A DNA stretch of 27,738 bases. Origin: a virus. The notes below the pieces were generated by a model. It was not told where the DNA came from. It did not search any database and saw only the letters and a program-made list of their open reading frames with translations. A program made the translations under genes and the position numbers. This document shows, piece after piece, positions 1 through 27,738 of the stretch. The stretch's first letter is position 1; the number at the start of each line of letters is the position of its first letter. The stretch covers positions 1 to 27,738 of the IMG/VR virus record IMGVR_UViG_3300017776_000134, one strand, 5' to 3'.

Positions 1-293
1 ACAACTAAAGGTTTCTTTTGATTCTTTTTCATGACCACAAGAGGTTCATAATCATTACAGTTTGATTTTGCCTGTTCGTATGCTTCCCATACATTTAACT
101 TCTCTACGTTCTTACACTCAATACTAAATGGAAACTTCTGTCTTGCAGCACGAGCCATAATTAAATCTTCACCACCAGCACCCATACTTCTTGATTCAAT
201 ATCTTCGGGATGCACATCTAATTGTTCAATCAATTGATCACGAACCCACTGTTGTAACTTTCTTCCTTTCGCCTTTGCTGATTGTGTTTTCAT
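1..293 (-). CDS. PD-(D/E)xK nuclease-like protein (3' end outside window)
   Basis: The gene starts at the ATG at 293 and runs off the left edge; 97 residues are visible. The seen sequence has a conserved GRKLQQW start, then D43 in GGEDLIM and E59-x-K61 in SIECKN, with E23 or E30 as a possible fourth acidic residue. This is the D...ExK pattern of the PD-(D/E)xK nuclease fold, known from Holliday-junction resolvases and VRR-NUC proteins. Its ATG overlaps the stop of the upstream HAD gene by 4 nt (ATGA), so the two are probably translated together. A role in recombination or DNA degradation is inference. The missing C-terminus prevents assignment to a subfamily. Confidence 0.7.
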   Translation of the reverse strand, partial: MKTQSAKAKGRKLQQWVRDQLIEQLDVHPEDIESRSMGAGGEDLIMARAARQKFPFSIECKNVEKLNVWEAYEQAKSNCNDYEPLVVMKKNQKKPLV

Positions 294-982
294 TTTAAAA
301 GATTCCAAGTATCATGATAGTCAGTCACTTTAAATACCATACCTAAGTTTTTCTCTTCGATAGCGTGACCAAGAGGATAATCATTTTCCCCCTGCTTTAA
401 TTTATCTCCGTAAAAATAGAGAGTATCTTGAGGTTCAAAGTCACGAAGTATCTGACTCTTATCACCATCAGATATATCAAGACCAGTCTGTCCTCCGATC
501 TGCACATTGAGTTCTGGAAATCTATCTTTTAATCTTGCAGCAATATCTCTTCTCTCATTTGTGTTGATGTCCCACTTCATATACTCTTCTCTCTCAACTA
601 CATTCACACCACCACCACGACCTAGAATACTAAAGTTGATTCCGCCTGGCCTTTCTTCGATATGTAATCCACAACGAACAGGAAACTGACTATGATCAAG
701 TTCATCCTGTAGAAATGATCTGACATCATCTGTTAATGTCCACTTTGATCTGTATATATTTTCATTCTTCTCCCATACATCTGCACCCGAACAATTATAA
801 ACTCTCTTTGCCCTGTAACAAATATCTAATCCCAGTTGGTCAACTGTCTTTTGTCTATCACTACCAGTCACCAGATAGACATCATGTTTACAACAAAATA
901 TAATCATGAATGCCTGAAAGGCTGAGTCGATTACTTGTCTGCTTGGTGTCAAAGTTCCATCAACATCAAAGATATATTTCAT
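290..982 (-). CDS. Phosphomannomutase-like HAD-superfamily protein
   Basis: A 230-aa protein with the HAD motif DVDGT at residues 6-10 (nucleophile D6, acid/base D8). Further signatures resemble eukaryotic-type phosphomannomutase (PMM, about 245-250 aa): RPGGINFS..GRG, GGQTGLDISDGDK and FYGDK..GENDYPL, the last carrying the metal-binding aspartate. Family members interconvert mannose-6-P and mannose-1-P, or act as sugar-phosphate phosphatases. The true substrate cannot be read from sequence. The ATG at 982 is chosen because a longer frame to 1045 would run through the terminator hairpin at 998-1024 and add a non-homologous leader. No clear ribosome binding site precedes this ATG. A separate promoter, or readthrough, is needed because the terminator lies just upstream. 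Confidence 0.8.
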   Translation of the reverse strand: MKYIFDVDGTLTPSRQVIDSAFQAFMIIFCCKHDVYLVTGSDRQKTVDQLGLDICYRAKRVYNCSGADVWEKNENIYRSKWTLTDDVRSFLQDELDHSQFPVRCGLHIEERPGGINFSILGRGGGVNVVEREEYMKWDINTNERRDIAARLKDRFPELNVQIGGQTGLDISDGDKSQILRDFEPQDTLYFYGDKLKQGENDYPLGHAIEEKNLGMVFKVTDYHDTWNLLK

Positions 983-997
983 AATTTTAAAATAGTT

Positions 998-1024
998 AAA
1001 AAAAAGGAGGTTTAACCCTCCTTT
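998..1024 (-). terminator. Rho-independent terminator after the small-gene cluster
   Basis: On the minus strand an 8-bp stem (AAAGGAGG with CCTCCTTT) closes a 6-nt loop and runs straight into a run of about eight T residues. The stem overlaps the last codons of the upstream 60-aa gene, whose stop codon (1012-1014) sits in the loop. It separates the riboswitch cluster from the PMM-like gene. The A-run on the other side makes it potentially bidirectional. Confidence 0.85.
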
Positions 1025-1194
1025 CTTGGATTTTTTAGTTCCCAATTTTCATCGGGAAATATGTTTAGGTAAACCCATTTCGCATAGTGAACTCCTCTAT
1101 AACACAGGAAAGCAAATACTTTCTCTGGGTCATGAATTTCTGGATCGAAATCTGGAATTTCGGGTGGTTCCCAATTGAAATTGATATGTATCAT
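1012..1194 (-). CDS. Hypothetical protein, 60 aa
   Basis: A small acidic, aromatic-rich protein (several W, F and Y; EPPEIPDFDPEIHDPEKVF near the N-terminus) with no membrane segment and no family I recognise. The ATG at 1194 has GTAGGT a few bases upstream, a modest Shine-Dalgarno. A TATAAATA late-type box lies 24-31 nt upstream. The 22-nt gap to the preceding 29-aa gene, and the terminator overlapping its 3' end, make it the last gene of the DUF4278 cluster. The stop lies inside the terminator loop, a compaction typical of phage. Function unknown. Confidence 0.65.
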   Translation of the reverse strand: MIHINFNWEPPEIPDFDPEIHDPEKVFAFLCYRGVHYAKWVYLNIFPDENWELKNPRKEG

Positions 1195-1216
1195 TTGACT
1201 TTACCTACTGTAACAA

Positions 1217-1306
1217 TTATTTATAATTGTATAACAGTTGTGCTTCTGCGTAGATGAGTGTCAAGAAAACTACGCTTGCAAGCATGATCTCTGTGACTTC
1301 AATCAT
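1217..1306 (-). CDS. 29-aa putative membrane peptide
   Basis: The frame encodes 29 residues. A short charged N-terminus (MIEVTEI) is followed by about 16 hydrophobic residues (MLASVVFLTLIYA) and a polar tail ending in YNYK, so it looks like a single-pass micropeptide. The ATG lies 1 nt after the stop of the DUF4278 gene, and the end of that gene supplies AGGGAG as a Shine-Dalgarno, which argues for a coupled real gene. It should share any control exerted by the upstream riboswitch-like RNA. Its size makes homology hard to judge; function unknown. Confidence 0.55.
   Translation of the reverse strand: MIEVTEIMLASVVFLTLIYAEAQLLYNYK
1218..1225 (-). promoter_or_regulatory. Late-type promoter box TATAAATA
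   Basis: An exact match to the T4 late consensus TATAAATA (NATAAATA in cyanophages), which is read by host RNA polymerase with gp55. It sits in the last codons of the 29-aa gene, 24 nt before the ATG of the 60-aa gene. That geometry suits a late transcript for the 60-aa gene. The box alone is short and AT-rich, so chance is possible. Confidence 0.5.
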
Positions 1307-1307
1307 C

Positions 1308-1424
1308 TTACTTAGCTCCCTGTACAGCAACGCCTCTGTAAACAAGTTGTTTCTGAGACTGCTGAGTTTCCTTCTGACGAGTTTCAGTATCGTACTGAAC
1401 TCCTCTGTAAGTAACCTTTGCCAT
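1308..1424 (-). CDS. DUF4278 (PirA-like) peptide, 38 aa
   Basis: A 38-aa peptide beginning MAKVTYRGVQYDTE and ending with a second YRG motif (LVYRGVAVQGAK). The YRGxxYD signature is that of DUF4278, a family found in cyanobacteria and their phages. In Synechocystis, PirA (Ssr0692), as I recall it, is a DUF4278 protein that binds PII and tunes arginine synthesis under a glutamine riboswitch. Whether this short phage form binds PII is inference. The ATG at 1424 has a strong TAGGAGAA Shine-Dalgarno. Upstream lies a riboswitch-like leader (1461-1507). Downstream, a 29-aa membrane peptide starts 1 nt after the stop. Confidence 0.75.
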   Translation of the reverse strand: MAKVTYRGVQYDTETRQKETQQSQKQLVYRGVAVQGAK

Positions 1425-1460
1425 TTGGTTTTCTCCTAAAGTAGTTGGATGTTTTTAATA

Positions 1461-1507
1461 TCCGTTCCTTCAGTCGGCTTTTGCGTCTCCCGTGGGAGAT
1501 GAACGAA
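1461..1507 (-). promoter_or_regulatory. Glutamine riboswitch candidate (downstream-peptide/glnA type)
   Basis: The minus strand folds into a compact aptamer. P1 pairs 1507-1501 (TTCGTTC) with 1467-1461 (GAACGGA). Inside it is an apical hairpin TCTCC/GGAGA (1499-1495 with 1490-1486, loop CACG), followed by unpaired GACGCAAAAGCCGACTGAAG. The flanking CGTTCA...GAAGGAACG core matches, from memory, the glnA and Downstream-peptide RNA motifs, which are glutamine riboswitches of cyanobacteria and marine phages. It lies 37 nt upstream of the DUF4278 ATG, as expected for the downstream-peptide class. The Shine-Dalgarno GGAGA (1436-1432) repeats the apical arm and could be sequestered by the TCTCC arm, suggesting translational control. 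A covariance-model search would decide. Confidence 0.7.
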
Positions 1508-1533
1508 CCCGTTCCGAGTCGGCTTACTTGCGT
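1507..1533 (-). repeat. Duplicate of the aptamer 3' half, upstream of the riboswitch
   Basis: On the minus strand GACGCAAGTAAGCCGACT followed by CGGAACGG closely repeats the aptamer's own GACGCAAAAGCCGACT followed by GAAGGAACGG. No matching 5' half (CGTTC plus hairpin arm) is visible further upstream, so this is a half-copy and not a full tandem aptamer. Its GAACG (1514-1510) can pair with the aptamer's CGTTC (1505-1501) across a 4-nt loop, competing with P1. The 68-aa gene's stop codon (1524-1526) lies inside it. Confidence 0.6.
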
Positions 1534-1730
1534 CCTATCTGCCATGTCTCACATTGTTCATCTGATACTTTGGTGCGAAAGTAATCTATAAGATACTCGT
1601 GTGCATCAGAGTTAAGATTTTCATCACTGAGAATCTCAATTCTTGATTCATTCCACTCATCACATGATAGTTCCCAATGGGCAGAATCATGTTCTGAAAG
1701 AAGTAATACCAGTAGTGCGAGAGTGTGCAT
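1524..1730 (-). CDS. Small protein with possible signal or anchor sequence, 68 aa
   Basis: The N-terminus MHTLALLVLLLSEHDSAHW is a short hydrophobic segment resembling a signal peptide or anchor. An acidic polar domain with two cysteines (SCDEW and EQCETW) and the stretch EYLIDYFRTK follows. The spacing would allow a disulfide if the protein is exported. No family I can name. The ATG at 1730 lacks a clear Shine-Dalgarno; a 6-bp hairpin (GTGTTA/TAACAC, 1744-1759) stands 14 nt upstream. The 3' end runs into the duplicated aptamer half, so its transcript may be linked to the riboswitch leader. It is the first gene after the 117-nt gap behind nrdB. Confidence 0.6.
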   Translation of the reverse strand: MHTLALLVLLLSEHDSAHWELSCDEWNESRIEILSDENLNSDAHEYLIDYFRTKVSDEQCETWQIGRK

Positions 1731-1743
1731 ACGGATGAACGTT

Positions 1744-1759
1744 GTGTTAATACTAACAC
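1744..1759. promoter_or_regulatory. 16-bp inverted repeat before the 68-aa gene
   Basis: GTGTTA and TAACAC form a perfect 6-bp inverted repeat around ATAC. It overlaps the suggested -10 element and lies 14 bp from the start codon. As DNA it could be an operator; as RNA, a small leader hairpin. Confidence 0.4.
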
Positions 1760-1778
1760 ATTCACACTATATAGGCAA
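1750..1778 (-). promoter_or_regulatory. Possible sigma70-type promoter for the 68-aa gene
   Basis: TTGCCT (1778-1773) is followed after 17 nt by TAGTAT (1755-1750), preceded by TG as in an extended -10. Each hexamer matches 4 of 6 consensus bases. Transcription would start near 1743, giving a leader of about 13 nt. An alternative -10 (TATAGT, 1771-1766) also exists. Confidence 0.4.
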
Positions 1779-1786
1779 GAAGTTTT

Positions 1787-1800
1787 GTAACTTGTGTTAC
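1787..1800. promoter_or_regulatory. GTA-N8-TAC box (NtcA-like), proximal
   Basis: GTA ACTTGTGT TAC matches the cyanobacterial NtcA consensus GTA-N8-TAC and is part of a 6-bp inverted repeat (TGTAAC/GTTACA). Its centre is about 50 nt from the likely start of transcription, or about 35 nt for the alternative -10, not the classic -41.5. Binding is therefore only a hypothesis. Confidence 0.35.
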
Positions 1801-1837
1801 AGTTTTATATTGATTTTAGATTTAAACGTTACTTAAT

Positions 1838-1851
1838 GTAATATTAACTAC
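1838..1851. promoter_or_regulatory. GTA-N8-TAC box (NtcA-like), distal
   Basis: GTA ATATTAAC TAC is a second match to the NtcA consensus in the same 117-nt gap, overlapping the nrdB stop codon. A TAN3T element (TAAAAT, 1818-1813) follows 19 nt downstream on the minus strand, near but not equal to the usual spacing of about 22 nt. Confidence 0.3.
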
Positions 1852-2987
1852 AATTTAAACCCAGCGAATGTGTCTTTCTTGACATCCTGTTTGATTCCAC
1901 CCACAACATAGGACTCAACCTCTGTTTCTTGGGGTGCAACTTGAAGTCCTTTGGATGAAATCCAGTGTTGTGTCCAAGGTAATGGATTGTTACGAGCAGG
2001 GATGTCATAGATTGGTTTTAATCCTATCGCTTTCATACGGCGATTGGCAATCCACTCTACATAATTACCTAATAATTTGTCATTCAAACCAATCATACTT
2101 CCATTTTTGAAGAGGTATTTTGCCCATTGTTTCTCTTCATCAACTGTCTTCTTAAACATTCTAATTGTATTCTCTCTTTCCTCTTCTGCGATCTGTTTCA
2201 TCTCTGGATCATCACCTTCATTCCATTTGTTCAATATCTGTTGTGTGACAACTACATGCTGGTTCTCATCCCGACTGATGAGGGATATGATTTTAGCAGA
2301 TCCTTCCATGAGTTTGAGTTCACCGAATGCAAATGAACATGCGAATGATACATAGAATCGTATTCCTTCCAGAATATTGACATTGGCGATTGCCCTATAG
2401 AGTTTCCGTTTGAGTTCATGTCTGTCATAAGTCCCTGTTGGATGTCCTTCCACTGCATACTTCCACAGATTACCAGAATCGTACTCGTGAGCATCGTTCA
2501 CAAAATCATCATATGATGATGTTACACTTTCCGCACGTTCTAATATTTTCTCGTCTTTTAAAATTGTATCGAATACTTCGGCTGGATCTGAGTAAACATT
2601 CTTGATGATGTATGTGTATGAACGACTATGGATCATCTCCATAAATTGCCAGACGTTCATGCACGCTTCCAACTCTGGAAGAGAACAATATGGTGCGAAT
2701 GCCATACCAGGCGCCCTACCTTGAACAGAGTCTAACATAATCTGATATTTCAGATTTGAAGTAAAGATGTGCTTCTGTTCTGATGTTAAGTTCTGATAAT
2801 CAGAACGGTCTTTTTGTAGGGAAACTTCTTCTGGTCTCCAGAAATAGCCTAATTGTTGTTGAGTTAATTTCTCGAACACAGGATATTTAGACCCATCATA
2901 TCTTTGAACTCCTAAAGGTTGTCCAAAAAACATGGGTTGTTTCTTTGTTTCGACTTCTTTTGTATTGAAAACAGTCAGACCTGACAC
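1848..2987 (-). CDS. nrdB: Ribonucleotide reductase class Ia beta subunit
   Basis: This 379-aa protein generates the tyrosyl radical that NrdA uses to reduce ribonucleotides to deoxyribonucleotides. All di-iron ligands are visible: D86 (LLDSVQG region), E117 and H120 (FMEMIHSRSY), E207 (ILEGIR), E241 and H244 (DENQH). The radical tyrosine is Y124, four residues after H120 as in E. coli NrdB. The C-terminus (KKDTFAGFKL) is the expected tail that docks to NrdA. The start is GTG at 2987, supported by GGAGA seven bases upstream; the first in-frame ATG would remove 18 residues. It follows nrdA by 14 nt and is clearly co-transcribed with it. Confidence 0.97.
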   Translation of the reverse strand: MSGLTVFNTKEVETKKQPMFFGQPLGVQRYDGSKYPVFEKLTQQQLGYFWRPEEVSLQKDRSDYQNLTSEQKHIFTSNLKYQIMLDSVQGRAPGMAFAPYCSLPELEACMNVWQFMEMIHSRSYTYIIKNVYSDPAEVFDTILKDEKILERAESVTSSYDDFVNDAHEYDSGNLWKYAVEGHPTGTYDRHELKRKLYRAIANVNILEGIRFYVSFACSFAFGELKLMEGSAKIISLISRDENQHVVVTQQILNKWNEGDDPEMKQIAEEERENTIRMFKKTVDEEKQWAKYLFKNGSMIGLNDKLLGNYVEWIANRRMKAIGLKPIYDIPARNNPLPWTQHWISSKGLQVAPQETEVESYVVGGIKQDVKKDTFAGFKL

Positions 2988-3001
2988 GTTATTCTCCGTT
3001 G

Positions 3002-5296
3002 CTAAATTTTACAGGATTCACAATCATCTTCTTGTTCAACAGAACAATCTTCTAATAATTTATTTAAACTTTCTTTGACATCAACCTCGTCAGTTTTGAG
3101 GTCATTTGTGTTTTGATAGTAGGATGTTTTCCAACCGTATTTGTATGTAGTTAAAAAATCATTTGCCATCACCGACACTGGAACTTCATTGTCAGGATAA
3201 TTCTCTGGATTATAACTCCAGTTACCAGATATAGCCTGATCAAAGAATTTTTGCATCACAGATATAATTTTAATATATCCTTCATTATCTTTCATATCCC
3301 AAAGAATTGTATAGTTATTCTTTAGATGTCCGTAGGAGGGAACAATCTGTTTAAGAGGCCCTTTCTTTGACTTTTTAACGGACAAGTAGTCTCTAGGTGG
3401 TTCGATTCCATTGGTTGCGTTTGACACAATGGAACTGCTCTCTGAAGGCATTTGTGCGGACAGAGTGCTGTGCCTGAGTCCGTGTTCCAAGATAGATGAC
3501 CTAAGACTATTCCAATCATAGTTGAGTTTGTTTGGTACGATCTCATCTACTTCAGTCTTGTAAGTATCAATCGGTAATATACCACCAGAATATTTTGTAC
3601 GATTAAAATATTCACACTTACCTTTTTCTTTTGCAAGTTGATTAGATGACTTTAACAGATAATATTGAAATGCTTCAGTAAGATCATGAGTCAATTGCCA
3701 TGCAGATGAATCACCATAGTGTTCTCCGTTCTTTGCCAAGTAGTGTGCAAGACCTATGAATCCTATACCAAGAGATCTTCTTTTTTTAGTTGAATTCTCT
3801 GCAGCCTTTACTGGATATCCCTGATAGTCAATTAACTCCTCCAGACCCCTTACAGATAGGTCACAGAGGTCTTCTAATTCCTCTAGCCTATTAATCTTTC
3901 CAACATTAATTGCGGATAAAATACAGAGAGCGATCTCTCCATCAGGGTCATCAATGTGTGAGATTGGTTTTGTGGGTAAAGTAATTTCTTGACAAAGATT
4001 ACTCATGCTCACTTTATCTATAAAAGATGAATGTGAGTTACAATGATCAATATTCATCAGATAAAGACGACCAGTTTCTGCACGTTCCTTAAGAATGTTC
4101 AAGATTAATTCTTGAGCATCTACTTGTGACTTAGGAACTGATTCATCTAACTCATATTGAGTGTATAGTTCATCAAAAGATTCCGTACCAAAACTATCAT
4201 AAAGCCCTGGCACATCATGAGGAGAAAAAAGTGTGATCTTCTCGTTTGTAATAAACCTTTCATAAAATAATTTACTCAATTGAATACTATAGTCTAATTT
4301 CCTTACACGATTATCTTCTGTTCCTTTATTGTTCTTGAGTACAATTATGTCTTCTATTTCTTTGTGCCAGATTGGGAAGTGGACAGTCGCTGATCCACCT
4401 CTAATGCCGTTCTGAGTGCAACATCTGACAGTACTTTCAAACTTTTTGAGGAAAGGTACAACGCCTGTGTGCTGTACTTCTCCACCCCTGATTTTACTGT
4501 TGATGCCACGGATGCGGCCTGCGTTGATACCGATACCCGCCCTTTGTGCAACATATTTGCCGATAGCCATATCAGAACTAAAGATGCTATCGAGGGTGTC
4601 ATCAGAATCAACAAGAACACAGCTAGCAAATTGTCTAAGAGGAGTTCGTACCCCGCCCATGATAGGCGTGGGGATGTTGATTCGGTGTTTCGAGATTGCT
4701 TGGTAGTATCTGGTGACATAATCGAGTCTTGTTGATTGTGGATATTCTGCAAATATAGTCATAGCAATCAAAAGATACATGAACTGAGGAGTTTCATAAA
4801 CTTGCCCAGAACTTCTATCTTGCACAAGATATTTATCAGCTACCTGTCTAAGTCCAGCATATGTAAATATAAAGTCACGGTCATGATCAATGATATCATT
4901 TAAAATTTCTATCTCTTCTTTTGTGTACTTAGATAAAATATCAGCATCATAGACATCCTTCTCAATACAATCAGTAATGTGATCATATAAGTGTGGAAGT
5001 TCCCATAGTCTACCATATAGACTTTTACGAATCGCATACAATAACAATCTTGCGGCGACGTATTGATAGTTTGGATTGTCTAAACTAATCAGATCACTTG
5101 CAGATCTTATCAATATTTCCTGTATTTCAGCAGTTGTAATACCATCATAAAACTGAATACCTGATTGTATTTCAACTTGACTTGCAGAAACCCCTGCAAG
5201 ATTCTTACAAGCCTCTTCGCACATGATGTGCATTTTCTCAAGGTCTAATGATTCGATTGAACCATCTCTTTTCTTTACTTTTGTTCCGTTGCTCAT
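3002..5296 (-). CDS. nrdA: Ribonucleotide reductase class Ia alpha subunit
   Basis: This 764-aa catalytic subunit supplies dNTPs for phage replication. An N-terminal ATP-cone-like region (KVKKRDGS...) precedes the barrel. Key motifs are FASCVLVDSDD (first redox Cys), SNLCQEITLPTKP (thiyl-radical Cys and catalytic Glu, the E. coli C439/E441 equivalents), LCILSAINVGKI (second redox Cys), MPSESSS (phosphate binding), a YY pair in KTSYYQN for radical transfer, and a C-terminal CESCKI thiol pair that takes electrons from thioredoxin or glutaredoxin. The ATG at 5296 overlaps the primase stop by 4 nt (ATGA) and has GGAAGAAGG upstream. An upstream TTG at 5308 is less likely. No intein or split was seen. 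Confidence 0.97.
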   Translation of the reverse strand: MSNGTKVKKRDGSIESLDLEKMHIMCEEACKNLAGVSASQVEIQSGIQFYDGITTAEIQEILIRSASDLISLDNPNYQYVAARLLLYAIRKSLYGRLWELPHLYDHITDCIEKDVYDADILSKYTKEEIEILNDIIDHDRDFIFTYAGLRQVADKYLVQDRSSGQVYETPQFMYLLIAMTIFAEYPQSTRLDYVTRYYQAISKHRINIPTPIMGGVRTPLRQFASCVLVDSDDTLDSIFSSDMAIGKYVAQRAGIGINAGRIRGINSKIRGGEVQHTGVVPFLKKFESTVRCCTQNGIRGGSATVHFPIWHKEIEDIIVLKNNKGTEDNRVRKLDYSIQLSKLFYERFITNEKITLFSPHDVPGLYDSFGTESFDELYTQYELDESVPKSQVDAQELILNILKERAETGRLYLMNIDHCNSHSSFIDKVSMSNLCQEITLPTKPISHIDDPDGEIALCILSAINVGKINRLEELEDLCDLSVRGLEELIDYQGYPVKAAENSTKKRRSLGIGFIGLAHYLAKNGEHYGDSSAWQLTHDLTEAFQYYLLKSSNQLAKEKGKCEYFNRTKYSGGILPIDTYKTEVDEIVPNKLNYDWNSLRSSILEHGLRHSTLSAQMPSESSSIVSNATNGIEPPRDYLSVKKSKKGPLKQIVPSYGHLKNNYTILWDMKDNEGYIKIISVMQKFFDQAISGNWSYNPENYPDNEVPVSVMANDFLTTYKYGWKTSYYQNTNDLKTDEVDVKESLNKLLEDCSVEQEDDCESCKI

Positions 5297-6297
5297 ACCT
5301 TCTTCCAAAGATTTAATTTTAGTTTTGCTGTTAATTCAGAGTAAGTACTACTTTCTAGTATAGTACATATATTATGTTTTGCAAGAATCATTTCATTTAC
5401 GTCTTTCTCCTTTACATTTGATGGCCAAATTACTACTTTATCTCCACGGTTGATGAGTTTTTCAATTCGACTGACGATCTCTCTGTTGCGAGGTTCGTTA
5501 TCAAAAACCCAAATATAATCGCCCCAACCAAACGTCCGAATATCAACATCGGAGCCGCACATAGCAACCGAGTTTTCCACGAAGAGGGAATCGAAAGGCC
5601 CTTCGAGGATGTAAATAGGTTTTTTGGTATTGATCTTTTCCAGTCCATAAAGTTTAGGTGCATCCTCATCTAACATCACAGTAATATACCTCATCTTCGA
5701 TGTCGGGTCAAGTGATCTACCCTGATAACCAAAGAGTTGGCCATCTGGATATCGAAGAGGGATGATGATTCTCTGATCATCGTGTTTTGTATCATCGAAG
5801 GTCTTCTTATGCCTGTTTGTCCACTCTTTAAAATTAGGACAGTAGTAAAGTTTGCTAAGAATGTCTTCCTTTATACCACGATTGATGAGATACTTTTTCG
5901 CTCGGTGTGTAGTATTTAGTTCTGAGATTTTTACAAGATCATCACATATATCTTTCTTTCTAAACTTAGGTGAAGTAAATGTAAATTGTGGTTCATCGAC
6001 TACAAAATTCTTTCCACCAGCAAACCCTTCCTTAAACTTTTCCATAATGTATTGTTTATGAAGAGTCGAATCAATCTGTTTAAGAAGATTATTAAATGAC
6101 AAACTGGCACCACAATTGTGACACTTAAAGTTTGTATTTGTTTTGACCTGATAGATATATCCTCTTGCCTTATTCTTATGTTTCTGTGAATCACCACAGA
6201 TAGGACAACGAAAATTATATAGGTTTGCCTTCACTTTTTTAAATCTATCTAATCGTGAAGACACCAAGCCAATATACTTGGAATCAATTATATCCAT
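5293..6297 (-). CDS. 61: DNA primase, T4 gp61 type
   Basis: A 334-aa primase that makes RNA primers at the fork together with helicase gp41. An N-terminal zinc finger has CPIC (C31, C34) and CHNC (C59, C62), as in T4 gp61 (342 aa). A TOPRIM domain follows, with the catalytic Glu in ILEGPFD (E232) and an aspartate cluster in VFDNEP (D266). The C-terminus overlaps the nrdA ATG by 4 nt. The start codon at 6297 lies within an inverted repeat (ATATCC, six bases, GGATAT) and no Shine-Dalgarno is visible, so initiation may be weak or regulated. It is separated from gp41 by 8.9 kb. Confidence 0.93.
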   Translation of the reverse strand: MDIIDSKYIGLVSSRLDRFKKVKANLYNFRCPICGDSQKHKNKARGYIYQVKTNTNFKCHNCGASLSFNNLLKQIDSTLHKQYIMEKFKEGFAGGKNFVVDEPQFTFTSPKFRKKDICDDLVKISELNTTHRAKKYLINRGIKEDILSKLYYCPNFKEWTNRHKKTFDDTKHDDQRIIIPLRYPDGQLFGYQGRSLDPTSKMRYITVMLDEDAPKLYGLEKINTKKPIYILEGPFDSLFVENSVAMCGSDVDIRTFGWGDYIWVFDNEPRNREIVSRIEKLINRGDKVVIWPSNVKEKDVNEMILAKHNICTILESSTYSELTAKLKLNLWKKV

Positions 6298-6303
6298 ATA
6301 GGG
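6286..6303 (-). promoter_or_regulatory. Inverted repeat around the primase start codon
   Basis: On the minus strand ATATCC and GGATAT pair across a 6-nt loop that holds the first two bases of the primase ATG; the G is in the stem. With no Shine-Dalgarno nearby, this hairpin could limit initiation. Exact borders are estimated by eye. Confidence 0.4.
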
Positions 6304-6306
6304 ATA

Positions 6307-6693
6307 TTACTTTTCTATTATTATACTCGAAACTGGTGGTGGAGTCAACACTGGTCTAATAATTCTTTGTCCGATTGGACTTACAACAAAAGATATTATA
6401 GCAAGACCACCAAATATTGACCACATTTTTTTCTCCATCAACCTTAAACGGTTATCTACAAGTCTTATGTCTCTCTCACATCCTTTCTTGATTGTCTCTG
6501 CATGTCGATCTAATTTCTCATCTACCTGTTCAATTTTCTCAAACAAAACTGCATCTATACGATCTTGCTTCGTCAATTTCTCATCATGAACAGCAAGAAG
6601 TTGCCCCATCTTTACAGAATTTTCCTGTAGGGATGAAACAACTTTCTCTAATCTTTCTAGTATTGCAGCATTAACGTTAGTATTGTCTTCCAT
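6307..6693 (-). CDS. Coiled-coil protein with C-terminal membrane segment, 128 aa
   Basis: Residues 8-90 are heptad-rich and charged (ILERLEKVVSSLQENS..., DEKLDRHAETIKK), predicting a long coiled coil. Residues 91-112 (WSIFGGLAIISFVV...) form one membrane helix, followed by a short proline-rich tail. The layout resembles XhlA-type holin-associated proteins or phage spanin-like anchors, but no specific family is recognised. The start at 6693 lies 1 nt after the stop of the upstream 184-aa gene (TGAGATG), so the two are coupled. A role at the membrane during lysis is one possibility. I am sure of the topology, not of the function. Confidence 0.75.
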   Translation of the reverse strand: MEDNTNVNAAILERLEKVVSSLQENSVKMGQLLAVHDEKLTKQDRIDAVLFEKIEQVDEKLDRHAETIKKGCERDIRLVDNRLRLMEKKMWSIFGGLAIISFVVSPIGQRIIRPVLTPPPVSSIIIEK

Positions 6694-6694
6694 C

Positions 6695-7249
6695 TCACGT
6701 CATCACACTCTTCAATCGATTACCCTTTTGGATATCTCGATACATCTGAACATATTGTTTTGGATAATTTCTTTGTTTTTTATTTCTACGATCTATCTTA
6801 GCTAATACTGGGTCATAACCTGCTACTGGGCCTTTTGGATCTGCTGAACCTGTATATCCTCCAGCTCCTACAGACATGGTAGGGCCTGCCTCCTCTCTCA
6901 AAGACTTGAACATTTGACGTATTCTATTTACTCTTGCTTCTGCATTTCTTTGATGTGAATTATCTGCTAACTTTAGATACTCATTTGATGCATCTACCAT
7001 ACTATCGATATTCTTTTCTGTTACTTTCTCTACTGGATATACATTTGAAAATCTATACTTTGCTAATCCTGATTCACCTGGCGTCTGATAATCTTGACTT
7101 AAATCTGGCAGAGGTAATACTGCATCATATCCAGACACAGGGCCACTAGCGGTAGCAGAATTTGTATATCCGCCATCGCCAACAGACATCGTTGGAGATT
7201 CTTTGAGAGATCTTGTGATGTCAATTACTTTTGACAATCCCTTGTTCAT
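6695..7249 (-). CDS. Protein with internal 27-residue duplication, 184 aa
   Basis: Two near-identical 27-residue units stand at residues 19-45 and 123-149. Both begin PTMSVG.GGYT and end GP(V)(S/A)GYD.VL, and each is preceded by a basic RSLKE or KSLREE helix. The rest is polar, with a basic C-terminus (RRNKKQR). Glycine- and tyrosine-rich repeats with basic flanks suggest a minor virion or internal protein; this is inference. The start overlaps the stop of the upstream 123-aa gene by 1 nt (TAATG). No catalytic motif was seen. Confidence 0.75.
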   Translation of the reverse strand: MNKGLSKVIDITRSLKESPTMSVGDGGYTNSATASGPVSGYDAVLPLPDLSQDYQTPGESGLAKYRFSNVYPVEKVTEKNIDSMVDASNEYLKLADNSHQRNAEARVNRIRQMFKSLREEAGPTMSVGAGGYTGSADPKGPVAGYDPVLAKIDRRNKKQRNYPKQYVQMYRDIQKGNRLKSVMT

Positions 7250-7620
7250 TAGACTTTATTGAGTATTCCTAGGCACTCGACATCTACTGGTACATCATGA
7301 ACTGCTGACTTTGGATAATCTGGTATTCTTCCCAAAAAAATTAAAAAAGTTTTGAGTACAGACCAGAGTTCCTTATCAATCTTAAAAAAGAGCAGTGGGG
7401 TAGCAGCGTCATCGAAGACGTTGTACAAGCATATGAAATGATTTAATAAAAGATGAGACTTCAACTCACCAGACTTCTGATATCTTTTCAGAAGCCTCTT
7501 TATATATTTAAACTTTTTGAGGTCTTCATAGAAGTCCTCTTGAGTTACTGCTTGTGGATTTTCATAATGTTTAATAGCGAACATCATGTAGTTATCTTCA
7601 TTCAATTCATCAAATCTCAT
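7249..7620 (-). CDS. Conserved hypothetical protein, 123 aa
   Basis: A soluble mixed alpha/beta-looking protein beginning MRFDELNEDNYMMFAIKHYENP, with a basic helix (KYIKRLLKRYQ) and a run of hydrophobic helices (LLLNHFICLYNVF, WSVLKTFLIFLGRIPDYP). I recall proteins of this kind as common in T4-like cyanophages, always without known function. No Shine-Dalgarno is clear before the ATG at 7620. It is followed, with a 1-nt overlap, by the duplicated-motif gene and preceded by a 190-aa putative virion protein, so it belongs to the late, probably structural block. Confidence 0.75.
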   Translation of the reverse strand: MRFDELNEDNYMMFAIKHYENPQAVTQEDFYEDLKKFKYIKRLLKRYQKSGELKSHLLLNHFICLYNVFDDAATPLLFFKIDKELWSVLKTFLIFLGRIPDYPKSAVHDVPVDVECLGILNKV

Positions 7621-7638
7621 ATCATATTATTTGTTATG

Positions 7639-8211
7639 TTATGCAGCGACAGTCAGTGTCCCAGCAGCAGTTCCGATTGCAACTACACTAGTAATTGTGG
7701 AGTTGGTGGTTGTTCCAGTATCCTTAATTGTTCCACTATTCAATGAAACTGGGTCAGCTACGACCTTAAGTACGTCAGCAGCATTTGTTGCAGCGTTAGC
7801 GGCAGCAATTACTTTTCTGAAAATAAGTTCGTTTGTAGTTGATCCAGATAAGTAATCACATGTAATATTTCTGGAAGATGATGTATTGTTAGTAACTAAG
7901 AACTGTGGTGTACCTGTAACAGTAACTGCCTCGTTGAATCTAACTCTTACATCAATATTACCACCTTCTGACTTGTCAAATTCGGTAGTTATGAATTCTA
8001 TCTCTGTAATATCAGCAGAACCAAGAGCTACGTTTAATTCACCAATTGCAACCAGAACTTCTGGTGTTGCACTTGTATTATCATTACCACTAAAAGCAGA
8101 ACCAGCCTCAAGAACCCATCCACTTGAGTTTGCAAATACTAGTTTCTTTTCGGCATCTGTGAGATACTTAGGTTTTGACTCATCTGAGTCACTTGCTCCC
8201 CATGAAGACAT
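7639..8211 (-). CDS. Putative virion protein, beta-sandwich type, 190 aa
   Basis: The protein is rich in T, S, V, A and N with no long helix: ITEIEFITTEFDKSEGG, VTVTGTPQFLVTN and SGTIKDTGTTTNS are typical of Ig- or cadherin-like beta-sandwiches found in phage surface and adhesion proteins. The N-terminal residues 1-30 (MSSWGASDSDESKPKYLTDA) look like a flexible attachment arm, as in other cyanophage structural proteins. A TATAAATA box lies 34-41 nt upstream of the ATG, fitting late expression. Only one cysteine is present. Which virion part it belongs to cannot be told. Confidence 0.7.
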   Translation of the reverse strand: MSSWGASDSDESKPKYLTDAEKKLVFANSSGWVLEAGSAFSGNDNTSATPEVLVAIGELNVALGSADITEIEFITTEFDKSEGGNIDVRVRFNEAVTVTGTPQFLVTNNTSSSRNITCDYLSGSTTNELIFRKVIAAANAATNAADVLKVVADPVSLNSGTIKDTGTTTNSTITSVVAIGTAAGTLTVAA

Positions 8212-8244
8212 CTTAATTTCCCAATAAATTTCCTTTTCTAAAGA

Positions 8245-8252
8245 TATTTATA
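8245..8252 (-). promoter_or_regulatory. Late-type promoter box TATAAATA
   Basis: An exact match to the T4-like late consensus, in the 45-nt gap before the 190-aa putative virion protein. Transcription would start about 28 nt before the ATG at 8211. Placement in a true intergenic gap ahead of a structural-looking gene raises confidence. Confidence 0.65.
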
Positions 8253-8256
8253 AAAA

Positions 8257-8454
8257 CTAATCTCTAGTTATAAGTGCCTCTTTAACAGACTCAAGTAATT
8301 TATCGTCAGCAGTTGTTTTAGTTAACTTAACTGCCTTCTCTAAGACTACAATACAAATTTCAACAAGTTTTTCTCCCAACTCTGCATCGTCTGGGATTTT
8401 GCTCACTGCATCGGAAACAATCTTCGATGCGAAAGGTAATAGAAATGACAACAT
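8257..8454 (-). CDS. Small helical protein, 65 aa
   Basis: The N-terminus MLSFLLPFASKIVSDAVSKI is an amphipathic or weakly hydrophobic helix. A Leu/Lys/Glu-rich helix (LVEICIVVLEKAVKLTK) and a charged C-terminus follow. It could be a small membrane-associated or virion protein; no family recognised. Frame support comes from its position between two genes with short gaps (38 nt upstream; 45 nt downstream holding the late-type box). No clear Shine-Dalgarno (ACAGAAAA precedes the ATG). Confidence 0.6.
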   Translation of the reverse strand: MLSFLLPFASKIVSDAVSKIPDDAELGEKLVEICIVVLEKAVKLTKTTADDKLLESVKEALITRD

Positions 8455-8492
8455 TTTTCTGTAAAATACACTAATACTATATATGCGACTTA

Positions 8493-10181
8493 TTACCCTG
8501 CTGATCTAAACCCTGCTGATCCACCTGTAAGTGAAGGAGCTGGAATGTTTGGAAGTCTGAATCTATTTCTTCTACGATCACCCACATTACTACCAACTGT
8601 ACCAGCACCAGCTAAACCAATTGCTGTTGATGTTCTATTCTGTGGTTTGACTAACCCCTTAACAAATTTGTTTGATTGTTTAGTACTTGCAATAGCTCCT
8701 CTCATTGCTTTAAACTTGGTTGGTTTAAGTTTTCTAGCAATTTGAACTGCTTTTTTTGTTCTTCTTAGATCTCTTGCTAAACCCACAGCACCCAGACCAG
8801 CAGATACACCAGTTCCTAAGCCTGGTATTAATCCTGTTATAGCCTCTGCACCAGCAAGAGTTCCTCCAACAATGTCACCAGTTGCAAATCTTCCGATTGC
8901 CTCTGCACCAGCGATTGCAGATCCTACACCATATATTCGTTTTGCACCAAACTTAGCACCAGCTCTACCGATTGTTTTAGCTGCAAGAGCTCCACCTTTT
9001 CCAAATGCTCTTTTACCCACTGTCTTTCCAACAGTTTTAAGATTACCCACTGATAAACCTTTTGAAACTTTACCAACTGCTGTTTTACCCATGTCAGCGA
9101 CTGTCGCTCCTGACTTGCCTAATCCTGTTTGTCTAAGTGCTTTGAACGTGGGTTGTACGACACCTTGATTAGCAATCTTTCCAAGTCCTTGTGCAGTCGA
9201 TCCAACTACTTTTGTTGCATCCGCTGCCTTTGTAAGAGGTTTAGCTACAGCCTTTCCAATTTTTTGTGATGCAGAGACAGCCTTTTGTGGTGTCGCTTTA
9301 ACATTTTTTATTAAACTATCAGTTTTTAATTTTTTTCTAGCTTGAACAAAATCTTTTTCCTTTACTCTATAAGTTGAACCCAATGGTTTACGTCCAGCCT
9401 TAGTTGTACCACTTGCTCTAGACATCATATCTTTTTGAAGTTTTTTCTTAGCCACTAATTTTCTTGACTTCTCAACTTGAGACTCTGGTGGTTTATCACC
9501 AATTTTATATGATGTAACTTTTCTTGGCTTTTCCCCTGGCGCAACACCAATTTTATCTTGAGGAATTTGTTTTTCCTTTCCTATTCTTATTACATCATCA
9601 GCGTTATCAAAATCTGCAGCTGTAGTGATTTTACCTTTTTTAGTATAAAATTTAGCTTTTTTTCCTGTTTCTTTTTCAATAGTTCTACTTATGTTTTCCT
9701 TAGCCTTTTTAGATGCTACTCCTTTGGGCATCATAGTGGTTCTAACTGCGGAAGAGATTCTACCTCCAAATTTTTTAATATCATCTAAAACATTCTCATC
9801 AATCACATAACCACCAAAAGCCTCAGCAACTTGTGATAAGTCAAGTTCCTCATTTGATTTTGCTTTACTTGTTTTCTGTGTGTACATCACAGCATCTTTT
9901 CCATACTTCTTACGAAGTGCAGTAACCACATTGTTGACAGCTATTTGAGATCTCTGCTGTGCCTGTTGCATAGATTTCTTTCTCTCCTTCGCACTCATTG
10001 GTTTTCGAGGAGCAGTAGTTGCGTCTTTCTTATCTTTAGTTGGTGAGACTCTTCCTTCATCTCTTGCAACATCATATCCCTCTTCTGGAATATAATCTTC
10101 TTGATTCAATATTTGTTTCTGTTTTTTATTAACAACTTCCTTTGTAGTCTTCTTCTCTTCGGCCCCCTCTTTTTCGGGCAT
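8493..10181 (-). CDS. Large basic Gly/Ala-rich protein, 562 aa (possible internal or ejection protein)
   Basis: Residues 1-75 are highly charged; 100-300 are Lys-rich with KKxK clusters; 300-395 repeat short K/V/G/T units (KTVGKTVGK). Residues 395-470 form a hydrophobic Gly/Ala stretch with many GxxxG spacings (GVGSAIAGAEAIG, LIPGLGTGVSAGLGAVG), then a basic helix. A second short hydrophobic segment (517-530) and an Arg-rich tail (DRRRNRFR) close the protein. Such a cationic, glycine-zipper design suits a DNA-bound internal protein or one that enters membranes on injection; this is inference, and I recognise no family. No Shine-Dalgarno at the ATG. Its 41-nt upstream gap is largely occupied by a strong hairpin. 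Confidence 0.75.
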   Translation of the reverse strand: MPEKEGAEEKKTTKEVVNKKQKQILNQEDYIPEEGYDVARDEGRVSPTKDKKDATTAPRKPMSAKERKKSMQQAQQRSQIAVNNVVTALRKKYGKDAVMYTQKTSKAKSNEELDLSQVAEAFGGYVIDENVLDDIKKFGGRISSAVRTTMMPKGVASKKAKENISRTIEKETGKKAKFYTKKGKITTAADFDNADDVIRIGKEKQIPQDKIGVAPGEKPRKVTSYKIGDKPPESQVEKSRKLVAKKKLQKDMMSRASGTTKAGRKPLGSTYRVKEKDFVQARKKLKTDSLIKNVKATPQKAVSASQKIGKAVAKPLTKAADATKVVGSTAQGLGKIANQGVVQPTFKALRQTGLGKSGATVADMGKTAVGKVSKGLSVGNLKTVGKTVGKRAFGKGGALAAKTIGRAGAKFGAKRIYGVGSAIAGAEAIGRFATGDIVGGTLAGAEAITGLIPGLGTGVSAGLGAVGLARDLRRTKKAVQIARKLKPTKFKAMRGAIASTKQSNKFVKGLVKPQNRTSTAIGLAGAGTVGSNVGDRRRNRFRLPNIPAPSLTGGSAGFRSAG

Positions 10182-10194
10182 AACTATGCAGTTT

Positions 10195-10230
10195 GGGGAC
10201 TTGGGAGAAACCAGTCCCCCTTTTACTTTT
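10195..10230 (+). terminator. Strong hairpin with T-run on the plus strand
   Basis: GGGGACT (10195-10201) pairs with AGTCCCC (10213-10219), extended by GG/CC with one bulge. On the plus strand it is followed by CTTTTACTTTTTT, the layout of a Rho-independent terminator. No plus-strand gene ends here. On the coding (minus) strand the hairpin is followed by AAACTG, so it would not stop the main transcript. Confidence 0.5.
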
Positions 10231-11110
10231 TTACTTGTTCATTAAAATCTAGATCGATTCTCCATGCAGAAAAACCTTCCTTTACCTTACCACGTTTCTT
10301 CGCAATTGCTTTACCAATTGCCTTACGACGTGCTGAAAGATACTTATCAGTTCCATCTTTCTTACCATCATTATTGATGTCACCATCTTCCTGACCGACA
10401 GCATCCATCTTCTCAGGAATCATTCTTCTTTTCTCAGGTGTAAGAGTATCCTTTTTCTTTTCAGTTTTTGTTTGTCCAGCAACATAAGGCATATTCTGAT
10501 CATACTTTACTCCTTCTTTCATCTTCTTACGTTTCGCTTTAGTCTTTGCAATCACTCGATCAGCAGCTTCACTTCTTCTTTTATTTGGGCCGTCATAAGC
10601 CATCGCACCCTTCTGTGTACGAGGTGCTTTCTCTTCTTTTTTCTTACCAAATGCAGACATAACACCACTTGGTTTACCTGATCCTTTGTACATTCCGTAA
10701 GCCATTCCTTCCTCCATATCTTCATCCTTTTTGAATTGTGGATGTTTATCCATCTCATCCTTTGTCATTCCTCTTTTCTTTCTAAGAGCCTCTTTTCTTT
10801 TCTTAGTTCCCTCTTCACCGTCATCGAATCTCATTTCATTAACAACTTCTTCACCTAAAAGTTTTTCTTTTGCCATTGATTTCACAACATTTGGTGCTGG
10901 TGATGATCCAAGTATCTGCATAAATATTTTTCTTTTCTCTTCGTCTGTAGCACCTTGAGGAACTTTTGACTTTGCTTTATATCTTACATCAGAAGCCAAT
11001 TGTGATGCTTGTTTCTCCAAATCAGAGTCACCAGCAGCATGACCTGTTTTCTCTTCATGAACTGCTGCATACGCATTCATCAAGTCTTTTTGCAATTTTG
11101 TACTAAGCAT
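10223..11110 (-). CDS. Basic protein with dockerin-like calcium loop, 295 aa (putative virion protein)
   Basis: The protein is Lys/Glu-rich and mostly disordered-looking, with alternating KKR and MEEG segments. Near the C-terminus the loop DINNDGKKDGTD (residues 244-255) has the D-x-N-x-D-G-x5-D layout of dockerin or EF-hand-type calcium sites and runs into a basic helix (KYLSARRKAIGKAIAKKR). As I recall, this loop plus a basic helix recurs in cyanophage virion-associated proteins; function unknown. The ATG at 11110 overlaps the stop of the upstream nucleotidylyltransferase by 1 nt and has AAAAGG just before it. A TATAAATA box lies 29-36 nt upstream, suggesting independent late expression. 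Confidence 0.75.
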   Translation of the reverse strand: MLSTKLQKDLMNAYAAVHEEKTGHAAGDSDLEKQASQLASDVRYKAKSKVPQGATDEEKRKIFMQILGSSPAPNVVKSMAKEKLLGEEVVNEMRFDDGEEGTKKRKEALRKKRGMTKDEMDKHPQFKKDEDMEEGMAYGMYKGSGKPSGVMSAFGKKKEEKAPRTQKGAMAYDGPNKRRSEAADRVIAKTKAKRKKMKEGVKYDQNMPYVAGQTKTEKKKDTLTPEKRRMIPEKMDAVGQEDGDINNDGKKDGTDKYLSARRKAIGKAIAKKRGKVKEGFSAWRIDLDFNEQVKK

Positions 11111-12096
11111 TACCTTTTCGCACGTTTCTTTCTAGATTTATTTATAAAATTTAATATGATCGGATGATGAGCAAGTCTTTGAACATATTCACGATGAGAA
11201 TCTGTTCCAACTTCTCTTTGACTTGCAGGCACACCAGAGATCTCAGTAAACTTCTCAGTGATATCCTTGATCCATGATTTGAACATCATATTATCTTCAG
11301 TCACTGCAATAATATGATTTGCACCTGTACGAATAATCTTACCAACCAAACCAGTATTATCATTCTCTACAGTATCTCCTACTTGAAATACATTTCCATT
11401 CATGTAGTTCTCACGAAGATTTCTCCAATCAAACTTAGGAGCAATTCTCCACATCTCATTCTGTTGTTTCTTGACATTCATTCCTTTTCTAATTGAATCA
11501 TATAACTTTCTTGCATTCTCATCCTTAAAACCTTTTGGTATTCCTGTTCTAAAAGTATCATAGTCATCATCTGCAGCAGCCTTTCTTAACTTAGATGCTG
11601 ACATTGCACTAACACCCTCACCATCTGGGTCACGATCTCCAGCAGACACTACTTTAATACGATCAAATTTATAAAGTTTATTATTATATTTGTTTGCTAA
11701 GTTCTCAAATTCTTTTTGACGATCTTGTCCAACTACAATATTAACAGACTTTGCACCTCTTTCATTTGCACCTTTCAAGGCATCAAAGATTGTTCTAGTC
11801 TTATCATTATTCATAATATGTTTCGCATGAGTTGGAAACATTTGTTGCATATATCCAATCTTTGTTTCTGGATCTAATGGATTTTTTGCAGGGTCATTTG
11901 ATCTTGATGGATATATCTCATAATTACCTTTACCAGCAACCTGTTTTACTTTGTTCAAAAGTTTCTCATGTCCAGTTGTGGGTGGATTAAAACGACCAAA
12001 AGCCACAGTCATATCCGCCTCATCATCATTCGGATTCGGCTTCGCAACTGTTTGAGAAGATATTGCTTCGTTTATAAATCTAGTAAAACTTTTCAT
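11110..12096 (-). CDS. Nucleotidylyltransferase (NMNAT/cytidylyltransferase-like) with C-terminal SH3-like domain
   Basis: A 328-aa protein. Residues 29-180 carry the HxGH-family signature GRFNPPTTGH (34-43, with TTGH in place of HxGH) and the partner motif SAMSASKLR (163-171, ISxxSxxR-like), which together bind and activate the nucleotide. VVGQDR at 121-126 is also typical. Family members join NTPs to small phosphates, for example NMN to NAD, or glycerol-P or pantetheine-P activation. Residues 230-270 (FQVGDTVEND..GLVGKIIRTG) look like a KOW/SH3-type barrel that recurs in cyanophage proteins. Start and stop overlap both neighbours (ATGA and TAATG), so it is coupled to the KxDG protein upstream. 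Substrate unknown. Confidence 0.8.
   Translation of the reverse strand: MKSFTRFINEAISSQTVAKPNPNDDEADMTVAFGRFNPPTTGHEKLLNKVKQVAGKGNYEIYPSRSNDPAKNPLDPETKIGYMQQMFPTHAKHIMNNDKTRTIFDALKGANERGAKSVNIVVGQDRQKEFENLANKYNNKLYKFDRIKVVSAGDRDPDGEGVSAMSASKLRKAAADDDYDTFRTGIPKGFKDENARKLYDSIRKGMNVKKQQNEMWRIAPKFDWRNLRENYMNGNVFQVGDTVENDNTGLVGKIIRTGANHIIAVTEDNMMFKSWIKDITEKFTEISGVPASQREVGTDSHREYVQRLAHHPIILNFINKSRKKRAKR
11139..11146 (-). promoter_or_regulatory. Late-type promoter box TATAAATA
   Basis: An exact match on the coding strand inside the last codons of the nucleotidylyltransferase gene, 29 nt before the ATG of the 295-aa putative virion protein. The spacing is nearly the same as at 8245-8252. Because the codons (F-I-N-K) need AT-rich triplets, chance cannot be excluded. 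Confidence 0.5.
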
Positions 12097-13304
12097 ATTT
12101 TCGGTGCGGGCATAGGATTACCCTTATCCCAATTTTTATCTGCGGTAAAGTTTGCACGACTGAACTCTAAACGATCCACAAGTTTAAGAGCTTGACCTGA
12201 TCGGATTGCAACAAATCCTTCGGGTGCAGTTACACGATAACCATCTGGAGTTCTTAAAAAAGTTCCAAAGGTATTCACTTTCTGCAACTTACGAATCATA
12301 AAATTTTTCGCAGCCTGTAAATTCATATAAGATGCAACAGTCATGTATATTGACTGTTGATTATCAGAGATAAATTTCAGACCTTTATTCTTAAGCTCTA
12401 AGTATTTATCTTTTGTTGACTTCATCTTCTTAGTTGCAATTTCTTTATCCAATGCGTTTGAAAAATATTGTGCAAAGTCTCTTGCAGTATTGCGAGCACC
12501 AATTAAATTACGACCTTCACGAACATATCGATTAAAGAAAGTCTTGAACATAATATTCAGAGTAAACTTATTCATGTTATTTTCTTTCATCATGTCAAGA
12601 AAACGAGATGACTGTTTTAAAGATCCTTCCGTTTTGTTGACAAGATTTGCATAACTTGTTTTTTCAGCTTGAGTCATATTAGCTTCACCAGATGCATTTT
12701 TAAAATCAGATGATGTCACAAATACATCAGTGTTACCTTGAACACCGATGTTACCAAAACTTGCAGACATTGTATCTAAACTTCTTCCAGAATATGAGGT
12801 GTGAAATACGATTCCAAATTTTGCCTCAGATATCTTTTGTCCAATATCACTATCCTTTGGAACTGCGTAGACAATTGTGTTTGGTTGAAATGCAATACAT
12901 GTATCACCACCTATCACAGCTTCATACTTATCATCAGTAAATAAAAGATCTCCTTGTACTACATTTGGAATTGAGAGTTGTGAAAGATATTTGTAAGCGT
13001 CTTTAAGTTTTTGTGCAAGTTGCCCAGGCGGATATATTCTATCTACATCTTCTTCCGAGTATATAATTTTTGGAGTTACCGCATTGAACACAGACTTTGT
13101 ACCAACAAAAAATCTTCCGTTATCTGGATTTGTACCACAAACCACAGCAGGAGCTCCATCCCACTTCACAGTAACCCGAGCATCTGCACCTCCTTGGTCT
13201 AACATCCTTCCAAGTGATCGAAGAAAAGCAACTGCTTCTTTACCACCTTGAGATCCGCCGTTCAAGATATTATCTTCTAAGTGTTCGAGGTGAGTATTTT
13301 TCAC
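12093..13304 (-). CDS. KxDG-motif protein, DUF6267-like, possible ligase/nucleotidyltransferase
   Basis: A 403-aa protein. VTVKWDGAPAVV (44-55) contains K47-x-D-G, the motif I lysine of the DNA/RNA ligase and capping-enzyme superfamily. FFVGTKS (65-71) and VVQGDLLF (115-122) could stand for motifs III and IV. A canonical motif V (xKxK) is not obvious, so activity is uncertain. I recall this type as DUF6267, common in T4-like cyanophages. The start is GTG at 13304, overlapping the upstream TAG by 1 nt; the stop overlaps the next ATG (ATGA). Coupling to an adenylyltransferase-like enzyme suggests joint work on nucleotides or RNA ends; that is inference. Confidence 0.75.
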   Translation of the reverse strand: MKNTHLEHLEDNILNGGSQGGKEAVAFLRSLGRMLDQGGADARVTVKWDGAPAVVCGTNPDNGRFFVGTKSVFNAVTPKIIYSEEDVDRIYPPGQLAQKLKDAYKYLSQLSIPNVVQGDLLFTDDKYEAVIGGDTCIAFQPNTIVYAVPKDSDIGQKISEAKFGIVFHTSYSGRSLDTMSASFGNIGVQGNTDVFVTSSDFKNASGEANMTQAEKTSYANLVNKTEGSLKQSSRFLDMMKENNMNKFTLNIMFKTFFNRYVREGRNLIGARNTARDFAQYFSNALDKEIATKKMKSTKDKYLELKNKGLKFISDNQQSIYMTVASYMNLQAAKNFMIRKLQKVNTFGTFLRTPDGYRVTAPEGFVAIRSGQALKLVDRLEFSRANFTADKNWDKGNPMPAPKI

Positions 13305-13519
13305 TATCTATTGAGAAAGTAATGATTTATGACTTCTATCTTCTCATGTGCCTGTGCAATTGCAGTAATCTCTGTCTCTATTGCTGACATAACATCAGAA
13401 TGCTCACCAATACCCACAGGTTGATTGAGATAGATCTCAACGTTCTGTTGGTGTTTAGCAATCAAACCATTATAGTATGTGATTTGATTCTTTAGAATAT
13501 CTTCACGCAAATTAACCAT
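13304..13519 (-). CDS. Small helical conserved protein, 71 aa
   Basis: Residues 4-35 (LREDILKNQITYYNGLIAKHQQ...) and 44-68 (SAIETEITAIAQAHEKIEVIN) form two amphipathic helices joined by VGIGEHSD, a helical-hairpin layout. I recall similar proteins as widespread in cyanophages without function. The ATG at 13519 is chosen over an in-frame TTG at 13528. A Shine-Dalgarno is not visible. The upstream gap holds an extended -10 promoter and a late-like box. It overlaps the KxDG gene by 1 nt, so it heads a coupled string of at least four genes. Confidence 0.75.
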   Translation of the reverse strand: MVNLREDILKNQITYYNGLIAKHQQNVEIYLNQPVGIGEHSDVMSAIETEITAIAQAHEKIEVINHYFLNR

Positions 13520-13539
13520 GTGATACAAGTAACTAAGTT

Positions 13540-13547
13540 TATTTATT
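13540..13547 (-). promoter_or_regulatory. Late-like box AATAAATA
   Basis: Matches the relaxed cyanophage late consensus NATAAATA, 21-28 nt before the ATG at 13519 and directly downstream of the host-type -10 element. The sequence is low-complexity, so confidence is limited. Confidence 0.35.
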
Positions 13548-13550
13548 TCT

Positions 13551-13559
13551 ATTATAACA
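13551..13559 (-). promoter_or_regulatory. Extended -10 promoter (TGTTATAAT)
   Basis: TGT directly before a perfect TATAAT gives an extended -10 element in a real intergenic gap (13520-13576). The surrounding ten bases (ATTATAACAC on the plus strand) are identical to those at the hsp20 promoter. No good -35 is visible. It would drive 13519 and the coupled genes downstream. Confidence 0.6.
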
Positions 13560-13576
13560 CACTGTTTACAGTATAT

Positions 13577-14704
13577 CTACCTTTTCTTCACACCAGTTTT
13601 AGAAACTTTGGGGATATATGCACCACCACCAAGTATCATCATCAACTTTAATTCTTTATATATGTTATTCCCAGCTCTAAATTTAAATCTAAACTGCAAC
13701 AAATGTCCTTTTGGTGCATTGGGGCCTGTCATAAAAACTCTTCTACCAGTTACTGATCCACCATATAAATTATATCCAGATGGAGCATTTTCAACTCTTA
13801 AATTACCTGTTGTTGATTCCAACTTATCGATATAGGCGGGAGTTGTTTCTTTAATAGTTGTTTTATCTACATCAATTACATCAGCTAAATCCTGTCCAAA
13901 GGTTGCACTCCTCATAATATTAAACAACTCTTTTTTAAATTTTCTTGGATTGGTTCTAGCTGCAGTATCCATACCTTTCATTACATCTTCAAAAAACATT
14001 CCGCTTAACTTTACTTTTGCTCTCTTTTCAGCCTCTGTTCTAGCAGTAAATAATAAATCTCCAAGAAGTCTACGATATTTAGCTTCCCTCACTGGCATCT
14101 TAATACCTAATCTACCAATGATATCCAATAATCCTTTATAAGGGCTTCCACCTTGTACTGTTGAACTACCAGACTTCAAAGAAAATATCATCTCTTCATC
14201 AATAATACTATCACCATTCATATTAATTTGAATCATGATGTCACCTTTAAGCATACCTTTGGTTTTTTCACCCTCCTGACCATCTGCAATAATATCAACC
14301 TTAACCTCATCTGATTCATTATTTTTTAACCATACATTTTTTGCTTTTATAATTCTTTCTCTGTAGTTTGTGTTTAAAATATCAATTATTTGTTGTATTT
14401 TCTTATCCAACTCTCCAATATCACCAACTCGATCATACATCATTTTCCACTCTGGCCCATATGCTTCCCAAGTCGATCCTTGTTTTAATCTTACACTTAA
14501 ATTAATCTCAACAATATCTGGGTCTGGTGGAACTTCTTTTGATGAGAATTGATAATTAAAAGCTCCTGTTTGAAATAATTTTGTATCTATCTTTGCACGA
14601 ACAGTATTAATTCTACCTCTACTTACAGAGTTATTAGCAAATAAGTCAGCAAGACCTATGGAGAATATTCCCTCCATAATGTCACCTTCATTTCTCTTCG
14701 CCAT
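13577..14704 (-). CDS. Hypothetical protein with possible PD-(D/E)xK-like core, 375 aa
   Basis: The N-terminus MAKRNEGDIMEGIFSIGLAD is helical. In the middle, KGDIMI (153-158) is followed about 16 residues later by IFSLKSGSS (173-181). The order acidic residue, strand, strand ending in SLK resembles the D...(E/S)xK core of nuclease folds, with S175 where Glu is usual. I therefore put this no higher than a hint. The remainder (GGSPYKGLLDIIGRLG, EKRAKVKLSGMF, GHLLQFRFKFRAG) has no motif I know. The ATG at 14704 keeps the conserved-looking N-terminus; an ATG at 14677 has a better AAGGTG Shine-Dalgarno. A gap of 30 nt separates it from mazG. Confidence 0.7.
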   Translation of the reverse strand: MAKRNEGDIMEGIFSIGLADLFANNSVSRGRINTVRAKIDTKLFQTGAFNYQFSSKEVPPDPDIVEINLSVRLKQGSTWEAYGPEWKMMYDRVGDIGELDKKIQQIIDILNTNYRERIIKAKNVWLKNNESDEVKVDIIADGQEGEKTKGMLKGDIMIQINMNGDSIIDEEMIFSLKSGSSTVQGGSPYKGLLDIIGRLGIKMPVREAKYRRLLGDLLFTARTEAEKRAKVKLSGMFFEDVMKGMDTAARTNPRKFKKELFNIMRSATFGQDLADVIDVDKTTIKETTPAYIDKLESTTGNLRVENAPSGYNLYGGSVTGRRVFMTGPNAPKGHLLQFRFKFRAGNNIYKELKLMMILGGGAYIPKVSKTGVKKR

Positions 14705-14734
14705 CCTATTTTAAAAGTCTACGATCCTATCTAT

Positions 14735-15196
14735 TTAGAGATCATCTACCGCACGATTTTCTGATTTATAAACATCAAACTCTCCGCCAGGATATCTCTT
14801 CTTCAACTTCTCTACATTACCAGCAATCACATCATCAAGTGTAATGTTCAATGCCATACATGCCTGCATTACATACCACATAACGTCACCCAACTCAATA
14901 ACAAGATGTTCTCGATTGTGGTCGTCCCAAGGCTTACCTTGGAAAACCATTTTCTTGACGATCTCCATAAACTCACCACCTTCAGCACTAATCCCAACAG
15001 CAGCAGTAAGAAGCCTGTGAATATTGGAACCTTCTCCGTCAAGGGCACTAAGACTCTTAATGAAAGATTGATAATCTTTACTGGGATCGGATGTGACACC
15101 ATCCACGAATAGAGAGTACTTAGAAAGGTCAACGGTATGATCTGTGTAATTGATATTCGGTTGTTGGTTGTTATGTGTATTAAAGTCTCCAGACAT
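14735..15196 (-). CDS. mazG: MazG-like nucleotide pyrophosphohydrolase
   Basis: A 153-aa protein. AEGGEFMEIVKK (71-82, E72/E75/E78) and ELGDVMWYV (101-109, E101 and D104) are the ExxE...ExxD magnesium-binding helices of MazG all-alpha NTP pyrophosphatases. Family members hydrolyse (d)NTPs to NMPs. Cyanophage MazG has been proposed to alter host (p)ppGpp, but other work shows a preference for dGTP/dCTP, so its role here is open. The N-terminal 45 residues are polar and extra to the core. It begins 2 nt after the gp41 stop with no Shine-Dalgarno, so it relies on coupling to the helicase gene. Confidence 0.88.
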   Translation of the reverse strand: MSGDFNTHNNQQPNINYTDHTVDLSKYSLFVDGVTSDPSKDYQSFIKSLSALDGEGSNIHRLLTAAVGISAEGGEFMEIVKKMVFQGKPWDDHNREHLVIELGDVMWYVMQACMALNITLDDVIAGNVEKLKKRYPGGEFDVYKSENRAVDDL

Positions 15197-15198
15197 AA

Positions 15199-16575
15199 TT
15201 AAAATTTGAATTGGGCAAACTTTTTAGTTGTTTTTTCCTCATTCTCATTATACTCCACTTCCTGTCCACTGTCAAGTAAATCATCTTGTGCAGCCTGTTC
15301 ACAATCATATAATCTCATCTTTGCACGATCAACTCCAATCACAAATCTACGATTATAAGTCGGGTCATTATATCTATTCTTTAATTGTTTGACCATTATC
15401 TGTCCCAACCCCTCAAGCTCCTCCGTACTAATAAGAGCGAACATAAGATCAGCAGTGGCAGGAAGACCGAATGACTCACTTGTATCAGTAAGATCCACAT
15501 CACTGCTAGCAAAACCAGAGCGAGTCGTCTGAGTAGCGGAGAAGATAGGAACATTAGCCTCAACTGCAAGACCCCTGAGCTCTTCAGCAATCGCCTTAAT
15601 ATAGGAATACGAGTTAACATTTGATCCAGCCTTGTAACGTGACGATGCACATATGTTTAAGTAATCTATGAATATTATATCAGGTTTGAAAGACTTTTTC
15701 AATGCAAGTTCATTAAGTAAAGCCTTGAAGTGACCTGAGTGGGCAGATGCAGTTGGATATTCTTTAATGATAAGTGATCCTTGAGTCTTCTTTGCAAGAT
15801 TAGTTACCTTACTTTCAAAGATTGGTTTTGGTAAATCAGTAATCTCTTGTATGTTTACGTTTAAAAGATTTGCATCAATTCTTTCTGCAATCTTTTCTTC
15901 TGCCATTTCTAAAGTTATGTATAAAACGTTCTTTCCTTCTAAGAGAACAGAACTAGCATGATGACACATAAACAGAGATTTACCAACCCCAGTGCCTGCA
16001 AGTGCGATATTGAGCGTCTTGTTTGGGATGCCTCCTTTTGTAATCTTATTAAAATATTCGAGGTCGAATTGTATCCGACTTTCTTTCCTATTATAGAGTT
16101 CGTATCTTTCTTCATAGTCCTCCAAGTAATCGTGGCCTACATTACGATTAAAAGAAACAGATAAAGCGTCTGATAGTATTGTTGGTATTGCGTCTCGGTT
16201 TTGTTTGTCATCTTGACCATCTGCAATTTTAATTGACTCCATCAGAGCCAGATAAATTGCACGATCACGACACCATTTCTCTGTCGTGTCACTCAACCAT
16301 TCAAGATCGCATTCAATATCTTCCAGTTCATTTATCGTTCCGTTTATATTCTTGACTTCTTCTTGCGTGATATCACGTCTGTCTTCAATTTCAATGAGTA
16401 GTACTTCTTTTGTAATTAAGTTATTGTACTCTGCCACATATTTAGTAATATGTTCAAATACAACTCTCTCGTTACGTTCATTGAAGTAATCTGGTTCAAT
16501 AAAAGGTATAACTTTTCTGAGATATTCTTCGTTGTAAACTAAATTTCTTAGGATAACTTTTTCAATACGATCCAT
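15199..16575 (-). CDS. 41: Replicative DNA helicase, T4 gp41 (DnaB) type
   Basis: A 458-aa hexameric 5'-3' helicase that unwinds the fork and recruits primase gp61. An N-terminal all-helical domain (1-150) is followed by a RecA-type ATPase: Walker A AGTGVGKS (193-200), LEMAEE after strand 2, Walker B IIFIDYLN (300-307), and SATQTTRSG (346-354) for the H4/sensor region. The length is near T4 gp41 (475 aa). The ATG directly abuts the stop of the 2OG oxygenase (TAAATG). Downstream is mazG. A typical helicase with no intein. Confidence 0.95.
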   Translation of the reverse strand: MDRIEKVILRNLVYNEEYLRKVIPFIEPDYFNERNERVVFEHITKYVAEYNNLITKEVLLIEIEDRRDITQEEVKNINGTINELEDIECDLEWLSDTTEKWCRDRAIYLALMESIKIADGQDDKQNRDAIPTILSDALSVSFNRNVGHDYLEDYEERYELYNRKESRIQFDLEYFNKITKGGIPNKTLNIALAGTGVGKSLFMCHHASSVLLEGKNVLYITLEMAEEKIAERIDANLLNVNIQEITDLPKPIFESKVTNLAKKTQGSLIIKEYPTASAHSGHFKALLNELALKKSFKPDIIFIDYLNICASSRYKAGSNVNSYSYIKAIAEELRGLAVEANVPIFSATQTTRSGFASSDVDLTDTSESFGLPATADLMFALISTEELEGLGQIMVKQLKNRYNDPTYNRRFVIGVDRAKMRLYDCEQAAQDDLLDSGQEVEYNENEEKTTKKFAQFKF

Positions 16576-17115
16576 TTAAATATAATGAAAATAGGTAGTC
16601 AAGATATACTTTGTACCTGATACAATTGGTAGACCAGCATGAGGATAAGTCCACACGCATGGGAAAACTAAGACTCTACCAGTCTTAGGGTGGATGACTT
16701 GTTGATGAGGATAGAACTCAGTTTCGCCACCAGTAAAATTATCGTTCAAATATACCAAAAAGGCAATCCATCTTCGTGCAGATTTGTAATCTGAAACATC
16801 AACATGTTTATCAAATGAATCTCCAACCTCATATTTTTTAATACGAAGTTCTTCAAATCCATATTTACTAGGCAATAAATCATCAGAGTATCCCAACTCT
16901 TTAAGATAATCCATTCCTAGTTCAGAAAATTTTTTATACATGCCAGAATATTCTGGCATGTCACCTATGTTCCTTTGATAGAAATTAGGTTTATGTTCGT
17001 TTTCAACTCTTTCATTCTTTTCTTCAACTAACTTAATCAATTCAGAACATGTAGATTTGGAGAAGACATCATCGTAGGTTTCGATGTAGTCATTCCCCAT
17101 AACTAAATTCTTCAT
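16576..17115 (-). CDS. 2-oxoglutarate/Fe(II) dioxygenase, prolyl-4-hydroxylase-like
   Basis: A 179-aa protein with a double-stranded beta-helix fold. Iron ligands are H104-x-D106 (DKHVDVSD) and H159 (WTYPHAG), and the 2OG-binding basic residue is K169 (SGTKYILTT). GGETEFYP (129-136) is typical of P4H/PHD oxygenases. Such enzymes are frequent in T4-like cyanophages, and substrates are unknown; protein Pro/Lys or nucleic acid bases are possible. Because 2OG is the nitrogen-status signal in cyanobacteria, its use here is of interest but not proven to be linked. The start at 17115 overlaps uvsX by 26 nt. An ATG at 17100 gives a shorter overlap and is also possible. Confidence 0.9.
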   Translation of the reverse strand: MKNLVMGNDYIETYDDVFSKSTCSELIKLVEEKNERVENEHKPNFYQRNIGDMPEYSGMYKKFSELGMDYLKELGYSDDLLPSKYGFEELRIKKYEVGDSFDKHVDVSDYKSARRWIAFLVYLNDNFTGGETEFYPHQQVIHPKTGRVLVFPCVWTYPHAGLPIVSGTKYILTTYFHYI

Positions 17116-18094
17116 TTGCAGCTTCTTCTAATTTTTGAATTATGTCTTCTGTGAAATACTTATCTGGATCAGCAAGTATAGCAGAAGGATAAACGGAAGT
17201 ATCACCGACAACAATACGATTGCCTTTTCTGGAAAAAACTCCATGTTTCTCACCCAGTTCCAGTAATCCGTAATACCTGTCCAGTCCACGCTCGTCGTAG
17301 TATAATCGTATTTCAACTTCCTTGTTCTCTTTACTTAGACGTGATTTATGAGTCTTTGCTTTGATAATGTTTCCAATGACTTCTTTTCCGTCCTTCTCTT
17401 TTTTCTTTGAGAGATATATGATTGTAGATGCTGCGTACTTGAGACCGCTGCCTCCACCCATTTCTTTTGTAGGGAAGTAAGATCCGATAACGTCATAGGT
17501 ATGATTAGTAACTATTAATGGAATGTTTGCTTGACCAAGTTTAAGTGTAAGCATTCTGAACGCACCCTTGACAAGTTGAGATTTGGTCATGTCTCTTACC
17601 TGTTTATCATCTAACGCATCACGAATCTCTTTCTCTGTGGATAACATACCAAGAGAATCCAATACAAACATACAAGGTTTACGATCTGCCTCATCTGTTT
17701 TTAAGTATATATCTACGGCTTTAAGTGCCTTCGTTCTAAACTCTTCAATTGTTACGACATTGACAACAACCAACCGTGTTGTATCAACTCCACGAGACTC
17801 CAGTAATCCTTTATTGACTGCTGCTTCAGTGTCAAAGTAGAGACAATACCCATCAGGGTTAGTATCCAAAAAGTTCTTGACAACAGCAAGTGAGAAATAA
17901 GTTTTACCAGTAGACGACTCACCAGCAATGGCAGTAATACGATTGCTACTAACCCCGCCAAGAATAGACCCACTAATGAGTCCATTAAAAATGTAGGATC
18001 CTGTGTCAATGAATCTTTCAGTCTCGTCAATATCTGACGCAATCTGTGTATATTCATCTCCGATCTCTTTTACTATTTCTTTTAGAAAATCCAT
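17090..18094 (-). CDS. uvsX: RecA-like recombinase UvsX
   Basis: A 334-aa strand-exchange protein for recombination-dependent replication and repair. Walker A is GESSTGKT (58-65). Walker B lies in MFVLDSLGM. NHTYD and GGGSGLKYAASTIIYL match the RecA/UvsX L2 and C-terminal core. The C-terminus is acidic (EEAANEEFSYGE), as in T4 UvsX (391 aa). Its ATG overlaps the stop of the 59-aa gene by 1 nt and the 2OG oxygenase begins inside its last codons, so the string gp43-59aa-uvsX-oxygenase-gp41 is one coupled replication operon. Confidence 0.95.
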   Translation of the reverse strand: MDFLKEIVKEIGDEYTQIASDIDETERFIDTGSYIFNGLISGSILGGVSSNRITAIAGESSTGKTYFSLAVVKNFLDTNPDGYCLYFDTEAAVNKGLLESRGVDTTRLVVVNVVTIEEFRTKALKAVDIYLKTDEADRKPCMFVLDSLGMLSTEKEIRDALDDKQVRDMTKSQLVKGAFRMLTLKLGQANIPLIVTNHTYDVIGSYFPTKEMGGGSGLKYAASTIIYLSKKKEKDGKEVIGNIIKAKTHKSRLSKENKEVEIRLYYDERGLDRYYGLLELGEKHGVFSRKGNRIVVGDTSVYPSAILADPDKYFTEDIIQKLEEAANEEFSYGE

Positions 18095-18273
18095 TAAATT
18101 ACCATTCCATGTTGTTCACGAAGTATTTTCTTATAAGGCCCGCCAGGGTTCTCATCTCTAACTTCTTTTACTAACTTCAACTTTTCATGAAGTTCATCTG
18201 CACCATCACCAGAGGTGTGTTCAGACATCCAGACTAGCAAGTCTAGTTCTTTATCATCGATAGGTAAGTCCAT
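18094..18273 (-). CDS. Conserved small protein between gp43 and uvsX, 59 aa
   Basis: The sequence starts MDLPIDDKELDLLVWMSEHT, continues with a Lys/Glu helix (DELHEKLKLVKEVRDEN) and ends GGPYKKILREQHGMVI. It is soluble, acidic and helical. Both ends overlap neighbours by 1 nt (TAATG with gp43, TAATG with uvsX), which strongly supports translation despite the short length. I recall a similar small gene at this place in cyanophages. Function unknown; its position suggests an accessory to polymerase or recombinase. Confidence 0.75.
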   Translation of the reverse strand: MDLPIDDKELDLLVWMSEHTSGDGADELHEKLKLVKEVRDENPGGPYKKILREQHGMVI

Positions 18274-20768
18274 TATACAAAAAATGATTCTAAGTTTACT
18301 CTTCTCTCAGACTCCCATCCAATTGATTGGAGGATGATCTTGAGAGGTTCAAGGAACGACTTCTCAAATTGTAGATCATAATCTATGTATTTGTCAAGGT
18401 TTAGTTCCTCTGGAAATTGTTGAATGAATGATATTACATTCTCCTGTATCGGATTTGGTCTCTTAAGATAACAAAATTTAATCTTTTCACCATTATTAAT
18501 TAAAGAATACTTTTGTGTGAGTTGATTCTTCTTTACATAATGATTGAAAAGAAGAGCGCCACGAGCATGAATCGGTGTTCCTTTTTCATAGATCGCATTG
18601 ACACTTCGATACTTCTTCACGTTACTCACAGTTCTTGGAAATGATATATCCTCTGGTGGTAACGAACTGAATTTGGTTCTGCATTGATCAATAAAATCAA
18701 TTACATCATCTTCAGTCTTTGTCATGATTAATTTAAGAACATCTTTAATCATCTGACGACAAGGTGCAGGCGTTGATGACTTGACTGCCTCAATACCCAT
18801 CATCTTGAGTTTAGGTTCCGCATAACGAACACCTTCACTATCCCAGACATTCAAGATATATCTTTTCTTTGCAGTCCAGATTCCACGATCAGCGATGTTC
18901 TCTCGCTTCATGATCATCTTCTGCTCATAAGCGTTGACGTAGGAGGCCAACTTTTCATAAGAACCCGATATATACTTTTCAAATTCCACATCACAGATCT
19001 TATTAAGGAACGTGACAATACTTTCAACATTCTTCTCTCGTTCTTTGTATATAACTTCGACCAGAGGGCCCAGATGCAAATAGATAGAATCAGTGTCAAC
19101 AGCAATAACATAATCTTCATCCTTAGTTTTGAGTATTTTGTTTAGGTAATTATTCATCCGATCTTCAATCCAACGGATTGAAACCTGACCAGACAAAGTA
19201 ATCGCTTCTGCATTTTCAAGTTTGTAATAACGAAAGTATTCGTTACCAATCGCACCATAAGCAGAGTTCAGTTGGATCTTACGAGCCATCTGAATATTAT
19301 TGAATGTTGCGATATCTTTTACAAGTTTAGGATCTTTTGTGTCCTCATACTTTTGTTTCGCAGCAAGCATCTTCTTCTTATAGATTGTTCTTTCAGTGTA
19401 TATCTTCTCCATAATCTCTGGTAAGAACCCACGAACATCTTTACGATACATTGCACCATTCGCACATACAGCACTATCCTTGTGAAGTTGAAAGTCTATC
19501 TCTTCTTGAAGTATTCGATCAACTGTAGCTGTTGGATGTTTGACATCCTTGAGGGTCTCTGGGGAAATATTATATTGCATAATGAGATGAGGATAAAGAC
19601 TGTTGAGGTCAAAACTAACCACCCAATCATACTTTCCTGGCTTCGGTTCCTTGACATAAGCGCCTGCGTATTTTTCAGATTTTGATGTTCTTTTCTTTGG
19701 TGGTATGACAATATTCTTTTCCTTTAGATAGTTGTAGATAATTGTATCCCACATACGAACTTGATAGTGAATATCAATGAAATTGACTTTCGCATCAAAT
19801 GCCATTGTAATCGCAAGTTCAATCAATTTCAACTTGTCTTCCATACGGTCAACAAGTTGAACGTCTTTGATATTATATCGAACAAACTTATCCCAATCTT
19901 TTGTGTAGAACTCACGGAAAGTATCATACTCATTGTGATCGAGTTTCTTCTCACCCAACTCATAGTTGGCGATATAGTCCAATCGATATGACTCTTGGTT
20001 TGTATATGTAAATCTTTTATACAAGTCAAGATAATCAAGTTGAGTTACACCACCGATGTCATAAGTAATGTTCTTACGACCACTAATATAAATCTCTCCT
20101 TGAGATACTAGACCCCAAGGCGAAAGATCTTTCATTGACTTTTCACCAAGAATACGATTGATTCTGCCAGCAAGATATGGAATATCATACATCTGAGAGT
20201 TCCAACCAGTAATTACTTCTGGAAGATTCTTTCTCCAGTATGATAAGAATGAAGAGAGTAAGATAGATTCATTCTGACAGTAAATATAATTTACATTTGG
20301 GTCTTTATTTACAAACGGTCTCGAACCAAAAGTTGTAACCTTCTTAGTTGCATAGTCCTGTAAACTAATCAATAATAATTCTTCTGCAACATTCTCTACA
20401 TCAGGGAAACCACTCTCTGCAGCAACCTCAATGTCAATCGTTACAAGACGAATTTTTTTGATGTCGAAGTTTATATGATCCTCTGGATACTTCTCTGAAA
20501 TATATTGATAAACATATCTATCATTGCCATATATTTTAAAGTTCTCAACTTCATCATACTTCTTATAAAACTCACGACAATCTCTCACGAAGCCTGGTTG
20601 AATCGGTTCAACAGATTCACCTTCTAGAGTCTTGTATTTTGTTTTTCTTTTAGACGGAACGAATAAAGTTGGTTTCCATTCTTCTCGATGTGTGATGTGC
20701 TTTCCATTCTCATATCCACGAATCAAAAACTGATTACCTATGAGTTGTATATTGGTGTAAAATTTCAC
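18273..20768 (-). CDS. 43: DNA polymerase, family B, T4 gp43 type
   Basis: An 831-aa replicative polymerase with 3'-5' proofreading. Exo I is TIDIEVA (D112, E114), Exo II ITGWNSQMYDIPYL (N190, D195), Exo III YNIKDVQLVD (Y298, D302). Pol A is SFDLNSLYPHL (D387), Pol B KIQLNSAYG (497-505), Pol C VDTDSIY (D558, D560). The C-terminal end (about 795-831) probably holds the clamp-binding peptide (SERRVNLESFFV is hydrophobic at its end). The start is GTG at 20768, overlapping the previous stop as GTGA. The polymerase is slightly shorter than T4 gp43 (898 aa), as usual in cyanophages, and shows no split or intein. Confidence 0.97.
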   Translation of the reverse strand: MKFYTNIQLIGNQFLIRGYENGKHITHREEWKPTLFVPSKRKTKYKTLEGESVEPIQPGFVRDCREFYKKYDEVENFKIYGNDRYVYQYISEKYPEDHINFDIKKIRLVTIDIEVAAESGFPDVENVAEELLLISLQDYATKKVTTFGSRPFVNKDPNVNYIYCQNESILLSSFLSYWRKNLPEVITGWNSQMYDIPYLAGRINRILGEKSMKDLSPWGLVSQGEIYISGRKNITYDIGGVTQLDYLDLYKRFTYTNQESYRLDYIANYELGEKKLDHNEYDTFREFYTKDWDKFVRYNIKDVQLVDRMEDKLKLIELAITMAFDAKVNFIDIHYQVRMWDTIIYNYLKEKNIVIPPKKRTSKSEKYAGAYVKEPKPGKYDWVVSFDLNSLYPHLIMQYNISPETLKDVKHPTATVDRILQEEIDFQLHKDSAVCANGAMYRKDVRGFLPEIMEKIYTERTIYKKKMLAAKQKYEDTKDPKLVKDIATFNNIQMARKIQLNSAYGAIGNEYFRYYKLENAEAITLSGQVSIRWIEDRMNNYLNKILKTKDEDYVIAVDTDSIYLHLGPLVEVIYKEREKNVESIVTFLNKICDVEFEKYISGSYEKLASYVNAYEQKMIMKRENIADRGIWTAKKRYILNVWDSEGVRYAEPKLKMMGIEAVKSSTPAPCRQMIKDVLKLIMTKTEDDVIDFIDQCRTKFSSLPPEDISFPRTVSNVKKYRSVNAIYEKGTPIHARGALLFNHYVKKNQLTQKYSLINNGEKIKFCYLKRPNPIQENVISFIQQFPEELNLDKYIDYDLQFEKSFLEPLKIILQSIGWESERRVNLESFFV

Positions 20769-21025
20769 GAAGTCACTTTAGAATACTGATCGAAAATTAA
20801 TGGGCTAGGAGTGACAAGAGTTATGATCTTATCGGAACTAATCATTATCTCATTTTGTTCAGTATAATCTTCCATCCACTTATGTAAATCACTACCTTCA
20901 ATTTTGTAAGGTTTTGTTAATTTACAATTTGGATCTCCAATCTCAGAAGCAACCTCCTCGATTTCTGATACTACTATTTCCTGATTAGATAACAACAGGA
21001 CTTTGATCACTTTCTCCGTTTCCAT
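20765..21025 (-). CDS. Small Sm-like-looking protein, paralogue B, 86 aa
   Basis: Strand-rich start (EKVIKVLLLSNQEIVVSEIEEV), a central KPYKI strand and an end SDKIITLVTPSPLIFDQYSK. The pattern aligns with the next-upstream gene: (V/I)K(L/V)(V/L)(M/L)L..., a P..(I/V) strand, and (S/A)D.(V/I)IT(I/L)V.P near the end. The two look like tandem paralogues with a small Sm/SH3-type barrel; the fold is inferred from pattern only. The ATG at 21025 has a strong AGGAGAG Shine-Dalgarno and lies inside the upstream gene (41-nt overlap). It ends in a 4-nt overlap with gp43 and so may set the translation level of the polymerase. Confidence 0.7.
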   Translation of the reverse strand: METEKVIKVLLLSNQEIVVSEIEEVASEIGDPNCKLTKPYKIEGSDLHKWMEDYTEQNEIMISSDKIITLVTPSPLIFDQYSKVTS

Positions 21026-21356
21026 TTAATCTCTCCTGATAAAGTTTTTTTAAATTTTCTACTGGTTCAACGATTGTGATTACCCAATCAGCAGAACATG
21101 GTATTTTCTTTTCTGCTGCAAGAGGAACCCAAGGATAAAAAGTAATTCCTACTTTAGAATTAAATTCTTTTGTTGTACCATGTTCTCCTTCAACACCATT
21201 CTCTTCACTTAAGACAACAGGTTTCTCTGGTGAATACATTTTCACGATTAAAGGATCATGAAAAAAATATCCAACAACATCTTGTTCAGATTTAATCTCT
21301 TTTACGTCAGCGATAATATCTTCGCCTGACTTGAGCATTACTAGTTTGACAGTCAT
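20985..21356 (-). CDS. Small Sm-like-looking protein, paralogue A, 123 aa
   Basis: The protein opens VKLVMLKSGEDIIADVKEI (strand-turn-strand), then YFFHDPLIVKMY, an acidic insert, FYPWVPLA and ADWVITIVEPVENLKKLYQE. This order of strands with an acidic loop is Sm/LSm-like, and I recall such proteins in cyanophages near gp43; function unknown. It is the first gene after the consensus promoter at 21377-21405, with only a weak GAAAG Shine-Dalgarno. Its C-terminal tail (GNGESDQSPVVI) overlaps the paralogue B start. A part in RNA or protein binding near the polymerase is inference. Confidence 0.7.
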   Translation of the reverse strand: MTVKLVMLKSGEDIIADVKEIKSEQDVVGYFFHDPLIVKMYSPEKPVVLSEENGVEGEHGTTKEFNSKVGITFYPWVPLAAEKKIPCSADWVITIVEPVENLKKLYQERLNGNGESDQSPVVI

Positions 21357-21376
21357 TTAATACTTTCTATGTTTAC

Positions 21377-21405
21377 ATTATAAAAGACCACTCAACAAAA
21401 GTCAA
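21377..21405 (-). promoter_or_regulatory. Consensus sigma70 promoter for the gp43-uvsX-gp41 operon
   Basis: TTGACT (21405-21400), exactly 17 nt of spacer, then a perfect TATAAT (21382-21377). Eleven of twelve consensus bases match, so host RNA polymerase should use it early in infection. Transcription would begin near 21370, giving a leader of about 14 nt. The -35 element lies within the terminator hairpin of hsp20. Confidence 0.85.
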
Positions 21406-21413
21406 GTGGTCTT
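21384..21413 (-). terminator. Rho-independent terminator after hsp20
   Basis: AAGACCACT (21413-21405 on the coding strand) pairs with AGTGGTCTT (21392-21384) around a 12-nt loop and is followed by TTTTAT. It ends the hsp20 unit. Its 3' arm and loop also hold the spacer and most of the -35 of the next promoter. Confidence 0.8.
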
Positions 21414-21428
21414 AAATCTATTGTGATT

Positions 21429-21436
21429 TATTTATA
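21429..21436 (-). promoter_or_regulatory. Late-type box TATAAATA overlapping the hsp20 stop
   Basis: An exact late consensus whose TAA is also the hsp20 stop codon. A late transcript from here would have to pass the terminator at 21384-21413 to reach the polymerase operon, so its use is uncertain. Confidence 0.4.
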
Positions 21437-21866
21437 GGTAGTCTTTGCGTGTGTGATGTTCTGGAACTACTTTACCCAACTTGACGGTAAGGAGTCCATC
21501 TTCCAATGACACATCCCTGACCTCATAATCATCTGCAAGTGTCCAGGCTCTGTTGAAAGATCTTTGAGCCAATCCTTGATGGAAATACTCGGATCCTTCC
21601 TCTTTATCTTTTTTCTTTCCTTCAACGAATAATTTTCCATATTCAGTGTAGACATTAACTTCCTCCTTTTTGAATCCAGCAAGTGCAATCTCTAACCGAG
21701 ACTCAGTATTATTTACTTGCACAAGATTGTAAGGTGGATAGTTTGTTGTGGTTTCATAAGAATTGAAAAAACGATCTAGGTAATCGTCCATACCTATTCC
21801 ATTCTTAGAAATAATTTTCATCAACTCTGGTAAGTTTGCAGAGTGATACCTTGCTAGTGTGTTCAT
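21432..21866 (-). CDS. hsp20: Small heat-shock protein Hsp20
   Basis: A 144-aa ATP-independent holdase. The alpha-crystallin domain spans about residues 45-135: YNLVQVNNTESRLEIALAGFKK..., then YGKLFVEGKKKD, QGLAQRSFNRAWTL and the G-x-L signature DGLLTVKLGK. A short N-terminal arm and tail follow usual family form. Hsp20 is a core gene of T4-like cyanophages, thought to protect virion or host proteins. The ATG at 21866 has a strong AAGGAG six bases upstream. A longer frame (to 21965) would cross a terminator and is not used. It forms its own unit: terminator and extended -10 promoter upstream, terminator downstream. Confidence 0.95.
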   Translation of the reverse strand: MNTLARYHSANLPELMKIISKNGIGMDDYLDRFFNSYETTTNYPPYNLVQVNNTESRLEIALAGFKKEEVNVYTEYGKLFVEGKKKDKEEGSEYFHQGLAQRSFNRAWTLADDYEVRDVSLEDGLLTVKLGKVVPEHHTRKDYL

Positions 21867-21918
21867 AGTTCTCCTTAAGTAAGCGAGTGTAATTTTGTCC
21901 CCGAAGGCGACACTACTA

Positions 21919-21927
21919 ATTATAACA
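21919..21927 (-). promoter_or_regulatory. Extended -10 promoter for hsp20
   Basis: TGT plus TATAAT gives a full extended -10 element in the gap between the upstream terminator and hsp20. The leader would be about 45 nt and contains GTCGCCTTCGGGGAC, a short hairpin-like element. No good -35 was seen. Confidence 0.7.
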
Positions 21928-21934
21928 CTAGGCA

Positions 21935-21961
21935 TAAAAATAGGGGGTGGTGAACCCCCTA
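21935..21961 (-). terminator. Rho-independent terminator before hsp20
   Basis: AGGGGGT and ACCCCCT form a 7-bp GC-rich stem with a 5-nt loop, followed on the coding strand by ATTTTTA. It ends the 62-regA-small-gene operon. The T-run lies about 8 nt before the hsp20 -10 element. Confidence 0.9.
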
Positions 21962-21981
21962 ACAATACTTCGGTTTTCTAC

Positions 21982-22140
21982 CTAGTCTAGCAGAACTCTA
22001 CAATGGCTGACGCAAGTTTTATCCTTTACATCACATTCTGAAATACATTCAAAGTAGTCATCAACTGCATCATTCATAGATGTCTCACGTTCAAGATTCA
22101 TCCAAGGTCTTAAACTATTAAAAGATATTAGATTATGCAT
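21982..22140 (-). CDS. Cysteine-containing small protein, 52 aa
   Basis: The frame reads MHNLISFNSLRPWMNLERET, then DDYFECISECDV and KTCVSHCRVLLD, giving a CxxxC...CxxxC layout of four cysteines in two helices. This twin CxxxC helical hairpin could bind a metal or form two disulfides (CHCH-like). I recall similar short cyanophage proteins; function unknown. The start is uncertain: ATG at 22140 has no clear Shine-Dalgarno, and an in-frame GTG lies upstream at 22161. It ends 21 nt before the terminator and is the last gene of its operon. Confidence 0.65.
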   Translation of the reverse strand: MHNLISFNSLRPWMNLERETSMNDAVDDYFECISECDVKDKTCVSHCRVLLD

Positions 22141-22181
22141 AGATTGTTTTGATTTAAACACATAACTATCTATATCAGTTT

Positions 22182-22319
22182 TTATGACAGTAACACTTCT
22201 TCATTTAACAGTTGTGGTTTCTCTTCCTCTTCTTCTTTTAAATTTGCACCATCATATTCACTAATTAGTTTTTTACCACTTTTAATAAAGTCTTCAGATT
22301 TATCCATTTTAATTACCAT
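22182..22319 (-). CDS. Acidic peptide downstream of regA, 45 aa
   Basis: The sequence is MVIKMDKSEDFIKSGKKLIS followed by a run of five Glu (KEEEEEKPQLLNEEVLLS). It is soluble and helical with an acidic tail. The ATG at 22319 overlaps the regA end by 11 nt and has GAGGAGG at good spacing inside regA. A second ATG at 22307, 1 nt after the regA stop, is also possible. Such acidic peptides may bind positively charged proteins; no family known. Confidence 0.55.
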   Translation of the reverse strand: MVIKMDKSEDFIKSGKKLISEYDGANLKEEEEEKPQLLNEEVLLS

Positions 22320-22755
22320 TGCCTTCCTCCTCTGGTTTTTTTCTTTTACCTATATTGTATTTAGTTTCAAGATTCCACTCACCCTTTTCTTTGTAAGAGA
22401 TGACTTTAATCTGATTCAATGGTGCGATGTCATTGACTTTATCAGTCGAGACAACAGAAACCAATCCCCAGTCTAAAAGCAATTGGATAATACGGTTTCT
22501 TCTTTGTACATCATTGACAGTGATATTAGCTCTCTTACCATCTAATGCGAATAGTTCTTTGAAGTGAACGATATAGTATCTGCCTTGTTTATGTAGAATA
22601 TGGCAAGACTGATATAATTTCTTTTCCTTTCTTGAAGCTACACCAATACGAGTTAATGTTTCTCTTACCTTAAGAAAATCATCTGGTTCATTTAATGTAA
22701 TTTCAATCATTTGGTCAGGCGACCAAGTAATTTGAGGCTCAACAATTGAGTTCAT
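22309..22755 (-). CDS. regA: Translational repressor RegA
   Basis: A 148-aa RNA-binding protein that represses translation of early phage mRNAs at their start sites, its own and clamp-loader genes included in T4. MIEITLNEPDDFLKVRETLTRIG, LYQSCHILHKQGRYYIVHFKE and LLLDWGLV match T4 RegA closely from memory. The protein begins 15 residues earlier than T4 RegA. The ATG at 22755 overlaps the gp62 stop (ATGA) and has GGAGG six bases upstream, so the longer start is preferred over M16, which has no Shine-Dalgarno. The C-terminus is longer and basic/acidic (GKRKKPEEEGNGN). Confidence 0.95.
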   Translation of the reverse strand: MNSIVEPQITWSPDQMIEITLNEPDDFLKVRETLTRIGVASRKEKKLYQSCHILHKQGRYYIVHFKELFALDGKRANITVNDVQRRNRIIQLLLDWGLVSVVSTDKVNDIAPLNQIKVISYKEKGEWNLETKYNIGKRKKPEEEGNGN

Positions 22756-23135
22756 TTTTTTCCTCCAGTATCAAGTCGATCTCGAATAAACGAGAGTTGT
22801 TCTCTAGTCAAAATGTGTAAAACCTGTTTTGCCTTCTCATTACTATATCCATAGTAAGATTTAACAAGATCAAGATTTTCAAGTTGTTCTTTACGAATCC
22901 AAGGAGAGTATCTCTTCCTTTTCCTGAGGCTATTTAGAAAAAAATCATATTGTAACTTCTTTGATAGATTGGGTCTCATGTTCATTTCATTTGCAAACAG
23001 GATTGCATCGATGTGACCCGATAAACATTTATTCACAATGTATGCTGGATACTGTTTCTCTATATCAGGATCCTCATCAATTAAATTATCTTTGTTAAAA
23101 TTAATTGAGTTCAACCATTCTTTAAGTTCTGTCAT
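22752..23135 (-). CDS. 62: Clamp-loader small subunit, T4 gp62 type
   Basis: A 127-aa protein beginning MTELKEWLNSINFNKDNLID, with helices YIVNKCLSGHIDAILFANEMN and KKLQYDFFLNSLRKRKRYSPW that match the gp62 pattern. T4 gp62 is 187 aa; cyanophage forms are shorter. It works with gp44 to load the sliding clamp gp45. The ATG at 23135 is chosen; the longer frame would start with TTG at 23159. It overlaps the DUF3310 gene by 14 nt and is coupled to regA (ATGA). Its partner gp44 lies about 3.3 kb upstream instead of next to it. Confidence 0.85.
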   Translation of the reverse strand: MTELKEWLNSINFNKDNLIDEDPDIEKQYPAYIVNKCLSGHIDAILFANEMNMRPNLSKKLQYDFFLNSLRKRKRYSPWIRKEQLENLDLVKSYYGYSNEKAKQVLHILTREQLSFIRDRLDTGGKK

Positions 23136-23331
23136 TATATAATGCAATTTTTTTATCAATGTAGACTTTCGCCTTTTTTAAATCATCAAGTTCACCCTCT
23201 TGGTCTTTGTGACCAGCACGACAAACATATTTTACCACATTACCAGTAAAAAAATCTAGTTCTTGATCTGCTATGAAATCCCAAACTTGGATCTTACCTC
23301 GTTGATAATGTGATGGTGAAAATTTATTCAT
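23122..23331 (-). CDS. DUF3310 protein, 69 aa
   Basis: MNKFSPSHYQRGKIQVWDFI, then DFFTGNVVKYVCRAGHKD and a helical end (ELDDLKKAKVYIDKKI) match DUF3310, a short phage family once called nucleotide kinase (T7 gp1.7-like). The conserved HYQ, KYVxRxxxKD and LxKAxxY elements are all present. Role: possibly nucleotide handling; not established. The true ATG is at 23331; a longer frame is a run-on into the neighbouring gene. It overlaps the 48-aa gene by 8 nt and gp62 by 14 nt. Confidence 0.85.
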   Translation of the reverse strand: MNKFSPSHYQRGKIQVWDFIADQELDFFTGNVVKYVCRAGHKDQEGELDDLKKAKVYIDKKIALYNDRT

Positions 23332-23470
23332 AATTTTTTCGCTTAATAATAATTCTATCGTTTTCATAGTCAGGAGTAAATTCAATAACGTCATCGTGAT
23401 CCCAACATAGTTCACTGTATAGTGAGTTTAGAATAGCCATGTCATCCCAGAGATCATTTGGTCTAGTCAT
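23324..23470 (-). CDS. Acidic small protein, 48 aa
   Basis: The sequence MTRPNDLWDDMAILNSLYSE, then CWDHDDVIEFTPDYENDRII and KRKNYE is acidic with one Cys. The ATG at 23470 has TGGAGCG six to seven bases upstream and overlaps the stop of the 72-aa gene by 8 nt. The gene overlaps DUF3310 by 8 nt. This chain of overlaps and the Shine-Dalgarno support it despite the short length. Function unknown. Confidence 0.65.
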   Translation of the reverse strand: MTRPNDLWDDMAILNSLYSELCWDHDDVIEFTPDYENDRIIIKRKNYE

Positions 23471-23681
23471 GTTTTTCGCTCCAGTCTTTAAAATTAGTTG
23501 TTAGGTCTAAGGGTTCGGGATCTTTAATACCCTTTACTTTTTTCCAATTACTGTATAGTGCTTGAAGATGCCATGATTGAGATAAACTCTTTGGCCCTTG
23601 TTCAAGAAGATCGAGTTCCATTCTATTGCTAGTGTAGGATTTGTATTCTTCTCTCCAGTTGGAGTCGTCAAATGTTTTCAT
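23463..23681 (-). CDS. Conserved hypothetical protein, 72 aa
   Basis: The protein starts MKTFDDSNWREEYKSYTSNR, has a helical middle (LDLLEQGPKSLSQSWHLQALYSNW) and a polar end (NFKDWSEKHD). It is soluble with no membrane segment. I recall homologues in many cyanophages but no function. The ATG at 23681 follows the stop of the membrane-protein gene at 23688 by 6 nt, without a clear Shine-Dalgarno. It is part of the operon that runs into gp62 and regA. Confidence 0.7.
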   Translation of the reverse strand: MKTFDDSNWREEYKSYTSNRMELDLLEQGPKSLSQSWHLQALYSNWKKVKGIKDPEPLDLTTNFKDWSEKHD

Positions 23682-23687
23682 AATAAT

Positions 23688-23924
23688 TTATTTTCGGATA
23701 ACTACGATGTCTCCATCATCATCTTCTTCTTCATCATCCAGTCCTTTGAAAACAAGAAGTTCATCTCCTGTTTGAACATCAGTCATTTCTGGATGAACGT
23801 TTCTCTTGATAGGTCTGTTCATTTCATTCAAAGTTGATCCCATCATTTTAAACATAAATGCAAAAGTCATTCCGAATAAAGCAACAAAGAAAGTCAAGTA
23901 TATAAAGACTGTAATATCATTCAT
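23688..23924 (-). CDS. Membrane protein with acidic tail, 78 aa
   Basis: Residues 3-27 (DITVFIYLTFFVALFGMTFAFMFKMM) form one membrane helix. Residues 60-75 are very acidic (GLDDEEEDDDGDIVV). The layout is a short N-terminal anchor with a charged cytoplasmic domain. It overlaps the upstream 128-aa gene by 1 nt (TAATG). No family known. Confidence 0.7.
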   Translation of the reverse strand: MNDITVFIYLTFFVALFGMTFAFMFKMMGSTLNEMNRPIKRNVHPEMTDVQTGDELLVFKGLDDEEEDDDGDIVVIRK

Positions 23925-24310
23925 TATCGATGAAATATTTTTTGAATCGGTACTTGTCGTATTCTATCTATAACATCAGTCTCAACTCTATCTACAATTT
24001 TATCTAAGACATCTATATCAATGTCCATGAAAGGTGGAATGACACCTAATAATCTTAACAATCCATCTACAAACAAAGCGAGTGCAGTGAATCCTAATAT
24101 CATACTAAGAACGGTTGCATCACGATTATGCTTTAACATTGACTCTTCATCAATCTTCCGTGCTTCATCAACTGCTTCCTTAACAGCAGCTTCAAGAAGA
24201 ATGTTGACTTCTTCTTTAGTATATGTGTACTTACGAATCTTTTCCTCTGTAATAGACCTTTCTTTTGGAAGATCTGATAACGGAAATTCTTGTAGGATAG
24301 TTTTGATCAT
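23924..24310 (-). CDS. Membrane protein, 128 aa
   Basis: Residues 1-60 are a charged helical region (KEEVNILLEAAVKEAVDEARKI). Residues 68-92 (VLSMILGFTALALFVDGLLRLLGVI) form a membrane helix. The rest is an acidic/basic helix (VLDKIVDRVETDVIDRIRQV). It may be a peripheral oligomeric membrane protein. An AAGG precedes the ATG at 24310 by about 9 nt. It lies 6 nt from the stop of the 373-aa gene and is probably translated from the same mRNA. Confidence 0.7.
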   Translation of the reverse strand: MIKTILQEFPLSDLPKERSITEEKIRKYTYTKEEVNILLEAAVKEAVDEARKIDEESMLKHNRDATVLSMILGFTALALFVDGLLRLLGVIPPFMDIDIDVLDKIVDRVETDVIDRIRQVPIQKIFHR

Positions 24311-24316
24311 GAGTAA

Positions 24317-25438
24317 TTACCTTATGATGTCGATGTGCATGTCTTTATTCCAAACCTCTAATTCTTTTCTGAGAGAACCATTGGACTTAAGACTTTCATA
24401 TCTCTTAGAGGCTTTGTTCTTCCACCATTTGATGAGGTTCTCTTGATAGAATTTATCAAAGTTGATTGGGTTTTTGACTAGAATGTCTTCATCTCCTCGA
24501 ATAACTTCTCTAGAATTAGCAAATCCATAGTCACTGAAGTAGACTCTTTTCTTCTCAGTTAGATTCTTTGCATTTACAATTGCAGTCTGGAATTCCGCAG
24601 CCTTTTGAGAAGACGAGTTCTTTTTGATAATAGATATCATCTTTTGTTGTGTCTTTAATTTGCGACTCGAAGCGTCCTCTTTGACTAATAACTTGTTGTT
24701 GTTTCTCTCGATAAACCATTTGTTTAATCCTTTAAAGACATCATCATGTAACAAAGGAGTAAAATCACTCATAGTCAATCCTTTATACCTCATATATGGT
24801 TTCAATCCATCATATTGAGATGATGACTTTGTTGTACCGTAAAGTGATGTAGTCTCAAACAAGCAAATATCAGATCCATATTTACTATTTAACTGTTCTC
24901 TAGCTTCATGAGAACAAGATAGTAAGGCAAGAAGTTTACCACCCAGATAATTAAATCCAAATGGTTGGGTGGGAACGATAATAAATCCCATGATTGAATG
25001 TCGATTAAATCGTTTCAACTCTGGTGGTCTACCTAACCAATCATTACGAGGTTTGCAATTGATAGTGGGTGAACCAAAACGAATAAATCCAACTATCTTT
25101 TTTGTATTAGTTTCCATGACAATCCACTTGAGTGACTTGCCAGGAATTGAACTTTCAATCGAGTGCGAGGTTGTTATCTGTAGTCTTTCATTAAAGTATT
25201 CATTTGTGAAACTATCCGTATCTCCAGCAGCATAAACTTTAAAGTTCATCTCATTTGGATGCATGTCAAATGCATCAAACATATCCTCCTCAGGCCCACA
25301 GCCAGGAAGATATGTCGGCATCTTTGACATTCTATCTAATTTTACATTACGAAGATATTCATCAATACGACCCATATTTGAGAAGTAATTGATGAATTGA
25401 TCAGCTGCATATGCAGCATCACTTTCACTTAGATTCAT
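24317..25438 (-). CDS. GNAT/DUF4338-like enzyme of unknown substrate, 373 aa
   Basis: The core at residues 100-225 reads WIVMETNTKKIVGFIRFGSP, then IMGFIIVPTQPFGFNYLGGKL, then LFETTSLYGTTKSSSQYDGL. The order (strand, G-F-x-R at a V-strand, P..G-loop, ETT-x-x-YG) resembles the GNAT-type fold of DUF4338 (DruA) and of Mom-like DNA modification enzymes. I cannot tell from sequence which one, and the match is by eye. Residues 250-345 are Lys/Ser-rich, with an extra helical tail. The ATG at 25438 overlaps the previous stop (ATGA). It lies in the clamp-loader operon and is the largest unexplained gene there. Confidence 0.65.
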   Translation of the reverse strand: MNLSESDAAYAADQFINYFSNMGRIDEYLRNVKLDRMSKMPTYLPGCGPEEDMFDAFDMHPNEMNFKVYAAGDTDSFTNEYFNERLQITTSHSIESSIPGKSLKWIVMETNTKKIVGFIRFGSPTINCKPRNDWLGRPPELKRFNRHSIMGFIIVPTQPFGFNYLGGKLLALLSCSHEAREQLNSKYGSDICLFETTSLYGTTKSSSQYDGLKPYMRYKGLTMSDFTPLLHDDVFKGLNKWFIERNNNKLLVKEDASSRKLKTQQKMISIIKKNSSSQKAAEFQTAIVNAKNLTEKKRVYFSDYGFANSREVIRGDEDILVKNPINFDKFYQENLIKWWKNKASKRYESLKSNGSLRKELEVWNKDMHIDIIR

Positions 25439-25656
25439 TTTATAATAGGCATTTGATATAAAGGTTTATCTGCTGGCATAGTTCTTGGTCTATTGATATA
25501 AGTTTTAACAAGAATGTCAAGAGAGTTAGACATTTTACGATATCCAGTTCCAACATATATTTGTCCAGCCATAACTGCAATAGTAGCAGCACCCCAGAAA
25601 AGATAATACTTGTTTGATTTTACTTGATGTTTTATTTTATTGTAAGATTTAGTCAT
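25435..25656 (-). CDS. Single-pass membrane protein, 73 aa
   Basis: The start MTKSYNKIKHQVKSNKYYLF is basic; residues 18-37 (YLFWGAATIAVMAGQIYVGTG) form a membrane helix. A polar tail ends in PRTMPADKPLYQMPIIK. Positive residues before the helix suggest the N-terminus in the cytoplasm. The ATG at 25656 is preferred, with an 8-nt overlap; an ATG at 25665 would overlap the next gene by 17 nt. Cyanophage relatives are recalled; function unknown. Confidence 0.65.
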   Translation of the reverse strand: MTKSYNKIKHQVKSNKYYLFWGAATIAVMAGQIYVGTGYRKMSNSLDILVKTYINRPRTMPADKPLYQMPIIK

Positions 25657-25858
25657 CGTGATCATCCCAAGGATCTGTTAAATTTTTATTATTGAAAAAT
25701 GCTTTGTAAATTCCTAAACCAGATAACATAATTAAAATTACTATAATAGAAATTCCTAAAGTGCTATTAGGATCAGCATTGTAATGCGGTATAATTGCAT
25801 TACATTTAGTCCATGTGCCAGGCAAGGTATAGACTGGTGGACAAGATAAAAAGGTCAT
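25649..25858 (-). CDS. Single-pass membrane protein, 69 aa
   Basis: The N-terminal part (MTFLSCPPVYTLPGTWTKC) holds two Cys. Residues 34-54 (LGISIIVILIMLSGLGIYKAF) form one membrane helix. The tail DPWDDHDD is acidic. The layout suggests an outward-facing Cys-containing loop, perhaps disulfide-bonded; inferred. The ATG at 25858 overlaps the zinc-ribbon stop by 4 nt. Confidence 0.65.
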   Translation of the reverse strand: MTFLSCPPVYTLPGTWTKCNAIIPHYNADPNSTLGISIIVILIMLSGLGIYKAFFNNKNLTDPWDDHDD

Positions 25859-26010
25859 AATTTAGTTTTGAACTTATGGTAGACTTCTACATAAGATTCA
25901 CATTTAGGACAAGTTAAGTTTGTAATCATATCATACTCCATACTTTCGTCTTCGTCAATGTCATGGTCTCCGCCCCAAATAAGTTCAGTTTTACAGTGCC
26001 AACAATTCAT
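25855..26010 (-). CDS. Small zinc-ribbon protein, 51 aa
   Basis: CWHC (C3, C6) and CPKC (C34, C37) give a four-cysteine zinc ribbon, separated by an acidic stretch (GGDHDIDEDESMEYDM). A short basic end (HKFKTKL) follows. Zinc ribbons of this size bind RNA, DNA or protein partners; a known cyanophage type in my memory, with no named role. The ATG at 26010 overlaps the DoxX gene stop by 1 nt; the stop overlaps the next ATG (ATGA). Confidence 0.75.
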   Translation of the reverse strand: MNCWHCKTELIWGGDHDIDEDESMEYDMITNLTCPKCESYVEVYHKFKTKL

Positions 26011-26432
26011 TATTCAAAAGGTAAATGTGGTTTACGAAATTTAATTCTAAATCTACGAAGGAATATATCAAGAGCAAAGTCTCCTCCTCCAAGTAAGAGA
26101 ATACACAATGCACCTCCCATGTATAAAACCAGAAGTTCTAATAGGTAGATGTTAAACCCTGCGGTTACAATTGCGTGGTATATTGCTACACCTATTGTGC
26201 CTACGATTGACAGTGCTGCGAACCTTGTAAGCAGACCTGCTATCACCAACCAACTACCATAGATCTCAGAGTATGCTGCGATATATGATGACAATATTGG
26301 AAATGGTAATCCAATAGGTCTTACAAATGCATCAGCAAAGTTCTCTATGTCTGCTGTCTTTTCATAACCATGATGTATTAACATGGTTCCTATTGATATT
26401 CTTAAGATCAATAGACCTAACGATTTAATCAT
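26010..26432 (-). CDS. DoxX-like membrane protein
   Basis: A 140-aa protein with four membrane helices. RISIGTMLIHHGYEKTADIENF near the N-terminus is typical of DoxX, and LPFPILSSYIAAYSEIYGSWLVIAGL of its second part. The DoxX/DoxD family includes quinone-linked thiosulfate oxidoreductase subunits and many uncharacterised membrane proteins. A role in membrane redox balance of the infected host is inference. The ATG overlaps the gp44 stop (ATGA), so it is made with the clamp loader. A host-derived auxiliary gene is likely. Confidence 0.85.
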   Translation of the reverse strand: MIKSLGLLILRISIGTMLIHHGYEKTADIENFADAFVRPIGLPFPILSSYIAAYSEIYGSWLVIAGLLTRFAALSIVGTIGVAIYHAIVTAGFNIYLLELLVLYMGGALCILLLGGGDFALDIFLRRFRIKFRKPHLPFE

Positions 26433-27370
26433 TTGAATTCACACTCCAACATTATTTCAGTAAGTGCAGCAAGAAGATTAATCTCTTGATCTGCAACAAA
26501 GGCAATTTGATATTGATAACGAGCAATGACAAGAACAGCAGCAGGGATACTAGCATTCTTCAGAGAACTATAAAGTGCATCATAGATACGTCTTAATAGT
26601 ACAGCAGGGTCATTATCCAAATTATCAACTACCCATTTACGAACAGCAGGGTAGTTCTTCTCCTTAAGATTCTTTGTGAGATCATTGATTGATACATCAG
26701 AGAATGTTGCAAGAATACCTGTATCAATCTTTCCACTTGCTGAGTATCTCTGACATTCATTAAGAACTCTTCTCCAATCAGGGAAATGTTTATTGATAAG
26801 TTCTACAATAACTTTCTTATCATAATCAACTCTCTCTTGATCAAGAATAAAATTAAGTCTTTTGAAAAACTCAACTGCGATCTCTTGTTTCTCTTTACCT
26901 TTGATTGAGAAATCAACAACAGCACATCTTGAATGTAGTGGTTCAATTATTTTGTTCTTGTAATTACAAGTAAATATAAATCTACAATTACCATAGAACT
27001 CTTCAATGTTTGCACGAAGTAGGAGTTGAACATCATGAGTTGTATTGTCCGCCTCATCAATAATGATCACTTTATGTTTTGCACTACTCATCAAAGAAAC
27101 AGTTGATGCAAAGTTCTTTGCCTGATTTCTTACAGTGTCAAGAAATCTACCTTCATCAGATCCGTTGATGACATAAAAGTCTGCACCGAGTTGATGACAT
27201 AATGCTTTTGCAACTGTAGTCTTACCACATCCAGCAGGGCCTGCAAGAAGTAAATTTGGTACTTGACCTTTATCTAAAAAACTAGAAAATGTTTTCTTTG
27301 TATTCGTAGGTAGAATACATTCTTCAATTGTCTTAGGTCTATATTTTTCAACCCAAAGAAAATCACTCAT
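26429..27370 (-). CDS. 44: Clamp-loader large subunit, T4 gp44 type
   Basis: A 313-aa AAA+ ATPase that opens sliding clamp gp45 and loads it on DNA. N-terminal VEKYRPKT is typical of RFC/gp44. Walker A is GPAGCGKT (44-51), Walker B IIIDEAD (102-108), sensor 1 FTCNYKNK (133-140), and the SRC motif (147-149). The size equals T4 gp44 (319 aa). It overlaps the preceding 74-aa gene and DoxX by 1 and 4 nt. gp62 follows only after some 3.3 kb of small genes. Confidence 0.95.
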   Translation of the reverse strand: MSDFLWVEKYRPKTIEECILPTNTKKTFSSFLDKGQVPNLLLAGPAGCGKTTVAKALCHQLGADFYVINGSDEGRFLDTVRNQAKNFASTVSLMSSAKHKVIIIDEADNTTHDVQLLLRANIEEFYGNCRFIFTCNYKNKIIEPLHSRCAVVDFSIKGKEKQEIAVEFFKRLNFILDQERVDYDKKVIVELINKHFPDWRRVLNECQRYSASGKIDTGILATFSDVSINDLTKNLKEKNYPAVRKWVVDNLDNDPAVLLRRIYDALYSSLKNASIPAAVLVIARYQYQIAFVADQEINLLAALTEIMLECEFK

Positions 27371-27594
27371 TATTTAAAACCTCTTTTTTTGTCTAGAACT
27401 TCAACAATCATATCTGGATTAAATGCCATATTATTCCACCAATATTCTTGTACCTCTTCCCATGATTCTAACACAACAGATTTGTTTTTGCAAACTATTT
27501 TATAGTGATGTCTGTCATATGGTTTATAACATGTCTGTTCAAAGAAACGAAGATCACTTCTTTTAATTAATTCTGTCACTCCTGTGACCTCCAT
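27370..27594 (-). CDS. Conserved hypothetical protein upstream of gp44, 74 aa
   Basis: The protein (LRFFEQTCYKPYDRHHYKIV, CKNKSVVLESWEEVQEYWWN) looks like a small alpha/beta domain with many aromatics and ends VEVLDKKRGFK. Two starts are possible: ATG at 27594 (19-nt overlap, weak Shine-Dalgarno) and GTG at 27579, which overlaps the upstream stop as GTGA and has GGAGG about 8 nt upstream; the latter gives 69 aa. The stop overlaps the gp44 ATG by 1 nt. Function unknown. Confidence 0.7.
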   Translation of the reverse strand: MEVTGVTELIKRSDLRFFEQTCYKPYDRHHYKIVCKNKSVVLESWEEVQEYWWNNMAFNPDMIVEVLDKKRGFK

Positions 27595-27738
27595 TCTTTT
27601 CTCAGAGTTTGATAGGTTTCATCATATGCTGCCTTGTCTCTTACTTTTTTGAACACAGTTGCAGACCTTGCTTTTTCACAGTGTAGTGCATCTGGCGATT
27701 GGGGTCTAACGGAACCATCTTCAGCATACTTCTTTCCA
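27576..27738 (-). CDS. Conserved hypothetical protein, C-terminal part (5' end outside window)
   Basis: Fifty-three codons are visible and end at TGA 27578-27576. The sequence (YAEDGSVRPQSPDALHCEKA, then KKVRDKAAYDETYQTLRKEW) is open across the whole fragment and overlaps the next gene. It is polar and helical with one Cys. I recall similar proteins between gp45 and gp44 in cyanophages, with no function. The start is not in the window. Confidence 0.65.
   Translation of the reverse strand, partial: GKKYAEDGSVRPQSPDALHCEKARSATVFKKVRDKAAYDETYQTLRKEWRSQE

Follow-up and report, generated by a model that had tools for sequence, protein, structure and literature searches.

What RNA is formed around a small phage gene that ends inside a repeated part of a glutamine riboswitch is the question raised by this locus, which lies on the minus strand of the window (the whole 27,738-nt stretch of viral DNA that was analyzed). 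Using Rfam, a single element was detected, glnA/Glutamine (RF01739; 1507-1459, minus strand), with a score of 37.1 bits against a cut-off of 35 and with core positions deleted. An earlier note on this DNA had described a near copy of the aptamer 3' half directly upstream. This repeat is real: positions 1534-1510 of the minus strand read GACGCAAGTAAGCCGACTCGGAACG, copying GACGCAAAAGCCGACTGAAGGAACG of the aptamer 3' half, shuffled windows gave 0 pattern matches at three or fewer mismatches, and the same two cores were kept in hundreds of loci. The stop codon of a 68-aa open reading frame (ORF) does lie in the repeat (TAA, 1526-1524). However, the statement that no 5' half is visible did not hold. 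The 5' half, CGTTCATCC, was found at 1741-1733 on the minus strand, past the 68-aa ORF, the ATG of which (1730) it immediately precedes. Judged from the sequence, the upstream element is split, not half-duplicated, and a half duplication or decay was ruled out because the 5' half is present. The suggestion that it is the remnant of a tandem riboswitch is likewise not supported, since the upstream element is complete.

The split element (element I) begins on the minus strand with CGTTC (1741-1737), A, TCC, G and T, followed by the ATG of the ORF. CGUUC (strand a) was assigned to the 5' strand of an outer P1 from its sequence and from its same position before the ATG in 79 of the 79 checkable loci found with the ORF-A protein. 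The 5' strand of helix P2-I, UCC-G-U (1735-1731), was assigned from sequence and from covariation of the helix in relatives. The 68-aa ORF, ORF-A (1730-1524), falls within the P2-I loop. The 3' half consists of ATAGGA (1538-1533), CGCAAGTA (1532-1525), AGCCGACT (1524-1517), C, and GGAACG (1515-1510). AUAGGA, assigned by sequence and covariation to the 3' strand of P2-I, doubles as the end codons of ORF-A. UCC(G)UAU pairs with AUAGGA, using the A and U of the start codon and leaving G1732 bulged; P2-I of the window, in which this one bulged G is required, is weaker than in most relatives. The core CGCAAGUA (1532-1525) follows the canonical order in PMC5393176 and in host aptamers; it ends with AGUA (1528-1525), one strand of the E-loop, and the UAA stop of ORF-A (1526-1524) is located inside this aptamer core. 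The P3 5' strand, AGCCGACU (1524-1517), covaries with 1479-1472.

Downstream of element I, GAACG (1514-1510; strand b), the loop GGUU (1509-1506), and CGUUC (1505-1501; strand c) were assigned as the inner P1 from the consensus fold. In element II, which comes after GGTT, CGTTC is followed by A, TCTCC-CACG-GGAGA, CGCAAA, AGCCGACT (1479-1472), GAA, and GGAACG (1468-1463). UCUCC-CACG-GGAGA (1499-1486) forms the compact hairpin P2-II, the loop of which is occupied by a second ORF, ORF-B, in relatives. The P3 3' strand, AGCCGACU (1479-1472), was assigned by covariation, and GAA (1471-1469) was assigned as the second E-loop strand from the order in PMC5393176 and in host aptamers. GAACG (1467-1463; strand d) was assigned as the 3' strand of the outer P1 from the consensus fold, the RNAfold structure of the window RNA, and its invariance. 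GGAACG is followed by CTTTAGGAG and then by the ATG (1424) of a 38-aa DUF4278 ORF (1424-1308; PF14105, 29.9 bits), the putative regulated gene.

The gene within helix P2

The locus was recovered by blastn from 59 phage records, each a cyanophage or marine single-cell virus record. For comparison, 25 regions were fetched and 240 loci were obtained by two exact-pattern scans of IMG/VR, and about 350 related loci were available overall. The distance from each 3' half to the nearest upstream CGTTC was 12-60 nt or 140-240 nt, and intermediate values were almost absent. An ATG-started ORF was present between the halves in all 233 distinct long inserts; its start was 9-21 nt (in nearly all cases 9-11) downstream of the first base of CGTTC, and its stop fell between −18 and +13 relative to the CGCAA core. 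In most loci the stop codon lay within the conserved core, as the TAA of AAGTAAG in ORF-A and as the TGA or TAA of CTGAA or CTAAA in ORF-B. The layouts in the first locus set were compact-split (117), split-split (48), compact-compact (40), and split-compact (13), the last being that of the window. To avoid selecting for the RNA, loci were also collected with the ORF-A or ORF-B protein only, which gave 80 and 29 loci, respectively. Both halves flanked the ORF in 79 of 79 checkable ORF-A loci and 27 of 27 checkable ORF-B loci, and the remaining three run off their contigs. This comparison showed that the whole 68-aa gene occupies the loop of helix P2 in a split glnA-type (glutamine-I) element.

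Both ORFs are under purifying selection (pN/pS of 0.19 for ORF-A and 0.28 for ORF-B). ORF-A corresponds to phrog_6471; no Pfam match was obtained for it, and its AlphaFold2 model (mean pLDDT of 80) had no PDB match at E < 0.001. ORF-B is annotated as a hypothetical protein, T4-GC 430 or 541. Among close relatives of the window, ORF-B is present in two loci (L274 and L275) and cleanly absent from three (L273, L276, and L277). The aptamer 3' strand (1538-1524 in the window; in ORF-B loci, for example, L009 and L021) also encodes the conserved C-terminus of the embedded proteins, which is IGRK in ORF-A and WDAKAD or WDAND in ORF-B; the same bases therefore serve both RNA and protein. A host origin was also considered, and the layout was absent from the host chromosomes of 121 genomes around a Prochlorococcus genome, with the exception of one contig. 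Six GTDB contigs (L267-L272) matched the phage composite. They lie in assemblies named Dehalococcoidia, Nonlabens, and Euryarchaeota and are probably mis-binned or contaminating phage contigs.

The P2 strands before the ATG and at the end of the ORF vary among relatives yet stay complementary. Examples are TCCGATG/CATCGGA, TCCTATG/CATAGGA, TCCAATG/CATTGGA, and GCCTAA/TTAGGC, together with TCTTATG/CATAAGA of phage S-TIM5 and GATTATGG/CCATAATC. At the first five P2 positions, standard pairs accounted for 91.8% in element I and 97.5% in element II, compared with at most 63% when the strands were slid by 1-3 positions. As a control for relatedness, the 3' strand of each locus was swapped with that of the most similar relative differing on both strands. 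For ORF-A, the native strand paired better than the swapped one in 92 cases and less well in 4; for ORF-B, it did so in 218 and 4 cases, respectively. These are counts of sequences and, because of relatedness, overstate how many independent events occurred. In 52 of 129 ORF-A loci and 67 of 233 ORF-B loci, the complete ATG lay inside an uninterrupted helix. Coding constraint does not explain the complementarity, because the 5' strand is mostly outside the ORF.

Pairing between the two elements

The core of element I has the form CGCAAGTA...C-GGAACG and that of element II CGCAAA...RAA-GGAACG. Type-I cores were followed by a type-II core in 262 of 267 cases; of the five exceptions, four are cut off by a contig end and one, L224, is not. 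Relatives lacking the partner element, which the earlier note had named as evidence against its reading, were essentially not found: L224 was the only one away from a contig end. The comparison showed that the elements are a near-obligate pair. In L075 a triple layout was seen (compact I, split I, and compact II), the first type-I core of which has no matching type-II core of its own length. In L223 and L263 the inner CGTTC of element II is lost and the 3' half is kept; these loci count against the composite fold proposed below and are possibly decaying or alternative forms.

The stretch after AGTA in element I is complementary to the stretch before RAA in element II. AGTCG, the short form, is matched by CGACT, and AGCCGACN, the long form, by N'GCCGACT. 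Compensatory changes were found (AGTCA/TGACT, ATTCG/CGAAT, and AATCG/CGATT), and the last pair was T-A in 147 loci, A-T in 31, and G-C in 2. In the short form, pairing is complete over the five positions in 135 of 135 loci; in the long form, two C-A mismatches recur at fixed sites. Swaps with relatives favored the native partner 302 to 0, although independent events are far fewer than these counts. RNAalifold alone did not recover P3, choosing a local 2-bp helix on the alignment used; P3 was therefore counted explicitly, and in the 38 compact forms 81.7% of its positions were paired, compared with 0.4-36% when slid. In the canonical glutamine-I aptamer, the E-loop strands AGUA and GAA flank P3 within one molecule (crystal construct, PMC5393176), as they do in host glutamine-I sequences. 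In the phage loci, AGUA occurs only in element I, and GAA or AAA occurs only in element II. Because each element supplies one E-loop strand, the canonical core would be obtained only from both elements together. On comparative evidence, these results show that P3 forms between the elements. We consider it likely that the split and compact elements constitute one composite RNA in which each has its own P2, an estimate that covers the whole of this best explanation, including its topology and action.

All four P1 strands match in sequence, and the topology of P1 was approached by structure prediction. GAACG (1514-1510) is complementary to CGTTC (1505-1501), and the hairpin that they form had been interpreted as a built-in competitor of the aptamer. 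The hairpin itself was predicted by the consensus of the 38 compact relatives, in which RNAalifold, supplied with no structure, joined the first CGUUC to the last GAACG and formed a second helix from the inner GAACG and CGUUC. The hairpin would not compete with the whole aptamer but would be the inner P1 of a nested fold, and once formed it excludes a simple side-by-side fold. All 45 energy comparisons (45 of 45) favored the nested fold over a pair of side-by-side aptamers; a knotted form could not be scored in them. The inner P1 spacer is always 3-6 nt. In the RNAfold minimum free energy structure of the window RNA, the outer P1 is formed and P2 is closed at its base across the ORF; the stability of the whole is modest (z of −1.7). 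P1 is invariant in every parsed locus, so that covariation lends no support to its topology. An apparent TGTTC variant of P1 came from wrongly parsed loci, in which the protein match started at residue 12. The glnA annotation of phage S-CREM1 spans 99 nt (164330-164232; PMC9964418); it corresponds to both elements and is consistent with the nested alignment. Taken at the strength of a prediction, P1 is nested, with an outer helix between the first CGUUC and the last GAACG and with GAACG-GGUU-CGUUC as the inner P1.

Proposed switching and alternative readings

The start of the DUF4278 gene mostly lies 32-37 nt after the composite. Among the 219 loci with one of the four two-element layouts, 212 have a DUF4278-type ORF downstream, as checked by its YRG motif. 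A Shine-Dalgarno sequence precedes 285 of 297 DUF4278 starts compared with 0 of 128 ORF-A starts, and matches upstream of ORF-B probably represent GGAG in the inner hairpin. CURAAG of element II complements CUUYAG, which overlaps the Shine-Dalgarno sequence of DUF4278. The partner contained TTC in 53 loci with GAA and in 0 of 65 loci with AAA. In the window, CUGAAG (1473-1468) has two possible partners, one within the aptamer and the other CUUUAG at the ribosome-binding site, this complement lying in CUUUAGGAG (1441-1433). CURAAG is also part of P3, the E-loop, and the base of P1, and aptamer folding and masking of the Shine-Dalgarno sequence would therefore be mutually exclusive. From this exclusion, an ON switch is predicted for DUF4278, and in the ON state the RNA is also expected to close over the embedded start codons. 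Host glutamine riboswitches turn DUF4278/IF17 genes ON (reviewed in PMC6316151). A scan for promoters and terminators near the element found nothing above chance.

These sequence features suggest that glutamine switches DUF4278 on and at the same time closes the embedded genes, and we infer glutamine to be the ligand from the invariant core and the target gene. At low glutamine, CUGAAG of element II would pair with CUUUAG at the DUF4278 ribosome-binding site and turn DUF4278 off, and the start codon of the embedded gene would be free. When glutamine is present, the composite would close, P2 would occlude the embedded start codon, and the DUF4278 ribosome-binding site would be released. Ribosomes ending the embedded gene would stop inside the aptamer core and keep it open. 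The proposal that translation could affect folding is well supported by this anatomy, the start codon abutting or lying in P2 and the stop codon lying in the conserved core in most loci. We infer the reciprocal control, how the embedded genes would respond, and the part played by ribosomes at termination. There seems to be an even chance that this RNA is a gene-enclosing riboswitch in which the start codon lies in an aptamer helix paired with the end of the same gene and the stop codon lies in the sensing core. Glutamine binding and translation would then be exclusive, and the RNA would toggle between embedded phage proteins at low glutamine and, at high glutamine, a DUF4278 protein resembling the start of the glutamine synthetase inactivating factor IF17.

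Other readings of the same data were weighed. Two ordinary tandem aptamers, the first split by an ORF and each binding glutamine alone in a pseudo-cooperative manner, would agree with the 157 doublets and 4 triplets of glutamine riboswitches reported in PMC9481103 and with the fact that the compact element of the window reaches the Rfam cut-off alone. However, P3 covaries between the elements and not within them, no single element has both E-loop strands, the pair is obligate and in fixed order, and the side-by-side energies were all worse; this reading is therefore quite improbable. It is also unlikely, if somewhat less so, that the same P2 and P3 are combined with a P1 within each element, giving a knotted (kissing) pair like the glutamine-II pseudoknot or two P1 arrangements that exchange as the switch. 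The matching of all four P1 strands would permit this, and element I followed by P3 has the glutamine-II order, L009 scoring 33.1 with the glutamine-II model. Against it, the canonical glutamine-I order sets GAA beside the closing P1 strand, which fits nesting, the spacers are never shorter than 3 nt, as a hairpin requires, and RNAalifold gives the nested form, although it is unable to predict knots.

The inverted repeats might instead be the ends of small mobile gene cassettes that pair for DNA recombination and not as an RNA switch. The clean gain and loss of ORF-A and ORF-B among close relatives (L273, L276, and L277 versus L274 and L275) would suit such cassettes, but the repeats covary rather than remain fixed, compact loci without a cassette retain the same helices, the ORFs are found at this site only, and the conserved unpaired core positions match the glnA aptamer. 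We regard this reading as very improbable. A conserved composite with embedded ORFs could also be ligand-independent, acting by translational coupling, or could sense a ligand other than glutamine. Ribosomes alone could drive the change because the embedded stops lie in the core, and the phage core is CGCAAGUA where hosts have CGGAAGUA. On the other hand, P1 and the core are invariant across very diverged phages, the compact forms persist with no embedded gene to couple, and the downstream gene, DUF4278, is the usual target of glutamine riboswitches; this possibility is rather unlikely.

Relation to known RNAs and neighboring genes

The composite resembles glutamine-I (RF01739) in having P1 beside the P2 5' strand, the core C-G-x-A-A-G-U-A before P3, GAA after P3, a closing P1, and a DUF4278 target, that is, a gene of nitrogen metabolism. 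Its P2 and P3 helices are likewise conserved by covariation. It differs in that P3 and the E-loop are built from two elements, so that AGUA and GAA flank one P3 only in the composite and not in a single compact aptamer. Furthermore, one or both P2 loops hold a complete gene, and a second P1 and P2 lie inside P3. The split element I of the window was not detected by the RF01739 model. The composite is best regarded as a variant of the known glutamine riboswitch class.

In the tandem glutamine riboswitches (Weinberg 2010, PMC2864571; Sherlock and Breaker 2022, PMC9481103), two close glnA-like elements likewise stand upstream of one gene. Each such element has been interpreted as an independent unit acting pseudo-cooperatively, and arrangements in which an ORF intervenes were set aside in those surveys. 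In contrast, the phage elements share P3, so that neither aptamer is complete alone, and ORFs lie inside P2, as does the 68-aa ORF in P2-I. Compact phage forms may be among the tandem riboswitches counted in those surveys, and our results suggest that some 'tandem' glutamine riboswitches should be re-read as composites. Glutamine-II (Downstream-peptide, RF01704; structure, PMC6698751) shares the segments CGUUCA, P2, CGCA, and GGAACGG and DUF4278-type targets in marine picocyanobacteria, but the phage RNA lacks a matching P3 pseudoknot directly after GGAACGG. The window scored 22.2 with RF01704, below the cut-off of 33, which L009 (33.1) and L024 (33.0) just reach. Some group I introns carry an ORF in a peripheral loop. 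The phage element is similarly a structured RNA bearing a protein gene in a loop; it differs from them in that it involves no splicing and in that the start codon abuts or lies in a helix and the stop codon lies in the RNA core, so that translation and folding overlap directly.

Annotations of glnA in phages exist (PMC9964418 and PMC9004378). No form containing an ORF or sharing P3 was found in these two papers or in those on tandem glutamine riboswitches (PMC2864571 and PMC9481103), and phage forms may have been mentioned earlier elsewhere. If the proposed reading is true, a helix of an aptamer can enclose an entire translated gene while its individual base pairs are maintained, and a metabolite, two or three small genes, and the ribosome would be linked in less than 500 nt. 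Standard searches miss the gene-enclosing form: Rfam finds the compact element alone in the window, and the tandem survey left out elements with an intervening ORF. The composite would also be a candidate nitrogen sensor for abundant marine T4-like cyanophages, testable in the cultured phages P-HM2, P-SSM4, S-PM2, and S-TIM5.

Some features of the neighborhood were also recorded. No manA RNA reached the cut-off in the window; in relatives, matches to manA RNA with 162-188 bits were located within a few hundred bases of the composite (L009, 1039-1224; L007, 282-467; L003, 1108-1309). On the same strand of the window, ORFs in 1848-5308 were judged by eye to encode ribonucleotide reductase-like subunits of 379 and 768 aa, and the ORF at 290-1045 a HAD-like phosphatase. 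In relatives, nrdB lies upstream and talC downstream of the composite.

Follow-up and report, generated by a model that had tools for sequence, protein, structure and literature searches.

The internal head proteins of bacteriophage T4 carry a short N-terminal capsid-targeting sequence, in which, for IPIII, residues 4 and 7 have been assigned to targeting and residues 8 and 10 to processing (PMC9026906, available part). Virion proteins of the NMNAT-like or cytidylyltransferase type have been reported for the cyanophages S-CREM2 (PMC10665884) and S-SZBM1 (PMC9146016), and also, according to PMC10665884, for S-CBWM1 and S-SCSM1 (as far as the accessible text of these papers goes). According to the accessible parts of two further sources, RNA ligases, nucleotidyltransferases and NAD enzymes occur in combination in the NAD+-linked RNA repair of phages (PMC9503650), and pol-beta nucleotidyltransferase and kinase domains are found in polyvalent proteins that are injected (PMC5512222).

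An overlapping gene pair in a marine T4-like phage

The window, i.e., the whole stretch of 27,738 nucleotides analysed here (IMG/VR record IMGVR_UViG_3300017776_000134), comes from a marine, T4-like phage and contains on its minus strand two open reading frames, A (13304-12093; 403 aa, starting with GTG and carrying KWDG, whose lysine is K47) and B (12096-11110; 328 aa, with GRFNPPTTGH as residues 34-43), of which the KWDG gene A stands first in transcription order. The stop of A and the start of B overlap by 4 nt (12093-12096, minus strand), which is read as translational coupling; the original prediction of an HxGH-type gene and a KWDG gene sharing such an overlap was confirmed. Upstream, A is touched by a reading frame of 74 aa (13304-13528, minus strand; PHROG_1811, 4.8e-32), and B is followed by a gene of 295 aa with the tail DGDINNDGKKDG (10223-11110, minus strand; PHROG_38880, 1e-32, and PHROG_764, 3e-5). 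The T4-late-type promoter-like octamer TATAAATA (11139-11146, minus strand) lies inside the 3' end of B, before this downstream gene, from whose ATG at 11110 it is separated by 28 nt. The late-type promoter suggested earlier is thus present as a motif, but the octamer count in the window (4 against 2.5 expected, 4 being reached in 24 of 100 shuffles) is not above chance, and therefore the position alone favours the promoter reading.

The pairing of A and B is strong. An overlap of exactly 4 nt was found in 100 of 117 A-B pairs (73 of 88 distinct ones), counted for long-form A reading frames and those B, carrying the N-terminal tag described below, whose start lies within -60 to +400 nt of the A stop, and the two genes make one polypeptide in S-PM2 (S-PM2d138) and metaG-MbCM1 (metaG-MbCM1_189). 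The coupling proposed earlier is borne out by the conserved overlap and these natural fusions. B is located in the same locus as long-form A in 155 of 176 cases and is absent in 2 despite at least 2.5 kb of room (7 of 266 A, with envelopes below 250 aa, were omitted from this linkage table); the A and B profiles are unrelated to each other. The two are unlinked in S-CREM2, and B occurs without a nearby A in the jumbo phages K64-1 and CBB, neither genus being among the named A matches.

Enzyme families predicted for A and B

Gene A belongs to Pfam DUF6267 (E 1e-125), a family found in 471 of 50,697 phage records and named in no paper retrieved by a literature word search, which is weak evidence since such searches miss known proteomes. 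The predicted nucleophile K47 of KWDG, motif I (codon 13164-13166, minus strand), is followed in order by EGFV (residues 362-365; 12210-12221, minus strand) and KLVDR (residues 374-378; 12171-12185, minus strand), which we take to be the counterparts of motifs IV and V. None of K47, D49, G50, E362, G363 and K374 varies in any of the 259 full-length aligned homologues (235 distinct sequences; 7 of 266 reading frames were dropped as partial), the lysine on which the original prediction hinged being thus retained throughout; KxDG is also kept by the 4 tagged A, and the N-terminal H5, H8 and D11 are invariant among the homologues as well.

The AF2 (AlphaFold) model of A, folded with 71 of 72 selected A sequences (the window replaced its copy L001, and one was left out), has a pLDDT of 90.1. 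On VIA re-alignment, all 50 listed entries were ligases or ligase-containing complexes, two NHEJ chains among them being assigned by residue numbering. RNA ligases head the list, with Z of 8.3 for the Naegleria RNA ligase (182 residues), 7.7 for TbREL1 and 7.5 for T4 Rnl1; only 3 chains among the listed entries, all of the Naegleria ligase, reach Z 8, and values of 7-8 are frequent without kinship. Foldseek with the same model against PDB gave nothing significant (the top row being the unrelated CorA), the sequence search of A against PDB gave 0 matches, and its profile gave weak unrelated matches only. Comparison with a T4 Rnl2 profile (hhalign, 14 Rnl2 sequences) yielded a probability of 0.1%, i.e., no sequence-profile link. 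No match to A was obtained on plasmids, and a Vibrio A used as query against IMG/VR found no relatives. By motif invariance and fold re-alignment, A is predicted to belong to the covalent nucleotidyltransferases of the RNA/DNA-ligase superfamily. The role in RNA 5' capping that had also been suggested received no support; capping enzymes are missing from the 50 listed VIA rows, which is not an exclusion.

The gene neighbourhood would also suit a replicative DNA ligase that replaces T4 gp30 in marine T4-like phages, because A is found in a replication gene cluster, between helicase/MazG and primase/nrdA in S-CAM9 and S-RIM2 and after gp41 and MazG in S-PM2, and gp30 is counted among the quasicore genes, many of which are missing in one or more cyanophages (PMC2993671, available part). 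Such a replacement is nevertheless unlikely: Stenotrophomonas phage DLP6 carries both gp30 and an A homologue (according to the accessible part of the source), a DNA ligase, gp190, is annotated in S-CREM2 in addition to A, the fold list of A is led by RNA ligases, and replication does not need a tagged A.

Gene B matches PHROG_395 (3e-102) and combines the (H/T)xGH and SxSxxR signatures on a nucleotidylyltransferase fold. G34, R35, N37, G42, H43, R126, G153, R155, S166 and R171 are invariant in 190 of 190 aligned homologues (166 distinct; 7 of 197 were left out); within TTGH, the HxGH-type signature (residues 40-43; 11968-11979, minus strand), whose loss was to have told against the original prediction, G42-H43 is never lost, and residue 40 is T in 175 homologues and H in the other 15. 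The AF2 model of B, folded with 42 of the 46 selected B sequences, some of them trimmed, re-aligns to PPAT with Z 14.4 and to NMNAT/NadM with 13.9. The two enzyme families originally proposed are thus upheld by the motif and fold tests, structure prediction having been one of the checks suggested. By motif and modelled fold, B is an NMNAT/PPAT-type (HxGH) nucleotidylyltransferase. Among 42 B members, the NMNAT model TIGR00482 matches 41 at E<=0.1 (best E 3.5e-6) and PPAT 20, and the window B scores 15.9 bits against the curated NCBIfam NMNAT, below the cut-off of 112.45; judged from these sequence models, NMN would be favoured as the substrate over other phosphates. Neither a Nudix nor a kinase domain was found in the window B, and PADLOC gave no match for A or B. 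The beta domain at the C-terminus of B (about residues 226-281; 11254-11421, minus strand), seen as strands in the AF2 model, is a separate gene in S-PM2, where S-PM2d141 matches B residues 227-279, and, judging by position, probably also in S-CAM4 (gp096).

Capsid-targeting sequence and virion proteomes

The first ten residues of B, MKSFTRFINE (12067-12096, minus strand), stand in the same register as MKTYQEFIAE|A of T4 IPII/IPIII, with positions 7, 8 and 10 matching and F replacing Y at position 4; the determinants of this tag are F4, F7, I8 and E10, and cleavage would be expected before A11. This N-terminus had been missed by the original prediction. The exact register was found in 124 of 194 B homologues (3 of 197 were left out) against a shuffled mean of 0.04, and the presence of K2 in 47 of 47 distinct B 11-mers and of A11 in 32 goes beyond what the pattern forces; in a less redundant set, the register is held by only 15 of 45. 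Packaging is not universal, since B of S-PM2 and S-CAM4 is untagged. As its N-terminus is a capsid-targeting sequence of the T4 type, B probably belongs to the virion and is delivered upon infection. Scanning IMG/VR with the capsid-targeting pattern gave, among 117 reading frames (6 of 123 matches, below 50 aa, were dropped), at least 49 tagged B and at least 4 tagged A. The A of the window is untagged; in one locus, L352, the tag is present on A as well as on B and, by coordinates, the two overlap by 4 nt.

Two published virion proteomes, of S-CREM2 and S-SZBM1, contain tagged B homologues. S-CREM2 gp154, with the N-terminus MKNFSSFLTEA, is present in the virion list with 3 unique peptides, and the untagged A of this phage, gp87, is absent from that list (PMC10665884, available part). 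S-SZBM1_140 (MRFRQFIIEA), whose gene follows A immediately and overlaps it by 1 nt, is the sole enzyme among the 30 virion proteins, with 2 peptides, and the untagged A, S-SZBM1_141, is unnamed in the accessible text (PMC9146016). A strict tag motif, set after some N-termini had been seen, occurs in 5 of 219 S-CREM2 proteins, all 5 of them virion proteins (Fisher 6e-4); by a looser motif, 7 of 8 proteins are in virions. A chance resemblance of the tag, combined with carry-over as the source of the virion detections and with A and B as ordinary cytoplasmic enzymes of mid-infection, is very improbable. The S-CREM2 authors do allow for carry-over into the virion list (PMC10665884, available part), the unique peptides are few and some B are untagged, but the register far exceeds the shuffled one, with K2 and A11 conserved besides, every strictly tagged S-CREM2 protein is in the virion list, and in a second proteome B is the sole enzyme.

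An alternative, in which B is an NMNAT, packaged or made early, that restores NAD+ in the face of host defences depleting it, and A is only a co-expressed neighbour with its own role in DNA replication or repair, would agree with the TIGR00482 matches, the jumbo phages having B without a nearby A, the unlinked genes of S-CREM2 and the untagged A of the window. This reading is held to be doubtful, as A and B are fused in some phages and overlap by 4 nt in most pairs, and the tagged A adjoins the tagged B in L352.

Proposed role and comparison with known systems

The best explanation, to which a probability of about 0.5 is given, is that A and B form a unit, with head-loaded B delivered together with the DNA, that serves as a maintenance kit for RNA/DNA ends and NAD. 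The first ten residues would direct B into the prohead, where the prohead protease would trim it after E10, and B would be ejected together with the DNA into the host. Acting as a single unit with B, A would form lysyl-AMP at K47 and seal or adenylylate the ends of broken RNA (or DNA), and B would supply or regenerate NAD+, or an adenylylated cofactor related to it, as early as the first minutes. The untagged A, as in the window, probably acts inside the infected cell, and in the few relatives with a tagged A the ligase-like protein would be delivered too. RNA-end sealing with NAD-type nucleotide supply would be the most likely role of the pair, and the kit, we infer, probably counters host nuclease or NAD-depleting defences.

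A distinctly unlikely variant is an injected, self-fuelling ligation machine, in which A would be an NAD+-using RNA/DNA ligase releasing NMN and B would convert NMN and ATP to NAD+; in tagged lineages, the head would deliver both, and cleaved tRNAs or damaged incoming DNA would be repaired before translation. In a comparison by eye, a LigA-type NMN-binding domain was not seen in A. No paper on an NAD+-dependent RNA ligase was found by a literature word search, an absence that is weak evidence, as such searches are blind to existing cyanophage virion proteomes.

The maintenance kit reading suggests that T4-like viruses like the window phage inject nucleic-acid or NAD maintenance functions with their DNA. 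A predicted ligase-superfamily active site makes the function of DUF6267 testable, and the head tag connects an established T4 mechanism with the repeated, unexplained detections of cytidylyltransferase/NMNAT-like proteins in virions of cyanophages; it also allows the enzymes that marine T4-like phages bring in at entry to be predicted from sequence. If the tagged A is delivered, it would represent head-delivered nucleic-acid ligases, none of which were found in a limited check of partly accessible literature.

Among known systems, the cyanophage virion proteins S-CREM2 gp154 and S-SZBM1_140 are homologous to B, and the accessible parts of the papers describing them name no targeting sequence or ligase-like partner (PMC10665884, PMC9146016); the available text of PMC9503650 and PMC5512222 describes no pair of a ligase and an NMNAT-like protein and does not mention cyanophages. 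A resembles the Naegleria Rnl, T4 Rnl1, Rnl2 and REL1 ligases in its re-aligned fold and in the order of its KxDG, EG and K motifs, although no sequence-profile similarity to Rnl2 is detectable. Compared with these ligases, its chain stops about 25 residues past motif V and so has no further C-terminal domain, the long form has a five-helix insert at 212-341 (AF2 model), and the invariant H5, H8 and D11 are carried at the N-terminus. B shares the HxGH-type core, the SxSxxR end and Z of 13-14 with NadD, NadM, NadR and PPAT/CoaD; unlike them, the window B falls far below the curated cut-offs, shows no Nudix or kinase domain and has an extra C-terminal beta domain and the head tag. This ten-residue N-terminal tag stands in the same register as in T4 IPI, IPII, IPIII and Alt, with F7, I8 and E10 identical and A11 after the cut. 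IPI is a small nuclease inhibitor and Alt an ADP-ribosyltransferase, according to the accessible sources; the tag of B, in contrast, sits on a nucleotidylyltransferase whose gene is coupled to a ligase-like one.

An overlapping and fusable gene pair

The window, a virus record of 27,738 bases, represents part of the genome of a marine phage of the T4-like type; the DNA matches listed are cyanophages and marine viruses. Its minus strand carries two genes in succession: gene A (13304-12093), which encodes 403 aa and has the KWDG motif at K47, and after it gene B (12096-11110), which encodes 328 aa and has GRFNPPTTGH. The overlapping pair with these two motifs, as put forward in the original prediction, was confirmed by the 4-nt overlap and by the invariant core residues in homologues. 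Gene A belongs to Pfam DUF6267 (E 1e-125), a family for which no paper using this name was found in the literature searched, and gene B to PHROG_395 'cytidyltransferase' (3e-102). The two proteins match separate halves of PHROG 455, which was the first hint of fusion. S-PM2d138 is a single 591-aa protein composed of A (4-400) and the B core (403-590), and metaG-MbCM1_189 is a single 728-aa frame in the order A, head-targeting tag, B, the stop loss of which could be an error because the sequence is metagenomic. Further putative A-B fusions are suggested by additional long proteins, named 'cytidyltransferase-like', among the matches to the A model.

Of the 117 pairs of long-form A with tagged B, 100 overlap by exactly 4 nt and 4 by 1 nt (73 and 4, respectively, of the 88 distinct pairs). 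The loci compared were retrieved by querying with A or B and are partly redundant. Among the 176 cases of long-form A, B was the adjacent gene in 122 and lay at another place within the locus in 33; in 19 it was not seen and there was little room, and in 2 it was absent although 2.5 kb or more was available; for the short form (n = 83), the adjacent B was found once, was lacking despite room in 43 loci, and 39 loci left little room. Short-form A adjoins B in the isolates S-RIM2 and ACG-2014d, and the two genes are unlinked in S-CREM2. A and B belong together.

The B-neighbouring proteins at 10223-11110 (minus strand) of the window, S-PM2d142 and S-CAM9_153 have in common an acidic tail of the DGDINNDGKKDG/DxDxDG-like kind, after which comes KYLxxRRKxxxKxxGK. 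The phage replication region of the window encodes a 373-aa protein with a match to DruA (24317-25438, minus strand; Pfam PF14236, 4e-13; PADLOC DruA, 1.7e-7).

Predicted activities of the two proteins

In 259 full-length homologues of A (235 distinct; 72 below 70% identity with isolate records set aside), the residues K47, D49, G50, P52, G57, K70, F73, Q117, N142, Y146, T169, E362, G363 and K374 are invariant, and this also holds in the short forms of about 300 aa. The AlphaFold2 model of A is confident (pLDDT 90.1, pTM 0.85; 71 sequences). Foldseek itself gave no significant match to this model in the PDB, with CorA ranked first; upon re-alignment of its candidates, all 50 entries listed were ligases or ligase-holding complexes, with human LIG1 accounting for many, and the highest-scoring one listed was the Naegleria RNA ligase (Z 8.3 over 182 residues, 4.0 Å), followed by T. 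brucei REL1 (Z 7.7) and T4 Rnl1 (Z 7.5), and only three chains reached Z 8. Among the matches in the viral structure library, an Agrobacterium phage RNA ligase was the first to carry a functional name once the cytidyltransferase-like proteins and the metaG-MbCM1 fusion, which is misnamed, were set aside; this match was weak (E 1.3e-3, TM 0.25). The invariant residues and the ligase re-alignments indicate that the mode of action of A is most likely that of a covalent nucleotidyltransferase; however, the A profile had no detectable similarity to a profile of 14 Rnl2 sequences, and by sequence A falls outside the Rnl2 family.

Gene B encodes a nucleotidylyltransferase, whose core residues do not vary among the homologues aligned (190 of 190); the B of S-CAM4, outside this set, carries Q in place of N37. 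The B model (pLDDT 82.7) aligned with PPAT (Z 14.4) and the NMNAT domain of NadM (Z 13.9), which is a tie. Among 42 diverse members at E<=0.1, the NMNAT model TIGR00482 was matched by 41, NadR by 33 and PPAT by 20; the B protein of the window reached the curated cut-off of none of the NMNAT, NadR and PPAT models. NMN would be the favoured substrate. From the original prediction, the coupling of a ligase-like protein with a nucleotidylyltransferase has stood: the ligase-like and NMNAT-like enzymes form a unit that is real, conserved and capable of fusion. Its interpretation through NAD metabolism, RNA 5'-capping or end repair is supported in part.

The head-targeting tag and virion proteomes

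What is new here is a head-targeting tag on B. In the ten-residue capsid-targeting sequence of T4, residues 4 and 7 determine packaging, and residues 8 and 10 cleavage (PMC9026906, in the text available). The N-terminus of B, MKSFTRFINE|A (the bar marks the expected cleavage point), has F4, F7, I8 and E10, compared with MKTYQEFIAE|A of T4 IPII and IPIII (T4 record), where residue 4 is Y. Of 194 B homologues, 124 have the exact register (47 distinct 11-mers; 0.04 when shuffled), but only 15 of 45 in a less redundant set, and 157 of the 194 have a looser form; the N-terminus outside the tag varies between lineages, and the tag is kept. The literature search on cyanophages and 'capsid targeting sequence' returned only a general T4 review. 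After the tag, about 74 of 197 B homologues by a loose pattern, L101 included, carry the small stretch RLGLxxDGHGGWYDxxGEFVAKTxxGKLKFY, which may be a module shared for packaging or ejection; similar stretches occur in S-CREM2 gp12, a virion protein annotated Cas9-like (L140), and S-CRM01 128c. In S-CRM01 (128c-131c, L308), the genes that come after A form a run with N-termini resembling the tag, one of them a kinase annotated PKN8, and the layout is similar to that of S-CREM2 gp12-gp15.

Published virion proteomes provide independent evidence for the packaging of B. The homologue gp154 (MKNFSSFLTEA) was detected with 3 unique peptides in virions of the Synechococcus phage S-CREM2, and in the available text its delivery into the host is proposed, carry-over being left possible, S-CBWM1 and S-SCSM1 are added in the introduction as further cases, and the word 'targeting' does not occur (PMC10665884). 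The sole enzyme among 30 virion proteins of S-SZBM1 is S-SZBM1_140 (2 peptides), located directly behind A (S-SZBM1_141) with a 1-nt overlap and starting with MRFRQFIIEA, a tag shorter by one residue; S-SZBM1_141 has no tag and is not named in the accessible text of PMC9146016. The strict tag motif, fixed only once some N-termini were known, occurs in 5 of 219 S-CREM2 proteins, all 5 among the 52 virion proteins (Fisher 6e-4; 0.003 without gp154; 4e-5 with 24 structural proteins set aside), and the looser one in 8, 7 of them in virions. The S-CREM2 homologue of A, gp87, is untagged and absent from the virion list in the available text (PMC10665884), which is consistent with a deciding role of the tag and means that A is not always delivered.

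S-CREM2 virions contain a second nucleotidyltransferase-like protein, gp156 (L142:31412-32122), with a weak NTP_transf_2 match (E 0.00034), encoded two genes behind the B homologue. Two segments (PTMSVG.GGYT...GPV.GYD.V) of a 184-aa protein at 6695-7249 (minus strand) of the window resemble the major head protein family (PHROG_696, 2.6e-18), and a stretch of the virion protein gp160 of S-CREM2 is similar to it by eye.

Tagged A is uncommon, since only 1 of 257 homologues in the main set bears the tag. The tag-only scan of IMG/VR, with the pattern modelled on B and ORFs of at least 50 aa counted, gave at least 117 ORFs, including at least 49 B homologues among the matches listed and at least 4 DUF6267 proteins that themselves bear the tag (L312, L352, L370, L410). 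All 4 loci encode a B-motif protein within 5 kb of tagged A; by motif it is tagged in L312 and L352 and untagged in L370 and L410. Both partners thus carry the tag in L352, where A is highly divergent (KTDGG) and its overlap with B is again 4 nt. Between tagged A and tagged B, L312 encodes a 1431-aa protein (6336-10628) with an internal SFGDFLTEA, resembling a prohead protease site, and a stretch HGT...GDGVYGA..., which we take to be ADP-ribosyltransferase-like.

Delivery and proposed purpose of the pair

It may be suggested that B, and in a few phages A too, rides in the prohead core, and would then be trimmed and ejected with the DNA. A and B are retained untagged in S-PM2 and S-CAM4; hence, delivery is a lineage option and not the core function. 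In 26 of 197 homologues, B is fused to a nucleotidyltransferase domain of the pol-beta type, and one more also has a P-loop kinase (by sequence pattern; Pfam on two), and in L370 a tagged protein with a DVDDT motif, presumably HAD, stands beside tagged A. Such added parts in relatives would agree with nucleic-acid end repair, and B fits as a supplier of NAD+. RNA ligases, nucleotidyltransferases and NAD+ are connected in phage tRNA repair, according to the available text of PMC9503650. End repair together with NAD+ supply may be the purpose of the pair, and the ligase-like A with the parts added in relatives resembles the kinase/phosphatase/ligase systems of RNA repair.
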